DNA of 64,000 nt. Source: Geomonas silvestris (GTDB lineage Bacteria > Desulfobacterota > Desulfuromonadia > Geobacterales > Geobacteraceae). Numbering within the stretch: the first letter of the stretch is position 1; the number at the start of each line of letters is the position of its first letter. Below the pieces are notes generated by a model that searched no databases, had not been told where the DNA came from, and worked only from the letters and a program-made list of their open reading frames with translations. A program made the translations under genes and the position numbers. The DNA lies in NCBI RefSeq assembly GCF_014193515.1, contig NZ_BLXX01000001.1, positions 186,001 to 250,000 of the forward strand. The letters run 5' to 3'. Shown here one piece after another: positions 1 to 64,000 of the stretch.

Positions 1-429
1 CCGGACCCGAACACCCCCTTCTGGACCAAGGGGTGGACCACGACGCTCAACATCTACTCCCAGGTCGGCCTGGTGACGCTGGTCGGCTTGGTGTCCAAAA
101 ACGGCATCCTGATCGTCGAGTTCGCGAACCAGTTGCAGATGAAAGGGTTGAGCAAGCTCGAGGCGGTACACCAGGCGGCCATGACCCGTCTGCGCCCGAT
201 CCTCATGGTCGCCGCAGCAACCATCGCCGGCCATTTCCCGCTCACCCTGGTGACCGGTGCCGGCGCAGCCGCCAGGAACTCCATCGGTCTCGTACTGGTG
301 GGGGGCATGGCGATCGGCACCATGTTTACCCTGTTCATCATCCCGTCGATCTACATGCTGATCGCGAAGGACCACGAGAAGGACCGTAAGCGCGCCGAGG
401 AGGTCAACGCCGCCGCGTCACACGGGTAA
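1..429 (+). CDS. RND multidrug efflux permease, C-terminal end (partial)
   Basis: Inner-membrane proton-driven efflux pump subunit of the AcrB/MexF (HAE1) family; only the last 142 residues are in the window and the frame is open to base 1. The visible part contains the conserved motif GLVSKNGILIVEFAN of transmembrane helix 10, the RLRPILMV stretch before helix 11, and the final helix (GGMAIGTMFTLFIIPSIYML), followed by a charged cytoplasmic tail. The adaptor and outer-membrane channel genes would be expected upstream, outside the window. A rho-independent terminator follows, so this is the last gene of its operon. The family call is secure; the substrate cannot be told. Confidence 0.93.
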   Translation, partial: PDPNTPFWTKGWTTTLNIYSQVGLVTLVGLVSKNGILIVEFANQLQMKGLSKLEAVHQAAMTRLRPILMVAAATIAGHFPLTLVTGAGAAARNSIGLVLVGGMAIGTMFTLFIIPSIYMLIAKDHEKDRKRAEEVNAAASHG

Positions 430-454
430 GGGGAACGCGCTTTAGCCAAATAAA

Positions 455-499
455 GAAGGGGATGCGGGGGGTAACCCCAGCATCCCCTTTTGATTTTTT
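455..499 (+). terminator. Rho-independent terminator after the RND pump
   Basis: Stem GGGGATGC (458-465) pairs with GCATCCCC (480-487), extended inward by a G-run/C-run, then a T-rich tail. It lies 30 bases after the pump stop codon. Confidence 0.85.
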
Positions 500-509
500 G
501 GAGGTTTTC

Positions 510-543
510 GATCAGACCGATCGGTCCGATCAGTCCGATCAGC
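510..543. repeat. Short CCGATC(A/G)G tandem repeat
   Basis: Four to five imperfect copies of an 8-9-base unit (CGATCAGAC, CGATCGGTC, CGATCAGTC, CGATCAG) sit between the terminator and the convergent transporter gene. Function unknown. Confidence 0.5.
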
Positions 544-556
544 AGGCGCCAGGAAG

Positions 557-1450
557 CTAGGCTTCGTTAACCGTTACCCTGCGCCCATTGCCCCACAGTT
601 GCAGGACTACCGCACCGGCAAGCAGCGTGGCGCCGCCCAGCCCTTGCATGGCGCTGATGCGTTCGCCCAGGAGGACGGCGGAGAGCAGTACGGTGATGAG
701 CGGTTCGAGGGTGCTGATGATGGAGGCGTTGGTGGCGCCGATGAGGCGCAGCCCGGCAAAGAAGCCGATGACGCCAAAGATGGTGGGAAATACGGCGATG
801 CCGACAATGGCGAGCCAACCGCTCGGGGTCACCCGGAAGATGAGCTCCCCAGTCGCAGCTCCGTAGCACAAGAAGGCGAGACCGGCAGCGGTACAGACGT
901 AGAGCGAGGTGACCAGTGGGTCCAAATCCTTGAGGATCCGGTTGCCGATCAGGATGTAGCAGCTGTAGATTACGGCCGCCCCCAGCGCCGACAATACACC
1001 CTCCAACTGCACCCCATCAAACGACGCCCCAAGCAGGAGCACAAGCCCGCCGGTGCACAAAAGCAGCGCTGCCCCTTTGGTCAGGTTAAAATGCTCGACG
1101 CCGGTCAATACGGCGAGGACAGTTACCAACGCCGGATAGGTGTAGAGCAACATCCCGGTGAGCGAGGCGGGAAGAAAGTGGATGCTGTTGGCGTAAAGCC
1201 CTGACATCCCACCGTAGCCAACCGCCCCCATCAGGATGAGCTGCACCGCGGTCTTGCGGCTCACGGTGAGTCGGGTTCGGTTCAAACGCAGAATGCAGAA
1301 CAGGAAAGCTCCGGCCAGCAGAAACCGGCCTGCCAAAATGGTGGTGATGTTCGCGCCGCCCTGGAAGGCGAATTTGATCAGGATGCCAAGCGTGGCAAAC
1401 CCGGCGGCTGATGCGACGATGAACCAGGCACCGCGGTTTTGGTCAGTCAT
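557..1450 (-). CDS. EamA (DMT superfamily) transporter
   Basis: Inner-membrane permease of 297 residues, the usual size for ten-helix EamA proteins, built as two five-helix repeats (roughly residues 8-140 and 150-285). The second repeat shows the typical PTIFGVIGFFAGLRLIGA and ASIISTLEPLITVLLSAVLL signature, the family hallmark near helix 9. Substrates of such proteins are usually small metabolites or amino acids and cannot be read from sequence. The gene stands alone between convergent terminator sequence and an unusual phased repeat array just upstream of its start, which could contain its regulatory sites. Confidence 0.9.
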   Translation of the reverse strand: MTDQNRGAWFIVASAAGFATLGILIKFAFQGGANITTILAGRFLLAGAFLFCILRLNRTRLTVSRKTAVQLILMGAVGYGGMSGLYANSIHFLPASLTGMLLYTYPALVTVLAVLTGVEHFNLTKGAALLLCTGGLVLLLGASFDGVQLEGVLSALGAAVIYSCYILIGNRILKDLDPLVTSLYVCTAAGLAFLCYGAATGELIFRVTPSGWLAIVGIAVFPTIFGVIGFFAGLRLIGATNASIISTLEPLITVLLSAVLLGERISAMQGLGGATLLAGAVVLQLWGNGRRVTVNEA

Positions 1451-1509
1451 AGATGAGAGAGGTCCTTCCTTTAAGAATTGTCATTCGTTGCAGCACAAAC
1501 CAGTCTCCG

Positions 1510-1705
1510 AAAAGTGAAGCTTTTCCGAAAAAGTGAAGCTTTTTCAAAAAAGGTGAAGCTTTTTCAAAAAAAGTGAAGCTTTTTAGACGGAAAGTTGCAT
1601 ATTTCAGCCAAAAGGCGGAGCTGACCTCGCAAAAAGTGAAGCTTTTTGTCAAAAAGTTGCATTTTTTATAAAAAAGTGAAGTTTTTTACCAAAGAAGTGC
1701 TATTT
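1510..1705. repeat. Array of AT-rich GTGAAGC/GTTGCA boxes with ~20-bp period
   Basis: The cores GTGAAGC or GTTGCA, flanked by A-runs and T-runs (consensus AAAAAGTGAAGCTTTTT), begin near 1514, 1533, 1553, 1573, 1594, a degenerate unit near 1614, then 1636, 1656, 1676 and 1697. Weaker units in the same phase can be seen at 1718 and 1739. The spacing is 19-21 bases, about two helical turns, so the cores fall on one face of the DNA. The 376-base gap between sbcC and the EamA gene (1451-1827) holds no convincing gene. Possible readings are a multi-site protein-binding array or the end of a lost IS21-type element; neither is proven. Confidence 0.75.
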
Positions 1706-1827
1706 CAATCCGCAAAATTGACATCTTCTTGGTTAAAAGTGCACGTTCGCAGAGGAACATGACGTTTCGCCTCTCCAACGTGCAGTTGGCACGCCAGGAT
1801 GCGATCTCCTGATAAGGATTCAGGAGG

Positions 1828-4803
1828 TTACCCGCCGTTATTCTTCCCATTATCCAGGTGAATAATCTGGTCGGTAATCTCGGTGAAGCTTACATCGTGG
1901 CTCACCAGGAAGAGCTGATCGTACCAGTGCTCGGTAACTTCTTCTTTTCCAACGTCGATGGCGCGGAAGGCGCGCGCCAGGTTTTCCCTGCGCTCGGCGT
2001 CGAGGTTGGAGGTCGGCTCGTCGAAGAAGGCGATGCGGGCGCCGATGGTCTGCAAGAGTGCCAACCTTAAGGCTACGACCGCGCTCATCATCTGGCCGCC
2101 GGAGAGCTGGTCGTCGCTGCGCTCGCGCAAGGCGCCATCCACCATGTCCTTCAGGATGATCTGGTAGTTTTCCCCCCAGAAGAGCTCCTCGTCCGATTCC
2201 GCAATGCTGCGGTAGATCCGGTCAGCCCGGAAGCTGATCTCTTCGCGGAACCGCTCCGAGAGCTGGCTGGAGACGTTCTTGAAAAGCTGGGTACGCAGGA
2301 ACTTGACCAGGTTCCCCTTGTCCCGCAGTTCCTCCACAGCGGCCAGTTTCTCTTCTATCTCTGCCGCGATCCGGGTGAGCGCCGCTATCTCCCCCTCAAG
2401 CCTCTTCGCTTCGTTGTGCGCCGCTGCGATCTCTGCCTGCAACCTGGCCACAGCCGCCGTCAGACGCTCGCGCTCGCGTTTTGCCAGCTCGTGGGCTTCC
2501 GCCTGGTAACCATCCTGAAGCTCGCGCACCTCGGCGCTCTTTGCCGCAAGATCCGTCTCCAGCACGGCCAGGCGCTCCCGGTACTTGCCCAGGGTCTCCT
2601 GGCGTTTCTCCAACTCCAGGGCCGCCTGTTCATGGGCGATGAAACGGTCACGATCCGCCTGATAGCGGGTCAGCTCGGTTCCGGCCGCCTCGATTAGCCG
2701 ATCCAGGCCGGCAAAGGCTTCCAGCGAGGCGTGCTTTCGGCCGGAACTCACCTGCAGCTCGGCCAGTCGCTGCTGCTGGGCGGCAACTGCCTGCTGCCGC
2801 TGCGCGAGTTTTTCCCGGTTGCCTTGCAGATCGCGCTTCCTGCGCTCCAGGGCCTCGCCGCGCACCCCGATTTCCCGCAGTTTCAGGAGGCAGGACTGCA
2901 CGGGTTCTTCGGCCGTTTTCACGCGCGCAACGACGGCCGATTCAACCGTGCGCAGGGTTTCGACCCAGGCACCGCTCCAGTCGGCAAGCTGCTGACGGCG
3001 CTCGGAGGGGGTATCACTAAGCGCCAGCTGAAGGGGCGCCGCCGAAGGTTCAGGAACGTCGACAGAAGTCAGGAAGCTACGCAGGGTTTTAAGGAGTTCC
3101 GCAGGCTCTATCTCGGCAAGACGGGTCTGAAAATCCTTTTCCAGCGCCGCACGCTCCCGAATACCCTGCTCCAATTCCCGTGCGACCTGATCGATCCCCG
3201 CCAGCTCGAGTGCGGCTTCCTGGGCCTTCTGCACCAGCTCTGCAAGCCCGCGCGCCAGGGCATCCAGACGTGCCAGCTCGGCTTCCGCCTCGGTAATGCG
3301 CGACGCGAAGAGCGCGGTCCCTCCCAGCTCGTGCAGGTTCTGGCAGGGCTCCTGGAAAAACGGGCAGTCCCCCTCCCCTATCTGCTGGCAACCTTCGACC
3401 AGGGCCTGGTGCCGCCCGGCGAGCAACGACTTTTCGTGCTGCACCCGCTCCAACTCCTCCCTGCGGGTGGCGAGTGCTGCGGCAAGATCCTTCAGTCCGG
3501 CTCCGGCACTCACGCGTTTCTGCTTCTGCTCGAGTTGCGCATCAAGGGACTGGAGCCGGTCCAGGGCGACCTCGAGGTACGGCAGGGTGTTCTCGATGCG
3601 CTGGGCCGGAAGCTCCCGGAAGCGTGACTCGTCCCGGGAAGCCGCCTCCAAAGCGGCACGTGCGGCACTATCCTTAGCCATGAGCCCGCTCTGGAGGCTC
3701 ACCTGCTCCTGTTCCTCCTGGGCCAGCTTTTGTTCTTCCGCCGTGATGGTGCCTGCCAGCGCATCTATCTCGCGCTGCTCGATCCCCAAGGCAGCCGTAA
3801 GCCCGGACTGCTCCTTCTCCAGCGCAGCCAGTTCCTTTTCCAGACGGTTTTTCTGCGACTCCGCCTCCCGCAACCCTTTGAGCCGCTGCTCCGCTGCGAG
3901 GTACGCCTCTTTGCCGGCACGCGCCGCCTCCACCACCGCGCTGGCTTCGACAGCCTGCTGCACCAGGAGCTGCTGGTTCGCCACGTGGTCGTTTCCGGAT
4001 CGGACCCGCTCCTGGACCGCCTGGAGACCGCTTTGCGTCTCGTCCAACTTTACCTTGTGCGCATCCCAGGTTGCCACCTGTGCGGCTACGGCATCATGTG
4101 CGGCACGCTCCCGTTCGAGCTCCTCACGCTTGCCGGCCAGCGATGCCGAAATAGTGCGTAGTTCAACTTCCTTGGCGGGGAGTACGGCTACCTGGTCCTG
4201 CTTGCCGGCCACCTCGGCCTGCAGGGTCTCGATTTTGCCGGCGATGGCGCTGTTCAGGCTCTTGGTGCCGTCGAAGGTCTTGCGCCAGGCGTCGATGCCC
4301 AGGATCTCGTCGAAGGCGTCCTGCCGTTTGGTCGGCTGGCGGATCACGAAGGGTCCCAGGAAGTCGTTCTGGAAGGGGCCGATCACCAGCTTGAACTGGT
4401 CGGCGAGCGAGCGGTTGCCGGATAGTCCCAAAAGCTTCGCGATGCGCGCCTCGGTCTCCTGCAGGTTCGCATGGTCTTCGATCTCGAAGCTCTCCCCGCG
4501 CAGCTTGGCAAGGAGCCACTTGCCGGAAGTCCCGACGGTTCGGGTCACCCGGTAGGTCTCGCCGTCAGCGCCTTCGAATACCACGCCGACCTCGCCCTTT
4601 TTGGCGCCGATGGAGAGAAAACGTTCGGCCTTGGTAACGAAGTCCTGGGCGTTGACACCGAAGAGGGCATAGCCGATCGCCTCGAAGATGGTGCTCTTTC
4701 CCGAGCCGTTGGCGCCGCTTAAGACGTTGATCCCCGGAGCGAAGGTGAGATCGGTCTCCCGGTGCGACTTGATGTTCCTCAGATGGATGGAGATCAGTCG
4801 CAC
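1828..4803 (-). CDS. sbcC: SbcC-type nuclease ATPase (Rad50 family)
   Basis: ATPase half of the SbcCD nuclease, which processes hairpins, cruciforms and protein-blocked DNA ends. The 991 residues show an N-terminal ATP-binding half (Walker A GANGSGKST at about 31-39, QFKLVIGPFQNDF as the Q-loop region), a very long coiled coil (about 170-870), and a C-terminal half with the ABC signature LSGGQ and Walker B IAFFDEPTSNLD. The apex of the coiled coil carries cysteines in CPFFQEPC (about 480-487), spaced CX6C rather than the usual CXXC zinc hook. Its start overlaps the end of sbcD by ten bases, so the two are translationally coupled. Confidence 0.95.
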   Translation of the reverse strand: MRLISIHLRNIKSHRETDLTFAPGINVLSGANGSGKSTIFEAIGYALFGVNAQDFVTKAERFLSIGAKKGEVGVVFEGADGETYRVTRTVGTSGKWLLAKLRGESFEIEDHANLQETEARIAKLLGLSGNRSLADQFKLVIGPFQNDFLGPFVIRQPTKRQDAFDEILGIDAWRKTFDGTKSLNSAIAGKIETLQAEVAGKQDQVAVLPAKEVELRTISASLAGKREELERERAAHDAVAAQVATWDAHKVKLDETQSGLQAVQERVRSGNDHVANQQLLVQQAVEASAVVEAARAGKEAYLAAEQRLKGLREAESQKNRLEKELAALEKEQSGLTAALGIEQREIDALAGTITAEEQKLAQEEQEQVSLQSGLMAKDSAARAALEAASRDESRFRELPAQRIENTLPYLEVALDRLQSLDAQLEQKQKRVSAGAGLKDLAAALATRREELERVQHEKSLLAGRHQALVEGCQQIGEGDCPFFQEPCQNLHELGGTALFASRITEAEAELARLDALARGLAELVQKAQEAALELAGIDQVARELEQGIRERAALEKDFQTRLAEIEPAELLKTLRSFLTSVDVPEPSAAPLQLALSDTPSERRQQLADWSGAWVETLRTVESAVVARVKTAEEPVQSCLLKLREIGVRGEALERRKRDLQGNREKLAQRQQAVAAQQQRLAELQVSSGRKHASLEAFAGLDRLIEAAGTELTRYQADRDRFIAHEQAALELEKRQETLGKYRERLAVLETDLAAKSAEVRELQDGYQAEAHELAKRERERLTAAVARLQAEIAAAHNEAKRLEGEIAALTRIAAEIEEKLAAVEELRDKGNLVKFLRTQLFKNVSSQLSERFREEISFRADRIYRSIAESDEELFWGENYQIILKDMVDGALRERSDDQLSGGQMMSAVVALRLALLQTIGARIAFFDEPTSNLDAERRENLARAFRAIDVGKEEVTEHWYDQLFLVSHDVSFTEITDQIIHLDNGKNNGG

Positions 4804-6056
4804 GAGCCACCTCCGCGCAAGAGCAGCCCGAGGAGCTCCTCACCTTCCACATCCCCTTTCAGCACCAGGTCGCGCAGCGCCAGCGAGAGCTCGATAAGTT
4901 CACTCTCCCGGTCGCGGTAGCTGCTGTTGGCCCGGATCAGCTCGCCCAGCACGTCCCGCTCGATCTCGGCGAGGCTCTTTTTCACCTTTTCCTCGCCGCC
5001 CGAAGAGGAGATCTGCGACAGGTGGTTCTTGATCTCGAGGTGCAGCGGCTGGCGGATATCCTCCAACGCACAGCGCAGCCTGTCCCGGCTCAGCTCGAAA
5101 GGATGGAAGGCGACCTTGCCGATCAGGCGCGCCTCGATGAGCGGCGCCCGCTGGTCGGTCTGCGCGTCGAGGCGCTCGCGCATCCGCGCGCCGAAGCGCT
5201 CCAGCGCCTCCCCTGCGTCCAGGGCACCATCGAGGTCGACGGTCAAAACCAGCATGGGGCGCGGAGAGCTCGCCTTGAAGAGGTGGCTCACCCCATCGTC
5301 GTCCATGGTAACGAGGTAGTACCCCTTGTCGTAGCGCTCTTCACCGAAGTTGACGCATTCGGGCGAACCAGGGTTGAAGGCGTAGGGACGCCCCTCCGGG
5401 GTCTCGACGATGTACGGCTTGTGACCGTGTCCCAGCGCCACGTAAGCGAAGCAATCGGCAAGCGGCAACGCCTCTTCGGGCTTTATGTTGCCGATCTCGA
5501 CCGGGGAGTAGCTCCAGACCCCGACGTGGAAAAGCAGGATGTTGCGCCGCGTGGCAACCGCCTGGCAGATCCGCTCGATATGGGTTCCCGCCTGGGAGCC
5601 GATATAGCCCAGCCCGTAGACGTTGACTCCGGCCACTTCGAGATAGCCCCCGCTCCCCTCCTCCGCATCGAAAGGGTCGAAGCGGTAGCCGCCGTCGGTC
5701 GTGCGCGAGGGGCGTAACAGGCAGATGTAGCCAAGCTGGGAGAGCGCCTCCATCCAGGAGACCGAGTCGCGCCGGTGGATCCAGTCATGGTTCCCCTCAA
5801 CGGCGATGCAGGGGATGCCGGCATCCTTCAAGGGCTGCAGGATCTCGATGGTCTTCGCAAAGGTCTTGGGGAGGATTTGGCCAGTGTGGAAGAGGTCTCC
5901 GCCGATCAGCACGAAATCGACCTTTTCCCGAATGGCGTCGGCGACAATCGCCGCAAAGGTGGCAAAGAAGTCGCCGTAACGCTCGCCGGCGGCGCCGCCG
6001 GAGCGGTAGGTTTTTCCCAGGTGGATGTCGGAGGTGTGGATGAATCTGATCGGCAA
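4794..6056 (-). CDS. sbcD: SbcD-type nuclease (Mre11 family)
   Basis: Metallophosphoesterase nuclease subunit that pairs with SbcC. The 420 residues begin with the metal-binding motifs in order: HTSDIHLG (about 7-14), GGDLFHTG (about 52-59) and GNHDWIHR (about 88-95), with later histidines in LFHVGVW and ALGHGHKPY. A C-terminal capping region follows. It is the first gene of a two-gene operon with sbcC. Size and motif order match the family. Confidence 0.95.
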   Translation of the reverse strand: MPIRFIHTSDIHLGKTYRSGGAAGERYGDFFATFAAIVADAIREKVDFVLIGGDLFHTGQILPKTFAKTIEILQPLKDAGIPCIAVEGNHDWIHRRDSVSWMEALSQLGYICLLRPSRTTDGGYRFDPFDAEEGSGGYLEVAGVNVYGLGYIGSQAGTHIERICQAVATRRNILLFHVGVWSYSPVEIGNIKPEEALPLADCFAYVALGHGHKPYIVETPEGRPYAFNPGSPECVNFGEERYDKGYYLVTMDDDGVSHLFKASSPRPMLVLTVDLDGALDAGEALERFGARMRERLDAQTDQRAPLIEARLIGKVAFHPFELSRDRLRCALEDIRQPLHLEIKNHLSQISSSGGEEKVKKSLAEIERDVLGELIRANSSYRDRESELIELSLALRDLVLKGDVEGEELLGLLLRGGGSCD

Positions 6057-6166
6057 AGGGAGACTCCCGGAAGGTGATGTACTGGTATAACGCGTCGGGC
6101 AACTTCAAGTCAAGGGAGGCCGAGCCACCAGCTTATTTTCGGGAGTGCCCTCAGTACCCAGAGGGG

Positions 6167-6472
6167 CTAGAGCCGCACCGGTGTGGCGGCGTCCGCACCG
6201 ACCACCGTGGTCCAGGGGCGCACGCGCCAACTCGACACCAGACCATTGGTGACGTAAGGGTCCGCCTGGGCAAAGCGCTCGGCCACTTCGGGAGAGTCCC
6301 CCTTGAAGAGCAGCACCGCTCCGTCGACCGGATCGGCCAACGCTCCCCCCAGCACCAGTTCCCCCTTTTCGTGCGACTGCCAGGCAAGCTGCAGGTGCGC
6401 CCCGCGGAACTCGCCGCGCCGGGAAAGGTAGTCTTCAGAAACCTCGTAAAACAACAGGTAGTGCATGATCAT
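6167..6472 (-). CDS. YciI-like protein
   Basis: A 101-residue ferredoxin-fold protein of the YCII family. Typical features are the start MHYLLFYEV, the substrate-pocket histidine in GAHLQLAWQSHEKGEL, the GALADPVDGAVLLFKGDS segment and the FAQADPYV motif, whose Asp lines the putative active site. Function in the cell is not established for most members. Its start overlaps the stop of the upstream gene by four bases, so they are translated together. Confidence 0.88.
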   Translation of the reverse strand: MIMHYLLFYEVSEDYLSRRGEFRGAHLQLAWQSHEKGELVLGGALADPVDGAVLLFKGDSPEVAERFAQADPYVTNGLVSSWRVRPWTTVVGADAATPVRL

Positions 6473-6927
6473 CTCCTTGTTTGGGATGGCTGCGGGATCT
6501 CTTCAGGCGCCGGAACCGGGAACTCGAAGCTCTGCGACCAGGTTGTGCCGCCATCTCCGCCGTCGGAACCGCGGTAGCGGTAGGTGAACTGTAACGTGGT
6601 GCCTGGCGGCAGCGCCATTGGGAGCCGGATGGTGAACCGGGCGCTGTCCCCTTGCCTTATCTGGTGCGGTAGGTAGCAGACCTCCTGCGCCAGCTTTACC
6701 TCGGATGAGTCAAGCGCTGCTACCCAGAGTTCTCCCGCTTCCAGGTGCGCCCAGCGCAGGTTCTGCACCACTCCCGCCAGCACCGTCTCCCCCCCGGTCA
6801 TCGAGAGGTTCCAGGCAAGTTTCAGATCGAACTCGGCGTGACTGAAAGGAAGCGCGTCTGCGAGTTTCTCGTCACTCCTGCTGTTCTCCAAAAGTCGCTG
6901 GAAAAACTCCCGAACTCCCACTACCAC
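6469..6927 (-). CDS. Unknown protein, beta-rich, upstream of YciI gene
   Basis: A 152-residue protein I do not recognise. It has a short helical N-terminus, then alternating hydrophobic strands (for example LAWNLSMTGGETVLAGVVQN and TIRLPMALPPGTTLQFTYRY) and a proline-rich end. No signal peptide is visible. The strand pattern resembles small immunoglobulin-like domains that modulate partner binding, but this is only an impression. The four-base overlap with the downstream YciI gene and codon use like its neighbours support it as real. Confidence 0.7.
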   Translation of the reverse strand: MVVGVREFFQRLLENSRSDEKLADALPFSHAEFDLKLAWNLSMTGGETVLAGVVQNLRWAHLEAGELWVAALDSSEVKLAQEVCYLPHQIRQGDSARFTIRLPMALPPGTTLQFTYRYRGSDGGDGGTTWSQSFEFPVPAPEEIPQPSQTRR

Positions 6928-7140
6928 ACCTCGAACTGGAAGAAACGCTGTTGATGAAAAAGGGCCGGCCGAACGGACAAAGTTAAGGGACGTTTATCAC
7001 ACTATTCGCTCCCGGGTCAATTACAGAAGGAGCTGCCGTTTGGCATACCTGGGTGTGTACAGGCCGATGGTTACCTACAAAGCCAGCTCAGCATCCCCGT
7101 GATCCCCAGATGAAGCTTTCCCGGAGGGTCTGTACAGCAT

Positions 7141-7176
7141 AAAAAAAGGGAGCTGCCGGGCAGCTCCCCCTTTGTT
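7141..7176 (-). terminator. Terminator of the dienelactone hydrolase gene
   Basis: Perfect stem GGGAGCTGCC (7148-7157) with GGCAGCTCCC (7159-7168), followed on the minus strand by seven T. It lies 19 bases beyond the stop of the minus-strand gene. Confidence 0.88.
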
Positions 7177-7194
7177 GTCAGGTCCGAGGTTGGG

Positions 7195-7977
7195 TTATTT
7201 CCCGAAGATCTCGTTGAAGAACAGCTTCATCTCGGTCCAGGAGCGGCGGTCCGCTTCTGCATTGTAGGCGACTCCTTTGCTGTTGTCGTTGCCGGAGTCC
7301 GGGTTGGTGAAACTGTGCACCGCACCGCCGTAGATCACCATCTCCCAGTCGACCTTGGCCTGGCGCATCTCATCCTGGAAGGCTGCCACCTGGGGCGGCG
7401 TAACGAACGGGTCGTCGGCACCATGCAGTGCCAGAACCTTCCCCTTGATCTTCCTGGCGTCGCCCGGGTCTGGCGTGTCGAGGCCGCCATGGAAGCTGAC
7501 CGTCCCCTTCAGGTTGGCTCCGCTGCGCGCAAGCTCAAGCGCCGCCGTACCACCAAAGCAGTAGCCCATCACCGCCAGGCGGTTGGCATCGACGTGGGGA
7601 TTCGCCGCGAGCGTGGCCAGCCCGGCGGCAGCACGGGCACGGATCAGGCTGCGATCCTTGCCGCGATACTTGGCCGCCTCTTTAGCCGCAAGCTCCGGCG
7701 TCGCAGGGCGCACCCCTTTGCCGTAGATGTCAGCGGCAAACGCGACGTACCCGAGGCTGGCCAGTTGGTCGGCCCGTTTTTTCACATACGCATTGACCCC
7801 GGTCCACTCGTGAATCACCAGGACTCCGGGGTGCTTTCCCTTCAGGGCATCGTCGTAGGCCAGGTATCCCTCGAGGGTGGTTTCTCCTTCCTTGTACTCG
7901 ACAGTCTTCGTTATCAGGCGGCCCTGCGCCGACTGAGCGACCAGGAGCATCATCAAGGCAAACAGACACTGTTTCAT
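7195..7977 (-). CDS. Secreted dienelactone hydrolase family protein
   Basis: Alpha/beta hydrolase of 260 residues with a signal peptide (about 1-19, MKQCLFALMMLLVAQSAQG), so it should act in the periplasm. The dienelactone hydrolase catalytic triad is visible: the nucleophile Cys in GYCFGG (about 142), Asp in HGADDPFV (about 189) and His in AVHSFTNP. A cysteine nucleophile is characteristic of this family. The natural substrate is unknown; exported members are widespread and rarely linked to chloroaromatic degradation. It is a single gene with its own terminator. Confidence 0.9.
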   Translation of the reverse strand: MKQCLFALMMLLVAQSAQGRLITKTVEYKEGETTLEGYLAYDDALKGKHPGVLVIHEWTGVNAYVKKRADQLASLGYVAFAADIYGKGVRPATPELAAKEAAKYRGKDRSLIRARAAAGLATLAANPHVDANRLAVMGYCFGGTAALELARSGANLKGTVSFHGGLDTPDPGDARKIKGKVLALHGADDPFVTPPQVAAFQDEMRQAKVDWEMVIYGGAVHSFTNPDSGNDNSKGVAYNAEADRRSWTEMKLFFNEIFGK

Positions 7978-8252
7978 GGCTAAACCTCCGCATGGTAAGG
8001 CTTTCGTTCAAACAGAACGCTGGCTGAATTTTACCAAAGAAACAGGGAGATGCAGCATGAAGAAACCATTTGTGCCTGACGCGGGTCCGTTGACTCTCTT
8101 GCTTTATTATATATTCTTAACCATCGTGAGCGCCGCGGAGTTACAGGTCACTCCCTTTCCCTGCGCACCAGGTGAAGTCGTCGCCCTGAGAGTTTTCTGC
8201 TGCCAATCACCGTCGCAACAGTGCCTGTCCTGCCAGCACAAGGAGTTCCCAC

Positions 8253-8945
8253 ATGAGATCATCGAAGAAAGCCTTTGCAGCACTGACGCTTCTTTTCGCC
8301 GTGCACACTTCCGGCTGTGCCGGTTCCGGGGCCCGCCCCCACAGCACCTCACCCTACGGCAGTGCCACCCTGCAGGGGATTTCAGACGACTACCTGTGGG
8401 CGCTGCATCAAACCCAGGCAACCGAGGAGGCGTTCCTGGGAATCTCACTCGCGCCCCCGGCAGACCTGGGCCAGGCCTTCCGCTTTTACCAGGCGAACGC
8501 CGAACTCATGACTCAGGCGGGAGAGCGCCTGCTAAGGCACGCGGACGGGATGTTTTATCGTGGCACGTTCTACCTGGTCGAGTCGGGAAGGTCGCTCGAG
8601 GCGTGTGCCCTGCCGCGTACCGGGAGAAACGACGAACAGCGGGTGATCGATCTGGGAGAGGATTTCGACAGGGTATCTGAAGCGGGGGGCGAGATAAAAC
8701 GCGCCTACCGGGCCTTTCAGTTCGACGTGGTTAAGTTGCGCGAGGTCCTGGGCCACCTCCTGACCCCGGCAAGTGTCGACATGCTCCAGCCCATTTTTGA
8801 AAAGGCCCAGGTAGACAGTACCGGTCTCCAGGAAGCTCTGGAGCGGGGACTCGGGGCCCTCGAAGAGACACAGGCGACGCTGGCCAGGAGGCAGCCGCTC
8901 CCTCCTGCACCACCGATCCCTGCCCCGCTCATCCCTCAACGATAG
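8253..8945 (+). CDS. Predicted lipoprotein of unknown function
   Basis: A 230-residue protein with a lipoprotein-type signal: positively charged start, hydrophobic stretch ALTLLFAVHTSG and a Cys at about 22. A good ribosome binding site (AAGGAG) precedes ATG 8253. The mature part is mostly helical (about 40-200) with a proline-rich tail (PPAPPIPAPLIPQR). No family recognised. Its 3' end overlaps the convergent polyferredoxin gene by ten bases. Being a helical lipoprotein, it may sit on the periplasmic side of a membrane. Confidence 0.72.
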   Translation: MRSSKKAFAALTLLFAVHTSGCAGSGARPHSTSPYGSATLQGISDDYLWALHQTQATEEAFLGISLAPPADLGQAFRFYQANAELMTQAGERLLRHADGMFYRGTFYLVESGRSLEACALPRTGRNDEQRVIDLGEDFDRVSEAGGEIKRAYRAFQFDVVKLREVLGHLLTPASVDMLQPIFEKAQVDSTGLQEALERGLGALEETQATLARRQPLPPAPPIPAPLIPQR

Positions 8946-10660
8946 GCGTCGCTGCCGTAGGGGTCGGCGGCGTCCTGTGCTGCGCCGCCGGCCTTGACTG
9001 CACCTTGGGATTCCTTCCTTGGGTGCGCGTCTTCTTTCCCTCCTCCACCAACGCCCCCGCCACCCTCCGTTACACCTGCAGCATCTTCGGAAGTCCCCGT
9101 TCCACTCTCTTTCTTGTGGGTCGATCGCGCCTCTGGGGGAGCGATGGCTGCGCGCTTCAACGGCGTGCGGTCCTTCACCGCCAAAACCTCGATCCCCGAT
9201 TTTCCTTCCAGGGGACAGACGTTTTCACAGATGCCGCAGCCGTTGCAGAGTTCCTCCACTACATAGGGCTGCTGCAGGCTGATCGGCTTCCCCTCGAGAT
9301 CGAGCGTTTCCACGATTTCGGAGCGGATCGCCTTCTGGGGGATCGGACAGTGTTCCTCGCAGACGATGCAGTTGGTGCGACGGGCAAAAGGGAGGCAGTG
9401 GTTCTTGTCGAGGTGCGCCTTGCCGATCACCGCGCGGCGCTTCTCGGCGACCGGAAGGCTCGGAATGGCTGCGGTCGGACAGACCTGGCCGCACAGGGTG
9501 CAGTTGAACTCGCAGTAGCCCAGTCGCGGCGTGACCACCGGCGTATAGATCCCTTCGACGCCGGCTTGCGCGATAGCAGGATAGAGTGCGCCGGTCAGGC
9601 AGACCTTCAGGCACTCGCCACAGCGCACGCACTTCTTCAGGAAGTCATCCTCGGATTGAACCCCCGGCGGGCGCAGGACCCGGGCCTCGGCCTCCGGCCG
9701 GCGGAACCTGAAAAGCCCCGAGAGCAGGAACCCGGAGGCCAGCCCCCCCAAGAGGACGCGCCGCTGCGGGACAAAACCGGCACTACGCGGCCCCCCCGGT
9801 TTCCAGGCAAAACGCGCCCTCCCCTTTTCGCACCCCGTCAGGCACTCAAGACAGAGAACACACTCCTCCTGGAGCAGTTCGTCGCTGTCAAACGAGGTCG
9901 GGCAGACCGAGCGGCAGTTCGAACAGTCGCCGCAAAGCCTTCCCGGCAGCCGCTTGAACGGAGAGAACCTGCTGAAGATCCCGAGCAGGGTCCCCAGCGG
10001 GCAGAGGTTTCGGCACCAGTTGCGGGTCTCGTAGCGTTCCAGAAAGAGGATGCCGAAAAAGAGCAGCGCGGAAAGAAAGGCGAGCGGGTAGAAGGTTTCC
10101 CGGAAAGGGAGCAGGTGGTTGCGCAGCAGGTTGAACCCGGGCTCCAGGAGGTCCCGGCGCTCACCGATCAGGCGGTAAAGGCCGACCCAACCGCCGCGCA
10201 AAGTATCCCCAAAGAGCGGGTACAAGAAGAAGGTGAGCGCCCGCACCAGGATGGCCAGCGGATCGAGGATCCCGGCGAGGTTCACGTGGAAGAGCGCCGC
10301 GAAAAGCAGCGGCAGCAGGAGGTAATACTTGAGGTTCCCCTTGAGAACCTGAAGAGGGGCGGTCTTTTTGATCCGAGCGGTGACCAGGTCGAGCACGGTC
10401 CCCAAAGGGCAGATCCAGCCACAGAAAAAGCGCCCCAACAGCAGGGTGAACCCCAGCATGAGGAGCGCCGGGAAGAGGAGCCAGGTGAAGGTGCGGTTGG
10501 CCGCCAGGTAGCTTGCCAGCACCAGCGGATCGGCACGGAAGAAGCTGTTGATGGCGGCCGAAATGGTATCGGAGCCGCGGTATTCGGTCTTCACGAACAA
10601 GACCGCGAAGACAAGCAGGAAGATCCACTGGGACAGGCGCGCCGTGCTCGGTCGTTTCAT
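8936..10660 (-). CDS. Membrane polyferredoxin (NapH/MauN-like 4Fe-4S protein)
   Basis: A 574-residue membrane electron carrier. The N-terminal half has about five membrane segments, including the NapH-type LLGRFFCGWICPLGTVLD motif and a second ETRNWCRNLCPLGTLLG loop. Then come ferredoxin motifs: CGDCSNCRSVCP, CVLCLECLTGC, CVRCGECLKVC, CTLCGQVCP, CIVCEEHCP and CNGCGICENVCP. A second hydrophobic stretch (RRVLLGGLASGFLLSGLF, about 295-315) lies between the cluster groups. The last 65 residues are a low-complexity Gly/Ala/Lys tail. It starts six bases after the DUF362 gene and surely forms an operon with it. Likely role: moving electrons across or along the membrane; donor and acceptor unknown. 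Confidence 0.9.
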   Translation of the reverse strand: MKRPSTARLSQWIFLLVFAVLFVKTEYRGSDTISAAINSFFRADPLVLASYLAANRTFTWLLFPALLMLGFTLLLGRFFCGWICPLGTVLDLVTARIKKTAPLQVLKGNLKYYLLLPLLFAALFHVNLAGILDPLAILVRALTFFLYPLFGDTLRGGWVGLYRLIGERRDLLEPGFNLLRNHLLPFRETFYPLAFLSALLFFGILFLERYETRNWCRNLCPLGTLLGIFSRFSPFKRLPGRLCGDCSNCRSVCPTSFDSDELLQEECVLCLECLTGCEKGRARFAWKPGGPRSAGFVPQRRVLLGGLASGFLLSGLFRFRRPEAEARVLRPPGVQSEDDFLKKCVRCGECLKVCLTGALYPAIAQAGVEGIYTPVVTPRLGYCEFNCTLCGQVCPTAAIPSLPVAEKRRAVIGKAHLDKNHCLPFARRTNCIVCEEHCPIPQKAIRSEIVETLDLEGKPISLQQPYVVEELCNGCGICENVCPLEGKSGIEVLAVKDRTPLKRAAIAPPEARSTHKKESGTGTSEDAAGVTEGGGGVGGGGKEDAHPRKESQGAVKAGGAAQDAADPYGSDAYR

Positions 10661-10665
10661 GCCAC

Positions 10666-11547
10666 TCAGGCCTTCACGATGCGGATTTTCTTCAGGTCCA
10701 TCTCGCCCAGGCCGCGCCGGTGGGCGGCAACCGTGACGGCGATCTCCTCGGGTCGGTGCCCGAAGAGGGTGGTGGCGTAGGCGTCGGCCGCGACGATGTC
10801 GGTGGAGGCGATCACCTTGTGCAGGTACTTCACGTCCTCGAGGCTCCCCCCCTGCGGGCCGTGGGCGATCAGGACCCGGGTTGCGTCGACCAGCACCAGG
10901 TGGCTCTTGAGCACCTTGTTGACGTCGGTTAGGGCCTCGTCGATCTTCTTGTGGATGGCGCCGCGCTTGCCCCCCATCACCCCCATGACGTTCTTAAGCC
11001 CCAGGGTTACCTTGGTGAGCTGGTGGTGCTTTGCAACCGGGACGTTTATGAAGACGTCGGCGTTGAGCGCCTCGTCGTAGAGTTCCCACTCGTCAAGCGC
11101 CTTCCCCTTCAGGTCGACCTTCTTGAAACGCTCGTTCTCGATGTACTTCAGCTCGACGTTCTTCATCCCCTTCAAGGCGGCCACCATCCCGGAGTTCACG
11201 TAGCAGCGCCGGTCGTCGTTGCAGGTCCTGTCGAAGACCTTCACCTTGCGCGCACCCGCCCTGAGCGCCTCCTCCACCACGGTGCGCACCACCACGGGGT
11301 TCGTGTTGGCCCCCTGCTCGGGGGTGCGGTCCCAGCCCATGTTCGGTTTCACCACGACCACGTCGCCGCTCTTCACGAAACGCTGCATCCCACCCAGGGC
11401 CGCAATGGCATTGCGGGTGATCTGGGCGTGATCCTTACCGCTGGCAACCGCCACTACCGGACCCTCGGCTGCGGCCACCGTGCGGAGGAGCCACTGGTGG
11501 AACAGGGCGGCAAGCCCCATCAGCTTCAGAAACGCTCGTCTTCTCAT
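10666..11547 (-). CDS. DUF362 domain protein with Tat-like signal
   Basis: A 293-residue protein with a twin-arginine-like leader (MRRRAFLKLMGLAALF, signal to about 27), suggesting export in folded form. The DUF362 domain follows (about 30-290), with VVVKPNMGWDR, the cysteine-containing DRTCNDDRRC and the NVPVAKHHQLTKVTLGLKN segment. DUF362 proteins often occur with ferredoxin domains or beside polyferredoxins, as here, where it is the first gene of a two-gene operon. Function of the family is unknown; a redox or metal-binding role is inferred. Confidence 0.88.
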   Translation of the reverse strand: MRRRAFLKLMGLAALFHQWLLRTVAAAEGPVVAVASGKDHAQITRNAIAALGGMQRFVKSGDVVVVKPNMGWDRTPEQGANTNPVVVRTVVEEALRAGARKVKVFDRTCNDDRRCYVNSGMVAALKGMKNVELKYIENERFKKVDLKGKALDEWELYDEALNADVFINVPVAKHHQLTKVTLGLKNVMGVMGGKRGAIHKKIDEALTDVNKVLKSHLVLVDATRVLIAHGPQGGSLEDVKYLHKVIASTDIVAADAYATTLFGHRPEEIAVTVAAHRRGLGEMDLKKIRIVKA

Positions 11548-11731
11548 GGTTTACCCCCTGGGTTTAGAGAAACGGGAACGGCTCTTTTAGAACATGCAGG
11601 CAACACGCTGTGGGAGAATGGAAACGAGAGCGAATCACCCGGGGGATCCCGCCGTCGGGTGATCACCAGCTGGATATTTTAGTCGTCAAATGAGAGTTGT
11701 CTAGAGAAATCGACGCTTGCACCGTGTATCC

Positions 11732-12061
11732 TCAATTCTTTTCCCGATCGGCGGTGAGAGGAAGCTGGCAGTGCAGGCAGCGGCGCAGGTACAAAAGCAT
11801 CATGCCGTTTACGTGGTAGTAGTTGCCGCAGCGCGGGCAGCGGACCGCGGCCGACCAGGCAGTCGCAATGATCAGGAGGAGCACCCAGGCAAAGAACACG
11901 GGGAGCGCGCCGTGAAAGGACCGGGTGACCTGCTGGGCGAGCCACATGGTCGGGAGATAGATGATCAGCACCACCCACAGGATCCAGCGCCTGAGACGGA
12001 TCCGGCGCAGCCCGTGGGCGATGACTTCTGGTGCTGGGGTTTCACTCTGGTTGGTGTCCAA
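11732..12061 (-). CDS. Small membrane protein with zinc ribbon
   Basis: A 109-residue protein with two membrane segments (about 27-45 and 54-70) followed by a zinc-ribbon-like motif, CPRCGNYYHV then CLHC, near the C-terminus. No further family recognised. It lies 46 bases downstream of the DUF1456 gene on the same strand and may be transcribed with it. Composition fits a real gene rather than an overlap artefact. Confidence 0.68.
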   Translation of the reverse strand: MDTNQSETPAPEVIAHGLRRIRLRRWILWVVLIIYLPTMWLAQQVTRSFHGALPVFFAWVLLLIIATAWSAAVRCPRCGNYYHVNGMMLLYLRRCLHCQLPLTADREKN

Positions 12062-12107
12062 AATATCCTCGTCAGGCAGGGAACGGATCGACGGCCGCCC
12101 GTTGCGG

Positions 12108-12584
12108 TCAGCTCTGGGCGGCCTGGTCCCGGTACTTCAAGGTGAGCCCTTTGAGAAAGTTCCTGAGCAACTGGTCGCCGCACTCCTTGTAATTCGCATG
12201 CCCATTGGTACGAAACAGGGCGCCCAGCTCGGATTTGGAGATCGGAAAACCGGCCAGCTTGAAGAATTCGAGAAGATCCCCCTCCTTGAGTTCCAGCGCC
12301 ACGCGCAGCTTCTTCAGGATGTCGTTGTTGCCGATCTTCCCGGTGCGGGGGACCGCGGCGCCATCCTCCCGCTTGCCGCGGCGCAGGGCGATCAGTCCGT
12401 CCAGGAAGGCTTCCAGGAGGGCGCCGCTCAGCTCAAGGTACCCCTCTTCCCCTTCCTTCTTGAGAAAGGCAAGGAGCTCGGGCTGTTTGATATCGTGGTC
12501 GGCCAGGCGAAAGATCTGCAAGGTGGTGGGATTGCTGAGATCGAGGGCGTAACGCAGCCTGCGCAGTACGTCGTTGTTGGTCAT
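12108..12584 (-). CDS. DUF1456 (YehS-like) protein
   Basis: A 158-residue protein made of two repeats of the DUF1456 domain, each starting with the family motif: TNNDVLRRLRYALDL at the N-terminus and GNNDILKKLRVALEL at about 84. Each is followed by a helix-rich segment (IFRLADHDI / FFKLAGFPI). The start ATG at 12584 was chosen because family members begin with MTNND and a GGAG box lies five bases upstream; an in-frame upstream ATG is less likely. The function of the family is unknown. Confidence 0.88.
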   Translation of the reverse strand: MTNNDVLRRLRYALDLSNPTTLQIFRLADHDIKQPELLAFLKKEGEEGYLELSGALLEAFLDGLIALRRGKREDGAAVPRTGKIGNNDILKKLRVALELKEGDLLEFFKLAGFPISKSELGALFRTNGHANYKECGDQLLRNFLKGLTLKYRDQAAQS

Positions 12585-12683
12585 CAATACTCCGGAATCT
12601 GAAAATGGGCGCTTCGTTGTCGCCATTCATAGCATGGTGCGCCCAAAGCGGCAACGGTTTTGAGGGGACGGGGAACCGGACGC

Positions 12684-15338
12684 CTACCGGGCCTTGGAAA
12701 GCCCTTGGCGGGCAATGTCTTCCAGGGTCTGCTGGGCGCTGCGGAAATCGAGGGCCGCGAGCTGCTCCCTCAAGAGCTCGACCGCTTCCGAAGGGGCCAG
12801 CAACGGCACCAGCCGGTTGTAGAGCTCGAGGGCCTGCAGGTTGTTGGTGCACAGGTGTCCCGAGAGCTCGCTGAAAAGGGTGGTCAGTTCCTCGGTCGCC
12901 CCCTTGAGCACCACTTTCTGCCGGGGGAAGTCGTCACCCGCCAGGGTCTGGGCCGCATCGAAGACCAGCTGCAGCTCGCTTTGCAGGGCTTCCAGGAGCA
13001 GTTCCACGCTTTGCAGGTTACCGTCCTGCAGGGCGCCGTCCAGCTCGGCCAGCACGGCACAAACCCGCTCGGCGCCCAGGTTGCCGGCCAAACCGTTCAA
13101 CATGTGTATGAGCGCAGCCGCCTGGCCGGAAAGTTCCTGGGCAATCGCCTCGCGAATCTCGGCAACCACACCGTGGTGCTGGGCACGGAAGGCGCCGAGC
13201 AGTCGGGCCAAAAGTTGCTGGTTGCCCTCGACCCGCTTGAGCCCGGCCGCAAGGTCGAAACCCTGCTGGCGCTCGCCGAGCGTGTGCTCGCAAACGGCGG
13301 CGTCGAGGTTCACCTGCTCGGCGGGACGCCTAAGCCAGCGCTTGAGTACCTCGAACAGCTCGTCCAGATCTATCGGCTTCGCCACGTGGTCGCTCATTCC
13401 GGCATCCAGACAGCGCTCCCGCTCATCGCCGAAGCCGTTGGCGGTCATGGCGATGATCGGGATGCTGCGCCCCACCGGTTCCTCCCGGATCAGCCGTGTC
13501 GCCTGGAAGCCGTCCATCACCGGCATCTGGATATCCATGAGCACCAGGTCGAAGGGGTGCGTTGCCTGCAGTACCGCCTGTACCGCCTCCTGGCCGTTTC
13601 CCGCGATGGTGACCAGCGCGCCGCTCGTGGTGAGGATCTCGCGGGCAATCTCCTGGTTGATCGGGTGATCCTCGGCAAGCAGCACCCGTGCGCCGCAGAG
13701 CGGGTTCCTCCTGGTCGGACCCTCCGCGCAGTGTCCGAAGACCTCCTCGAGTCGGCTCTGCAGGATGCGCGGCAGAACCGGCTTCGCGAGGAAGGCGCGC
13801 ACCCCGAACGCGGCCCCCTGGTCCACCACCCGGGCGTTCTCGAAGGCCGTCGTGACGATGACGGCGGGAAGCTGGTCCGCGGGGAGCGCCTCGCGGATCT
13901 GCCGGGCGGTCTCCAGCCCGTCCAGGTCCGGCATGCGCCAGTCAAGAAACACCAACTGGTAGGCTTCGCCGGGCCCTGCGCCGGCGCCGCGGACCAGTTC
14001 ATCCAGGGCCTGCCGGCCGCTGGAGACCACCTGCACCCGAAGGGCGTGCGCCTGCAGCATCTCGGCGAGCAGCAGCGCGGCGAGCGCGTTGTCGTCAGCC
14101 ACCAGGACCTTGGGAGCCGCTCCGTCGGCCCCCTGGAACCGCGCGAAGGAGAGGTGAGCGCTGGACCCCTTCTCGACCTCCGCCGTGAACCTGAAGCTGC
14201 TGCCGCGCCCGGGTTCGCTCAGCACCGAGATCTCCCCTCCCATGAGTTGCACGAGCCGGCTTGAGATGCTAAGCCCCAGCCCGGTCCCTCCGAAGCGCCG
14301 CGTGGTGGAACTGTCCGACTGGGTGAAGGGCTGGAAGAGCCGGTCGATCTCGCCGCGCGACAGCCCGATCCCCGAATCGGAGACGGTAAACTGGAGCCTG
14401 ATCCGGCGCCCCTGCGCATCGAGCGGCTCCCCTTCCACGGCGAGGATCACCTGGCCGTGCTCGGTGAACTTGACGGCGTTTCCCAGAAGGTTGATCAGTA
14501 CCTGTTCGAGGCGGTGCGGGTCGCCGACCAGGCGGTCCGGCACGCCGGGGGCGATCCGGTACAGGATCTCGAGCCCCTTCTGCGCCGAGCGGACCGTGAT
14601 GAGCCCGGCGATCCGGGAAAGGGAGTCGTGCAGGGAAAAAGGGATCGACTCGATCCCCAGCATGCCGGCCTCGATCTTGGAGAAATCGAGGATGTCGTTC
14701 AGCGTCCCGAGCAGCGACTGGGAAGCCGCCAGGATCTTCATCAGGTAGTCGCGCTGCTTCTCGGTGAGCTCGGTCTGCAGGGCAAGCTGCCCCAGGCCCA
14801 CGATCGCGTTCATCGGGGTCCTGATCTCGTGGCTCATGTTGGCCAGGAACTGCCCCTTGGCGACGCTGGCCGACTCGGCCGCCTCCTTGGCCTGCTTGAG
14901 CTCCTCTTCGACCTGCTTTTGCTCGGTGATGTCCTCAAGGAGCAGCAAGAGATGGCTGCCGCCGGAACTCGTGAAGTGGGTGAAGACGCTCTCCAGCCAG
15001 CGTTTCCTGCCGCTTGGGGTCACCAGGAGGACCCGCCGCTTGAGCGGTGCCGGGCTGGCAAGCACCTCTTCGGCCGGGAGGAAGAGCCCGCCCGGCTGCC
15101 ACTGTGCCAGGTGGCGGTACTCGAGCTGGCGCAAGATTTCAGGCGCCGTCTCCAGGATCGCCGCGGCCGCCTCGTTCGTTAATACGCAGGCGCCGGTTGT
15201 TGCGCGATAGGCGATGATCCCCGAGGTGGCGACGTTTATGACGGTACGGGAAAGGTCCAGGGCCTCGCCCAGGGCGCGGGTATGTTCGGCATCAAGGGAA
15301 GGTTCCAGGTGGCAAGAAAGCGGCGTTTCCAGGTCCAT
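12684..15338 (-). CDS. Hybrid sensor histidine kinase with two receiver domains and Hpt
   Basis: An 884-residue cytoplasmic hybrid kinase. Order: PAS-like sensor (about 25-145), coiled linker, HisKA with FLANMSHEIRTPMNAIVG (His about 175), HATPase with NLLGNAVKFTEHG, DSGIGL and GGTGLGLSIS, receiver 1 (VLVADDN, phospho-Asp in VFLDWRMPDLDG), receiver 2 (VLLAEDH, Asp in VLMDIQMPVMDG), and a C-terminal Hpt-like segment (IHMLNGLAGNLGAE) that keeps the His but has Asn where HxLKG has Lys. There is no membrane segment, so the signal is probably internal. It follows a receiver-GGDEF gene by 67 bases on the same strand, pointing to a linked c-di-GMP pathway. The start could also be TTG at 15344. Confidence 0.93.
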   Translation of the reverse strand: MDLETPLSCHLEPSLDAEHTRALGEALDLSRTVINVATSGIIAYRATTGACVLTNEAAAAILETAPEILRQLEYRHLAQWQPGGLFLPAEEVLASPAPLKRRVLLVTPSGRKRWLESVFTHFTSSGGSHLLLLLEDITEQKQVEEELKQAKEAAESASVAKGQFLANMSHEIRTPMNAIVGLGQLALQTELTEKQRDYLMKILAASQSLLGTLNDILDFSKIEAGMLGIESIPFSLHDSLSRIAGLITVRSAQKGLEILYRIAPGVPDRLVGDPHRLEQVLINLLGNAVKFTEHGQVILAVEGEPLDAQGRRIRLQFTVSDSGIGLSRGEIDRLFQPFTQSDSSTTRRFGGTGLGLSISSRLVQLMGGEISVLSEPGRGSSFRFTAEVEKGSSAHLSFARFQGADGAAPKVLVADDNALAALLLAEMLQAHALRVQVVSSGRQALDELVRGAGAGPGEAYQLVFLDWRMPDLDGLETARQIREALPADQLPAVIVTTAFENARVVDQGAAFGVRAFLAKPVLPRILQSRLEEVFGHCAEGPTRRNPLCGARVLLAEDHPINQEIAREILTTSGALVTIAGNGQEAVQAVLQATHPFDLVLMDIQMPVMDGFQATRLIREEPVGRSIPIIAMTANGFGDERERCLDAGMSDHVAKPIDLDELFEVLKRWLRRPAEQVNLDAAVCEHTLGERQQGFDLAAGLKRVEGNQQLLARLLGAFRAQHHGVVAEIREAIAQELSGQAAALIHMLNGLAGNLGAERVCAVLAELDGALQDGNLQSVELLLEALQSELQLVFDAAQTLAGDDFPRQKVVLKGATEELTTLFSELSGHLCTNNLQALELYNRLVPLLAPSEAVELLREQLAALDFRSAQQTLEDIARQGLSKAR

Positions 15339-15405
15339 AGCCAAATACTCCGTCGGGTACTGCCAGGGGTTACGGGGTGCAAGGTGGGCGGCCGGCCGGT
15401 GCGCC

Positions 15406-16368
15406 TTAGGGATCGAACACCACCGCAGTGGTCAGGTTCCTCCCCTCGTCCTTGGATCGGTAGAGGGCGGCATCGGCCTGGGCGAGGAACCAGCGGGCGG
15501 TGCGCTCTTCGGATGCGGTCGCGCTCACCACCCCGACGCTCAAGGTGACGCAGGCGGCCACGTCGGAAAAGGCATGGGGCACCCCCTCCTCTACCATGGA
15601 GCGGCGCAGGTGCTCGGCCAGGTGGGAGGCCTGTTCCGCTCCGGTCTCCGGCAGGATCACCGCGAATTCCTCCCCGCCGTAGCGGCAGGGAAAATCGCTC
15701 CCCCTCTGGAAGACCCGTTGCAGCAGGGCGCCGATGCGGCGCAGGGCGTCGTCCCCCGCCTGGTGGCCGTACCGGTCGTTGAAGCGCTTGAAGAAGTCGA
15801 TGTCGCACATGATGAGCGACAAGGGGGTGCCGCAGCGCTGGGCCCGGCGCACCTCCGAGTCCAGGGTCTCGTCGAGAAAGCGCCGGTTGGCGAGCCCGGT
15901 CAGGCCGTCCATGCGGGCGAGCATCTGCAACTGCCGGTTCTTGCGCGCCAACTCCTCGCTCAAGGCCTCGAGCATCCGGCTGCGCCGGATCAGCTCCAGG
16001 TGGTTGCGCACCCGGATCGCCACCACCGGCGGGCTGATCGGCTTGGTGATGTAGTCGGCCGCCCCGCACTGCAACCCGCGCGCCTCCTCTTCGTGGCTCA
16101 CCGCGGCCGTCACGAAGATCACCGGGATGTGGGCGGTCTGCTCGATGCTCTTGAGCTTGCGGCAGACCTCGAAGCCGTCCATTTCCTGCATCATGATGTC
16201 AAGGAGGATCAGGTCGGGAATCAGGGCGACGGCGACCCGCAGCCCCTCGGCACCGCTTACCGCGAAGTAGATATCGTAATCGCCTTTGAGCGTCTCATTG
16301 AGAGTTCCGATGTTGGCGGGGACATCGTCGATGATGAGGATCTTCGGACGGGGGTGTTTCCTCTGCAT
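15406..16368 (-). CDS. Response regulator with diguanylate cyclase domain (REC-GGDEF)
   Basis: A 320-residue PleD/WspR-like protein that should make c-di-GMP when phosphorylated. Receiver domain: ILIIDDVPAN with phospho-Asp in LILLDIMMQEMDG and Lys in YITKPIS. A coiled linker (about 125-155) leads to a GGDEF domain with DGLTGLANRR, CDIDFFKRFND and the active-site loop GGEEF. RGSD lies exactly five residues before GGEEF, the inhibitory I-site arrangement, so product feedback is expected. ATG 16368 has GAGG five bases upstream. Its likely partner kinase is the hybrid kinase directly downstream. Confidence 0.93.
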   Translation of the reverse strand: MQRKHPRPKILIIDDVPANIGTLNETLKGDYDIYFAVSGAEGLRVAVALIPDLILLDIMMQEMDGFEVCRKLKSIEQTAHIPVIFVTAAVSHEEEARGLQCGAADYITKPISPPVVAIRVRNHLELIRRSRMLEALSEELARKNRQLQMLARMDGLTGLANRRFLDETLDSEVRRAQRCGTPLSLIMCDIDFFKRFNDRYGHQAGDDALRRIGALLQRVFQRGSDFPCRYGGEEFAVILPETGAEQASHLAEHLRRSMVEEGVPHAFSDVAACVTLSVGVVSATASEERTARWFLAQADAALYRSKDEGRNLTTAVVFDP

Positions 16369-16686
16369 GGCAACCTCGGAATCATCAGTCTGATCGACCT
16401 GTTGCGCCGAAATACGGGAACAGGAAAACGAATCCCGGATAGTATAAAACAAAAATTGTAAATTACCCGGCTCCGTTTTCATTATGATGCGACCATCTTT
16501 GCGGAGCCACCGCACAGGGCGTGGGTTACGCCACGGGGCGCGGCGCAACACCCTCAGCGGGCGGCCGGAAAGCAACCCCCAACGCGTGGTGTTTCTGCGG
16601 GACCCGGGGCAGCGAAGTCAGCGAGAAAGCTGCGCCGGCCACCCTGGAGGCATCCTCTCCTCTTAGAAACGGAAGTAAGGGTCCCG

Positions 16687-16724
16687 GAAACGACGAAGGC
16701 GCCCCTGGGGGCGCCTTCGTTTCG
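16687..16724. terminator. Bidirectional hairpin after dehydrogenase gene
   Basis: Stem GAAGGCGCCCC with GGGGCGCCTTC and a short loop; the T-run is weak on the minus strand, so termination strength is uncertain. Confidence 0.6.
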
Positions 16725-16747
16725 ACACAAGATCCGTCAAAAACCGG

Positions 16748-17605
16748 CTATTTGCGGAGCAGTTTCACGATGGCGGAGAAGTCCTCCTCCCCCCTGCCGT
16801 CCTCGACCGCCTGGGCGTACACCCCGCACACCGTCTTCGCCGCGGGAAGTTCCAGCCCGAGGCTCTCCGCGGTCTCCAGGACCCGGTTCATCTGGCTGTG
16901 CACGTACTTGAGGGCCAGGTTGCGGCTGAAGTCGCCGCGCTGGATGCTGCGCCCCTTGGAGTGGAACAGCGGCGAGGCGACCCCGCCGGAATCGAGCACC
17001 TCGAGGATCTTGTCGGCCCTGAAGCCCATCTTCTCGCCCAGCACCAGCCCCTCGGAGAGCGACAGCATCATCTCGGCCTGCAAAAGGTTCACGATCAGCT
17101 TCATCCTCGTTGCGGCGCCGATCTTGCCGACGTGGATGATGTTCAGGCCGAAGTAGGAGAACGGCTCGCGGCAGCGGCCCAGGAGCGACTCGTCGCCCCC
17201 GGCGATGATGGTCAAAAGGCCGTTGGAAGCGTGCTCCTTGGTCCCCCAGACCGGCGCCTCCAGGAACATCACCCGGCGCTTCACGGCCTCCTGGCTCATC
17301 TTCTCGATGGTCTCGATGCAGTGGGTCCCCATATCCACCAGGATGGTACCGGGATCGATCCCCTCCAAAACGCCATTCTCTCCGAAGACCAGGAACTTGC
17401 TCTCGGGAACGATGACGATCACCAGGTCCTGCCCCTTGGCGGTTTCCGCCGGCGTTTGGCCGACCTTCACACCGAGTTTGGCGAGCTCGGCGACCGCGTG
17501 GGCGTCTTCATCGAATACGGTAAGTTGATAGTCCGACTTGGCAAGGTTGGCCGCCATGTGTACGCCCACAGTCCCCAGCCCTACAAAACCGATCTTTCTC
17601 AGCAT
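16748..17605 (-). CDS. NAD(P)-dependent beta-hydroxyacid dehydrogenase family protein
   Basis: A 285-residue oxidoreductase of the 3-hydroxyisobutyrate dehydrogenase / glyoxylate-succinic semialdehyde reductase family. It has an N-terminal Rossmann motif GFVGLGTVGVHMAANL (glycines at about 6-11), the substrate-binding segment EAPVWGTKEHASNGLLTI and the catalytic Lys region (GAATRMKLIVNLL, Lys about 170). ATG 17605 is preceded by a strong GGGGGA box. Geobacter contains related succinic semialdehyde/glyoxylate reductases, but the substrate here is not certain. Single gene with its own hairpin terminator. Confidence 0.88.
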   Translation of the reverse strand: MLRKIGFVGLGTVGVHMAANLAKSDYQLTVFDEDAHAVAELAKLGVKVGQTPAETAKGQDLVIVIVPESKFLVFGENGVLEGIDPGTILVDMGTHCIETIEKMSQEAVKRRVMFLEAPVWGTKEHASNGLLTIIAGGDESLLGRCREPFSYFGLNIIHVGKIGAATRMKLIVNLLQAEMMLSLSEGLVLGEKMGFRADKILEVLDSGGVASPLFHSKGRSIQRGDFSRNLALKYVHSQMNRVLETAESLGLELPAAKTVCGVYAQAVEDGRGEEDFSAIVKLLRK

Positions 17606-17737
17606 AGCTTCCCCCAAGGTGGCTGATGCGCCGGCATCAGTGGATCACAGTCAAACCCGCCGGGGCGGATCTGATTATGTTGAAATTTAAAACAGGGTTT
17701 GCATTATAACCGCATTACCCTAACTATGCAACGTTTA

Positions 17738-18421
17738 TCAGCGAAATTTCTCCACGCCGACCCGGTCGCAGAGGGGAGCCAACGGGCAGCTGCTGCAGCG
17801 GGGAGAAACGGGCGTGCACTGGTTCTGGCCGAAGCAGACCAGAAGATCGTTGATGGCGATCCAGTATTCGGGCGGCAGCTTGGCGCGCAGGGCGAACTCG
17901 GTCTCCTCGGGGGTACGGGTTTTCAGGTACCCCCAGCGGTTGGTGATCCGGTGCACGTGGATGTCGACGCAGATGCCCGGCTTGTCGTGCCCCAGGGTAA
18001 GCACCAGGTTGGCGGTCTTGCGCCCCACCCCCTTGAAGGTGAGCAGTTCGTCCAGGTCGTCGGGGACCCGTCCCGCGTAGCGCTCCACGATGAGCCGGGA
18101 GATCTCCTTGATCTGCCGGGCCTTGTTGCGGTAGAAGCCGACCGGGTAGATCGCCTCCTCTATCTGCTCCACCGGCACCAGCGCGAGCTTTTCCGCGGAG
18201 GCGGCGATGGCGAAGAGCCGGGTCGAGGCCTCGGCGGTAACCTGGTCGCGGGTCCTCAGCGAAAGGATGCAGGAGACCAGTACCTTGAAGGGGTCGCGGT
18301 CCTGCGTCGCCACGATGGTGACCGCCGGAGTGGCCCATCCCCTCTCCTCGATGGTTTCGGCCAAAAGCGCCATCGCCTGGTGGATCTGGTCCCCCTGCAC
18401 GGCTAGAAGCGGTTGCGGCAA
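17738..18421 (-). CDS. nth: Endonuclease III family DNA glycosylase
   Basis: Base-excision-repair glycosylase/AP lyase of up to 227 residues. It has the helix-hairpin-helix LLTFKGVGRKTANLVL with the catalytic Lys (about 131), the catalytic Asp in VDIHVHRITNR (about 149) and a C-terminal 4Fe-4S loop CX6CX2CX5C (from about 201 in CTPVSPRCSSC). The N-terminus is uncertain: no good ATG lies before the domain, and TTG 18421 or GTG 18400 may be used. It overlaps the end of the small membrane-protein gene upstream, suggesting coupled translation. Confidence 0.92.
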   Translation of the reverse strand: MPQPLLAVQGDQIHQAMALLAETIEERGWATPAVTIVATQDRDPFKVLVSCILSLRTRDQVTAEASTRLFAIAASAEKLALVPVEQIEEAIYPVGFYRNKARQIKEISRLIVERYAGRVPDDLDELLTFKGVGRKTANLVLTLGHDKPGICVDIHVHRITNRWGYLKTRTPEETEFALRAKLPPEYWIAINDLLVCFGQNQCTPVSPRCSSCPLAPLCDRVGVEKFR

Positions 18422-18630
18422 AAGCGCATCATGAGGACGCCGACGATCGAGCCGAAGAGCCCCATGATGATGAGGGAGACGCCGATGCTGCGCCCGTCTC
18501 CCAGGCCGAGCACGTCTTTGTGCTTCATGAACCCAAGCAGCGCGAGCCCGGCAAAGGTGGCCAAACCACCCACAACAAAGGTGACCAGCGCGCTGATCCC
18601 CAGAATAAGTCCCTTCTTGTCCTTGACCAC
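18403..18630 (-). CDS. Small two-helix membrane protein
   Basis: A 75-residue protein with two clear membrane segments (about 8-33 and 48-67), a basic N-terminus (MVKDKKG) and a basic C-terminus (RFCRNRF). No family recognised. It is the first gene ahead of the endonuclease III gene and overlaps it by about 19 bases. The hydrophobic pattern and upstream position support it as real. Confidence 0.65.
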   Translation of the reverse strand: MVKDKKGLILGISALVTFVVGGLATFAGLALLGFMKHKDVLGLGDGRSIGVSLIIMGLFGSIVGVLMMRFCRNRF

Positions 18631-18789
18631 GAATTCCCCTTTACACCGAAGCGGTGCGCATGTCGCTTACAGCCTGCCCCGTTATACAAGATGCGGCAGC
18701 CTCAAGCAACTGATAAGTGAGCCGGCGCTTATAAGGTTGCAGATCGGGGCAAAACCCCTATAATGTGCGGGCTATAAAAAGGAGACATC

Positions 18790-19662
18790 ATGAACGGTCT
18801 GATCGATTTACACCTGCACTCGACCTTTTCCGACGGCGTGCGCACCCCTGCCGAGTTGGTCGCCATGGCCTGCGGGTTGGGGCTTTCCGCCATCGCCCTC
18901 GCCGACCACGACGCGGTGGACGGCATCGACGAGGCGCTCGAGGCGGGAAAGGCCTGCAATCTTGAAGTGCTGCCCGCCCTGGAACTCTCCGTCGCCTTCG
19001 GCCCCTACCGGGACGTGCACCTTTTGGGGTACCTTCTCGACCACCGCGACCCGGAACTCCTCGCCACCTTGAGGGAGTTCCGCGACAAGCGCGAGCGGCG
19101 CAGCGAGGCGATCGTCGACAAGATCAACGAGAAGCTGGCCCTGGAGGGGAGGGCCCCCATCGACAGCCGGGAGGCCGCCGCGCTGGCAGGCGGTGCGCTC
19201 GGCCGTCCGCACATCGCCCAGGTCCTGGTCGCCAAGGGGTACGCAGCCAACATGCAGGACGCCTTCATGCGCTACCTCATCCCCTGCGACGTCCCCAAGC
19301 GCTACTTCCCGGTGGACGAGGCCTTCGCCACCATCCGCAGACTGGGGGGGGTAGCGGTGCTGGCGCACCCGACCAGCATCACCCAGGACCGGACCATCCT
19401 CACCGGGGTCCTCGACGAGTTGTGCGCCATGGGGCTTCAGGGTGTTGAGGCCTTCAACAACATCTGCAACGACCAGGATAGCGCCTGGCTCAGGTACTAC
19501 GCGGAGAAGAAGGGGCTGGTCTGGACCGGCGGTTCCGACTACCACGGCATCGAAGAGGGGATCATGATGGGAAGCGGCCGCGGCTCGATGTCCGTCCCCT
19601 ACTCCTGCGTCGAGGCACTGAAACGGAGCCAGGCGCAGGCGGCTCGCCCGCTGAGCAGCTAA
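18790..19662 (+). CDS. PHP domain phosphoesterase (RNase AM/TrpH-like)
   Basis: A 290-residue metal-dependent phosphoesterase of the PHP family. Metal ligands are visible in order: DLHLHSTFSDG (about 6-16), ADHDAVDG (about 38), Glu in LPALELSV, His in LAHPTS (about 196) and the final GGSDYHG (about 248). Relatives hydrolyse 3',5'-bisnucleotides or trim RNA 5' ends (RNase AM), the most likely roles. A GGAGA box lies just before ATG 18790. Confidence 0.9.
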   Translation: MNGLIDLHLHSTFSDGVRTPAELVAMACGLGLSAIALADHDAVDGIDEALEAGKACNLEVLPALELSVAFGPYRDVHLLGYLLDHRDPELLATLREFRDKRERRSEAIVDKINEKLALEGRAPIDSREAAALAGGALGRPHIAQVLVAKGYAANMQDAFMRYLIPCDVPKRYFPVDEAFATIRRLGGVAVLAHPTSITQDRTILTGVLDELCAMGLQGVEAFNNICNDQDSAWLRYYAEKKGLVWTGGSDYHGIEEGIMMGSGRGSMSVPYSCVEALKRSQAQAARPLSS

Positions 19663-19723
19663 AACCCGCGCCGCAGTATCCTCGGCAAAAGAGGCTCTTC
19701 CGGGAATTCGGTAACCACACCAC

Positions 19724-19746
19724 CCCCTCCCTTGACGGGAGGGGGC
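19724..19746. repeat. Palindrome in dispersed G/C-rich repeat
   Basis: CCCCCTCCC pairs with GGGAGGGGG around a TTGAC loop, in a CCCCTC/GGGGTAGG-rich stretch typical of dispersed intergenic palindromes. A related palindrome 60 bases on is the one interrupted by the IS110 remnant. The rest of 19663-19809 shows no gene. Confidence 0.6.
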
Positions 19747-19809
19747 CGGGGGGTAGGTGTGAAGCCGCCATCGGCAATGATGTGGCACTTTCCCCCTCAC
19801 CCTGTCCCT

Positions 19810-20417
<608 letters not shown>

Positions 20418-20477
20418 CTCCCGCGAGGGGAGAGGGACCCAGTTGGACAGCTTCCCTGGAATTCCCCGACGAATCAA

Positions 20478-20515
20478 CAAAAAAGGGCCCCGGTTTCTCC
20501 GGGGCCCTTTTCTCG
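20478..20515 (-). terminator. Strong bidirectional terminator
   Basis: AAAAGGGCCCCGG (from 20480) pairs with CCGGGGCCCTTTT (20499-20511), with A-rich and T-rich flanks. It serves the minus-strand kinase-like gene that ends at 20534. Confidence 0.88.
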
Positions 20516-20533
20516 TTCTCAAAAAACAGCTCG

Positions 20534-21355
20534 TCAGTCCTTGGTCGGCTTGAAGCTGATCACGTCGAGCGTGCTCTCCGCGTCGGCCACCCCGTCCACG
20601 GTGCGGGCCAGGCGCAGCGCCTCCTCGATCTCCTCCTCGGACTGCACGTGCCCCGAGATGGTCACCACGCCGTCTTCGGCGGTGATCCGCGATTGCAGGA
20701 TGCGCACGCTGCTGGAGCGCAGGATTTCCACCTGAACCCGCTTGGCGAGGATGATGTCCTCGAGAAGCGCCATGGACTCCTCCTCGCTCTCCTTGAGCCG
20801 GGGGTCCTTCACGGCAGCCATCACGCAGTCGATCATGGCGCTTTGCGAGATGCGGGTGGTGTTGAACATGATGTCGTAGGCGAGCGGGTCGTTCCAGTCG
20901 CGGTTGAAGTAGAAGTGGATGAACCCGCCCAGTTGGTGGTCGCTCTTGCGGATCAGGTCGCGGGCCAACTCGGGGTCGATCCATTCCCGCTCGGCGAACT
21001 TCTCCACGCGGTCCTCAAAGGGGGCCACGAAGCGGACCTTCACCACGTTATCGAGCCCTTCGATGAGGTCCTGGCCGCCGCGGCCGTAGAGGATCACGTT
21101 CCCCTTGCGGGCGCTCTCCAGAAGGATCAGTTCCATGGTGCTCAGGTAAGCGGCCTGCAGCCGGTCCTCGGCGGTACGGTAGGAGGGTGGTTTTTCGTCG
21201 ACCCTCTCCAAAATTTCAGTGGTCAGTCCATAAGAAGGGGCCAGTTCCTCGATCTTCACCCGGTCCACCAGGGTGTATTTGAGCTTCTTGGCCAGCTCCT
21301 TGGCGATGGCGTAGGCGCCGGTGCCCATTTCACGGGAAATGGTGATGATTGCCAT
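20534..21355 (-). CDS. Cytidylate kinase-like protein with C-terminal BON domain
   Basis: A 273-residue protein with an N-terminal cytidylate-kinase-like domain (about 1-195: ITISREMGTGAYAIAKELAK, nucleotide-binding loop degenerate, no Lys-Ser/Thr) and a C-terminal BON-type domain (about 200-268: VQVEILRSSSVRILQSRITAEDG then ISGHVQSEEEIEEALRLAR). BON domains usually bind membranes or ligands. The GRGGQDLI segment is typical of these kinase-like proteins. A signalling or membrane-linked nucleotide sensor is possible; this is inference. Single gene with a strong terminator. Confidence 0.82.
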   Translation of the reverse strand: MAIITISREMGTGAYAIAKELAKKLKYTLVDRVKIEELAPSYGLTTEILERVDEKPPSYRTAEDRLQAAYLSTMELILLESARKGNVILYGRGGQDLIEGLDNVVKVRFVAPFEDRVEKFAEREWIDPELARDLIRKSDHQLGGFIHFYFNRDWNDPLAYDIMFNTTRISQSAMIDCVMAAVKDPRLKESEEESMALLEDIILAKRVQVEILRSSSVRILQSRITAEDGVVTISGHVQSEEEIEEALRLARTVDGVADAESTLDVISFKPTKD

Positions 21356-21471
21356 GCGTGCCTCCTTTGCTAATGAAAACCGCGGCCATCATAGCACGCC
21401 AGGTTGCTCGTATACAAGGGTTTAGTAAGGATAAGTAGGGGAAACCTTAGTGATGCAGGGGGGATGGAAGG

Positions 21472-21502
21472 TCCGGCGAGGGGAGGTTTCCCCTCGCCGG
21501 GG
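21472..21502. terminator. Hairpin after rubrerythrin gene
   Basis: CCGGCGAGGGGA pairs with TCCCCTCGCCGG around a short loop just beyond the rubrerythrin stop. There is no T-run, so it may instead protect the mRNA end. Confidence 0.6.
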
Positions 21503-21507
21503 TGGCG

Positions 21508-22044
21508 TTAGAAGTTGTCGGCCGCGCGCTCGAAGTGGGCGCGGGGGTGCAGGCAGACCGGGCAGAGCTGCGGCGCCTCGGTACCTTCGTGGATATGGCC
21601 GCAGTTGCGGCACTTCCAGCGCACCGGTTCCTCGGCCTTGAAGACGCTGCCGTCTTCGAGCGAGGCGAGCAGCAGCTTGTAGCGCTCCTGGTGCTCCTTC
21701 TCTATCTTGCCGATGCTCTCGAACATGACGGCGATGGCGGTGAACCCCTCCTCGCGTGCCTCTTTGGCCATGCGGGGGTACATGTCGGTCCACTCGGCAA
21801 ACTCACCGGCGGCGGCCGCCTTGAGGTTGGCGAGGGTGTCGCCGATCCCCCCGAGCGCCTTCAGGTGCAGTTTGGCGTGCTCCCTCTCGTTCTCGGCGGT
21901 CTCCGTGAAGAGCGCGGAGATCTGCTCGTACCCTTCCTTCTTCGCCACAGCGGCGTAGTAGGTGTACTTGTTGCGCGCCTGCGACTCGCCGGCGAAGGCT
22001 TCCAACAGGTTCTGCTCGGTCCTGCTTCCCTTGAGTTCTGCCAT
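21508..22044 (-). CDS. Rubrerythrin
   Basis: Cytoplasmic non-haem di-iron peroxidase of anaerobes, 178 residues. The ferritin-like domain carries the Glu ligands in NLLEAFAGESQARNKYTYYA and ETAENEREHAKLH, with the second pair around GEFAEWTDMYP and FESIGKIEKEHQERY. The C-terminal rubredoxin-like domain has WKCRNCGHIHEG and LCPVCLHP. ATG 22044 was chosen because the AGGAGG box lies just upstream and the family starts there; a longer in-frame start adds a basic stretch without homology. It removes hydrogen peroxide. Confidence 0.95.
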   Translation of the reverse strand: MAELKGSRTEQNLLEAFAGESQARNKYTYYAAVAKKEGYEQISALFTETAENEREHAKLHLKALGGIGDTLANLKAAAAGEFAEWTDMYPRMAKEAREEGFTAIAVMFESIGKIEKEHQERYKLLLASLEDGSVFKAEEPVRWKCRNCGHIHEGTEAPQLCPVCLHPRAHFERAADNF

Positions 22045-22168
22045 GTACTTCCTCCTTTGATGGTCCTTCCGATGCGCCGCCCGACACCGCCGTTGGCCGG
22101 CCGTCGCACGCTCCAAAACGTTGTGAAAACGAGCCCCCGGATGCGCCCTGATCGCACGCCTTGGCCTG

Positions 22169-22852
22169 CTATTCGATTCTCACCCGGCGCACGCCGGCGA
22201 CGTGGCTTAGGACTTCTGCCAGTTCGCCGGCGCCGGCCTTCCCGGCGAGTTTGACCTGGTACTCGATGAAAAAGGAGTGCTCGACCCGGTCCCGGTCGAA
22301 CTTGGCTGCCAGAGGCTGCACGCAGTGGCCGGAGAGCGCCGCGTCGACGCGCTTAACCAGCTGGGAATCGTTATCCCCCCAGATCTGCACATAGAAGTAG
22401 GCGTCCCTGGGGAGCCTGCTTTCCAGCTGCTTGAGCAACAACAGCGAGGCGATGGCGATCAGCGTGACGCACAGCGCCAACTGGAACAGCCCGAGCCCGC
22501 AGGCAAGGCCCAGGGCGGCGGCCACCCAGAGGCAGGCCGCGGTGGTGAGGCCGCGGATGGCGGCCTTGTCGCGGATGATGGCGCCGGCGCCGAGGAAACC
22601 GATCCCGGTCACCACCTGGGCGGCGATGCGCCCCGGATCCACCCCCACCGCTACGGAACCCGAGAAGTTGCCGAACTGGCGGTAGACCTCGAGCGAGGCC
22701 AAGGCGTAGAGACAGGAGCCGAGCGAAACCAGAAGGTGGGTGCGAAAGCCGGCAGGACGGCCGTGCAGCTCGCGCTCGAGCCCGATCATCCCGCCCAGAA
22801 ACGACGCGAGCAAAAGCCTCAGCACGAGCCCCCCGTCAAGGGCGGGAACCAT
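22169..22852 (-). CDS. MgtC/SapB family membrane protein
   Basis: A 227-residue protein with the MgtC N-terminal membrane domain (about 1-145): LLASFLGGMIGLERELHGRP, the GFRTHLLVSLGSCL segment and VVTGIGFLGAGAIIRD, then GLTTAACLWVAAALGLACG. A short soluble C-terminal domain (about 150-227) looks ACT-like. MgtC proteins affect magnesium and phosphate stress and can control ATP synthase. Here it is the last gene of a four-gene cluster, six bases after the MglA-like GTPase gene. Confidence 0.9.
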   Translation of the reverse strand: MVPALDGGLVLRLLLASFLGGMIGLERELHGRPAGFRTHLLVSLGSCLYALASLEVYRQFGNFSGSVAVGVDPGRIAAQVVTGIGFLGAGAIIRDKAAIRGLTTAACLWVAAALGLACGLGLFQLALCVTLIAIASLLLLKQLESRLPRDAYFYVQIWGDNDSQLVKRVDAALSGHCVQPLAAKFDRDRVEHSFFIEYQVKLAGKAGAGELAEVLSHVAGVRRVRIE

Positions 22853-22858
22853 GGGGCG

Positions 22859-23698
22859 CTACTCCTCGCCCAGGGTGAGGGAGAGGGTGAGCAGCACGGT
22901 TTTCCTGCGCGCACCGCAGCTTACGGTGAGCGGGACCTCGATCTTGCCGCCGGCAAGCGGTCGCGCCGTGCCGGCGAGCTCCAGGGAGAGCGCTTCCCCG
23001 CTGTCAGCACCTCCACCCGCCCCGGGAGCGGCCACAGGGACCGCCGCCTCGGCAGCGCCGGCAGGCGGCTCCACAAGCCCCTGCAGAGCCTCGGCCCCGG
23101 CTACCCCCTCGAGACCCTTGGTGCGCAGCTCGTTCAGGACCGTTTTCACCAGGGCGAGCAGGGTCTGCAAGACCCCCTCCCCGCGTTGGCTGCTGGCCTG
23201 AAAATTCGGGAGCCGGGACGGGTTCAAGATACGCTCCAGGTCCTGCTGCGCTACGGCGTCGGGGAGATCCGACTTGTTGTACTGGAACACCAGCGGCACG
23301 CTGGAGAGGCTCTGGCCGTACCCCTTCAAGAAGGCGTCCAGGTGGTCCAGGCTCTCGCGGTTGGCCTCGGCACGCCCTGGGGAGGCATCGGCCACGAACA
23401 CCACGCCGTCCACCCCCTTGAGCACCATCTTCCAGGCTGCCGGCTCAACCACCTCACCGGAAACCGTGTAGACATGGAAGCGGACCCGGTAGCCGAGCAC
23501 GTTACCATCGCCGGGCGGGGTGAAGTCGAAGAAGAGCATGCGCGCTTCCTGGACGCTCATCACCTTCATGGCGCCGCGGAACTCGGGCCTCAACTTGCCG
23601 TGCACGTGTTTTAGGTTGGTGGATTTGCCGGAGAGGCCGGGCCCGTAGAAGACGAGCTTGGCGTTGATCTCCCTTTTTGCCTGATTAACCAAGGCCAT
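22859..23698 (-). CDS. MglA-like small GTPase with C-terminal extension
   Basis: A 279-residue Ras-like GTPase. It has the P-loop GPGLSGKSTNLKHVH (about 19-27), the RFHVYTVSGE segment in the switch II region (MglA has TVPGQ), GVDGVVFVADAS and the base-binding QYNKSDLP. MglA in Myxococcus sets cell polarity; bacterial relatives are less clear. After about residue 200 there is an Ala/Gly/Pro-rich linker and a short beta-rich domain not found in classic MglA. No MglB-type (roadblock) partner is in the window. Gene spacing (18 bases from the upstream gene, 6 to the next) indicates one operon. Confidence 0.87.
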   Translation of the reverse strand: MALVNQAKREINAKLVFYGPGLSGKSTNLKHVHGKLRPEFRGAMKVMSVQEARMLFFDFTPPGDGNVLGYRVRFHVYTVSGEVVEPAAWKMVLKGVDGVVFVADASPGRAEANRESLDHLDAFLKGYGQSLSSVPLVFQYNKSDLPDAVAQQDLERILNPSRLPNFQASSQRGEGVLQTLLALVKTVLNELRTKGLEGVAGAEALQGLVEPPAGAAEAAVPVAAPGAGGGADSGEALSLELAGTARPLAGGKIEVPLTVSCGARRKTVLLTLSLTLGEE

Positions 23699-23716
23699 GT
23701 CGAACTCCTTAGGTAT

Positions 23717-24676
23717 TCACCTGTCTTTGTTTTTGTTCAGCAGGATGCGTCGCGCCTGGCTGGCGATCACCGACGAGATGTTCTTGCTCTTGGCCATGAG
23801 GGCTAAATCCTTGTCGGACAAGGTCGCCACAAAGCGGAGTGCCGCGGGAAGCGGCGTCTTGTTGTTCTCGGCGAGCGCCTTGCGGATCTGGGCGTTTTTC
23901 ACCCACTCCTTGTTGGCGCAGATCATCCTGAGGATCTCGTCGTTTTGCACCGCCGACTTGGCGATGGTGAGCACCTCGGCGTCGGTGATGCGCGGGTTTT
24001 TCATCACCGCCGAAGAAACCAGCTTGTTCGAGTCCTTGATCAAAAGCCCGCGCCACTCCTTGTCGCCGGTCATGGCCATCTTGATCTTGTCGCCGATCCC
24101 CATCTCCTGGGCCTGCTGGTACTTGGACTGGAAGTCCTCCTCGGCCGGTTCCTCCTCCCCCTCAGGCTCCCCCCCGGCTGGGGTTTCACCCTCTTCGACC
24201 GGCTCCGGGCCTGGTTCCTGGGGGGGCTCGGCATCCGGCACCTGCCCGGCGCCGGATTCAGGCTCCGGCGCTCCTGCCGCGGCGGAGGGAGCCGCGCCGC
24301 CTGTGTCCTCTTGGCCCAGAAACGCTGCGGCAGCCGGGGTAAGCGAGGGGTGCGCCAGGAAAAGGGGGACCAGTTCGCCCTTGTCGCGGTGCAGCTTGAT
24401 CAAAAGGTCCAGGATGCGCGGGTGCAGGTTGGGGTCCTGGAGCAGCTGACGCAGGAAGCCGGTTTGCAGCCCCCTGAGCGTCTCCAGGGCGGTCCGCTTC
24501 ACTGCGGGGTCGGCGTCGTGGCAGAGGTAAAAGACCAGGAGCAGGGCGTCGCGCGGCGGCAGACCCGCCTTGCCCGAGGCGGCCTTGAGACGCTCGGCGA
24601 GCGGCTTGTCCGCACCGATGTACGGAGCAGCCGCCGCCGAGACCTTGAAGGTGACCTTTTCGGCCGGTTGGCTCAT
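23717..24676 (-). CDS. Unknown helical (HEAT-like) protein
   Basis: A 319-residue soluble protein I cannot assign. The N-terminal part (about 1-125) and C-terminal part (about 185-319) are alpha-helical with HEAT-like helix pairs (for example ADPAVKRTALETLRGLQTGF; NPRITDAEVLTIAKSAVQND). They are joined by an acidic, Pro/Gly/Glu-rich linker of about 55 residues. Its start codon overlaps the stop of the SPOR gene (TAATG), and the GTPase gene follows at 18 bases. A scaffold or effector for the GTPase is a reasonable inference from position. Confidence 0.78.
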   Translation of the reverse strand: MSQPAEKVTFKVSAAAAPYIGADKPLAERLKAASGKAGLPPRDALLLVFYLCHDADPAVKRTALETLRGLQTGFLRQLLQDPNLHPRILDLLIKLHRDKGELVPLFLAHPSLTPAAAAFLGQEDTGGAAPSAAAGAPEPESGAGQVPDAEPPQEPGPEPVEEGETPAGGEPEGEEEPAEEDFQSKYQQAQEMGIGDKIKMAMTGDKEWRGLLIKDSNKLVSSAVMKNPRITDAEVLTIAKSAVQNDEILRMICANKEWVKNAQIRKALAENNKTPLPAALRFVATLSDKDLALMAKSKNISSVIASQARRILLNKNKDR

Positions 24677-25746
24677 TACTTCGCCTGGGCGGATTTAACC
24701 ACGCCGGCGTCCAGCCCGGCCTTTTTCAGGGATTTCGCAGCCTTCTCGGCGGCCGCCGTATCGGCGAAGGCGCCGGCGCGCAGCTTGTAGACCGCAACCG
24801 GCAGGGTCGCCGTCTTGGGGAGCAGCTGGACCCCCTTGGCCTGGAGCCGGTTCTGCTCGCTGGTCGCCTTGGTTTCGCGCAGGTAGGAGCCGGCATAGAC
24901 GGCGTAGCGGCCGTTTTCCTTGAGCATGAAGGCGTCCGGCGCAGCCAGCTTCAGGCGCTCCAGTTCTTCGAGCGCCTCGTCGCGGTTGGCAAAGTCGGCC
25001 AGGAAAAGCCGGTGCATGAGCTCCCCCTTCTGGCTCTTCGTCTTCACCACCTGGGTGATGCCGGCCTTTTTCAGCTTCGCGACGGCCGAGTTCACCTCGC
25101 TCTCGGCGAGGTCGTCGTTGATCTGCAGGGCGTAGGCGGCAGCGGGTGCCTTCTTGGCAGGTGCGGCGCCCTTCCCGGCGGCAGCCTCTTTCCCCTTCCC
25201 TTGGGCCGGTTTGCCGGCGCCCTTCTTCTCGGCGGCGCCGGCGGGCTTGGTCTCCTTGGCAGCCTGTCCCGGCTTGGCGGCGGCAACCTCCTTGCCGGCA
25301 GGTTCGGCGGCTTCCTTGGCGCCCGGCTTGGCGGCCGGCTTGGCGGCCTGAGCCTTGGCAGGGGGCTGGGCGCCCTTTTTCTCTTCCGGCTTGGCGGCAG
25401 CCGGAGCGGGTTTCTTCTCCTCAGGCTTGGCGGCAGGCTTGCCCGCCTCCCCCTTCTTCTCTTCCGGCTTGCCGGCGGGAGCCTGCTTGCCGGCCTCGGC
25501 CACTTTCGCCTCGGGCTTCGCGGCGCCTGCCTCGGGGCGGGGGGGGAGCGGTTTTTTCACCGGCGCTTCGGCTGCCGGGGCAGGCTGCGGCTTGGGCTCT
25601 TCGCCGCGCGGCTTGATGAGACCGGTGAAAAAGTACAGGTAGGCGAAGACAAGGATGAGCAACAGGAGGATGAGCAGGAGCAGTTGCTGTGAACTCTTTT
25701 TTTCCGGCAGCTGATCCTCTGCATCCGGGTTAAAATCTTTGGCCAT
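24676..25746 (-). CDS. Membrane-anchored SPOR-domain protein
   Basis: A 356-residue bitopic protein: short cytoplasmic N-terminus, one membrane segment (about 21-42), a very long Lys/Ala/Pro/Glu-rich periplasmic linker (about 50-200, with repeated PAAKPEEKK-type units) and a C-terminal region with tandem SPOR-like folds (about 205-285 and 295-350; RYAVYAGSYLRET and YKLRAGAFADTAAAEKAAK). SPOR domains bind denuded peptidoglycan at division sites. It is the first gene of the SPOR / helical protein / GTPase / MgtC cluster and could anchor that system to the cell wall. Confidence 0.86.
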   Translation of the reverse strand: MAKDFNPDAEDQLPEKKSSQQLLLLILLLLILVFAYLYFFTGLIKPRGEEPKPQPAPAAEAPVKKPLPPRPEAGAAKPEAKVAEAGKQAPAGKPEEKKGEAGKPAAKPEEKKPAPAAAKPEEKKGAQPPAKAQAAKPAAKPGAKEAAEPAGKEVAAAKPGQAAKETKPAGAAEKKGAGKPAQGKGKEAAAGKGAAPAKKAPAAAYALQINDDLAESEVNSAVAKLKKAGITQVVKTKSQKGELMHRLFLADFANRDEALEELERLKLAAPDAFMLKENGRYAVYAGSYLRETKATSEQNRLQAKGVQLLPKTATLPVAVYKLRAGAFADTAAAEKAAKSLKKAGLDAGVVKSAQAK

Positions 25747-25914
25747 GTTGCTGATCCTCCTCGTTTTAAATGGTAGTACTCAATGTTCAACCGGAAAAAG
25801 ACGCGCGCGAGGCGTCCTGACCCGGCCGCCCGGTCCGCACGGGACCGGGAGAGGCCGGGTTCCGTAGTAAATCACACAGTAGTGCCTGGAGCTGGTTGAG
25901 GAGCCAGCCCGGGG

Positions 25915-28014
25915 CTAGTGGGCGCCGTTACCGTTACCCTTCAGGTTTGCCGACTCGGTGATGATCTTCTGGGCCAGGTGGCTCGGCACCTCTTCGTAGT
26001 GCGAGAACTCCAGGGTGAAAAGGCCGCGGTCGCTGGTCATCGAACGCAGATCGTTTGAATAGGTGAGCACCTCGGACATGGGGACCACCGAGCGGATGAT
26101 CTGCGAGTTGGCCTTGGGTTCGACCCCGACCACCTTGCCGCGCCGCGAGTTGAGATCGCCGATCACATCCCCCATGTTCTCGTCGGGGACCGTGACCTTC
26201 ATGTTGACGATCGGCTCCAAGAGCACCGGCTTGCAGAGCTCCATCGCCTTTTTGAAGGCCATGGATCCTGCCACCTTGAAGGCCATCTCGGAAGAGTCGA
26301 CCGTGTGGAACGAGCCGTCGAAGAGCGCCACCTTAATGTCGACCACCGGATTGCCGGCCAGAAATCCTTCCTTGGCGGCATCCTGGATCCCCTTGTCGAC
26401 GGCCGGGATGTACTGGCGCGGGATCACGCCCCCGACGATCTTGTCCTCGAACAGGTACCCTTCGCCGCGCGGCAGCGGCGAGAGCTCGATCCAGCAATCG
26501 CCGTACTGGCCGCGCCCGCCGGACTGCTTCTTGTATTTCCCCTGCACCTTCGCGCTCCCCCTGATGGTCTCCAGGTAGGGGACCTTCGGGGTCTTCAGCA
26601 CCACCTCCACGCCGAACTTGCGCTTCATCTTCTCGACGATCACCTCGAGGTGCACCTGCCCCATCCCCGAGATGATGAATTCCTTGGTCTGCGGATCGCG
26701 GTGCGACTCGAGGGTGGGCTCCTCCTCGATCATCCGGTGCAAGGCGTTGTGGATCTTGTCCTCATCGGCCTTGGTCTTGGGCTCGATGGCGTAGGAGATG
26801 ACCGGGGCGAGCTGCTGTGCCGGCTCGTAGAGGATCGGTTTAGCCTCGGCGCACAGGGTGTCGCCGGTGACCGTCTCCTTCAGCTTGGAGACCGCGACGA
26901 TGTCGCCGGCAACCGCCTGCTGCACCGGGTGCTGCTTCTTCCCTTCCAGCTCGTAGATCTGACCGATGCGCTCCTGAACCCCTTTGCCCGGATTCCAAAC
27001 CGTCGAGTCGGAGTTGAGCACGCCCGAGTAGACCCTGAAGATGGTGATCTTGCCGGTGTAGGGATCCGACGTGGTCTTGAAGACCAAGGCCGAGAACGGC
27101 TCGTTTTCGGACGGTGCGCGCTCGACGATCTCCTGGCTCTTCGGATCGATGCCGACCGCGTTGGTGCGGTCCAAAGGAGACGGGAGGTAATCGCAGACCG
27201 CGTCCAAAAGCTGCGCCACGCCGATGTTCATGGCGGCCGAACCGCACAGTACCGGGGTGAAGGTGTTGCGCATGGTGCCGACCCTCAGGCCGTCCAGGAT
27301 CTCCGCCTCGGTCAGCTCCCCCACCTCCAGGAACTTCTCGGTGAGCGCGTCGTAGGCCTCGGCGACCGTCTCCACCATCATCTCGCGCAGCCGGTTCGCC
27401 TCGTCCCGGTACTCGCCGGGGATCTCTTCTTCGCTGAACTTGCCGGAGAGGTCGTCCTTGTAGACGTAGGCCTTCATCCGGATCAGGTCGATGACCCCCT
27501 TGAAGTCGGCCTCGAGCCCCAGCGGGATCTGCACCGCGACGCCGCGGGCGCCCAGCGCCTTCTCCATGTCGTCGATGGCGCGGAAGAAGCTGGCGCGTTC
27601 GCGGTCCAGTTTGTTCACGAAGGCGATGCGCGGGATCTCGAACTCGTTGGCCCACTGCCAGACCTCTTCGGTCTGCACCTTCACCCCCGAGATGGCGGAG
27701 AGGATGACCACGGCGCAGTCGAGGGCGCGCATGCAGGCGCGGGTATCGGCGATGAAGTTGCCGTAGCCCGGGGTGTCGACCAGGTGAATGGAGTGCCCGT
27801 TCCACTCGCAGTGGTCCAGGGAGGAGGTGATGGAGATGCGACGCTTGATCTCCTCAGGCTCATAGTCCATCGTGGAGGTGCCTTCGTCGACGCGCCCGAG
27901 GCGGTCGATCATCCCGGCGTCGAACAGGATAGCCTCGGCAAGCGAGGTTTTCCCGGCACCCCCATGAGCTACAATTCCCAGATTGCGCAGTTTTGCCGTT
28001 TCATACCTTCCCAT
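25915..28014 (-). CDS. Elongation factor G paralogue (EF-G2-like)
   Basis: A 699-residue translational GTPase with the full EF-G domain set: G domain, domain II, domain III (IISGMGQVHLEVIVEKMKR), domain IV (GGRGQYGDCWIELSPL) and domain V. The P-loop region reads GIVAHGGAGKTSLAEAIL instead of the GIxAHIDAGKTT of housekeeping EF-G, while DTPGYGNF and NKLD are normal. Together with GTSTMDYEPEEIKRRISI in switch I this marks the divergent EF-G2 class, whose role differs from main elongation and is not well defined. It is not next to rpsL/rpsG/tuf, which supports the paralogue call. Confidence 0.9.
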   Translation of the reverse strand: MGRYETAKLRNLGIVAHGGAGKTSLAEAILFDAGMIDRLGRVDEGTSTMDYEPEEIKRRISITSSLDHCEWNGHSIHLVDTPGYGNFIADTRACMRALDCAVVILSAISGVKVQTEEVWQWANEFEIPRIAFVNKLDRERASFFRAIDDMEKALGARGVAVQIPLGLEADFKGVIDLIRMKAYVYKDDLSGKFSEEEIPGEYRDEANRLREMMVETVAEAYDALTEKFLEVGELTEAEILDGLRVGTMRNTFTPVLCGSAAMNIGVAQLLDAVCDYLPSPLDRTNAVGIDPKSQEIVERAPSENEPFSALVFKTTSDPYTGKITIFRVYSGVLNSDSTVWNPGKGVQERIGQIYELEGKKQHPVQQAVAGDIVAVSKLKETVTGDTLCAEAKPILYEPAQQLAPVISYAIEPKTKADEDKIHNALHRMIEEEPTLESHRDPQTKEFIISGMGQVHLEVIVEKMKRKFGVEVVLKTPKVPYLETIRGSAKVQGKYKKQSGGRGQYGDCWIELSPLPRGEGYLFEDKIVGGVIPRQYIPAVDKGIQDAAKEGFLAGNPVVDIKVALFDGSFHTVDSSEMAFKVAGSMAFKKAMELCKPVLLEPIVNMKVTVPDENMGDVIGDLNSRRGKVVGVEPKANSQIIRSVVPMSEVLTYSNDLRSMTSDRGLFTLEFSHYEEVPSHLAQKIITESANLKGNGNGAH

Positions 28015-28130
28015 AGTGCCCCCCGTTGGAATTTAATCAGTCACTGACCTACTTCGAACGAAATACGAGCTGTGAGAGAAACGAACGTCCAGTTTCCGGT
28101 ACTTGCCTCCTGCCGCGACCTCCTTTGAAA

Positions 28131-28272
28131 GGTTCTAAGTTCCAAGTTCTACGTTCTAGGTTCTAGGTTCTACGTTACAAGCATGTGCCGATCTTTGCAG
28201 ATCATATCCGTCAGCCAACAACAGCCGGTTCGAGTCGTTCAACGTAGAACTTAGAACGTAGCACCTAGAACC
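28131..28272. repeat. Inverted pair of (GTTCTAN) heptad repeats
   Basis: The left arm (28134-28181) is seven successive 7-base units GTTCTAA, GTTCCAA, GTTCTAC, GTTCTAG, GTTCTAG, GTTCTAC, GTTACAA. The right arm (28237-28272) is the same family on the other strand. GGTTCTAGGTTCTACGTT (28159-28176) matches the complement of 28255-28272 at 17 of 18 positions, so a long stem with a 78-base loop can form. It lies between the EF-G-like gene's start and the coaX stop. No gene in 28015-28276. Confidence 0.85.
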
Positions 28273-28276
28273 GCAG

Positions 28277-29041
28277 TCATTTGTTCCTGCGATAGATGAT
28301 GCGCAGCCCCTCCAGGGTGAGGAACTCGTCCACGCTCTCGATGGTGGTCGATTCCGGGGCAATCAGCGAGGCAAGTCCGCCGGTCGCGATGACCTTGGGG
28401 CTTTCCTTCCCCTCACCTTTCATGCGCTGCACGATACCGTCCACCAGGCCCACGTAGCCGAAGAAGATACCGGCCTGCATCGAGTTCACCGTGTTCTTGG
28501 CGATGATGCTGGCGGGACGGGCTATTTCCACCCGCGGGAGCTTGCTCGCCTTCTGGAAAAGCGCCTCCATGGAGATCATGAGCCCCGGGGCGATGGCGCC
28601 GCCGCAGTACTCCCCCTTCTTGTTGACGTAGTCGAAGGTGGTGGCGGTGCCGAAGTCGACGATGATGAGGGCGGTCTTGTACTTCTCGTACCCGGCGATG
28701 GCGTTGACGATGCGGTCGGCCCCCACCTCCTTCGGGTTGTCGTAGTGGATCGGCATCCCGGTCTTGATCCCCGGGCCCACCACGTACGGGGTGATCTCGA
28801 AGTACTGGCGGGACAGCTTCTCGAGGACCCCGGTGAGGGTCGGGACCACCGAGGAGATGATGATGTCCTTCACGTCCGAGAAGCCGATCCCGGCGAGCCT
28901 GAAAAGGTCGTGGAACAGGATGCCGTACTCGTCGGCAGTCTTGAACTTGTCGGTAGATACGCGCCAGTCCTTGACCAGACGTTCTTCGTGGTAGATACCC
29001 AGTACGATATTGCTGTTTCCAACGTCGATGACCAGCAGCAA
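28277..29041 (-). CDS. coaX: Type III pantothenate kinase
   Basis: First enzyme of coenzyme A synthesis (pantothenate to 4'-phosphopantothenate), 254 residues, ASKHA fold. It has the phosphate-binding [12 protein letters not shown] at the N-terminus, [14 protein letters not shown], the [14 protein letters not shown] motif and [11 protein letters not shown]. The best start is TTG 29041, preceded by GGAGG eight bases upstream and matching the usual MLLVIDVGN beginning and family length of about 255; a longer upstream start would add an unrelated hydrophobic piece. It lies downstream of birA on the same strand, as in many Geobacter-type genomes. Confidence 0.94.
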
Positions 29042-29096
29042 AACAAAACCCTCCAAACAGGGATATATAGGACACAAAAAAACGGGAACGATCTTT

Positions 29097-29235
29097 AACA
29101 GGGATGAATGGGATGAAACCTGAACCTTTGGAAACGAAAATCGCAACTTTGAGCTTAAAGCTTAAGTCTCAGTCTAAGCCTTAGAAACTCTCACGGCTTT
29201 TTGTTTCCATCCCGTGTATCCCATTCATCCTTGTT
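29097..29235. repeat. Inverted repeat between birA and coaX
   Basis: AACAGGGATGAATGGGAT (29097-29114) matches the complement of 29218-29235 at 17 of 18 positions. The 100-base interior contains further CTTAA/CTAAG half-repeats (29150-29185). The GGGATGAATGGGAT core resembles a dispersed intergenic repeat. Confidence 0.75.
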
Positions 29236-29259
29236 ACTTTGGTTTTCAAGGTGTGGGGT

Positions 29260-30255
29260 TTATGCATCCCCGTCCAGCAGTGCGACGTCGCCTGAAAGCA
29301 CGGTTTCCAGCGCCCCCTGATCGGACTGGACCAGCAGCGCCCCGAAGGCATCCACCCCCTGCACGGTTCCCCGGAACTCGCCGTTTCCGGTATTCACCTT
29401 GACCCGCCGCCCGCCGATCGCCGAGCGCTCCAGCCACTCGGCACGGATCGGGGCTTCTCCCTCGATGAGGAACCGGTCGTAGAGGCCGTCCAACTCCTCG
29501 AGGAGGGTGCGGGCGAACGCGATCCGGCGCACCGGGGTGCCGGAGGCCTCGAGAAGGGACGTGGCGGGGTGGCGCAGGGTGCTCCCCAGCTGCTCCAGGC
29601 GCATGTTCAGGTTCACCCCGATCCCCAGCACCACGAAGTTCACCTTCTCGGTCTCGGCGTTCATCTCGTTTAAAAGCCCCGCAACCTTCTTCCCGGCAAC
29701 CAGGATGTCGTTGGGCCACTTGATCTGCGGAATGAGCGTCGTCTCGCGCTCGATGGTACGGGCCACGGCGACCACGGACAGAAAGGTAAGCTGGCAGGCG
29801 GCAACCGGAGAGATCGGGGGACGCAACACCACCGAACAGTACAGGTTCACCCCGGGGGGCGAGAGCCAGATGCGCCCCAGCCTCCCCTTCCCGGCCGACT
29901 GGGTGTCGGCGATCACCACGGTCCCCTCGACGGCACCCTCCTCGGCCATCTTGAAGGCGACGGCGTTGGTGGAGTCGGTCTCCTTGAGGCAGACCACCCG
30001 GCCGCCGACCCGCCTGGTGGCAAGGCCGCGGGTCAACTCCGCCGGGGTGATCAGGTCGGGCGCGGTCACCAGCCGGTACCCCTTGGCCGGCACCGATTCG
30101 ATCCGGTACCCCTGGCCGCGCAGCCCCTTGATGTGCTTCCAGACGGCGGTCCGCGACACCCCGAGTTCCCGGCTCAGGGCCTCGCCCGAGGCGAACCCGT
30201 CACCGGCGCGCATGATCTCCAGGATCTTCGCGTCGACGCTCTCCTCTAGCAACAC
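29260..30255 (-). CDS. birA: Bifunctional biotin-protein ligase / biotin operon repressor
   Basis: A 331-residue BirA with an N-terminal winged-helix DNA-binding domain (SGEALSRELGVSRTAVWKHI, about 23-42), the ligase domain with SAGKGRLGRIWLSPPGVNLY (biotinyl-AMP loop; E. coli has GRGRRG, here GKGRLG), IKWPNDILVAGKKVAGLL and LGIGVNLNM, and a C-terminal SH3-like domain. It biotinylates carrier proteins and can repress biotin genes. The start is GTG 30255, overlapping the end of nadC by ten bases, with GGAGGA just upstream. It forms a nadC-birA operon, with coaX following. Confidence 0.94.
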   Translation of the reverse strand: MLLEESVDAKILEIMRAGDGFASGEALSRELGVSRTAVWKHIKGLRGQGYRIESVPAKGYRLVTAPDLITPAELTRGLATRRVGGRVVCLKETDSTNAVAFKMAEEGAVEGTVVIADTQSAGKGRLGRIWLSPPGVNLYCSVVLRPPISPVAACQLTFLSVVAVARTIERETTLIPQIKWPNDILVAGKKVAGLLNEMNAETEKVNFVVLGIGVNLNMRLEQLGSTLRHPATSLLEASGTPVRRIAFARTLLEELDGLYDRFLIEGEAPIRAEWLERSAIGGRRVKVNTGNGEFRGTVQGVDAFGALLVQSDQGALETVLSGDVALLDGDA

Positions 30256-31079
30256 TCCTCCATCAGCATGGAGATGTCGGCGGCCCTGACCGAGTGGGTG
30301 AGCGCGCCGACCGAGATGATATCGACCCCGGTAAGGGCGATGGCGCGGATGGTCTTCAGGCTCACCCCGCCCGAAGCCTCGACCAGTGCGCGCTTGGCGA
30401 TCAGCGCCACCGCCTCGCCCATCTGCTCGAGTGTCATGTTGTCCAGCATGATGATGTCGGCTCCAGCCTCGAGGGCCTGACGCACCTCGTCAAGCGTCTC
30501 GGTCTCCACCTCGATCTTCAGGGTGTGCGGGATAAAGGCGCGCGCCCGGCGCACCGCCTCGGCGATCCCGCCGGCCGCGGCGATGTGGTTCTCCTTGATG
30601 AGCACCCCGTCGTAGAGGCCGGTGCGGTGGTTGGTTCCGCCGCCCACCCGGACCGAGTACTTCTCCAGTACCCTTAAGCCGGGGGTCGTCTTGCGGGTGT
30701 CCACCACCCGGGCGCCGGTCCCCTCCAGCTCCTTCACGAAGGCCGCGGTCTGGGTGGCGATACCGCACATGCGCTGCAAGAGGTTCAACGAGACCCGCTC
30801 GGCCTGCAAAAGCGCGGCGGCGTCACCCTCGATGCGGGCGATCACCGTACCCGGCTCGACCCGGGCGCCGTCTTCGAACGAGGCCTGAAACGTTACGGTG
30901 GGATCCAGCCGGGCGAAGACGCGCGCGGCTACTGAGAGGCCGGAAAGAACCAGCGGTTCCTTGGCAACCAGACGGGCCCGCATGCGGCGGGCCTGGGGGA
31001 GCATGGCTTGGGTGGTGATGTCGCCTGTGTGAATGTCCTCGGCGAGTGCTACTTCAATTATCCTGTCAATTCCGTTCAT
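30246..31079 (-). CDS. nadC: Nicotinate-nucleotide pyrophosphorylase (carboxylating)
   Basis: Quinolinate phosphoribosyltransferase of NAD synthesis, 277 residues. Visible motifs are AEDIHTGDITT near the N-terminus, QAERVSLNLLQRMCGIAT, DTRKTTPGLRVLEKYSVRVGG with the catalytic Lys/Arg set, HRTGLYDGVLIKENHI, IEVETETLDEV, IIMLDNMT and VEASGGVSLKTIRAIALTGV. Family length and order match fully. It heads an operon with birA. Confidence 0.96.
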   Translation of the reverse strand: MNGIDRIIEVALAEDIHTGDITTQAMLPQARRMRARLVAKEPLVLSGLSVAARVFARLDPTVTFQASFEDGARVEPGTVIARIEGDAAALLQAERVSLNLLQRMCGIATQTAAFVKELEGTGARVVDTRKTTPGLRVLEKYSVRVGGGTNHRTGLYDGVLIKENHIAAAGGIAEAVRRARAFIPHTLKIEVETETLDEVRQALEAGADIIMLDNMTLEQMGEAVALIAKRALVEASGGVSLKTIRAIALTGVDIISVGALTHSVRAADISMLMEECC

Positions 31080-31168
31080 GTATTTGGGCGTCTCCCTCGT
31101 CTAAAGCGGCAGTTTTTTATAGCACAGCTTAACCAAGCCCGCAACCGCTAATAGAGTCGGGCAAGCCG

Positions 31169-31708
31169 CTACTGACGCAGCTCTGAGGGCACCCCGGCCT
31201 GGGTTGCCTGACGATCGAGATCGGCCAACTGTTTCTGCAATTCGGCGATGCGCAGCTCGTCGGCGGAAACCTCGGCCTGCATGCTGTTCACCGCCAACCG
31301 GTCCTGAACCCGGGTGTAGATAATGCGCTTGCGCCGTAGTTCGGCGAGCTTGTTCTGTTTTTCGGCAAGCCCGCTCTCCAGGGCCTTGAGTTCCCCCCGC
31401 AGCATCGCGAAGCTGTCGCGCCACCAGCCGGCAGGTTTCCCGGCGTAGCTGGACGGCTGCCCCCCGGGGGCGGGAGCGGCCTGCAGGGGGCGCATGACAG
31501 GCCGAGCCGGGGGCGCCCCTTTCGTTGCGGCCGGCTCATCGGCAATGTCGAGTTCCTTCGCGTGGGGGCGGTACTTGGCGGGGATGTGCTCGGGGTTGTC
31601 GGTGAAATGGGTGACTCCCTGGGCATCGACCCAGGTGTAGAAGGCGGCCTGGGCTCCCAAAGTCGCAAAGCCCCACAGTAACAACATAACGACGAAGATA
31701 CGTTTCAT
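31169..31708 (-). CDS. Exported DUF4124 domain protein
   Basis: A 179-residue secreted protein. The signal peptide (about 1-21, MKRIFVVMLLLWGFATLGAQ) is followed by the DUF4124 motif AAFYTWVDAQGVTHFTDNPEHIPAKY (quoted here only in part as FYTWVDAQGVTHFTDNP). A basic Pro-rich linker and a coiled-coil C-terminus (about 100-165) follow. ATG 31708 has GGAGGG upstream. DUF4124 proteins are common in the envelope of proteobacteria; function unknown. Confidence 0.85.
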   Translation of the reverse strand: MKRIFVVMLLLWGFATLGAQAAFYTWVDAQGVTHFTDNPEHIPAKYRPHAKELDIADEPAATKGAPPARPVMRPLQAAPAPGGQPSSYAGKPAGWWRDSFAMLRGELKALESGLAEKQNKLAELRRKRIIYTRVQDRLAVNSMQAEVSADELRIAELQKQLADLDRQATQAGVPSELRQ

Positions 31709-31777
31709 GTCACCCTCCAAGATGCAGCAGTTAAAGAAAAAACAGGCTAAACATGAAAAACGATAAAGACTTTTAAA

Positions 31778-31806
31778 TTGACGCTGCTGTGATCCGTGTG
31801 TATATT
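31778..31806 (+). promoter_or_regulatory. Sigma-70-like promoter of the 12-haem cytochrome gene
   Basis: TTGACG (31778-31783), 17-base spacer, TATATT (31801-31806), about 64 bases before the start codon at 31870. Confidence 0.65.
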
Positions 31807-31869
31807 ATGGCGGCTTCTGCCCGGGTCGGCAAAGCAAAATATTACTATCAACGTCAGAAGGAGTGTACC

Positions 31870-32889
31870 ATGCAGTTTCGCCTTTCCGTTCTAACGCTGT
31901 TCATTCTTTGTGCTTTGCCGCTTTCTGGCTGGGCCCTTGAGACGAAAGATATCAAGTTCCCGATCAAAAACGCCGATCCGGTCACCTTCAGCCACGACGT
32001 TCATCTCAAAGCCTACAACAACAACTGCAAGATCTGTCACAACGCCATCTTCAATCTGAAGGACAAGCACCACTACACCATGGCCGAGATGGAGAAGACC
32101 AAATCCTGCGGCGCCTGCCACACCGGCGTCAAGGCCTTCAGCGTGGCTGATGCCAAGAGCTGCAACCGCTGCCACAAAGGAAAGCCGCGCAACATCGCCT
32201 ACAAGGTAAAAGGTGCCGGCGAGATCGTGTTCAACCACGCAAACCACCTGGGCAAGCTCAACAACGACTGCAAGGCCTGCCACAGCAAGATCATCACCGG
32301 CAAGGACGGCCGTGTCACCATGGCCCAGATGGAGAAAGGCAAGACCTGCGGCGCCTGCCACAACGGCAAGCGGGCCTTCACCGTCGCCGGCAACTGCGGC
32401 AACTGCCACAAAGGGATGAAGCCGCACGACATCGCCTTCAAGATGAAGGGCATAAACCAGGCGGTGTTCAGCCACGACGTCCATACCTCCGCCTACAGCT
32501 GCAAAGAGTGCCACACCAAGGTCTTCGCGTTCAAGGCCGGTGCGAAGCACTACACCATGGCGGAGATGGAGAAAGGGAAGTCCTGCGGGACCTGCCACAA
32601 CGGCAAGGATGCCTTCTCGGTGGCGGGCGACTGCAACAAGTGCCACAAAGGGTTCAAGCCAGGCGCCATGATCTTCAAAACCGACAGCGGCGACGCCAAG
32701 TTCAGCCACGACTTCCACCTGGAAGCCTACAAGTGCGCCGACTGCCACACCAAGCTCTTCCCCTACAAGCACGGCGTGAAACACTTCACCATGGGCGACA
32801 TGGAGCACGGCAAGTCCTGCGGTGCCTGCCACAACGGCAAAGACGCCTTCAGCGCCGCAGGCGACTGCGAGAAGTGCCACAAGATGTAA
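31870..32889 (+). CDS. Dodecahaem c7-type cytochrome (four triheme repeats)
   Basis: A 339-residue exported cytochrome: signal peptide (about 1-22, ending SGWA), then four repeats of about 80 residues, each with three CXXCH haem sites (12 in all: CKICH, CGACH, CNRCH; CKACH, CGACH, CGNCH; CKECH, CGTCH, CNKCH; CADCH, CGACH, CEKCH). Each repeat has the pattern FSHDVH... YTMAEMEKGKSCGACH... FSVAGDC, with extra His for bis-His ligation. This is the c7-polymer triheme architecture known from Geobacter periplasmic cytochromes, used to pass electrons across the periplasm. ATG 31870 has AAGGAG upstream; a terminator follows, so it is a single-gene unit. Confidence 0.95.
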   Translation: MQFRLSVLTLFILCALPLSGWALETKDIKFPIKNADPVTFSHDVHLKAYNNNCKICHNAIFNLKDKHHYTMAEMEKTKSCGACHTGVKAFSVADAKSCNRCHKGKPRNIAYKVKGAGEIVFNHANHLGKLNNDCKACHSKIITGKDGRVTMAQMEKGKTCGACHNGKRAFTVAGNCGNCHKGMKPHDIAFKMKGINQAVFSHDVHTSAYSCKECHTKVFAFKAGAKHYTMAEMEKGKSCGTCHNGKDAFSVAGDCNKCHKGFKPGAMIFKTDSGDAKFSHDFHLEAYKCADCHTKLFPYKHGVKHFTMGDMEHGKSCGACHNGKDAFSAAGDCEKCHKM

Positions 32890-32919
32890 CCTGAGCGAAT
32901 CAGGTTGGTTCGACACCAA

Positions 32920-32957
32920 GAAGCGGGGCCCCCAGGGGCCCCGCTTCTTTCGTTTCT
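32920..32957 (+). terminator. Terminator of the cytochrome gene
   Basis: GAAGCGGGGCCCC pairs with GGGGCCCCGCTTC around CA, then CTTTCGTTTCT. Confidence 0.9.
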
Positions 32958-33096
32958 GCCCCTCCCCCGCACCGCCGGCCGCTCGCTGGCCTGTTCCCCC
33001 AGGCGCGCGTATACTTGAGCAGGTCTCTCACGTCCGGGGGCCCCCAAGCGCGCGGTCGCCCTCGAAGCCGTCCCCGGAATCCCGGGAGGTGAGCCC

Positions 33097-33834
33097 ATGG
33101 CAGAACTCTACATCGGATGCAGCGGCTTTAGCTACCGCCACTGGCGCGGCACCTTCTACCCGGAGTCGCTGCCGACCAAAAACTGGTACGCCCACTACCG
33201 CAGCGTCTTCTCCACGGTCGAGCTCAACGTCACCTTCTACCGCACCCCGCGCCAGGAGACCTTCGACACGTGGTACGCCGAAAGCGAACCCGGGTTCAGC
33301 TTCGCCGTCAAGGGGAGCCGGTACCTAACCCACCTGAAAAGGCTCGTCGATACCGGAAACTCGCTGGAACGCTTCTTCACCCCGGTTTTGCACTTAAAAG
33401 AAAAACTGAAGATGGTATTGTGGCAGCTGCCGCCGGACTTCAGGTGCGAGCCGGAGAGATTGCGGGAGTTTCTCGGCGAGCTCGCCAACTACCCGGTACG
33501 TAACGTCTTCGAATTCCGCAACGAGAGCTGGCTTAAGCCCGAGATCGTGGCGCTGTGCCGGGAACACCGGGTGGGGCTCTGCATGGCGGACCACCCGCCC
33601 TTTCTCGATGCGCCGCCGGTTACTGCGGACTTCGTGTACCTGCGCCGGCACGGCGCCCAGGGAAACTACCTCGGCGAGTACTCTCAGGAGGAGGTGGCAC
33701 GGGACGCGCAGCGCATCCGACGCTACCTGGCCGACCGACGGGACGTCTTCATCTACTACAACAACGATGCCGGCGGCGCCGCGCCGCGCAACGCCCTGCA
33801 ACTGCGCTCCCTGCTAGCAGGCGCCTCCCCGTAG
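33097..33834 (+). CDS. DUF72 domain protein
   Basis: A 245-residue TIM-barrel-like protein of the DUF72 (YecE) family. It starts with the family signature LYIGCSGFSYRHWRGTFYP and continues with the conserved LNVTFYRTPRQETFDTW, FSFAVKGSRYLTH, VLWQLPPDF, VFEFRNESW and the C-terminal YYNNDAGGAAPRNALQL (the family usually ends in FNND-type motif). The biochemical activity is unknown. ATG 33097 follows a GGGAGGT box. Confidence 0.93.
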   Translation: MAELYIGCSGFSYRHWRGTFYPESLPTKNWYAHYRSVFSTVELNVTFYRTPRQETFDTWYAESEPGFSFAVKGSRYLTHLKRLVDTGNSLERFFTPVLHLKEKLKMVLWQLPPDFRCEPERLREFLGELANYPVRNVFEFRNESWLKPEIVALCREHRVGLCMADHPPFLDAPPVTADFVYLRRHGAQGNYLGEYSQEEVARDAQRIRRYLADRRDVFIYYNNDAGGAAPRNALQLRSLLAGASP

Positions 33835-33846
33835 ACCGGCCGCCGC

Positions 33847-34344
33847 TTAAGGGGCGCCTGGACTTTCGCAGAGATAGCTGACGGGCTTTCCCGCCGGGAG
33901 CTCTGCGCACAGCCTCGCAAGCTCCCCTCCCGGTGCAGCATAGGCCACCACCACGGCGTCGGCCAGAGCCACAACGTGACGGTTTCTCTGGCGGCACTTG
34001 TCCCGGCAGGCGTGGGTCACGCTCGCGGCATAACGGGTCAGCACGAGCAGTTCCCCGCGCTCCAAGGCGCGTTCCAGCCCGGGTGCCAAGGCGAGGGGGA
34101 GCCCGCGGGCCAGCACCAAAACCAGAGGGTGCCCGGCCTCGAGCAACCAGCCGAGCAGGGTCCTCTCCAAGGGGGTCTGGAACCCGGAGATGACACAGCC
34201 CCCACCCCCACAGCACCTCTCAAACCACCCCCGCGCCAGCACGGTCAGCCCGGCGGGGGCGTCGTGCGAGGCAAAAAAGGCCGTCTTGTGCAGCTGCAAC
34301 AGGCCACGGTTTCCCAACGTCCCTCCAAAGCTTCCCTGCTTCAT
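33847..34344 (-). CDS. DprA/Smf-like Rossmann protein, short
   Basis: A 165-residue protein resembling the nucleotide-binding Rossmann core of DprA/LOG-type proteins (GNRGLLQLHKTAFFAS at the N-terminus, VISGFQTPLERTLL as the GxxTPLE-like segment, ALADAVVVAYAAPGGEL near the C-terminus). It lacks the extra SAM-like and winged-helix domains of full DprA, and a cysteine-rich stretch (ERCCGGGGCVISG) replaces the usual GGARGID-type loop. A role in DNA uptake or nucleotide binding cannot be claimed. It converges with the DUF72 gene. Confidence 0.7.
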   Translation of the reverse strand: MKQGSFGGTLGNRGLLQLHKTAFFASHDAPAGLTVLARGWFERCCGGGGCVISGFQTPLERTLLGWLLEAGHPLVLVLARGLPLALAPGLERALERGELLVLTRYAASVTHACRDKCRQRNRHVVALADAVVVAYAAPGGELARLCAELPAGKPVSYLCESPGAP

Positions 34345-35144
34345 GGTTCTCCCCCTTGCCTGCGGTCCCCTGTCCCGTGTCCGAGCTTCAGTGTACCAGA
34401 GGACTCCGCCGGGAACGCCCTACCCGCCGGCGGGAGGGGTCCTGCTCCTTTTGAGACAGCTGCTTTTTTTGAGCACCTGAAAAAACCGCGGAAATGCCAT
34501 GAGTTAGCGGCCTTCAGGGAGGGTCGGCCGTCGCCGAACAGACACCCCTCCCGCCGTTGGAGTACAGGCAGACGAAAATTAAAGTCCCGTAGTTTCAGCC
34601 CATTAGGAACCGACCGGCCAATGGCACGCTTGTTGTAGTTTGAGCAGCGTGCCCGTTTCCCGCCGGTCCTCGACCCTGACGCCCCATCCCCCCGGCACCA
34701 CGAGCAGTGTAAGGAATTTCGACAGCGCAGCAAAGGCCCTCAAGAACGTCTCCAGAGGCCTCTCACCAACCGCTCACGCCAAAATCCAAGCATTTCCTAA
34801 TTCTAATTACTTTAATTAGATACTGCGCATCGTTGCATCCTGAATTTACCTACTCCCTGTTTTTTACCTCTACTTTCCCGGCGTGACCCTTTGTAAAGAA
34901 AATCGACAATTCGTAAGAGTCCTCCCACCAATCTTTTCAGACAGAGCAGTCCTCCCCCTAGAAGCCCCTCCACTAACTTGCTGATTCTTCGCAGGAAAAC
35001 TTCCAGAGAACGGCACCAGTACGGCCTAGGCGGCCAGACCCACTGTCGGAGAAATTGACACCCCCCCCGGTACGGATGCCCAGTGCGCCCTCCCGGACAC
35101 CATTCCTTACATTTAACCCAATACAATTAAAAGAACTTTTACAC
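34345..35144. other. Gene-free interval with hairpins upstream of the PEP-CTERM gene
   Basis: About 800 bases with no convincing gene on either strand. It includes GGCACGCT (34623-34630) pairing with AGCGTGCC downstream to 34653; that same site looks like a weak sigma-54 element (TGGCACG then TTGTA). The 34780-34960 stretch is unusually AT-rich and C-rich for this genome. It may hold upstream activator sites for the sigma-54 promoter at 35145 or an unannotated small RNA. Confidence 0.5.
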
Positions 35145-35161
35145 TTGGCACCGAACTTGCT
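35145..35161 (+). promoter_or_regulatory. Sigma-54 (RpoN) promoter of the PEP-CTERM gene
   Basis: TTGGCAC-CGAAC-TTGCT, with GG (35147) and GC (35159) exactly 12 bases apart as in -24/-12 promoters, is an essentially perfect match to the consensus. It lies 131 bases before the start at 35292. Transcription should need a bacterial enhancer-binding protein. Confidence 0.85.
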
Positions 35162-35291
35162 CGGGTTTGGCAACTTCTACTCGTTCTCGGATCGATTGGT
35201 ATTCACAGTTCTCGGCATCTATTCGATCTCTGCAGTACTTACCCGGTCCTGTTGTCACCGGCAGGAACTACATCTAAAACAGGAGGCAAAA

Positions 35292-35993
35292 ATGAAGAAG
35301 ACCACCGGAACCGTTTTAGCGCTGTTAACACTGATCTGTGCACTATGGGTCGCACCGGCCTTGGCGACCAACTACACCATCACAGGTTACACCGCCTCGC
35401 TCCTGGTCACTGACCCGGTAACCGGCGCCGTGCTCGGCGGCGATACCGGCCTAAACGGCTACTACAGCCTCGATCTCACCGGCAACAACAACACCAGCCT
35501 CTCCGCCTCCCTCACCCTGTTCGCCGCCAACGGCGACGGCAGCCGGAACTTGGTGAACCCGGCCGTCCTTTACAGCTCCGCGCTGATCGACAAGTTCTAC
35601 TTCAACCTGACCGGCAGCAACTTCACCCTGGGGAGCAATCTCACCGGCGACATGCTGCAGCTCTCCTTCGCAGCGCTCCCCGCTGACCCGAACTACCCCG
35701 GCGTCGTGGCGTCCAACGCGCTTCCGGTGGCGAACGGGAACGTCTACGTGAACCAACTCTACATCGACAGCAACGGCCAGCCGGTCAGCTACGGTCCCGA
35801 CGGCCTCCCCACCTCCCCGACCACCGTCTACGGCAGCATCCTTGTTCCGGATATCTTCGCCACCGATATCCTCGGCAATCTCATCGACTTCCCGGTGGAA
35901 GACGCGGCGGCCCCGGTTCCCGAGCCGTCCACCTTCCTGCTCCTCGGCCTGGGCCTCGCCGGCCTCGGCTACCTGCGGCGCCGCACCGCCTAG
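35292..35993 (+). CDS. PEP-CTERM sorting domain protein
   Basis: A 233-residue secreted protein: signal peptide (about 1-25, ending APALA), a beta-rich Thr/Asn/Gly-rich body, and the C-terminal sorting signal VPEPSTFLLLGLGLAGLGYL followed by RRRTA (about 208-233). This tripartite signal is recognised by exosortase, which typically acts in exopolysaccharide-producing Gram-negative bacteria. No exosortase is in this window, so it must be elsewhere. AGGAGG lies just before ATG 35292. It is driven by a sigma-54 promoter, consistent with the known RpoN/PrsR control of PEP-CTERM genes, and is 72 bases ahead of a multicopper oxidase gene. Confidence 0.92.
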   Translation: MKKTTGTVLALLTLICALWVAPALATNYTITGYTASLLVTDPVTGAVLGGDTGLNGYYSLDLTGNNNTSLSASLTLFAANGDGSRNLVNPAVLYSSALIDKFYFNLTGSNFTLGSNLTGDMLQLSFAALPADPNYPGVVASNALPVANGNVYVNQLYIDSNGQPVSYGPDGLPTSPTTVYGSILVPDIFATDILGNLIDFPVEDAAAPVPEPSTFLLLGLGLAGLGYLRRRTA

Positions 35994-36065
35994 GGCAGAT
36001 GCAGCTCTTAACTCACGACACCAACGTTCCATCCGCTACGGGCACCGCCCGAAAAGGAGCCGTAC

Positions 36066-38642
36066 ATGAAAGATATATCCAGGAGAAAGTTCCTGCAGAT
36101 TTCGGCACTGACCGCCGGCGCCAGCATGCTCCCCATGCCGCTCAAGTGGCTGGGGAGCTCCCCGGCGCAGGCCTTCTCGCAAAGCCTGCCGCTGCTTAAG
36201 AAAACGGCCTATCCGCTGCGCGGTCTGGCCTTCTCGGGTCCGGTCCTGGGCGCCATCCCGCCCAGCGCCTTCTACGCCAACGACCCCAGCGGGATCCCGG
36301 TATTGACCGGCACCCCCGACCCGTACTTCGCCAACACCCTTAAGTACGACATCTCGGTAGGCGAGTACACCGACCAGCTGCACCCGGGCATGGGGCCCAC
36401 CACCCTGTACGGCTACCACGACACCAACAACCCGACGGCCAAGAAGCACCTGGGCGGCCTCATCATCGCGGCTCGCGGCACCGCTTCGCGCCTGCGCTTC
36501 ACCAACCAGCTCCCCGCGACCCACATCATCCCGGTCGACACCTCGGTCCCGGGGGCCATCCAGCGCCAGGACCGCACCGCGACCCACCTGCACGGCGGGT
36601 TCATCCCCTGGGTGAGCGACGGCGGGCCGTTCGACTGGTTCTCGCCGGCCGGCACCAGCACCGGCAGCACCGGCAGGGGGACCGCCTACGCCGGGATGAG
36701 CTTCCAAAACGGCAGGGGCGGGTTCATCGACGCCCTGACCGGCAACGCCATGGCCGCGGGGCAGGCCGACTACTACTACCCCAACGACCAGAGCACCCGG
36801 CTCATGTGGTACCATGACCACGCCTGGGGTATCACCCGCATCAACGCCTATGCCGGTATCGCCACCGGCTACCTCTGCCTCGACCTCGCCCAGGAGGCCC
36901 CCTTCGCAGCGGGCGGCGTGCTCGACATTCTGACCGGCACCACGGGCAACGCCAACGGCCCCAAGTTCGGCCAGGTCCCCCAGCTCACCGAGCTCATCCC
37001 GCTGGTGTTCCAGGACAAGATCTTCGTCACCCCCACGACCTTGGCCTCGGACCCCACCTGGGCCAGCGCGGCACCGGCACGGGTGCAGGGCGACGGCAGC
37101 CTCTGGTACGCCCACGTCTACGAGCCCAACCGCTGGCGCATCAAGACCGGCCGCGGCTTCAAGACCCCGCCCAACCCCTCCTGCATCCCCGAGTTCTTTG
37201 GTGACACCATGCTCTGCAACGGGACCGTGGCGCCGGTAGCCCAAGTCCAGGCGAGGCGTTTCCGCTTCGTCCTGCTCAACGCCTGCAACGCCCGTTTCTT
37301 GAACATCAACATGCTGCAGGTGAACCCTGGTTGCGAAGTCAGCACCGACCCGCTGACCGGCCTGCCCAACGGCCAGTTCGACTACCAGAACAACGTCGCC
37401 GTGCCGGCCCTCCCCAGCGTCGGGCCGCAGATCATCCAGCTCGGCTGCGAAGGGGGCTACCTGCAGGCCCCCGTGGTCTTCCCGGCTACGGCACCGACCC
37501 CGACCACCGGCAACATCGTCCCCTTCAACCCGGTAACCTTCTCCGGGAACCTGATCATCGGCTGCGCCGAGCGTGCCGACTTCATCATCGACTTCTCGGG
37601 GTACCCGGTGGGGAGCGAGTTCGTGTTCTACAACGACGCCGCAGGCCCTTACCCCTTGGGCGATCCGCGCAACGACTACTATGCCGGCAACCCCAGCACC
37701 CCGAGTGCGCAAGCGGGGTCGACCATCGACACCCGCAACATCCTGCGCTTCAAGATCATCGCCGGCGGCGCCACCGACCCGCAGCCCGCGGCCTCCGCGA
37801 TCCAGCTGCCGCCCCTCGACCCGCCGCCCCTGGCGACCGCCACCACCCCGGGCGCACCGCTCACCGTTCCGGCCGGCGCCTTCATGCGCGACCTCACCCT
37901 GAACGAAGACTTCGACGCCTGGGGCCGCCTGCGCCAGGTGCTCGGCACCACCAAGAAGTCGCTGGTCGGCTCGGGCTTCGGCCTCGAGTACCTCGCACCT
38001 GCCACCGAGATTATCCCCCAGGGGGCGACCGAGGTCTGGCGCATTTTCAACCTGACCGGCGACACGCACCCGATCCACTTCCACCTGCAGACCGGCCAGA
38101 TCATCTCGCGCCAGCCCTTCCAGGTGGTGAACGGCCTGTTCGTTCCGACCGGCGTGGCGCGCGGACCCGAGCCGAACGAGATGGGGTGGAAAGAGACCGC
38201 CAAGATGAACCCGGGCGAGGTCATCACCATGGTCTTCAAGTGGGACATGGCCGCCGTCCCCTTCGACGTCCCCTACTCCGACCGCCAGATGGGCGCCCTC
38301 GGGGCCGCCATCGCCCAGGCCAACGAGTTCGTATGGCACTGCCACATCCTCGAGCACGAAGAGCACGACATGATGCGCCCCATGGTCGTCACCGGGAAGA
38401 ACCCGCAGCGGCCTAACATCGTGCCGACCGGCGGCACCCTCCCCAAGGCAGCGCAACTCTTCACGGTCACCCTGCCTGCCGGCCACAGCTTCAGCGTGAC
38501 CCCGGGTACCGGCGCCCCGGCGCCGGCCACCCAGAACGCCACCTCCTTCACGGTGGACTTCACGGCGGCCAGCGGCACCTTCAGCTACACCGTCACGGAC
38601 CTGGCCAACGGCCTCAGCTCTTCGGTTACCGTAACCGTGTAG
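36066..38642 (+). CDS. Tat-exported multicopper oxidase, paralogue 1
   Basis: An 858-residue multicopper oxidase. It begins with a Tat signal (SRRKFLQISALTAGASML). All copper-binding motifs are present in order: THLHGG (about 174), WYHDHAWG (about 250), HPIHFH (about 668) and HCHILEHEEHDMM (about 758), giving type 1, 2 and 3 copper ligands. A C-terminal beta domain (about 800-858, SFTVDFTAASGTFSYTVTD) follows. It is larger than laccases and CueO, similar to the large multicopper proteins of Geobacter linked to metal reduction. It follows the PEP-CTERM gene and should share its sigma-54 promoter. Substrate (Cu(I), Mn(II), Fe(II) or phenols) unknown. Confidence 0.93.
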   Translation: MKDISRRKFLQISALTAGASMLPMPLKWLGSSPAQAFSQSLPLLKKTAYPLRGLAFSGPVLGAIPPSAFYANDPSGIPVLTGTPDPYFANTLKYDISVGEYTDQLHPGMGPTTLYGYHDTNNPTAKKHLGGLIIAARGTASRLRFTNQLPATHIIPVDTSVPGAIQRQDRTATHLHGGFIPWVSDGGPFDWFSPAGTSTGSTGRGTAYAGMSFQNGRGGFIDALTGNAMAAGQADYYYPNDQSTRLMWYHDHAWGITRINAYAGIATGYLCLDLAQEAPFAAGGVLDILTGTTGNANGPKFGQVPQLTELIPLVFQDKIFVTPTTLASDPTWASAAPARVQGDGSLWYAHVYEPNRWRIKTGRGFKTPPNPSCIPEFFGDTMLCNGTVAPVAQVQARRFRFVLLNACNARFLNINMLQVNPGCEVSTDPLTGLPNGQFDYQNNVAVPALPSVGPQIIQLGCEGGYLQAPVVFPATAPTPTTGNIVPFNPVTFSGNLIIGCAERADFIIDFSGYPVGSEFVFYNDAAGPYPLGDPRNDYYAGNPSTPSAQAGSTIDTRNILRFKIIAGGATDPQPAASAIQLPPLDPPPLATATTPGAPLTVPAGAFMRDLTLNEDFDAWGRLRQVLGTTKKSLVGSGFGLEYLAPATEIIPQGATEVWRIFNLTGDTHPIHFHLQTGQIISRQPFQVVNGLFVPTGVARGPEPNEMGWKETAKMNPGEVITMVFKWDMAAVPFDVPYSDRQMGALGAAIAQANEFVWHCHILEHEEHDMMRPMVVTGKNPQRPNIVPTGGTLPKAAQLFTVTLPAGHSFSVTPGTGAPAPATQNATSFTVDFTAASGTFSYTVTDLANGLSSSVTVTV

Positions 38643-38670
38643 GCACGCTTCATAATCCGATCGGCACGTT

Positions 38671-38706
38671 AAACCCCGGCGCTTCCCGCGCCGGGGTTTC
38701 TTTTGC
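38671..38706 (+). terminator. Terminator after multicopper oxidase 1
   Basis: AAACCCCGGCGC (38671-38682) pairs with GCGCCGGGGTTT (38688-38699), followed by CTTTTG. Confidence 0.9.
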
Positions 38707-38946
38707 GCCTGAATCCTTCATGAGAGGCTGCGGCACCACCCGATCCCAAACCGGCTGAAATGGTTGACCTTTTTTGCAACAGCGCTAAAAAAAGAGCAGC
38801 CCCGAAAATTACCCCGCCGCACGCGGTTTTCCGCGCCGAACCGGTTTGGCCGTTGCCTATCCGGAGCACCCCTTTTCCCAGCGTTCCCGGCGTCCTCCTG
38901 CCTGCGAAGCGGCACCAAGAGACCTTTTTGATCCTGTTTCTCGCTT

Positions 38947-38963
38947 TTGGCACATTTCCTGTA
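38947..38963 (+). promoter_or_regulatory. Possible weak sigma-54 site before multicopper oxidase 2
   Basis: TTGGCAC-ATTTC-CTGTA keeps a perfect -24 half but has GT in place of GC at -12. It lies about 100 bases before the gene. The 421-base gap (38643-39064) has no gene. Considered tentative. Confidence 0.35.
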
Positions 38964-39064
38964 CTTACGGCGGCAGACTCCGACCCCGCACGCCCCGCGG
39001 CGCCGGGATCAGGGAGCCCCTGCTGCACCTGTAGCCATTTCATGCCATCAAAAGGAGAACCGCC

Positions 39065-41635
39065 ATGATCAAGGAGATGTCGCGCAGGAGATTCTTGCAG
39101 ATAACCGCCCTGGCTGCCGGAGGGACCCTGCTCCCGCTGCGCTGGATCGGTTCGACCCAAGCCCAGGCCTTCGCCCAGAGCCTCCCCCTGCTGAAAAAGG
39201 ATGCAACGCCGTTTCGCGGCCTCGCCTTCTCGGGGCCGGTATTGGGGAGCATCCCGCAAAGCGCGTTCTACGCGAACGATCCCAACGGGATTCCGGTCCT
39301 CTCCGGAACCCCGGACCCGTACTTCGCCAACACCATGAAGTACGACATCACCCTCGAGGAGTTCCAGGACCAGCTGCACCCCAAGATGGGGCCCACCACC
39401 CTGTGGGGCTACCGCGACAGCAACAACCCGGCCGCGAGAAAGCACCTGGGGGGGATCATCATCGCGGCGCGCGGGACCGCCTCGAGGCTGCGCTTCACCA
39501 ACAACCTCCCGGCCCAGCACATCATCCCGGTCGACACCACCATCCCCGGCGCGAACCAGGCCCAAAACCGCACCGCAACCCACCTGCACGGCGGATTCAT
39601 CCCCTGGGTGAGCGACGGCGGCCCCTTCGACTGGTTCACCCCGAGCGGGACCAGCGCGCTCAGGGGGACCGGAGCCGCCGGCCTTGGCTTCCAAAACGGC
39701 CAGGGGGGCTTCCTCGACGCCCTGACCGGCAACACCATGCAGCCGGGGCAGGCCGACTACTACTACACCAACGACCAGAGTACCCGCCTCATGTGGTACC
39801 ACGACCACGCCTGGGGGATCACCCGGATCAACGCCTACGCAGGGGTCGCCACCGGCTACCTCTGCCTGGACCTGGCCCAGGAGGCCCCTTTTGCCGCAGG
39901 CCCGGTGCTCGACCTGGTCACCGGCAGTACCGGCAACGCCAACGGCCCGAAGTTCGGCCAGCTCCCCCAGCTCACCGAGCTCATACCGCTGGTCTTCCAG
40001 GACAAGATCTTCGTCAACGCCGGCACCACCGCGACCGACCCGACCTGGACCAGCGCGGCGCCCACCAAGAGCTGGGCCGACGGGAGCCTTTGGTACGCCC
40101 ACGTCTACGACCCGAAACTCTACCGGCTGAAAAACGGCCGCGGCTTTCTGGCCCCCCCCAACCCCTCCTGCGTTCCGGAGTTCTTCGGGGACACCATGCT
40201 CTGCAACGGGACCGTGGCCCCGGTGGTGCCGGTCCAGGCGCGCCGCTTCCGCTTCATGATGCTGAACGCCTGCAACGCGCGGTTCCTGAACCTGAACCTT
40301 TTGCAGGTGAACCCGGGGTGCGAGGTGGCCACCAACCCGAAGAGCGGCCTCCCCTCCGGGCAGTTCGACTACCTGAACAACGTCGCGGTGGCGACGCTCC
40401 CGGTACCGGGTCCCAAGATCATCCAGATCGGCACCGAAGGGGGCTACCTCCCGCAACCGGTGGTCTTCCCGGCTACCCCCCCAACCGCTGCCACCGGGAA
40501 CATCGTCCCCTTCAACCCGGCCACCTTCGCCGGCAACCTGGTCCTTGGCTGCGCCGAGCGCGCCGACTGCATCATCGACTTCTCCGGCTACCCGGTGGGG
40601 AGCGAGTTCGTGTTCTACAGCGACTCCCCGGGCCCCTACCCGGTCGGCGCCCCGACCAACGACTACTACGCCGGCAACGGCGCCACCCCGGCGGCGGTCG
40701 CCGGGTCCACCGTGGACACCAGGAACGTCCTGCGCTTTAGGATCGTGGCAGCCGGCGCCGCCGACCCGCAGCCCCCGGCGGCCTCGGTCCAGCTCCCCCC
40801 CATGGACCCGCCCCCCCTGGCGGCCGGCACCGGCGGGGTGACCCCGCTCAGCGTCCCGGCGGGCGCGGTGGTCCGCAACCTCACCTTGAACGAGGACTTC
40901 GACCTCTACGGGCGGCTGCGCCAGATGCTGGGAACCACCGCCATGGGGCTCGTCAACAAGCAGTTCGGCATGGAGTACCTGGCCCCGGCCACCGAGGTGA
41001 TCGCCCAGGGGAGCACCGAGGTCTGGCGCATCTTCAACACCACCGCGGACACCCACCCGATCCACTTTCACCTGCAGAATTGCCAGGTGGTGTCCCGCCA
41101 GCCCTTCAAGCTCATAAGCGGCACCTTCACCCCGACCGGCGCGCCCCGCGGCCCGGAACCCAACGAACTGGGGTGGAAGGAGACCGTGCGGATGAACCCG
41201 GGCGAGGTGACCACGGTGATCTTCAAGTGGGACATGGCGGCCGTCCCCTTCGACGTCCCCTTCTCGGACCGTCCGATGGGGAGCGCCGCCGCTCCGATCA
41301 TCGCCCAGGCCAACGAGTTCGTCTGGCATTGCCACATCCTCGAGCACGAGGAGCACGACATGATGCGCCCGTTGGTCATAACCGGAAAGAACCCGCAGCG
41401 CCCCAACGTGGTCCCCACCGGCGGCACGGTTCCCAAGGCGGTGCAGCTTTTCAGCGTGACCCTCCCTGCCGGGTCCGCCGGCTTCACGGTCACCCCGGGC
41501 GCTGGCGCCCCGGCACCGATCGGCTACAGTGCGAACAGCTTCAGCGTCGACTTCAGCGCCGCCGCCGGAACCTTCAGCTACACCGTCACGGACACCACGA
41601 CCGGGCTCACTTCCTCGGTCACCATAACAGCTTAA
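39065..41635 (+). CDS. Tat-exported multicopper oxidase, paralogue 2
   Basis: An 856-residue paralogue of the preceding oxidase, about three quarters identical by eye along most of its length. It has a Tat signal (MSRRRFLQITALAAGG), THLHGG (about 174), WYHDHAWG (about 246), HPIHFH (about 664) and HCHILEHEEHDMM (about 756), and the same C-terminal beta domain. GGAGA lies before the start. A terminator separates it from copy 1, so it is expressed on its own or from read-through. All copper ligands are intact, so both copies look functional. They probably arose by tandem duplication. Confidence 0.93.
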   Translation: MIKEMSRRRFLQITALAAGGTLLPLRWIGSTQAQAFAQSLPLLKKDATPFRGLAFSGPVLGSIPQSAFYANDPNGIPVLSGTPDPYFANTMKYDITLEEFQDQLHPKMGPTTLWGYRDSNNPAARKHLGGIIIAARGTASRLRFTNNLPAQHIIPVDTTIPGANQAQNRTATHLHGGFIPWVSDGGPFDWFTPSGTSALRGTGAAGLGFQNGQGGFLDALTGNTMQPGQADYYYTNDQSTRLMWYHDHAWGITRINAYAGVATGYLCLDLAQEAPFAAGPVLDLVTGSTGNANGPKFGQLPQLTELIPLVFQDKIFVNAGTTATDPTWTSAAPTKSWADGSLWYAHVYDPKLYRLKNGRGFLAPPNPSCVPEFFGDTMLCNGTVAPVVPVQARRFRFMMLNACNARFLNLNLLQVNPGCEVATNPKSGLPSGQFDYLNNVAVATLPVPGPKIIQIGTEGGYLPQPVVFPATPPTAATGNIVPFNPATFAGNLVLGCAERADCIIDFSGYPVGSEFVFYSDSPGPYPVGAPTNDYYAGNGATPAAVAGSTVDTRNVLRFRIVAAGAADPQPPAASVQLPPMDPPPLAAGTGGVTPLSVPAGAVVRNLTLNEDFDLYGRLRQMLGTTAMGLVNKQFGMEYLAPATEVIAQGSTEVWRIFNTTADTHPIHFHLQNCQVVSRQPFKLISGTFTPTGAPRGPEPNELGWKETVRMNPGEVTTVIFKWDMAAVPFDVPFSDRPMGSAAAPIIAQANEFVWHCHILEHEEHDMMRPLVITGKNPQRPNVVPTGGTVPKAVQLFSVTLPAGSAGFTVTPGAGAPAPIGYSANSFSVDFSAAAGTFSYTVTDTTTGLTSSVTITA

Positions 41636-41689
41636 TGAGCATTGGCGGCGGGCGCCCGGCGCCCCCCGCGCCCCTTGGTTGGGTCTGTT

Positions 41690-41722
41690 GGCCCCGGTGC
41701 TCCTGCATCGGGGCCCCTTTTC
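41690..41722 (+). terminator. Terminator after multicopper oxidase 2
   Basis: GGCCCCGGTGC pairs with GCATCGGGGCC, followed by CCTTTTCC. Confidence 0.85.
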
Positions 41723-41743
41723 CTGGATTCCCGCACACTAAGC

Positions 41744-41779
41744 TTGACAAATGTGAATGAAAACAATATTGTTTTCATT
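41744..41779 (+). promoter_or_regulatory. Sigma-70 promoter overlapped by a perfect 24-bp palindrome
   Basis: TTGACA (41744-41749), 17-base spacer, TATTGT (41767-41772). A perfect inverted repeat (half-site AATGAAAACAAT) spans 41756-41779 and covers the -10 box, the layout of a repressor operator. The half-site TGAAAAC is loosely Fur-like, and no regulator gene lies beside it. It precedes the HExxH gene of the Cus-like operon by 42 bases. Confidence 0.8.
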
Positions 41780-41820
41780 AGCCCAATCTACCCCACGTAT
41801 AGCTCAGCCTCGGAGATGCC

Positions 41821-42513
41821 ATGACACGAAAATCGACCAAAAACGTGCTCAAGAAGGTCTTTGACAGCCTCGACTGGCCCATCCTGGAAAGCGGGACGGA
41901 CATGCCGATGATCCGCATCCTGTCCGATCACAAGAACAAGTCGCACTTCAAGTACGTCCCGGCCAAGGAGCAGAACAAAAGCAGCGATCTCGACCACCTG
42001 CACGAACTGGGGCACGCCACCTTCTGCGAAAAGATCCATCCGGTGTTCGCCACCAACAGCCAGTTCCCTGCCATGGCGAACAAGAAGCAGTTCCTGCCGA
42101 TGCTCCCCGCCCTGAGCACGGCCAGCGACTGGTTCGTCTGCCACTGGCAGCAGGAGCTCCTCCCCGAGGAGATGTGCGGGGTGATCCGGGAGAGCATGCC
42201 GCTTGTAGAGGAGATCCTCGGCAAGGAGGAGCTCCCCCCCATCGAGATCATCCTGGACGCCTCGCTTTTGATCGCGCAGGCCAAGCGCTACCTCAACGAA
42301 CCGATCGACTGCGGCGGTCCGCTCAAGGACCTGGTGGACGCCTTCCTTTCCGTCCCCCCCGAGGCCCCCTCGGCCGAGAACCTCACCATCCTGATCAACA
42401 AGCTGATGGCGACCTACAGCGAGGAGCGGGTGTGCCTGGTGCCGGAGGCTGACGCGCTGGTCTGGAACATCGAGAAGCTCGAGGCCGCTGCACCGGCGGG
42501 TCAGGTGTCATGA
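41821..42513 (+). CDS. Unknown HExxH-motif protein leading the Cus-like operon
   Basis: A 230-residue cytosolic protein (no signal peptide) with HELGHATF (about 61-68), the zinc-binding HExxH pattern of metallopeptidases, in the context LDHLHELGHATFCEKIHP. No family recognised; relation to IrrE/ImmA-type peptidases is possible only because of this motif. Other notable residues are Cys in DWFVCHWQQE, EEMCG and ERVCLV, and many Met. Its stop overlaps the next start by four bases (ATGA), so it is coupled to the efflux genes. A role in handling or sensing the exported metal, or repair of proteins it damages, is inferred. Confidence 0.8.
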   Translation: MTRKSTKNVLKKVFDSLDWPILESGTDMPMIRILSDHKNKSHFKYVPAKEQNKSSDLDHLHELGHATFCEKIHPVFATNSQFPAMANKKQFLPMLPALSTASDWFVCHWQQELLPEEMCGVIRESMPLVEEILGKEELPPIEIILDASLLIAQAKRYLNEPIDCGGPLKDLVDAFLSVPPEAPSAENLTILINKLMATYSEERVCLVPEADALVWNIEKLEAAAPAGQVS

Positions 42514-44117
42514 GCCGGCTGCTGGCCGTGGCCGCGCTGCTCGTCCTGGTCGCCGCGTCCTTTCTGGCCGGCGCCTGGGTGAGCCATCGCGCAGCCCCCC
42601 AGGCCGGGGCCGCCGCGGGTCGCAAGGTCCTCTACTGGGTCGACCCGATGCACCCCTCCTACACCTCGGACAAGCCGGGGATAGCACCCGACTGCGGCAT
42701 GCCGCTCGAGCCGGTCTACGCCGACGGCAAGCCCGGCGGCGGAGGGAAGCAAGCGCTGCCGCCGGGGACCGTGCAGGTCTCGGCCGGCCAGCAGCAGCTT
42801 ATCGGGGTGAAGCTCGGGACGGTGGAGCGCAGCGGAGCGAACCAGACCCTGAGGCTCGCCGGCCGGGTGGTGCCTGACGAGCGGCGCACCTACGTGATCA
42901 ACGCGACCATCGACGGCTGGATCACCGGGGTGGGGGGCAACACCACCGGCTCCATCGTGAAAAAGGACGAGGTTTTGGCCACCTTCTACAGCTCCGAGTT
43001 CCTCTCGGCCGGCCAGGCGCTCATCTACGCCCTCACCTCCATGGACCGCTCCATGGGGACCAGCGCCGCCACCCAGGCCCAGAAGGACCAGATGCAGCAG
43101 TTCAACGTAAGTCTCAAGCAGTACCGCGATGCCCTGCGCAACCTGGGGATGGGCGATGTCCAGATCCAGCGCATGATAAAGACCCGCAAGTACATGGAGA
43201 ACGTGGACATCGCCTCGCCGGGGAGCGGCGTGGTGCTGGTCCGCAACGTCTCCCCCGGCCAGCGCTTCGAGCGCGGCAAGGAGCTCTACCGGATTGCGGA
43301 CCTCTCCCGGATCTGGGTGCTCGTCGACACCTACGGCGCCGAGGCGGACCAGATGAAGCCCGGCAGCACGCTGAAGGTCTCCCTCCCCAACCGCAACCTG
43401 AACTTCACCGGGAAGGTCTCCGCCACCCCCCCCGTTTTCGATCCCGCCAGCCGCACCCTGAAGGTCCGCGTCGAGGTCGACAACCCGCGCTACCTGTTGC
43501 GTCCCGACATGTTCGTGGACGTCGAGCTCCCCAACCGGTTCCCCAACCTCCTGGCAGTCCCCGCCGAGGCCCTTCTCGACTCCGGGCTCAAGAAGGTGGT
43601 CTACGTGGAGCGGGCTCCCGGCCAGTTCGAGCCGCGCGAGGTGGAGACCGGGAGGAGCTTCGGCGGGCGCGTGGAGATCATCTCCGGCCTCAAGGAAGGG
43701 GAGCGCATCGCGCTTTCCGGCACCTTCCTGCTCGACTCCGAGAGCCGGATGAAGACCGCGGCGGCCGGCATCGCGACGGTGGCGCACCAGGACCCGGTCT
43801 GCGGCATGTACGTCGACGAGGCGAAGGCGACGGCCGCCGGCCACCTGGCCCAGCGCGCGGGGGTCACCTACTACTTCTGCTCCGACGACTGCATGAACAA
43901 GTTCCTGAAAAACCCGGCCGGGAAAACGCTCCCCAGGCAGCCCATGGCCGCGCCCCCCGGCGCGGTAACGGATAAGCCGGGCGCCCAGGCCAAGGAGCAC
44001 AAGGAGCACCCGACGGCCCCGAAGGGGCGCGAACCGGAGCACCAGGGTCACCAGATGAGTGATGATATGGGCCGCACCATGGGCCATGACATGGGGCAGA
44101 TGGACCACAAGCCATGA
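42510..44117 (+). CDS. CusB-like efflux adaptor with HMBD and YHS domains
   Basis: A 535-residue periplasmic adaptor of a heavy-metal RND pump. After an N-terminal membrane anchor (about 3-22) there is a heavy-metal-binding domain (YWVDPMHPSYTSDKPGIA and PDCGMPLEPVY, about 41-70), then the membrane-fusion barrels and lipoyl hairpin typical of CusB (about 110-390). Unusually, a YHS domain follows (DPVCGMYVDEAKA, YYFCSDDCMNKF, about 430-465), and the C-terminus is His/Met-rich (HQMSDDMGRTMGHDMGQMDH). All are copper/silver-type ligand sets. It overlaps both neighbours by ATGA. No CusC-type channel is in the window. Confidence 0.91.
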   Translation: MSRLLAVAALLVLVAASFLAGAWVSHRAAPQAGAAAGRKVLYWVDPMHPSYTSDKPGIAPDCGMPLEPVYADGKPGGGGKQALPPGTVQVSAGQQQLIGVKLGTVERSGANQTLRLAGRVVPDERRTYVINATIDGWITGVGGNTTGSIVKKDEVLATFYSSEFLSAGQALIYALTSMDRSMGTSAATQAQKDQMQQFNVSLKQYRDALRNLGMGDVQIQRMIKTRKYMENVDIASPGSGVVLVRNVSPGQRFERGKELYRIADLSRIWVLVDTYGAEADQMKPGSTLKVSLPNRNLNFTGKVSATPPVFDPASRTLKVRVEVDNPRYLLRPDMFVDVELPNRFPNLLAVPAEALLDSGLKKVVYVERAPGQFEPREVETGRSFGGRVEIISGLKEGERIALSGTFLLDSESRMKTAAAGIATVAHQDPVCGMYVDEAKATAAGHLAQRAGVTYYFCSDDCMNKFLKNPAGKTLPRQPMAAPPGAVTDKPGAQAKEHKEHPTAPKGREPEHQGHQMSDDMGRTMGHDMGQMDHKP

Positions 44118-47100
44118 TAGACAGGGTCATCGAATTCTCGGCGCACAACCGCTTCCTGGTCCTCATCGTGGCGGCCGTCCTGGCCGTATGCGGCTGGTGG
44201 TCCCTGAAGCACCTCCCCCTGGACGCCATTCCCGATCTCTCCGACACCCAGGTGATCATCTACTCGCGCTGGGACCGCAGCCCGGACCTCATCGAGGACC
44301 AGGTCACCAACCCGATCGTCTCCTCGATGCTGGGCGCCCCGAAGGTGAAGACGGTGCGCGGCTTCTCCGACTTCGGCTACTCCTTCGTCTACGTGATCTT
44401 CGAGGAGGGGACCGACATCTACTGGGCCCGATCCCGGACGCTCGAGTACCTCTCCGCGGTGCAGCAGCGCCTCCCCCAGGGGGTGCGCACCGAACTCGGC
44501 CCCGACGCCACGGGGCTTGGCTGGGTGTTCCAGTACGCCCTGGTCGACACTACCGGGAGCCGCAGCCTGGCCGAGATCCGCTCCTACCAGGACTGGTACC
44601 TGCGCTACTACCTGAAGTCGGTCCCCGGCGTCGCCGAGGTGGCGCCGGTCGGTGGCTTCGTGCGCCAGTACCAGGTGAACGTCGACCCGAACCGGCTCCA
44701 GTCCTACCGGCTTTCCATCAACAAGGTGGTCGAGGCGGTGCGCGGCGGCAACGCCGAAAGCGGCGGGCGCTTGGTCGAGTTCGGCGGCACCGAGTACATG
44801 GTGCGCGGCCGCGGCTACGCGAAGAGCCTGGAGGACTTCGGCAACATCGTCGTCTCCGTGAACGAGGAGAGCGGCTCGCCCATCCGGGTCAAGGACGTAG
44901 GGACGGTGACCCTGGGACCCGACCTGCGCCGCGGCGTCGCCGACCTAAACGGCACCGGCGACGCGGTCTCCGGGATCGTGGTGATGCGCGAAGGGAGCAA
45001 CGCCCTCGAGGTGATCAACCGGGTCAAGGCGAAGCTGAAAGAGATCGAACCGGGGCTGCCGCACGGGCTCAAGGTGGTCCCCGTCTACGACCGCTCCGAC
45101 CTGATCCTCAGGGCGATCGACACCCTCAAGGGGACGCTGGTCGAGGTGATCCTCACCGTGATGCTGGTGATCGTGGTCTTTTTGTGGCACCCCCCTAGTG
45201 CGATCATCCCCGCCCTCACCATCCCCTGCGCCGTGCTGATCTCCTTCATCCCGCTTAGGATGATGGGGGTGAACGCCAACATCATGTCGCTTGGGGGGAT
45301 CGCCATCGCGATCGGTGCGCTGGTCGATGCCGCCATCGTCGTCGTGGAGCAGACCCACAAGAAGCTCGAGGCCTGGGAGGCCGGCGGGCGGGTGGGGGAC
45401 CAGCGGGCCATCGTGCTTGCCGCGCTGAAAGAGGTAGGCGGCCCGAGCTTCTTCGCCCTCCTGGTGATCGCGGTCGCCTTCCTCCCGGTCTTCGCCCTGG
45501 AGGCCCAGGAGGGGCGCCTCTTCAAGCCGCTCGCCTACACGAAGACCCTCGCCATGGCGGCCGCGGCCTTTCTGACCATCACCCTCGACCCGGCGCTGCG
45601 CGTCCTTTTGACCACCACGCGGCACTTCTCCTTCCGTCCGCGCCCCTTGAGCCGGCTCTTGAACGCAGTCACCGCCGCCCCCTTCAAGGACGAGCACCAA
45701 CACCCCGTGAGCCGCACCCTGATCCGGGTCTACGAGCCGGTGGTGCGCTGGGTCCTGAACCAGAAGCAGCTCGTCCTGGGGACCGCCCTGCTCCTCGTGC
45801 TCCTCACCGTGCCGCTCGCGCTCAAGCTGGGGAGCGAGTTCATGCCCCCCTTGGACGAGGGGAGCCTCCTCTACATGCCGACCACCATGCCCGGCATCTC
45901 CGTGGGGGAGGCCCAGAAACTCCTGCAGGTGACCGACCGGATCATCAAGGGTTTTCCCGAGGTGGACCAGGTGCTCGGCAAGGCGGGCCGCGCCGAGACC
46001 CCGACCGACCCCGCTCCGCTCTCGATGCTGGAAACGGTGATCATCCTGAAGCCGCGCGACCAGTGGCGGCCGGTCGAAACCTGGTACTCCGGGTGGGCGC
46101 CCGAGCCGCTCAAGAGGCTCTTGCGCCGCATCACCCCGGACCGGTTCTCCCAGGAGGAGCTGGTGGACCAGTTGAACCAGGCCCTGAAGATCCCCGGCGT
46201 CTCCAACGCCTGGACCATGCCGATCAAGGGGCGCATCGACATGCTGACCACCGGCATCCGCACCACCCTCGGGCTCAAGATCAGCGGTGCGAACCTGGTG
46301 GAGATGGAGCAGATCGGCGGCCAGGTGGAAGCGGCGCTCAGGCCGATCAAGGGTACCCGCAGCGTCTTTTCCGAAAGGACCGGCGGCGGCTACTTCCTGG
46401 ACATCACCTGGAACCGGGAGGAACTGGCGCGCTACGGGCTTAGTATCGACGAGGCGCAGTCCGTGCTGCAGAGCGCCATCGGCGGGGACAACGTGACCAC
46501 CTCGATCCAGGGGCGCGAGCGCTACCCGGTGAACGTGCGCTACCAGCGCGACTTCCGCACCGACCTCCCGGCGCTGCGCCGGGTCCTCGTACCGGTGGCC
46601 GGCGGCACCCGCCAGGTCCCCCTGGGAGAGCTCGCCGAGGTGAGCGTGGCAAGCGGCCCCTCCATGATCCGCAACGAGGACGGCCTTTTGACCGGCTACG
46701 TCTACGTCGACCTGCAGGGGCGCGACCCCCAGGGGTACATCGACGAGGCGGCACCGCTTTTGCGCAAGCAGGTGGAGCTCCCGCCGGGCTACGCCCTCTC
46801 CTGGAGCGGGCAGTACGAGGCGATGCAGCGCGTGAAGGAGCGGCTCGCCATGGTGGTCCCCGTGACGCTCTTGCTCATCATGGGGCTTTTGTACCTGAAC
46901 ACGAAGAGCCTGGTGAAGACCTCCCTCATCCTGTTGGCGGTCCCCTTCTCAGCGGTGGGCGCCGTCGTGCTCCTGTGGCTTTTGGGTTACCACCTGAGCG
47001 TCGGCGTCTGGGTGGGGCTCATCGCACTTTTGGGGGTCGATGCCGAGACCGGGGTATTCATGCTCCTCTACCTCGACCTTGCCTACCAGGAGGCCAAGAA

Positions 47101-47476
47101 GGCAGGGCGGCTGAACAGCCTGGCCGAGCTGCACGAGGCGATCGTCGAGGGGGCCGCCAAGAGGATCCGGCCCAAGTTCATGACCACCTCCACCATGTTC
47201 CTGGGGCTGTTGCCGGTCATGTGGGCGACCGGAAGCGGGGCCGACGTGATGAAACACATTGCGGCCCCCATGATCGGCGGCATCTTCACCTCGTTTTTGC
47301 TGGAGCTCTTGGTCTACCCGGCACTCTACGAGATCTGGAAGTGGCACTTCGAGCTTAAGGGTGCCGTCGCCAAGGCGACCCCGGCGGCAGAGGCGCTCAG
47401 CGCAGACGACCTGGTACTGGCTGCCATTGTCGGCCAGCCGCAACCTTCCGGAGGCAAGGATCCCGTAGGAGATTGA
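44114..47476 (+). CDS. CusA-like heavy-metal RND efflux pump
   Basis: A 1120-residue inner-membrane heavy-metal exporter of the HME-RND group. The N-terminus has VIEFSAHNRFLVLIVA and the conserved DAIPDLSDTQVII; later come the pore-domain region, VDAAIVVVEQTHKK with helix-4 Asp/Glu residues, GVDAETGVFMLLYLDLAY near helix 10, and PLAYTKTLAMAAAAFLTI. These match Cu/Ag-type (CusA/SilA) rather than multidrug pumps. With the adaptor just upstream (four-base overlap) it should move copper or silver out of the cell. The outer-membrane partner must be encoded elsewhere. Confidence 0.94.
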   Translation: MIDRVIEFSAHNRFLVLIVAAVLAVCGWWSLKHLPLDAIPDLSDTQVIIYSRWDRSPDLIEDQVTNPIVSSMLGAPKVKTVRGFSDFGYSFVYVIFEEGTDIYWARSRTLEYLSAVQQRLPQGVRTELGPDATGLGWVFQYALVDTTGSRSLAEIRSYQDWYLRYYLKSVPGVAEVAPVGGFVRQYQVNVDPNRLQSYRLSINKVVEAVRGGNAESGGRLVEFGGTEYMVRGRGYAKSLEDFGNIVVSVNEESGSPIRVKDVGTVTLGPDLRRGVADLNGTGDAVSGIVVMREGSNALEVINRVKAKLKEIEPGLPHGLKVVPVYDRSDLILRAIDTLKGTLVEVILTVMLVIVVFLWHPPSAIIPALTIPCAVLISFIPLRMMGVNANIMSLGGIAIAIGALVDAAIVVVEQTHKKLEAWEAGGRVGDQRAIVLAALKEVGGPSFFALLVIAVAFLPVFALEAQEGRLFKPLAYTKTLAMAAAAFLTITLDPALRVLLTTTRHFSFRPRPLSRLLNAVTAAPFKDEHQHPVSRTLIRVYEPVVRWVLNQKQLVLGTALLLVLLTVPLALKLGSEFMPPLDEGSLLYMPTTMPGISVGEAQKLLQVTDRIIKGFPEVDQVLGKAGRAETPTDPAPLSMLETVIILKPRDQWRPVETWYSGWAPEPLKRLLRRITPDRFSQEELVDQLNQALKIPGVSNAWTMPIKGRIDMLTTGIRTTLGLKISGANLVEMEQIGGQVEAALRPIKGTRSVFSERTGGGYFLDITWNREELARYGLSIDEAQSVLQSAIGGDNVTTSIQGRERYPVNVRYQRDFRTDLPALRRVLVPVAGGTRQVPLGELAEVSVASGPSMIRNEDGLLTGYVYVDLQGRDPQGYIDEAAPLLRKQVELPPGYALSWSGQYEAMQRVKERLAMVVPVTLLLIMGLLYLNTKSLVKTSLILLAVPFSAVGAVVLLWLLGYHLSVGVWVGLIALLGVDAETGVFMLLYLDLAYQEAKKAGRLNSLAELHEAIVEGAAKRIRPKFMTTSTMFLGLLPVMWATGSGADVMKHIAAPMIGGIFTSFLLELLVYPALYEIWKWHFELKGAVAKATPAAEALSADDLVLAAIVGQPQPSGGKDPVGD

Positions 47477-47505
47477 AAAGAAGAGTCGAGCATGAGGAAT
47501 GAGTC

Positions 47506-48057
47506 ATGGAATGGAAACGCTTAAGAAGCCTCGGATGTCTGTCACGCGGCCGACGCCTCGGCGCTGCCGCCCTGTCACTGTTTGCCTTCCTGGTTCTTGC
47601 CGGAACGCTCTCCCCTGCGGCCAGCGCCCGGACCCCGTTGCGGGTAGGCGATCCCCCGCCGGCGGTGAGCCTCCCCGACCTTGCGGGACACTCCCTGCGC
47701 ATCCCCGATGACGTGCGGGGCAAAGTTGTGGTGATCCACTTCTGGGCGGCAGGTTGCAGCTCCTGCAAAGAGGAGATGCCGGCCTTGGAGGGGTTGTACC
47801 GGAAATTTCAAAACCGGGGGCTGGCGGTTCTGGCGATCAACGTGGGGCAACCCCGCGCTGCGGTTAAGAGCTATCTCCAAGGTTTGGGGGTAAGCTACCC
47901 GATCTACCTGGACCAGGATGCCCGTGCGGCGCGCGAATACGAGGTAGTCGGCGTCCCGAAGACCGTGATTTTGGATCGCAGCGGGGTGGTGCGCTACAAG
48001 ATCCTGGGAAGCGCCACCGCCGCCTCCCTCACGAAGCTGGTGACGAGCCTTATGTAG
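47506..48057 (+). CDS. TlpA-like exported thioredoxin
   Basis: A 183-residue redoxin with a signal or membrane anchor (about 20-41) and a thioredoxin fold with active site WAAGCSSCKEE (about 81-85), cis-Pro region VGVPKTVILD. Such proteins keep periplasmic cysteines reduced, for example for cytochrome c maturation or copper-site assembly. It starts 30 bases after the CusA gene and may be co-transcribed, fitting a role in metal-stressed envelopes. Confidence 0.88.
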   Translation: MEWKRLRSLGCLSRGRRLGAAALSLFAFLVLAGTLSPAASARTPLRVGDPPPAVSLPDLAGHSLRIPDDVRGKVVVIHFWAAGCSSCKEEMPALEGLYRKFQNRGLAVLAINVGQPRAAVKSYLQGLGVSYPIYLDQDARAAREYEVVGVPKTVILDRSGVVRYKILGSATAASLTKLVTSLM

Positions 48058-48070
48058 CAAAAAAACCATG

Positions 48071-48224
48071 TTTGCCACGGAGGCACGGAGAGCACGGAGA
48101 AAACCTAATCTCCCACCAGGTTCGGCCTTTTGCGGTAACGCTCAAGGCCGAACCGGTTTTGAGGTGTTTAGTTTGTACCCGATTTGCCCCTTTCTCCGTG
48201 TTCTCCGTGCCTGCGTGGCGAAAT
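48071..48224. repeat. Nested palindromic repeat element
   Basis: An outer inverted repeat (TTTGCCACGGAGGCACGGAG... at 48071-48103 with its complement-like partner at 48190-48224, CTCCGTG units) encloses an inner perfect stem GGTTCGGCCTT (48119-48129) / AAGGCCGAACC (48144-48154). CCACGGAG-type repeats of this kind are dispersed in many bacterial genomes. The 48058-48321 gap has no gene. Confidence 0.85.
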
Positions 48225-48268
48225 AAAAAAAGGCGTCTGCAACCATCACGGTGCAGACGCCTTTGCAA
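48222..48268 (-). terminator. Terminator of the SseB-like gene
   Basis: AAAGGCGTCTGCA pairs with TGCAGACGCCTTT; on the minus strand a run of seven T follows. Confidence 0.9.
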
Positions 48269-48321
48269 TTCGGCAACTGTTTCGATGCGTGGGACCCCGG
48301 ACCGGGGTGCTCCACTTTTTA

Positions 48322-48750
48322 TCAGGCGCCCTTCCCTGCCGCCTGTTTCTCGCACTGCTGGACCACTTCCTTGAGCCAGGCGATCTCCTCGGGGATGAAC
48401 GGCTTGGCAAACTCGGTGTCCACGTTGAGCGCCCAGTGCAACGGATCTGCACTGGTGGCAGCCAGGACGTGCCCCGGCACCTCCACGTAGGTTGCCTCCT
48501 TCTTCGCCCAATCGTTCAGACGCTCCTGGGTGTCGAACAGCATGAGGTAGTCCTTCCCCTCGTACTCGAGGATAAGCGGCGCTACCCGCCCCTCACCCTC
48601 CTGGGCCGCAGCCTGCGTGGGATCCTGATCGTCCTCCCAGGTCGGCACAAAGAAGGTCGTGTTGAGGAAAAGGTCATAGTACTTGGATTGGCACTTGGGG
48701 TCGTCCATATTCTGGCGCAGTTCAACCAGCGCCTCATCGAGTTGGGTCAT
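48322..48750 (-). CDS. SseB-like protein
   Basis: A 142-residue soluble protein resembling the SseB N-terminal domain: NTTFFVPTWEDD, PLILEYEGKDYLMLFDTQERLNDWAKKEA and VEVPGHVLA in the expected order. SseB-type domains have unclear roles, sometimes linked to serine sensitivity or secretion. Single gene with its own strong terminator. Confidence 0.75.
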   Translation of the reverse strand: MTQLDEALVELRQNMDDPKCQSKYYDLFLNTTFFVPTWEDDQDPTQAAAQEGEGRVAPLILEYEGKDYLMLFDTQERLNDWAKKEATYVEVPGHVLAATSADPLHWALNVDTEFAKPFIPEEIAWLKEVVQQCEKQAAGKGA

Positions 48751-48935
48751 GGGATTCCTTTCTTAAGCTTTGGCCTTTCAAGGAAAGGGAAAAGGTGGCG
48801 TGGCGCTCGGCAAAGGTGCCAAACGGCCTTAGGTCGGTTCCACGTTCTACTACGAGAGAACCGGGGAAAGGCCGGGCGGCGCGTCGAACTCCCCCGGCAG
48901 GGTCCCTGGCACGGTAGCGGTATACGGCATTTTTG

Positions 48936-49805
48936 TCAAGCAAATCCCGGTGATTGCGCGGTTTGCCCCTCCTCGCGGGCCAACACGGTCACCAGCTTAC
49001 GGTAGCCGTCCTTCATGACCACGCGGGCCAGGGCAAGCGCCAGCGGGTTGATCTTGCAGTAGGCCGGCAGGGTCAAAAGCTTGCACCCCTTCTTCGACTT
49101 GGAGTTGTCCAGGGTCGGGACCCCGCTGGGGAGTCCTGCGAAGAAATAGCGGGCCTCGGTCTGCGCGGCGCCCTGGCGCAGTTCATGGGTGATGAAGTCC
49201 ACCACGTTGAGCTTCAGGCTCACGTCGTCCGAGAACAGGTTGTCGCCGAAGACGACGTCCTCCACCTGGTAGGAGGTCTCTACCGCACACAGCCTCCCCT
49301 CCAGGTAGATCCCCAGCTTGCAGATCTTCGGAAAGCGGTACAGGTTCTCGGCCCAGCTCCGGAAATTCTCCTTGACGATCCGCTCCTTCTTGTACCAGTA
49401 CCCGGTGCGCCGGTAGAAAACCTGGTACACCCGGTAGCCCGCCTCCACGAACTCCTCGAGATCGACGATCGGCCGTGCAGTGAAGCGGGAAAGGCTGTTG
49501 CGGGTGATCTTGCGCCGGCGGGAGCTCAGGGTGTCGAGGGAGTAGTTTTGGAGGTCGTCGTGGACGTGAAAGTTCATGGTGGCGGCGCTGGAGGTCTCCG
49601 GGGGTACCAGGTGCATCACCCCACCAAGGAGCGCCTTGGCGGGGTAGCGCCGGCTCCAGGGACTGATCTCGCGAAACAGGAAAAGGGGCAGGAAGAAGCA
49701 GGGGCGAGGCTCCATCCACCAGATGCCATCGACCTTCACCAGCTTGAGCCCCTCGCGCAGCCGGTAGCCGGCGTACTCATCCACGGTCATGGGTTCCCAA
49801 TGCAT
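48936..49805 (-). CDS. Conserved hypothetical protein
   Basis: A 289-residue soluble protein that I cannot assign. It is rich in aromatic and basic residues (for example YRVYQVFYRRTGYWYKKERI, KENFRSWAENLYRFP), with a middle stretch (EGRLCAVETSYQVEDVVFGD) and later KSKKGCKLLTLPAYCKINP. This pattern recalls acyltransferase-like folds but no motif is decisive. ATG 49805 follows GGAGG; upstream in-frame codons lack a ribosome site. No obvious operon partner. Confidence 0.68.
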   Translation of the reverse strand: MHWEPMTVDEYAGYRLREGLKLVKVDGIWWMEPRPCFFLPLFLFREISPWSRRYPAKALLGGVMHLVPPETSSAATMNFHVHDDLQNYSLDTLSSRRRKITRNSLSRFTARPIVDLEEFVEAGYRVYQVFYRRTGYWYKKERIVKENFRSWAENLYRFPKICKLGIYLEGRLCAVETSYQVEDVVFGDNLFSDDVSLKLNVVDFITHELRQGAAQTEARYFFAGLPSGVPTLDNSKSKKGCKLLTLPAYCKINPLALALARVVMKDGYRKLVTVLAREEGQTAQSPGFA

Positions 49806-50029
49806 AGCCCCTCCGTTTATTGGTTTTTTTAAACCTTTGAAGTATACTGGGGCCGCAATTCCTGTCCACCTAGGCGGCCAGGCTGGGGGCGATCGCACCA
49901 CGAAGGCCACCGGGGAAATCGGCGACATGATCGAGGAAACCCTGAGCGAGACCGAGGAAGGGGGCTTGAAGGGGCAACATCGTCCGAAAAGTAGTAATGA
50001 GAAAGCACAAGTAGACCAGCCTGGACGAG

Positions 50030-50066
50030 AAAAGCCCTACCATTGGCGATAGGGCTTTTCCTTTTT
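50030..50066. terminator. Bidirectional terminator
   Basis: AAAAGCCCTA (50030-50039) pairs with TAGGGCTTTT (50050-50059), flanked by T-rich sequence on both strands. It ends the secreted-protein gene at 50082. The rest of 49806-50029 shows no gene. Confidence 0.88.
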
Positions 50067-50081
50067 GTGACGGCTTGTTGT

Positions 50082-50720
50082 CTAGAACTTCTTCGGGAAC
50101 TGCTTGGAAAGACCGCCGGCCAGGGCATCGGCAATCATGTACATGTGGTCTTTCATCATCTCCCAGGTCTCGGCCTCAGCGGCGTAGTCCTTGGTCGCGA
50201 AGGCATCTATCTGCTGCATGTGATGAGCGCCGTGGGCAAAAAGAAGGCCAACCAGCGTATCCTTGGGCCAGTTCTTCGGGTTGGCCTGGTTCAGCAAGGT
50301 CGCGATCTCCGTGGCGTTCTCCTTGATCTTGGCGACCGCGGCGTCCTTCCCTGCCTGGTTCCCGGCGTAGGACGCCGTCATGTACTCTTTGATGGCGCCG
50401 TAGTGGCCTGCCAAAAGCCCGAACAGCTTGTCGGCAGCCGGTTTGCCGTAGAAGGGAAGGACGGCATCGGCGATACTCCGGGCGTTTTTGACCACGTTCT
50501 CCTCGGCGACCTTGGCGGCAGCCGTGTCACCCGCCTTGGTAGCGTACGCCACGTTGCGCACCCAGAAGATATGCCCCGTCCATAAATCGCGCAGCGCCAT
50601 TTTGGTTGCCACGAGCGTGGGAGACTCAGCCGCTCCCTGCCCCTTGGCGAGCGCCGGCGACACCGCCATGAGCAGCAGCGCCGACAGCATCAGGATAGTT
50701 TTAAAAGCATGCCGTAACAT
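50082..50720 (-). CDS. Secreted helical protein downstream of ECF sigma factor
   Basis: A 212-residue protein with a signal peptide (about 1-25, ending SPALA). The mature part is all-helical with His in GHIFWVRNV, GHYGAIKEYM and AHGAHHMQQID, resembling a four-helix bundle that could bind metal. No family recognised with confidence. It lies 70 bases downstream of the sigma factor gene on the same strand, so it is probably either its co-transcribed partner or its target. Confidence 0.75.
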   Translation of the reverse strand: MLRHAFKTILMLSALLLMAVSPALAKGQGAAESPTLVATKMALRDLWTGHIFWVRNVAYATKAGDTAAAKVAEENVVKNARSIADAVLPFYGKPAADKLFGLLAGHYGAIKEYMTASYAGNQAGKDAAVAKIKENATEIATLLNQANPKNWPKDTLVGLLFAHGAHHMQQIDAFATKDYAAEAETWEMMKDHMYMIADALAGGLSKQFPKKF

Positions 50721-50790
50721 GGTTATTCCTCCTCTGTACCAATGCCGGGGCAGTGTCAGCCCCCGGCATTTCTGTCTTCGGTCGGGCGCC

Positions 50791-51501
50791 TCACTCGGGG
50801 CGCCCTACCCTGCCAGCCAGTTCCAGCCGCTGCAGCACCCGGTAGACGATACGGTCGCACTTGACGCCGTCGAAGGAGAAGGCATCCCCTGCCGTCGAAT
50901 CGAACAATCCCAGGAGTTGCTGCTGCAGGATCTTCTTGGCCCGGTGGTACCGGGTCTTTACCGTATTAAGTTCCACCCCCAGGCACTCGGCCGTCTCCGC
51001 CAGCGACATCTCCTCGACGCCGCACATGATGAAAGCCATGCGGTAGGCCTCCGGAAGCGCGTCAATGGCGTTTTCCAGGATCCTGCGCATCTCTCCCCGG
51101 GCGGCGAGCAGCTCAGGGCTGGGTGGCGTGAAAGAAAGTTCAGCCATATAATTCGCCTCCTCGCTGCGAGTCGGGTCGTCGAAGGAAACACTCTCTCCGG
51201 AGCCGGCAGCTACGCGGCGCAGGCGCCCCAGCGCCTCGTGCACCGTGATCCTGGCGAGCCAGGCCGACAGCGGTCCCCTCCCCTGGTACTCGCCGAGCTT
51301 TTGGTAGGCGTGAACATAGGCGTCCTGTACCGCATCCTCTGCATCAGGGTCGTTTTGCAGAAGGCCGCGGGCGATGCGGTACAGGCGCCGGTTGTTCCTG
51401 CGCATGATCAGCTCGAAGCGGCGTGGATCTTCCTCCAGTACCTGCCGGACGATCTCCGCATCCGAAATTGCTGCTGTGTCGAAACCGCCGTTCCCCGTCA
51501 T
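50791..51501 (-). CDS. ECF-type RNA polymerase sigma factor
   Basis: A 236-residue sigma-70 family protein. Region 2 is DAEDAVQDAYVHAYQKL (about 64-80), preceded by RNNRRLYRIARGLLQ; region 4 is LPEAYRMAFIMCGVEEMSL then AECLGVELNTVKTRYHRAKKIL (about 150-200). The extra C-terminal 35 residues (after about 200) include CDRIVYRVLQRLE. ATG 51501 has GGAGG eight bases upstream. No anti-sigma factor gene is recognisable next to it. The downstream secreted protein may be part of its regulon. Confidence 0.93.
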   Translation of the reverse strand: MTGNGGFDTAAISDAEIVRQVLEEDPRRFELIMRRNNRRLYRIARGLLQNDPDAEDAVQDAYVHAYQKLGEYQGRGPLSAWLARITVHEALGRLRRVAAGSGESVSFDDPTRSEEANYMAELSFTPPSPELLAARGEMRRILENAIDALPEAYRMAFIMCGVEEMSLAETAECLGVELNTVKTRYHRAKKILQQQLLGLFDSTAGDAFSFDGVKCDRIVYRVLQRLELAGRVGRPE

Positions 51502-51967
51502 GGGCCTAACCTCCAAACTTTTTAACCCTCTCACTACCATAGATGCGGCAAAACAGGAAAAGGTTCCCGCCGCTGCAAAATTTTTTAGCCGGAAATTCCG
51601 GCAAGAGTGGACATGGTTACCATCAACCACTGCCGGCAGCCCAACGTCCCCCACTTGGGAAAGGTTCATCGGGAAATTCAGGGAAGCTGGAAAGGGTTGC
51701 TCTACAGCACGGCTGTCGGCCTGACGTCCTCCCCTTTGCGAAGGGGGGACGAGAGATCTGCCACAGCGCTTCGAGGAAAGGAAAGCTCGCGGTTCCCCGG
51801 AATTCCCGGAAGAACCTTTTTTTGCAAAAAAGGGCAGCAACGCCTGAGACAGTTATCTGTGTTGGAAACTCGAGGGAATGGCGAGAGGGCGCAAGCCAGG
51901 ACGGAGCTGAAGGAAGCCAGGGAGTAAGGATCCAGGCCAAGCACCGAGACGATTGCCTGGGGAGGGT
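51502..51967. other. Gene-free interval with GAATTCC-type repeats
   Basis: No gene supported. The region has several copies of a loose GGGAATTCCGG/GGAAATTCCGGC motif (51588-51604, 51670-51690, 51790-51815) and a CCCTTTGCGAAGGGG palindrome (51731-51747), and AACCTTTTTTTGCAAAAAAGG (about 51810-51830). Similar GAATTCC motifs occur at 19703, 20457 and 58568, so it looks like dispersed repeat sequence. Confidence 0.5.
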
Positions 51968-52612
51968 CTATCCCAGCAGATTAGGAAAGGTGGTCGACAG
52001 GCCGGTCAAAATAAACTGGACGCCGAGAGCAAGGGTAATGAGGCCGAATATTTTCGTCAGCACGTCCAAACCGGTGGATCTGAGCACCCTGGCGATAATC
52101 GGCGCCTTCAGGAAAGAAAGCCAGATTACTGCTGTTACGATCGCAATCGCCACCAGAATCACCAGGTGGCTATTGAGGTCGCGGGTACTTGAGGAAGAAA
52201 AGAGGATAATGGTCGACATGGTTCCCGGCCCTGTCGTGAGCGGAATACCAATGGGAATGATCGCGGTCGAGATCACATCGGAGAGACTGTTGTTCACAAC
52301 CGAAGGCTCGAATTTCTCGTTATTGACGCTCATCATCGAGAACCCGGTCTTAAGCAGCAACAGCCCTCCTGCTATTCTGAAGGCAGGGATGCCGATCTCG
52401 AAGAAGTTGAGCACCGCAACACCGGTGAAAAGAGAGACGACCATCGTGGCAAATGAGGTCAAGGTGGCGATATTGCAGACCTTCAGGTGTTCCTTAGGCG
52501 AGAGGTTCCTGGTAAGAGCGAGAAAAAGGGGGATGGCGGCCACGTTATTGGCAACCGCGAACAGCCCAAGTACGTAATGCTGCAGAGACGTTCCGATCAG
52601 AGTTCTTGTCAT
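51968..52612 (-). CDS. MarC family membrane protein
   Basis: A 214-residue integral membrane protein of the MarC/YchE family with six membrane segments. Conserved features are LFAVANNVAAIPLFLALT near the N-terminus (usually NPIG), FRIAGGLLLLKTGFSMM and IIPIGIPLTTGPGTMST. Function in cells is unknown despite its name. The ribosome site is weak. Confidence 0.92.
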   Translation of the reverse strand: MTRTLIGTSLQHYVLGLFAVANNVAAIPLFLALTRNLSPKEHLKVCNIATLTSFATMVVSLFTGVAVLNFFEIGIPAFRIAGGLLLLKTGFSMMSVNNEKFEPSVVNNSLSDVISTAIIPIGIPLTTGPGTMSTIILFSSSSTRDLNSHLVILVAIAIVTAVIWLSFLKAPIIARVLRSTGLDVLTKIFGLITLALGVQFILTGLSTTFPNLLG

Positions 52613-52785
52613 AGTTGAGGTACTTCCGTTTTCATTTTGCTCCGACTGATGTCATCCCACGGGAGCGATCTGCTCTCCCCATTCAGGGCACATTGTCAGA
52701 AGGCCACCTAAGATAAGGGTCACGGCTGATGAAGTCAATAAGGGAGATCAGGGAACCGGCTCCCCCTCGCCTTCCTTCCTGCCCC

Positions 52786-52835
52786 CAAAAACAAACCCGC
52801 CCATTCAGCAGGAGAGCTGAGGGGCGGGTTCTTTT
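52786..52835 (-). terminator. Terminator of the outer-membrane protein gene
   Basis: AACCCGCCC pairs with GGGCGGGTT (52822-52830), with an inner TCAGC/GCTGA stem and a T-rich minus-strand tail. Confidence 0.88.
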
Positions 52836-52855
52836 CGCCTTTATTTTTTGCCGGT

Positions 52856-53692
52856 CTAGAAGAGGTAGTAGAGCGAAGCCCCGACGCGATAGCCGTCCTG
52901 CCCGGTGACCCTGGTGTCGGTGACTTTCAGCGTCTGGTCGGTGGCGGTCAGGTATGCCACGTTCGGCAGCACGTAGAAGTTGTGCGCCACCTGGATGTAG
53001 CTGGAAAGTTCGAACACGAAGTCCTGGTTGGAGCTAACGTGGCTCGTTGCCGTGTTGAAGTTGGCGTCGATTTTCGCGTCGAGGGTGAAGGTATGGTTGA
53101 CCTCCTTCTCGAGGCCCAGGGAGAGGGTGTGGGTATCCGGATTTGCCTCACCGCTTCTGAGGTTGGCGCGGTAGATGGCGTACGGGGTGTGGTGGCGCGG
53201 CAGGTTCATGCTCGCGGCGATGAACGGGCTGACGTCGGTGCTGCCGGTACCGCCGTTGCGGGTGCCAGCGGTATCGAACTTGAGACCCAGACCGGTCACC
53301 ACGGTAACGGGAGCTTCCTCGCCACCCAGAAGACGGTACTTCCCTTCCAGGGCAAAGTCGCCGATGCCGTCGCGCTTTTCGGTATCGGCGGCGCCGCTTG
53401 CGAAGCTGGCGCTCGTGCGCTCGTTGAAAAGGTAGGGAACCGAAGCCGTCACCTCGAGTCCGTGCAGAAGCCCGATGCCCACGGAGAGGTTGGCCTCGCT
53501 CGCGTGACTTTTGATCTTGCCGTTCCCTTCCACCGGGTCATGCAAGTTCCCTTCGATGCTCGAGTACTCGTAGAGCGCCTGCATCTCGACCTGCTTCGGC
53601 TCCAGAACGTCGGTGACGAGGAGTTTGTGCTCGGCCTGAGCGGCAGTTGCGGTCATCAAAAGTCCCATTGCTGCCATAACAACTTTCTTCAT
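52856..53692 (-). CDS. Outer-membrane beta-barrel protein
   Basis: A 278-residue exported protein with signal peptide (about 1-20, ending AQA) and alternating amphipathic strands to a C-terminal Phe (GASLYYLF), the hallmark of outer-membrane barrels. Strands such as GIGLLHGLEVTASVPYLF and FALEGKYRLLG match the MetA-pathway phenol degradation / transporter-like barrel family loosely. Function unknown; may be a small channel. Single gene with terminator. Confidence 0.82.
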   Translation of the reverse strand: MKKVVMAAMGLLMTATAAQAEHKLLVTDVLEPKQVEMQALYEYSSIEGNLHDPVEGNGKIKSHASEANLSVGIGLLHGLEVTASVPYLFNERTSASFASGAADTEKRDGIGDFALEGKYRLLGGEEAPVTVVTGLGLKFDTAGTRNGGTGSTDVSPFIAASMNLPRHHTPYAIYRANLRSGEANPDTHTLSLGLEKEVNHTFTLDAKIDANFNTATSHVSSNQDFVFELSSYIQVAHNFYVLPNVAYLTATDQTLKVTDTRVTGQDGYRVGASLYYLF

Positions 53693-54023
53693 CTAACTTC
53701 CCTCCTGGTGATTTGATTTCCACAACCATCTACGCCGAACCGCTGCGCTGGCGGAACCCGTACTAGCGGAAACAGTGGAAGAACTGCAGGCAGCACAGTC
53801 ACAACGGTCAGGCACGCACACGCGTGGAAAATAGACCTTCGACTATTACGCCATTTTCACACTAAAAACAACCCTCAGAAACACCGGGCCTGGTTGCGAA
53901 AGCCATGGACGGGACATGCTTTCTTATGAAGACCTGGATGGACTTTGACGAAGAGCCATGTGAAACTATCATGGTCAGAGTTGATCACGCCTAGCATCAA
54001 TTTCGACCAATCCCCTGGGGCAT
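53693..54023. other. Gene-free leader before the 41-bp array
   Basis: Upstream region of the outer-membrane protein gene, with no gene recognisable on either strand. Confidence 0.5.
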
Positions 54024-54494
54024 AACAGAAGATTTTTACCAACTACCCCACCGTTAGTACCATCGGCAGAAGATTATTACCAACGGCCTCGCCATCAGTA
54101 CCATCGGCAAAAGATTATTACCAACGGCCTCCCCGTTAGTACCATCGGCAGAAGATTATTACCAACGGCCTCCCCGTTAGTACCATCGGCAAAAGATTTT
54201 TACCGACGGCCTCCCCGTTAGTACCATCGGCAGAAAATTATTACCGACGGCCTCCCCGTTAGTACCATCGGCAGAAGATTATTACCAGCTGCCTCCCCGT
54301 TAGTACCATCGGCAGAAGATTTTTACCGACTGCCTCCCCGTTAGTACCATCGGCAGAAGATTATTACCGACTGCCTCCCCGTTAGTACCATCGGCAGAAG
54401 ATTATTACCGACTGCCTCCCCGTTAGTACCATCGGCAGCAGATTATTACCGACTGCCTCCCCGTTAGCACCATCGGCAGCAGATTTTTACCAAC
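54024..54494. repeat. Eleven tandem copies of a 41-bp unit
   Basis: A unit starting GTTAGTACCATCGGCAGAAG and ending in CGRCTGCCTCCCC begins at 54053 and recurs every 41 bases to 54463 (11 copies), with a partial unit before (from 54024). Phase is exact over 410 bases. Copies differ by a few bases (AGAAG/AAAAG/AGCAG; AACGGCC/GACTGCC). An isolated TACCATCGGCAG copy lies outside at about 54557-54570. There is no unique spacer, so it is not CRISPR, and 41 is not a multiple of three, so it is not coding. Confidence 0.95.
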
Positions 54495-54669
54495 CGAACT
54501 GCCGCTGGTAACGACCGATGATCGGGGAGCAGCTTGTAGCAACCACACCGCAACCAGTACCATCGGCAGCTTAACCTGCGCGATTGCACCTGGAAAAGGC
54601 CTTGTAACAGACGGAAATTCGTCAGAGGGATCTACGTGAGGTAGGAAAGGCTTGAGAGGAAAAGCACAA

Positions 54670-54696
54670 CGTGGGAGCCGTAAAACGACTCCCACG
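54670..54696 (-). terminator. Hairpin after fibronectin-like gene
   Basis: GTGGGAGCCGT pairs with ACGACTCCCAC around AAA, 13 bases beyond the stop codon; the T-run is weak. Confidence 0.65.
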
Positions 54697-54708
54697 AGGG
54701 ACAACTTC

Positions 54709-55362
54709 TTACAGTGCGATGATGCTGATGGGATCCGACCAGGCGCTGGTTCCGTTGGGACCATGATACCTGAGGGAGAAGAAGTACTTGGTTCCGGGCA
54801 CAAACCCTTTCAGTGCGATCTGGCAGAGGGTATGGTGCCCTCCATCGGTGAAGGATTCGGGGTCGTTGGGAGTGGTCGTATAACGGACCTCATACGTCCC
54901 GCGACCGACGATCTGCTTCACGATAAGGATGAGCTCACCCGTGTCGCCATGCTTTACTCTGGCTTCCGGCACCGGGGTCGGGCCGTTCTTGCTTTTGCTC
55001 TGTCTGCCTTGTTGCTTTTTCTGGTCGAACCCGTTGTCCTGGAGCAGGCTGGGGTCCTTGCGCGTTTTGCTGAGGATGACGACGTGCTGCCCCCACATCA
55101 TGGCATGTTCTAGCACCTCGAGCCGCTTTTCATCGCGTTCCTCGTTGGCACGTCGCCCTCCCCCGTTCGCGGCGGCTTGGACCGATGCGGCATAATCGAC
55201 GTTAATTTTTTCGAGCAGGTCGGGTCCCGGCACGTCAGGCGAGATGTTTTGCAGTCCCGGATGTTTCCTGCTCATTTCGATGATGGTGTTCACCTTTACG
55301 ATCAGTTCGGCATGGCTTAGCCCCCGCAGGTTGATTTCGAGAAGATCGAGACCAGGTAGCAA
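54709..55362 (-). CDS. Fibronectin type III-like protein
   Basis: A 217-residue protein without a signal peptide. The N-terminal half is helical (about 1-100; HAELIVKVNTIIEMSRK). The C-terminal part (about 120-217) is a fibronectin-III-like domain: ELILIVKQIVGRGTYEVRYT, LKGFVPGTKYFFSLRYHGPN and the final GTSAWSDPISIIAL. The best start is TTG 55362, six bases after AAGGAGGTG; GTG 55371 overlaps the ribosome site. Function unknown. It is next to the 41-bp repeat array. Confidence 0.8.
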   Translation of the reverse strand: MLPGLDLLEINLRGLSHAELIVKVNTIIEMSRKHPGLQNISPDVPGPDLLEKINVDYAASVQAAANGGGRRANEERDEKRLEVLEHAMMWGQHVVILSKTRKDPSLLQDNGFDQKKQQGRQSKSKNGPTPVPEARVKHGDTGELILIVKQIVGRGTYEVRYTTTPNDPESFTDGGHHTLCQIALKGFVPGTKYFFSLRYHGPNGTSAWSDPISIIAL

Positions 55363-55469
55363 GACTATCACCTCCTTCGCGGCTCAGCTGTCCAACCACG
55401 GGCAAAAGTTACCAAGTGCCAGCCGTCATGTCAATACAATCTAATTTGTTTTTTCACATTTTACCTTTT

Positions 55470-55815
55470 ACAAAATCCGAACTCTTCCCGCAAAGAAGCT
55501 GCATCCCATCTCGAAGACCATGATTTTGTGGACAATCCGCGCGGCCCACCCGGGGACTAACCGATGGAAGCGATCCTGAAACCGGCAGGTGCTTGGGTTT
55601 TTCAAGAAGTGGTCGCCAAGGGAAGCTTTGTTCCGCGTCGAGAGAAAGGTATGATCAAGCAGCGATTCACCTTTAGGGTCAAAGCTCCACAATTCATGTT
55701 TATCCGAAACGCTACTAGCCCCCATTCCCTCTAAAGTCCTATATACTCGTCCATGTTTCTGAACGTTGGGAGCGGCGAAGGACACCCTGATGCCCCCCGT
55801 CGCTTCAACAGTGAG
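55470..55815 (-). pseudogene. Partial duplicate of the DUF169 gene 3' end
   Basis: In minus-strand reading, 55600-55660 encodes HTFLSTRNKASLGDHFLK, which parallels the end of the DUF169 protein (LLSLDIEQSFLGKHFLKKLK). At DNA level 55598-55660 and 55863-55925 align with stretches such as TTTTTCAAGAAGTG and GGAAGCTTTGTTC. The surrounding reading is open but has no start, no ribosome site and no further similarity, so it looks like a decayed duplicate. The 55363-55817 interval has no other gene. Confidence 0.45.
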
Positions 55816-55817
55816 GT

Positions 55818-56546
55818 CTAACGTTGGCTCAGCGAGGTTGACTCGCGTGCGGCTTTTAGTTTTTTCAAGAAGTGTTTGCCCAGGAAGCTTTGTTCGATGT
55901 CGAGGGAAAGGAGCCGGTCGAGCATCGGGACGGTCACGGTAAAGGCAAGTCGGTCGGGAGGGAGTAGCCAACGCATCGCTATGTCGGTGGCTCCAATCAG
56001 GGCTTGAGGTACCGAAAGACTGGGGAACAGGGAAAGCATCAGACCACAACCCGAACCAAAGGGTGCCGTGACCGGGGCGGGATCGTCCGGGTGAGCGTGG
56101 TGGAAAGCGCCCCACATGAGCACACTCAGTTGATCGGGAGTGACGAAGAAGGTTACCGTCTTAAGATACTCTGCCAGCGCCAGTTGCACGGGTCCGACAA
56201 GAAGATGGCCGTGCTCCGGGCGATAGGCAGGATTGGCGTCCAGCCAGGCGTTGGTGAGAGCGGCGCTCTCCCGGACCCCTTCCTTCACCGTCAGGAAGTT
56301 AACGAAGACCTCCCGGCTGGGGAATTTCCCGGTGTCGGTCAACCAATAGCTGCAGCCGGGGCACTTGGCTGTCGCAGGAGTTATGTCGATCGTCTCCCCT
56401 CTTTGCCAATCGTCGTAGTGATCGAACAGGCAGCGTTTGGCTTCCGCAAGGGGAGCAAACCGGCTCGGGTCGGGGGCGTCGTAGATAGCGACGGGACGGG
56501 TATCGAGTCCCATGATGGCGCATAAAGCGTCGAGAGTCATCGGCAT
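55818..56546 (-). CDS. DUF169 family protein
   Basis: A 242-residue soluble protein of the DUF169 (COG2043) family type: RPVAIYDAPDPS near the N-terminus, the cysteine motif TAKCPGCSYWLT (about 61-72), FVTPDQLSVLMWGAFHH and GSGCGLMLSLFPS. Cys clusters suggest metal or cofactor binding; function unknown. ATG 56546 lies seven bases after AAGGAG, and the start overlaps the MarR stop (TGATG). The MarR regulator upstream probably controls this gene. Confidence 0.75.
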   Translation of the reverse strand: MPMTLDALCAIMGLDTRPVAIYDAPDPSRFAPLAEAKRCLFDHYDDWQRGETIDITPATAKCPGCSYWLTDTGKFPSREVFVNFLTVKEGVRESAALTNAWLDANPAYRPEHGHLLVGPVQLALAEYLKTVTFFVTPDQLSVLMWGAFHHAHPDDPAPVTAPFGSGCGLMLSLFPSLSVPQALIGATDIAMRWLLPPDRLAFTVTVPMLDRLLSLDIEQSFLGKHFLKKLKAARESTSLSQR

Positions 56547-57004
56547 CACTCTTCTCCTTGCTCAAGTCTCTGCACCAGCCGGTTCGCCAGTGTCGACATC
56601 AGTGAAACAGCCTCAGCAATCTGTTTCGAGTCCAGCCCGTCGGCAATTTCGGAGGCCCACTCCTTCTGCCGGCCATCAACCACTTCCATAACTTCTTTGC
56701 CATGCGGCGTCAGCAGGTAGAGCTTGGCCCGCCGATGGGCAGGGTTTGCGGTGGTCTCGGCAAACCCGTCTTCCACGAGGCAGTCCGCTATCCTCTGCAC
56801 GTTCTGCCGGGCAAGCCCCCTGCGGCGTGCAATCTCGGACACCGTGGCGGGGCCGTGGTTCAGAATCCCAAGCACTTGCCAGCGCGCGCTGGTCAGCCCG
56901 AGATCCCCGACCAGCTGGTCTCCGGCAGCGATGAGCGCACCGTTCAAGCGAAACGTTTCCAGGACAAGGTTGGTAAAGTTGATACCGGAAGGGGTGGTCT
57001 TCAT
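56546..57004 (-). CDS. MarR family transcriptional regulator
   Basis: A 152-residue winged-helix regulator: dimer helices (FTNLVLETFRLNGALIAAGD), LTSARWQVLGILNHGPATVSEIARRRGLARQNVQRIADCL for the recognition helix (quoted in pieces: LTSARWQVLGIL; VSEIARRRGLARQNVQRI), and the wing HRRAKLYLLTPHG. ATG 57004 is preceded by AAGGAGG. It probably represses itself and the coupled DUF169 gene through the palindrome just upstream. Confidence 0.92.
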   Translation of the reverse strand: MKTTPSGINFTNLVLETFRLNGALIAAGDQLVGDLGLTSARWQVLGILNHGPATVSEIARRRGLARQNVQRIADCLVEDGFAETTANPAHRRAKLYLLTPHGKEVMEVVDGRQKEWASEIADGLDSKQIAEAVSLMSTLANRLVQRLEQGEE

Positions 57005-57035
57005 CGGGCCTCCTTTGTGACAGCACCATGGCATT

Positions 57036-57053
57036 TTGACACCATGTTGTCAA
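57036..57053. promoter_or_regulatory. Inverted-repeat operator before marR-like gene
   Basis: TTGACA-CCATGT-TGTCAA is an 18-base inverted repeat 32 bases upstream of the start codon. The TTGACA on the minus strand could also serve as the -35 box. Size and position fit autoregulation by a MarR dimer. Confidence 0.6.
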
Positions 57054-57255
57054 TTCAAAAAAAAGCACAGCAGAGGTGGGGATGGCCCGCGCTACGCAGC
57101 CAGGCTCTAAGGTGACCAGTTCAGGTACGACACTTGACTTGCTGAAATGATTCCGATAGCGTGTTGCATGCTTGCGACGTGAGGGAAGATAATGCGATGA
57201 GTACCTCGTCCAGTTTGAATACCCACAGGACGATGGAAGGAAAGGATTCCGGACA

Positions 57256-57813
57256 ATGATCTGCCCGTACTGCAAAGAAACCATTCTCGATGGGGCCATC
57301 AAGTGCCGTTACTGTGGCTCGATGCTGAACGCCCAGCCCTACGGATCTAGCGCCGAATCGGTGGACGACGCGGAACTCCGCGCCTTCATCGGGAGGAACT
57401 GCGACTACTACACCGCCCAGTTCCAAAAGTTCACGGTGACGGGCCGCGAGGAGTTTGCCCCTACCTGGAACTGGTCGGCGTTCGGCTTCACCTTCGTCTG
57501 GATGCTGTACCGAAAGATGTACTGGCAGTCGGCGGTAACGTTCCTGATCTTCTGTGTTCCCGGCGTCAATCTCCTGCTCCACATCGCTGTCGGCATCGTC
57601 AGTAACTACCTCTACTACCGGCACGTGCTGGGCAAGATCTCCGACCTGAAACGGACCTCGACGCCGCAGAACCTCTCCCCCGCCCTCCAGCAGCTCGGCG
57701 GGGTTCACACCTGGGCTATCACGGTAGGTATCGTGGCCGCGGTTATCCTGGTGCTGTCGATCTCCTTCATGTTCGCCACCATTTCCACGCTTATCTTGGG
57801 CGGCATGCACTGA
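57256..57813 (+). CDS. Zinc-ribbon, DUF2628-like membrane protein
   Basis: A 185-residue protein: N-terminal zinc ribbon (MICPYCKETI and CRYCGSML), then a DUF2628-like region with WNWSAFGFTFVWMLYRKMYW (about 74-93), and three or four membrane segments to the end. Proteins of this kind are common and uncharacterised. It stands alone. Confidence 0.82.
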   Translation: MICPYCKETILDGAIKCRYCGSMLNAQPYGSSAESVDDAELRAFIGRNCDYYTAQFQKFTVTGREEFAPTWNWSAFGFTFVWMLYRKMYWQSAVTFLIFCVPGVNLLLHIAVGIVSNYLYYRHVLGKISDLKRTSTPQNLSPALQQLGGVHTWAITVGIVAAVILVLSISFMFATISTLILGGMH

Positions 57814-57827
57814 TCACGTCGCGATTT

Positions 57828-58304
57828 TCAGTCGGTCACGATGTCGGCCAGGAGAGGCTGCGCGATGCGCAGGTAGTCTTGGGTGTTGAGTACCATCGAG
57901 GTGTCGAGGCGGCCGGCGTTGAAGGCTAGTTCCTCGTGCCGCTCGATGAGCTGCGGGTCGACGATGAGACGGACCTCGGGCCACAGGGAAAACGGGGGGA
58001 CGGCTCCCATCGGACAACCGGTCGTGGCGGTCGCCTCCTCGGCCGGGCAGAGCGACGCCTTCTTGCCTCCCGCCACCTGCCCCAGCTTCTTGAAGTCGAG
58101 CTTCCGATCACCGGAGAGAACCGCCAGGACCAAAAGGCCCGGCACACCCTTTACCTGGCAGAGCATCGCCTTGGCCCCCTGCCCCGGGGCGGTGCCCCGG
58201 ATCTCGGCAACGCGGGCCGAACTCCCCTCGGCTGAATGCGTTATTACCCTAAACCGCGCGTTCTCCCGTTGCAGCAACTCCTGCAGCTTTTCAAAAACCT
58301 CCAT
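57828..58304 (-). CDS. YbaK/EbsC-type aminoacyl-tRNA deacylase
   Basis: A 158-residue YbaK/ProX-domain protein that should clear misacylated tRNA. It includes the VAEIRGTAPGQGAKAMLCQV and VLAVLSGDRKLDFKKL segments with the conserved Lys, and the GCPMGAVPPFSLWPEVRLIVD motif (G-x-x-G-x-x-P) of the active site. ATG 58304 follows GAGGAG; an earlier in-frame start is less likely. It converges with the zinc-ribbon gene. Which mischarged tRNA it edits is not clear. Confidence 0.88.
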   Translation of the reverse strand: MEVFEKLQELLQRENARFRVITHSAEGSSARVAEIRGTAPGQGAKAMLCQVKGVPGLLVLAVLSGDRKLDFKKLGQVAGGKKASLCPAEEATATTGCPMGAVPPFSLWPEVRLIVDPQLIERHEELAFNAGRLDTSMVLNTQDYLRIAQPLLADIVTD

Positions 58305-58590
58305 CGAAATGCTCCTCTTCGTTTCTAGTCTTTTGGGACCGGGTTTTTCCGGCGTGGAAGCGTCCTTTCCTTCTTTCAAACCTGCCTTGCCCGGCTAAGC
58401 CTTCCCAGCAATACCACGTCTGCAAAGCGAAGCCAACCCGCAGACGCACCGATCTTAAATGTGATGCCAGCCAGCAGTGGCTTGATGGGCAGGTGCGAAT
58501 GACCATTCTCCCTACAGGTCACAGATACCCAGGCCGATTCTTACCGACAAGCCGGCCAGGCGTCCCCGAAATTCCCTGAAGATAAAAAAA

Positions 58591-58618
58591 GGGACGGGCA
58601 CCTTCCGGAGCCAGTCCC
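58591..58618. repeat. REP-like palindrome copy 1
   Basis: GGGACGGGCACC... to GGAGCCAGTCCC forms an imperfect hairpin; the same family recurs at 60241, 60438 and 62546. No gene in 58305-58662. Confidence 0.75.
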
Positions 58619-58662
58619 CCTTGCGAACACCTTTAAGCCGCACCTCTTGGAACGTTTAGATC

Positions 58663-59055
58663 CTACCGGTGCCCCCTCCTTACTTCGTGGCCGATTTCGT
58701 CAAGGCAGGCCTGGATAGCCGTGGTGAGCGCCTTGAAATCGATCGGCTTCACGATGTAGTCGTTTATCCCCAACTCCATCGAGACGCTGAGGCGGCGCTT
58801 GTCGCTGTGGGCTGTAAGCAGGATGATCTTCGTTTCGGGCCGTAGCGCCTTTATCTTCGCGGCCAAGGCGATACCGTCCATCCCCGGCATGGTGATGTCG
58901 CTGATGACAATGTCGGGGAAGTGCTCCCGGAAGAGATCCAGCCCGCTTTTCCCGTCGTCCGCCTGAAGGATGGTGAGATAGGCAAATTCGTGGGTGATCA
59001 GGCGGCAGCTGAGCTCGCGTGACTGGTCATCATCCTCAACCATCAACAACTTCAT
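58663..59055 (-). CDS. Single-domain response regulator
   Basis: A 130-residue CheY-like receiver: LLMVEDDDQSRE (acidic pair), phospho-Asp in DIVISDITMPGMDG (about 55), LLTAHSD with conserved Thr, and KPID with conserved Lys. No output domain, so it passes phosphate to, or controls, another protein. ATG 59055 follows GGAGG. The cognate kinase is not adjacent. Confidence 0.92.
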   Translation of the reverse strand: MKLLMVEDDDQSRELSCRLITHEFAYLTILQADDGKSGLDLFREHFPDIVISDITMPGMDGIALAAKIKALRPETKIILLTAHSDKRRLSVSMELGINDYIVKPIDFKALTTAIQACLDEIGHEVRRGHR

Positions 59056-59437
59056 CCCAGCCTCCTTTCTCGACACCTTGCTAACGCATGTTCTGAATCG
59101 GATAAGCCTGCTGCCGCGTTGCCGCTCGAGGGCTGCAGTCTCTGCCGGGACCATCTAAACTAACAACTAACTGTTATACCCGGTATCCTACGGACGGGCA
59201 ATCCGGCGCCAACGGAGCGAGGGTGAGCCAGCTGACCCGTGGCGGGTACAACGGAGAATCGCCCCGAAGCTCGAATCCGTTCCAGCGTAAGTCCTCACCG
59301 ATCAAGGGCAGGACGCCTTACCGCTCTTCTTGACACCATTGTGCCACTGCAGGTGCAGGAGTACCATAGAGAAAGGTTGCCTGGAGAGCTACAGGCGCGG
59401 GAGAGCGTTGGGGTTTGGCCTTTACGGGAGGTGGGCA
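59056..59437. other. Gene-free divergent interval
   Basis: Lies between the response regulator and SDR genes, transcribed apart. It must hold both promoters, but I can recognise no clear element or RNA. Confidence 0.5.
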
Positions 59438-60127
59438 ATGAAAACGATCCTGATCACCGGAGCAAATCGCGGCATCGGCTTCGAGACGGCGCGGCAGCTT
59501 GCGCTGCGCGGCTTCCATGTTGTTATCGGGGTGCGCTCCGAACAACAGGGGCAAAAGGCGCTGCATGACCTGGAAAAGACGGGAAGAGTGTCGCTTCTGG
59601 TCCTCGATGTGAGCGATGCGCAGAGTATCGCCAGAGCTGCCGGAAAGTTTGCGGAGATCGGTAAACTGGACGTCCTCATCAACAACGCGGGTATCTATCC
59701 CGATGAAGGGGTCTCCATTGTCACGGTGACCCGGGAGCAGATGCTCACCACACTGCAGACCAACACCTTGGGGCCGCTCGAACTGACCCAGGCTTTTCTG
59801 CCGTATCTCAAAAAGGCTGCGCCGTCACGCGTCATCAACCTTTCCAGCGGTTACGGCCAGATCGAGGGGCTTTCGGCCAATGCGCCGAGCTACTGCCTGT
59901 CCAAGCTGGCACTGGATGGCGTCACGATCATGCTCGCGCAGGCGCTGAAAGCGGACAGCATTGCGGTGAACGCCATGTGCCCGGGCTGGGTCAAGACGGA
60001 CATGGGCGGCGCCTCCGCCCCGCGCTCGGTGGCCGAAGGGGCGGACACCGCCGTCTGGCTCGCCGCCGAAGCGGATCAGAATGTCACCGGAAAGATGTTC
60101 CGCGATCGGAAGGAAATCCCGTGGTGA
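59438..60127 (+). CDS. Short-chain dehydrogenase/reductase
   Basis: A 229-residue classical SDR: cofactor-binding TGANRGIGFETARQL (about 7-13), NNAG (about 83), the catalytic Ser in NLSSGYGQIEG and Tyr/Lys in SYCLSK (about 151-155), then CPGWVKTDMGG. Rossmann fold, NAD(P)H-dependent; substrate unknown. GGGAGG lies before ATG 59438. Confidence 0.93.
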   Translation: MKTILITGANRGIGFETARQLALRGFHVVIGVRSEQQGQKALHDLEKTGRVSLLVLDVSDAQSIARAAGKFAEIGKLDVLINNAGIYPDEGVSIVTVTREQMLTTLQTNTLGPLELTQAFLPYLKKAAPSRVINLSSGYGQIEGLSANAPSYCLSKLALDGVTIMLAQALKADSIAVNAMCPGWVKTDMGGASAPRSVAEGADTAVWLAAEADQNVTGKMFRDRKEIPW

Positions 60128-60240
60128 AAAGAGCGTAAAGGCGGCCGCAAGGACAGCCTTTGACCTCGAAGCCCGGCTGGAAAGAGTTCTGCCGCCGGCG
60201 CTTCGGGTCGGCGGCTTAGCGCTCTGGTCGCGTCGCAGCA

Positions 60241-60276
60241 AAAAGGGGACTGGCACCTTGCGGAGCCAGTCCCCTT
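60241..60276. repeat. REP-like palindrome copy 2
   Basis: AAGGGGACTGGC pairs with GCCAGTCCCCTT around ACCTTGCGGA. It matches copy 1. Confidence 0.8.
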
Positions 60277-60437
60277 CGTGTTTCCCATGACCGGCGGGGA
60301 TGTTGAGATAGACCCGTTACCTTGGGAGCTTGCGGTGAGCACCCCGACAGAGCCTGTCAGAAAAAACCCACTTCCGACAACGGAACATTTCACTGCTATT
60401 CCGGTCGCCGCGAGAAACAGAAACCCTGCTAAGCAAA

Positions 60438-60467
60438 GGGGAACGGGCACCTCGCCGAGCCTTCCCC
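60438..60467. repeat. REP-like palindrome copy 3
   Basis: GGGGAACGGGCACC... to GAGCCTTCCCC, a degenerate member of the same family. The 60128-60572 gap has no gene apart from these repeats and the promoter below. Confidence 0.6.
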
Positions 60468-60507
60468 GCGTAGCTCCGACAGTATACGGCCCGGGTGCAT
60501 TAAGTGC

Positions 60508-60534
60508 TAAAGAAGTGCAGGAGAATTCCGATAC
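60508..60534 (+). promoter_or_regulatory. Sigma-28 (FliA) promoter of the chemoreceptor gene
   Basis: TAAAGAAG (60508-60515), exactly 11 bases, TCCGATAC (60527-60534), close to TAAAGTTT-N11-GCCGATAA, 38 bases before the start. Chemoreceptor genes are typical flagellar late-class targets. Confidence 0.8.
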
Positions 60535-60572
60535 GGTCCAGTGGTGCCACACAACATCAGTAGGGAGACGGT

Positions 60573-62465
60573 ATGAAGTTAAGAACTAAGGTAAATGCAG
60601 CAGTAGTGATCGTCTTTGCGGTGACGGTACTCACCCTTATCGTCGCGGCATTCTTCAGCTCGCGAAGCATCATGAGCACCATGATCGAGCACGAGCAGGT
60701 GGGTCTGGTGCGCGACAACGCGGCCAACGTGGACACCTGGATCAAGAGCAAGCTCGCCATTATCGACGCAGGCGGTGCGGACCTTTCGGCGCACGCCGAC
60801 AAGGAGTACGTCCACAACCAGGTGAAGGTGCTGACCGCCGCCGGGAACTTCAAGAAGGTCTACGCAGGGTACGAGGACGGCTCGGTGGTCTGGTCGGACG
60901 ACTGGGTCGCCCCGAAGGACTACGACCCGCGCAAGCGCCCCTGGTACACCCAGACCAAGGCCGAGCCGAAAACCGGACTGACCCCGCCCTACATCGCCTC
61001 GTCTTCCGGGAAACTGACCATCTCGTTCATGAGCCCGCTGTCGGCCGGCGGCACCCTGAACGGCGTGCTCAGCTCGGATATCGCGCTCGACGATATCATC
61101 AAGCGGGTCATGGACATAAAGCTCGGCAAGTCCGGCTACGCCTTCGTGGTGGACGCCAAGGGGAAGATCCTGATCCACCCCCAGCAGGAGCACGTGCTGA
61201 AAAAGAACCTGGCGGATCTCTCCCCCGACCTCAAGGAGATGACCGAGAAGTTCGCCGCCCGTCCTGATGCGGTCGCCCAGTACGACCTGAACGGCAAGAC
61301 CCAGATCCTCTCCTATGCCAAGATCCCCACGACCGGCTGGTACCTGTGCGCCACCACCGACAAGGCCGACGTCTTCGCCCCGGTCTCCAAGCAGCTGGCG
61401 GCCTTGTTGACCATCGGCCTCAGCTTCCTGGGGATCGGCGCCGCCATCGTGGTCGTCTTCATCGGCAGGCTCTTGAAGCCTCTGGGCTTTTTCTGCGAGC
61501 GCGTCGCCGACATCGCCCAGGGGGATGGGGACCTCTCCCGGCGCATCGACGTGGGCGAGCGCAAGGATGAGATCGGCGTCCTGGCCAACGAACTGAACCA
61601 CTTCGTCCAGTACATCCGCGACATCGTGGTGCAGATCTCCGGGGTCTCGACTACCCTTTCCAGCGACGCCGAGAAGCTCTCCAGCATCTCGGGGCAGATC
61701 TCGCACGGTTCCGAAGAGGTGGCCGAGCAGACCGCCATGGTGGCCACCTCGAGCGAGGAGATGTCGGCCACCGCTTCGGACATCGCCCAAAACTGCCACC
61801 GCGCCGCCACCAACGCGGGTCAGGTGGCAGATCGCACCCAGGCAGGCTTCCGCGTGGTCTCCAGCACCGTGAACGGCATCCGGCTGCGCGGCGAGTTGAC
61901 CCAGCAAAACGCACGGGCCATCTCCTCGTTGGGCGAGCGTGCCGAGCAGATCGGCGCCATCGTCGGCACCATCGAGGACATCGCCGACCAGACGAACCTC
62001 CTGGCGCTGAACGCCGCCATCGAGGCCGCACGCGCGGGCGAACAGGGGAGAGGTTTCGCCGTGGTCGCCGACGAGGTGCGGGCCCTGGCCGAGCGGACCA
62101 CCAGGGCGACCAAGGAGATCAGCGACATGATCCGGGCCATCCAGCAGGAGACCAAGTCCGCCATGTCCTCCATGGAGGCAGGGGTAAGCGAATCGGCCCG
62201 GGCGATCGAGGAGGCAAGCGAAATCGAAGAGTCGCTGCGCAGCATCCTGGAGCAGGTCGACTCCGTCACCTCCCAGGTGAACCAGATAGCGACCGCGGCC
62301 GAGGAGCAGACCGCGGTGACCCACGAGATAACCGGCAACATCCAGCAGGTGACCAGCATCATCCAGCAGACCGCCCAGGAGTCCCAGGTGGTCTCGAGCA
62401 CCGCCGCGCAGCTCTCCGACATGGCCGGCAACCTGCGCAGCATCGTCGGGAAGTTCAAGCTGTAG
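60573..62465 (+). CDS. Methyl-accepting chemotaxis protein
   Basis: A 630-residue receptor: first membrane helix (about 9-31), large periplasmic dCache-like sensor (about 35-270, with [18 protein letters not shown] and the [16 protein letters not shown] pattern), second helix (about 274-300), HAMP (about 302-355) and the signalling domain with the conserved tip [20 protein letters not shown] and [20 protein letters not shown]. Its sensor belongs to the type that often binds small organic molecules. It lacks a C-terminal tethering pentapeptide. Driven by a sigma-28 promoter and ended by a terminator. Confidence 0.95.
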
Positions 62466-62487
62466 TAGAAGTCCTCTTTGCCAACGT

Positions 62488-62524
62488 CAAAGGCCCCCTG
62501 GTTTTCCAGGGGGCCTTTTTTTGG
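62488..62524 (+). terminator. Terminator of the chemoreceptor gene
   Basis: AAAGGCCCCCTGG pairs with CCAGGGGGCCTTT, followed by TTTT. Confidence 0.92.
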
Positions 62525-62545
62525 GTCATGGCAGCGCAAAGCAAC

Positions 62546-62591
62546 AGGGGACAGGCACGGGGCAGAATCAAATCCCCCCTGTCCCCCCTTT
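62546..62591. repeat. REP-like palindrome copy 4 (diverged)
   Basis: AGGGGACAGG (from 62546) pairs with CCTGTCCCC (62578-62586), with a longer unpaired middle than other copies. Confidence 0.55.
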
Positions 62592-62654
62592 TTCAAAGTG
62601 GGGAACGCGAGGTCAGCTGCAGTGTTTCATGGCGGGTACTCTGAGCTTTTGCGG

Positions 62655-62700
62655 AGAAACCAAAACTAGCCCCTCAACGGATTGTTGTGGGGCTAGTTGC
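62655..62700 (-). terminator. Terminator of the sigma-54 activator gene
   Basis: AACTAGCCCC (62664-62673) pairs with GGGGCTAGTT (62689-62698); on the minus strand it is followed by TTGGTTT. Confidence 0.85.
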
Positions 62701-62740
62701 TCATTTGCCGCGACGCTCTTTGGCCGAGAAACGATGGTGC

Positions 62741-64000
62741 CTAGGGACTCTCCAGCTTGAGCTTGCGGTACAGGGTCGCCAGGCTGATGCCGAGCTGCTC
62801 CGCGGTGCGGGCCTTGTTGTCCCCCAGCGCATGCAGCACCGACTGGATGTACTCGCGCTCCACGGACTCCAAGGAGCGGATGCCAAAGGCGGTGGACGGC
62901 CTGAAGGTGGCCTCGCGCACCTCGGGCGGCAGATCCTCGAGCTCTACCTGGTTGCCGCGGCACAAGACCACTGCGTACTCGATGGCGTTTTGCAACTCGC
63001 GGATGTTTCCGGGCCACAGGTAACCAAGGAGCTTGTCCGCCGCCTTGTGGGTGAAACCGGTGACCCTTTTGTGCATCCCCTTGGCAAGCGGCGCCAGGAT
63101 GAAGCGGGCCAGGGGGAGTATGTCCTCGGTGCGCTCGCGCAAGGGCGGAATCTTCAACTCGATCACCTTCAACCGGTAGTAGAGATCCTGCCGGAAGCTC
63201 CCCGAGGCTACCGCCTCGCTCAGCTTCCGGTTGGTCGCCGAGATGATCCGGACGTCGATCTTGCGCGAGGCGTTCTCCCCGATGCGCCGGATTTCCCTTT
63301 CCTGCAGGGTCCGCAGGAGCTTCACCTGCATGGCCGAAGAGACCTCGCCTACCTCGTCCAGGAAAAGGGTCCCGCCTGCCGCCGCCTCGAAGAGCCCCAC
63401 GCGATCCCGGTCGGCCCCGGTGAAGGCCCCTTTCACGTGACCGAAGAGCTCGCTGTCCAAGAGCGTCTCCGAAAGAGCGCCGCAGTTCACGGCCAGAAAC
63501 GGCTTCTTCGCCCGCCGCGATTGCCGGTGCACCTGCAGCGCCATCTGCTCCTTCCCCACCCCGCTCTCCCCGGTAATGAGCACCGAGGAATCGACCTCCG
63601 ATACCAGTGAGGCGAACTCGAGCACCTTCTGCATCGCCACACTTCTCGAGATGGAATAGTAGTGGCTCCCCTCGCATTCGTTGCGCAGGTAGCCCAGGTC
63701 GTGCCGGTAGTTCCTGAGACGCTTCTCGGTGCCCAGGAGCTTCCTGCGCAGGTCGTCGCAGATCGACTCCACCGGCTTCATCTGGTAGTAGGGGAGGTAC
63801 GGCTCCAGCTCCGGTCCCCACTGTTCCCGAAACTTCCCCCTGATCCTGCAGAACTCGTCCCCCTTCGCGATGCACTTGTCCTCGATGAAGTAGACCTCGC
63901 GCCCCTCAAGGTACGACACGTAGCCGCTGGCAAAGGCCGCGTGCCGCCAGCAGACCGCCTCTTTGGAGAGTCCCGAGAGCATCAGGTGCTGCTCCGCTTC
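62741..64000 (-). CDS. Sigma-54-dependent activator with V4R sensor (partial)
   Basis: A bacterial enhancer-binding protein; 419 residues are visible and the N-terminus lies beyond the window. The visible sensor end (V4R domain: YVSYLEGREVYFIEDKCIAK and GDEFCRIRG) resembles XylR/DmpR-type regulators that bind aromatic or other small molecules. The AAA+ domain has ITGESGVGKEQMA (Walker A), the sigma-54-contact loop ELFGHVKGAFTGAD (GAFTGA), and GGTLFLDEVGEV (Walker B). A Fis-like HTH ends the protein (ARTAEQLGISLATLYRKLKL). It could control nearby sigma-54 promoters such as that at 35145, but no evidence links them. Confidence 0.94.
   Translation of the reverse strand, partial: EAEQHLMLSGLSKEAVCWRHAAFASGYVSYLEGREVYFIEDKCIAKGDEFCRIRGKFREQWGPELEPYLPYYQMKPVESICDDLRRKLLGTEKRLRNYRHDLGYLRNECEGSHYYSISRSVAMQKVLEFASLVSEVDSSVLITGESGVGKEQMALQVHRQSRRAKKPFLAVNCGALSETLLDSELFGHVKGAFTGADRDRVGLFEAAAGGTLFLDEVGEVSSAMQVKLLRTLQEREIRRIGENASRKIDVRIISATNRKLSEAVASGSFRQDLYYRLKVIELKIPPLRERTEDILPLARFILAPLAKGMHKRVTGFTHKAADKLLGYLWPGNIRELQNAIEYAVVLCRGNQVELEDLPPEVREATFRPSTAFGIRSLESVEREYIQSVLHALGDNKARTAEQLGISLATLYRKLKLESP

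Follow-up and report, generated by a model that had tools for sequence, protein, structure and literature searches.

In the 64-kb stretch of Geomonas silvestris DNA analysed here (the window), a gene for a PEP-CTERM protein is followed by the gene for a short multicopper oxidase, and genes for a second oxidase and a CusBA-type efflux pump lie downstream (Table 1). Of 17 genomes of the class found to carry the short oxidase, 14 have a PEP-CTERM gene directly upstream of it on the same strand, and this shared gene order indicates that the pairing is more than chance. Judged from the sequence, copper(I) detoxification by the pump and a surface or matrix oxidase is the best reading of the locus. 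Whether the genes form a module for copper handling that is tied into the exosortase (matrix protein) regulon is, in our estimate, evenly balanced. No publication on PEP-CTERM/multicopper oxidase pairing was found among the papers searched.

Table 1. Features of the PEP-CTERM/oxidase locus and its copper-efflux neighbours, in window coordinates
Feature	Position	Strand	Remarks
PrsR-box-like motif TGTCGGagaaaTTGACA (Haft motif 1)	35044..35060	+	ends 85 nt before the sigma-54 site
Sigma-54 promoter site TGGCACcgaacTTGC	35146..35160	+	sole full-score site in 64 kb, both strands
PEP-CTERM gene	35292..35993	+	233 aa; PF07589 and TIGR02595 matches; PEP motif from nt 35919
Multicopper oxidase 1	36066..38642	+	858 aa; Tat signal; CotA-like
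Terminator-like hairpin after oxidase 1	38674..38696	+	also in G. limicola; stem listed as 38684-38696 in the scan
Multicopper oxidase 2	39065..41635	+	856 aa; Tat signal
Terminator-like hairpin after oxidase 2	41690..41715	+	11 pairs; also in G. limicola
Sigma-70-like promoter TTGACA-N17-TATTGT	41744..41772	+	candidate Cus-unit promoter; kept in G. limicola
Perfect palindrome, 24 bp, over the -10 region	41756..41779	.	possible operator
Putative metallopeptidase	41821..42513	+	230 aa; HELGHA..CE..HP invariant (8 rows)
CusB-type adaptor	42510..44117	+	HMBD and YHS domains; PF16576, PF19335, PF04945
CusA-type RND pump	44114..47476	+	TIGR00914, 1056.7 bits
ResA/TlpA-like thiol-disulfide oxidoreductase	47506..48057	+	PF00578; PRK03147 below cut-off

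The PEP-CTERM protein and the two oxidases

The first-pass annotation had described a PEP-CTERM gene followed by two very similar Tat-type multicopper oxidases with intact copper ligands, and the open reading frames, domains and motifs confirmed this description. The start of the PEP-CTERM gene was placed at the ATG at 35292, behind a ribosome-binding site; the listed frame opens further upstream. A profile search matched the protein to PF07589 at 32.9 bits (cut-off 20.7), and the PEP motif, hydrophobic stretch and Arg cluster that define the class were found at its C-terminus. A Sec-type signal was recognised by eye. The structure model (pLDDT 50.9) was too poor for a fold search. A function is known for few PEP-CTERM proteins.

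The two oxidases share 76% identity, both match PF07731 (Cu-oxidase_2) in the profile search, and their twin-arginine motifs are SRRKFLQ and SRRRFLQ. Both carry the four copper motifs HLHGG, WYHDH, HPIHFH and HCHILEHEEHDMM, with the ligands of a three-domain multicopper oxidase (eight T2/T3 His, the T1 Cys with two His, and the axial Met), whose assignment to copper sites follows CotA. The twelve ligand positions were invariant in alignments of 26 and 14 rows, each including the window's own two oxidases. CotA was the best solved relative of oxidase 1 (E 5.4e-50). CotA laccase and Bacillus pumilus bilirubin oxidase were closest by sequence, with the axial Met aligned, and also by fold, although the fold matches, from a model of mean pLDDT 54.3, merely repeat the sequence result. 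Unlike CotA, the window's oxidase has a Tat signal, insertions and, past the end of the CotA match, a further C-terminal stretch of about 80 aa, and no spore coat role is claimed for it. Identification as CueO was rejected (PRK10965 equivalog, 47.2 bits for oxidase 1 and 59.2 bits for oxidase 2, cut-off 525), as was identification as the o-aminophenol oxidase PhsA (NF045554 equivalog, 114.2 and 123.1 bits, cut-off 950). A Met-rich segment (at least 5 Met within 30 residues) was not found in oxidase 1.

Many database relatives of the oxidase bear the source name "spore coat protein A, manganese oxidase", which is a name and not a test, and a multihaem MtrC-like protein comes after the oxidase at one locus (L068). 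Both would suit an enzyme that oxidises Mn(II) or Fe(II) or takes part in extracellular electron transfer, roles that the first-pass annotation had proposed beside Cu(I) oxidation. We consider such roles very unlikely, because the neighbouring genes indicate Cu(I) efflux and the family's long oxidases (frames of at least 1,100 aa) were hits separate from the short oxidase. No PEP-CTERM ORF was found within 1.5 kb beyond the matched part at any of the 13 long-oxidase loci examined. Electron transfer thus gained no support, and among the proposed substrates Cu(I) fits the neighbour genes best, Mn(II) and Fe(II) less well. The Geobacter proteins OmpB and OmpC, which are longer than the window's oxidases, are likewise exported multicopper oxidases. 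Long oxidases are also encoded elsewhere in the window's genome. At one of its loci (C4), a PEP-CTERM gene lies 472 bp before a 1472-aa oxidase and the best sigma-54 score is 10.5; because of this gap, length and score, the locus was not counted with the short oxidases. One own-genome stretch (L158) was dropped because its tail, judged by eye, was not of the PEP-CTERM type.

Promoters and transcription units

The PrsR-box-like motif upstream of the pair fits 11 of the 12 fixed positions of TGTCG[GA]N5TTTACA, of which the TGTCGG half was derived from these same sequences. The sigma-54 site is identical in G. limicola. Upstream of pairs, box and sigma-54 site together reached a joint score of 21 in 12 of the 16 regions scored, the window's among them, compared with 7 of 4000 random windows. 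No terminator-like site was found on the + strand between the PEP-CTERM gene and oxidase 1, and the two genes look like one sigma-54/PrsR unit. The box and the sigma-54 site stand before the pair in the window and in most of its relatives, which makes oxidase 1 a probable member of the exosortase regulon.

The first-pass annotation had left the presence of an exosortase to be checked; one was found in the window's genome (PF09721, 257.4 bits, cut-off 25.7), and EpsI, PrsK and PrsR were all above cut-off. The regulator is thus present together with motif 1 and the sigma-54 motif. As far as the PEP-CTERM/exosortase system is described in Haft 2006 (PMC1569441) and for pepA of Aquincola (PMC9850573), the sorting signal, exosortase, EpsI, PrsK and PrsR are common to both, and the features of PrsK/PrsR/RpoN control, i.e., motif 1, the sigma-54 site and a large upstream intergenic region, occur here also. 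In the account of Haft 2006 (PMC1569441), single-gene operons appear to make up over 65% of PEP-CTERM genes; the window's gene, by contrast, has an oxidase gene after it, apparently in the same unit.

The linked expression implied by the first-pass annotation is therefore probable for the PEP-CTERM gene and oxidase 1 and does not seem to extend further: a terminator-like hairpin stands between oxidase 1 and oxidase 2, a promoter of its own is probable for the Cus unit, and both oxidase 2 and the Cus unit look separately transcribed. The scan for terminator-like sites found 11 overall versus 9.1 in shuffles. A sigma-54-like site before oxidase 2 scored 11.7 of 14.7, which is at chance level (about 0.4 sites of at least 11.5 are expected per 460 bp). 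The sigma-70-like promoter occurs once in 34300-48600 versus 1.2 times in shuffles, and so is not above chance by count. The 18-bp core of the palindrome has a single occurrence in the genome, allowing up to 2 mismatches, and is kept in G. limicola.

Conservation of the pair

The gene order is not unique to the strain, as its recurrence in the class demonstrates, yet within the window's own genus the pair was present in just 2 of 19 genomes. A wider scan found the pairing at 11 of 78 loci; one of the 78, L085, was dropped before counting because its ORF overlaps the oxidase gene itself, read in a different frame. L114 and L115 were counted as pairs, with gaps of about 640 and 405 bp and weak boxes. 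Tandem oxidases were seen only in the window and G. limicola among the neighbourhoods of the 14 paired genomes. The conserved unit is therefore a PEP-CTERM gene with one oxidase gene, and the earlier view of paired oxidases as the unit of the system was not upheld.

The partner proteins fall into several groups with no detectable mutual similarity, and the pairing occurs in several parts of the oxidase tree, with at least four label changes. Both features suggest that the association arose repeatedly or has been maintained. The dissimilar partners would also suit co-regulation only, in which the oxidase sits behind an exosortase-regulon promoter for biofilm growth, the PEP-CTERM protein has an unrelated matrix job, and the conserved elements are the slot and, in most cases, the promoter. 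We regard this as unlikely, because the pairing turns up in more than one part of the oxidase tree, in several clades, and is present in G252 and at a Solibacter locus (gap of 4 bp), though no box with a sigma-54 site was found upstream of either pair.

An exosortase was found in all 14 paired genomes. It was not found in two of the three unpaired genomes, in one of which a curlin-repeat protein fills the partner slot; the third (G024) has one. A tentative proposal, possible at most, is that a dedicated sorted matrix protein holds, or is the substrate of, a Tat-exported copper oxidase, the partner being interchangeable among several PEP-CTERM groups of no mutual similarity or, in the absence of an exosortase, a curlin-repeat protein. 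If so, the slime layer would bear a catalytic copper-oxidising shell. CotA probably modifies or cross-links material of the spore coat. The oxidase could similarly modify or cross-link its PEP-CTERM partner or other components of the matrix, with the copper pump only supplying or guarding copper. Such maturation of the matrix agrees with the CotA/bilirubin-oxidase-like sequence and fold and with the exosortase-regulon type of promoter, as well as with a slot that holds a matrix-type protein even in a genome that yielded no exosortase. However, Tyr is not enriched in the paired proteins (see below) and the Cus linkage would then be indirect only, and we think this explanation improbable.

Copper-efflux neighbours and proposed mechanism

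Alignment to E. coli CusA revealed that the window's copy keeps the Cu(I)/Ag(I) methionine triad (Met573/Met623/Met672 in CusA). The HELGH protein matched no Pfam family, and its one hit among solved structures was weak and to a designed protein. Relatives of the ResA/TlpA-like oxidoreductase were also found behind CusA elsewhere. A CusB-type gene lies downstream of the pair in 11 of 14 cases, and none was found near the other three (G194, G195 and G252) in the stretch examined. CusB adjoins 10 of 67 unpaired oxidases too, so the copper link is independent of the PEP-CTERM partner.

A periplasmic Cu(I) oxidase of the CueO/PcoA type together with CusCBA is a known arrangement, and C. metallidurans reportedly has CopA plus CusCBA. 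The window likewise combines a Tat-exported multicopper oxidase with a CusBA-type pump. It differs in its CotA-like oxidase of about 850 aa, its PEP-CTERM partner and its exosortase-regulon type of promoter, and neither CusC nor CusF was recognised within 41821-48057. In G. sulfurreducens, an RND pump was raised under cobalt stress, as were two genes of the PEP-CTERM class (PMC7726332).

In copper(I) detoxification, PrsK/PrsR with RpoN would turn on the PEP-CTERM/oxidase 1 pair during matrix building. After export by Sec and processing by the exosortase, the PEP-CTERM protein would reach the surface or the EPS. Tat would export the oxidase in its folded form; at or close to the surface or EPS layer, the enzyme would use oxygen to convert Cu(I) to Cu(II), and CusBA would clear Cu(I) from the periplasm. 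In the least certain step, the PEP-CTERM protein may act as a matrix partner that holds or shields the oxidase. In metal-cycling bacteria, a copper module would link the building of the matrix with copper stress, and the conserved enzyme partner, clear promoter and metal-efflux neighbour give one PEP-CTERM group a testable role. Against the module stand the score of the CotA-like oxidase far below the CueO and PhsA cut-offs, the lack of a Met-rich stretch in oxidase 1, the three pairs for which no CusB was found (one of them, G252, also with no box and sigma-54 site found), the CusB genes beside unpaired oxidases, the rarity of the pair in the genus and the exosortase of the unpaired G024. The Cus unit and oxidase 2 also seem to be separate units, and the partners are not rich in His, Cys or Met. 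The interpretation in the first-pass annotation is partly supported.

Composition of the paired PEP-CTERM proteins

Twelve paired PEP-CTERM proteins were compared with 42 others for 12 residue sets, with p values uncorrected for relatedness or test number. The twelve came from the 13 class pairs then known, L047 being left out for a stop in frame; G195 was found later. A Tyr-rich cross-linking partner was rejected, as the Tyr medians (5.5 vs 4.7%, paired vs other, p 0.66) revealed no enrichment, and so was a copper-chelating partner, the paired proteins not being rich in His, Cys or Met. Lys/Arg was lower in the paired proteins (1.5 vs 3.4%, p 3e-4), as were Trp (p 0.006) and Asp/Glu (p 0.03).

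The PEP-CTERM gene and the tandem oxidases

ORF, family and structure-relative searches found the PEP-CTERM gene and the two multicopper oxidases at the positions claimed in the first-pass annotation. The strong likeness it noted between the oxidases amounts to 76% identity, and the claimed copper ligands and Tat export signals were borne out by copper ligands and twin-arginine motifs in both sequences. CotA and bilirubin oxidase are the nearest solved structures to oxidase 1. The window covers C1:186001-250000 of the 5.1-Mb genome G000 (36 contigs), and a putative copper-efflux gene set lies behind the oxidases. Among named relatives, Geomonas limicola is the closest that carries the cluster.

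Features of the window and of related loci
Feature	Position	Strand	Remarks
Cytochrome	window:31789-32889		four tri-haem c7-type domains (TIGR04257, 344 bits); 2.4 kb before the PEP-CTERM gene
Sigma-54 site	35146		TGGCACcgaacTTGC
PEP-CTERM protein	35292-35993	+	233 aa
Oxidase 1	36066-38642	+	858 aa
Oxidase 2	39065-41635	+	856 aa
HELGH protein	window:41821-42513	+	230 aa
CusB-type adaptor	42510-44117	+	HMBD and YHS domains
CusA-type pump	44114-47476	+	
Thiol-disulfide oxidoreductase	47506-48057	+	
Curlin-repeat locus of G226	L068:6546-12066		468-aa protein in the pre-oxidase slot
Small protein of G256	L234:1695-2114		end 845 bp before the oxidase
Second neighbourhood, G000:C4	L149:1105-10335	-	PEP-CTERM/oxidase
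Further tandem oxidases, G000:C5	L150:3460-10929	-	1129 and 1212 aa

Promoter and transcription units

The sigma-54 site is the sole full-score one in the 64 kb, scanned on both strands, and TGTCGGagaaaTTGACA, also upstream of the PEP-CTERM gene, ends 85 nt ahead of it. Haft et al. (2006) describe a 17-nt motif with TTTACA at its end that lies 32-92 nt ahead of a sigma-54 motif; 99 of 167 proteobacterial PEP-CTERM genes have this arrangement (PMC1569441). In Aquincola, a PEP-CTERM gene was reported to be RpoN-dependent (PMC9850573). Of 16 regions upstream of PEP-CTERM/oxidase pairs (the G195 pair excluded), 12 had a joint box/sigma-54 score of at least 21, versus 7 of 4000 random 580-bp windows, which were sampled from these loci and the window with true sites included in the pool; the TGTCGG half of the box consensus was derived from the scored sequences themselves. 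Start codons had been reset before scoring for L044, L047, L096, G192, L112 and L115. All 12 regions belong to the class Desulfuromonadia; G252, the Solibacter locus and both Desulfarculales loci fell below 21. At the sequence level, the gene pair and its probable membership in the exosortase regulon are well supported.

In the terminator scan, no terminator-like site on the + strand separates the PEP-CTERM gene from oxidase 1, and a terminator-like hairpin stands behind each oxidase, both also present in G. limicola. Because the scan gave 11 sites versus 9.1 in shuffles, it is the place and conservation of the hairpins, not their count, that back them. The best sigma-54-like match upstream of oxidase 2 (11.7 of 14.7) is at chance level. 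The HELGH gene is preceded by a sigma-70-like site (one found versus 1.2 expected), overlapped by a 24-bp perfect palindrome; a genome-wide search for its 18-bp core, allowing up to two mismatches, gave a single occurrence.

Conservation of the pairing

The annotation had proposed to look for the same gene order elsewhere; a PEP-CTERM gene paired with the oxidase was found in 14 of 17 class genomes with a short-type oxidase (the window's own G000, and G009, G233, G206, G191, G194, G195, G190, G184, G192, G187, G252, G186 and G193). A short-type hit, by our own criterion, scores above 600 bits in an open frame below 1,000 aa; 277 genomes were searched, with up to three candidates scored in each. 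G226, G256 and G024 have unpaired hits; that of G024 begins at model position 34, in a frame without the twin-arginine motif at its start. G195 has a second, unpaired copy.

A wide scan across genome contigs retained 78 loci, taken from the best 80 of 154 confirmed stretches. In 11 of the 78 (L085 dropped), the oxidase is preceded on its own strand by a PEP-CTERM ORF, at 4-132 bp in nine and several hundred bp in L114 and L115; in none of the 78 was such an ORF found downstream of an oxidase. Nine loci have Geomonas, Geobacter, Desulfuromonadaceae or Desulfuromonadales in their titles; eight of them are paired, the exception being L068, with a Curlin_rpt protein 46 bp upstream. The two counts overlap, since nine of the 14 paired genomes are also among the eleven or their same contigs (e.g., G233 is L044).

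Only 2 of 19 Geomonas genomes hold the full-length PEP-CTERM relative, and a close oxidase was found at E 1e-60 in 3 of 48 family genomes. Neither the 13 long-oxidase loci (L185-L197) nor the 25 phylum-search loci (L198-L222; 395 genomes; the window's oxidase 2 included) yielded a PEP-CTERM ORF in stretches reaching 1.5 kb past the matched part, or less before the gene where the frame extends upstream.

L068 also encodes a multihaem MtrC-like protein behind its oxidase; no exosortase was detected in its genome. The G256 protein looks exported and, by eye, is rich in Tyr, Glu, Pro and Arg.

Exosortase system and partner proteins

The genome does contain an exosortase, as the annotation had asked to be checked: one match (257.4 bits), on the window's contig at a distance of about 123 kb. 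In its vicinity are PrsK (520.6 bits, cut-off 300), PrsR (628.6, cut-off 502.6) and an EpsI domain (142.9, cut-off 42.8). Nine PEP-CTERM matches exceed the cut-off genome-wide. An exosortase is present in all 14 paired class genomes and was searched for and not found in unpaired G226 and G256; unpaired G024 has four matches, yet no partner. In this small test of 17 genomes, the chance that both exosortase-free genomes fall among the three unpaired is 3 in 136, kinship ignored.

Without their sorting signals, the partners form several groups with no mutual matches. The window's partner weakly resembles the L047 stretch over its full length, signals included (29%, E 4e-10). On a quick oxidase tree (81 rows; second copies of the window and G. 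limicola labelled paired; L047 row partial), the paired label needs at least 4 changes under starred branches versus 13.1 with shuffled labels; about three would be expected if the loose Desulfarculales pair were left out. We hypothesize that the oxidase may contact the matrix protein.

The copper link

The window CusA scores 988 bits against E. coli CusA versus 500 against the zinc pump ZneA, and keeps 3 of 3 Cu(I)-site methionines in the E. coli alignment. A CusB relative lies downstream in 11 of 14 paired class genomes; in the wide scan, 7 of 11 paired versus 10 of 67 unpaired loci have one, although contig ends cut many loci and the L052 CusB is on the other strand. Owing to these neighbouring genes, copper would be the likeliest oxidase substrate.

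The HELGH protein accompanies some CusB-bearing loci and also occurs in unpaired L050 and L068. Its family, which has no Pfam model and sits beside the oxidase in some relatives, has an invariant HELGHA..CE..HP motif, reminiscent of ImmA/IrrE-type metallopeptidases.

Literature and other oxidase loci

Among the literature matches listed, most of them consulted at listing level, we found no mention of the pairing, and none joined multicopper oxidase with Geomonas. In the accessible part of one study, ompB and PEP-motif genes share a table of down-regulated genes with no link drawn (PMC10599522). Another reports that cobalt stress in G. sulfurreducens raised the PEP-motif proteins GSU1079 and GSU1994 and the RND genes GSU2135-2137 (PMC7726332).

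The window's genome has another tandem pair of multicopper oxidases on G000:C5; no PEP-CTERM ORF was found within the 15-kb stretch around them. The G000:C4 neighbourhood encodes a 1472-aa multicopper oxidase with chitobiase-C and Fn3-associated domains, an 823-aa dockerin protein and a 185-aa PEP-CTERM protein that is cohesin-like by eye; if this likeness holds, a surface-sorted protein with a cohesin-dockerin pair would be unusual.
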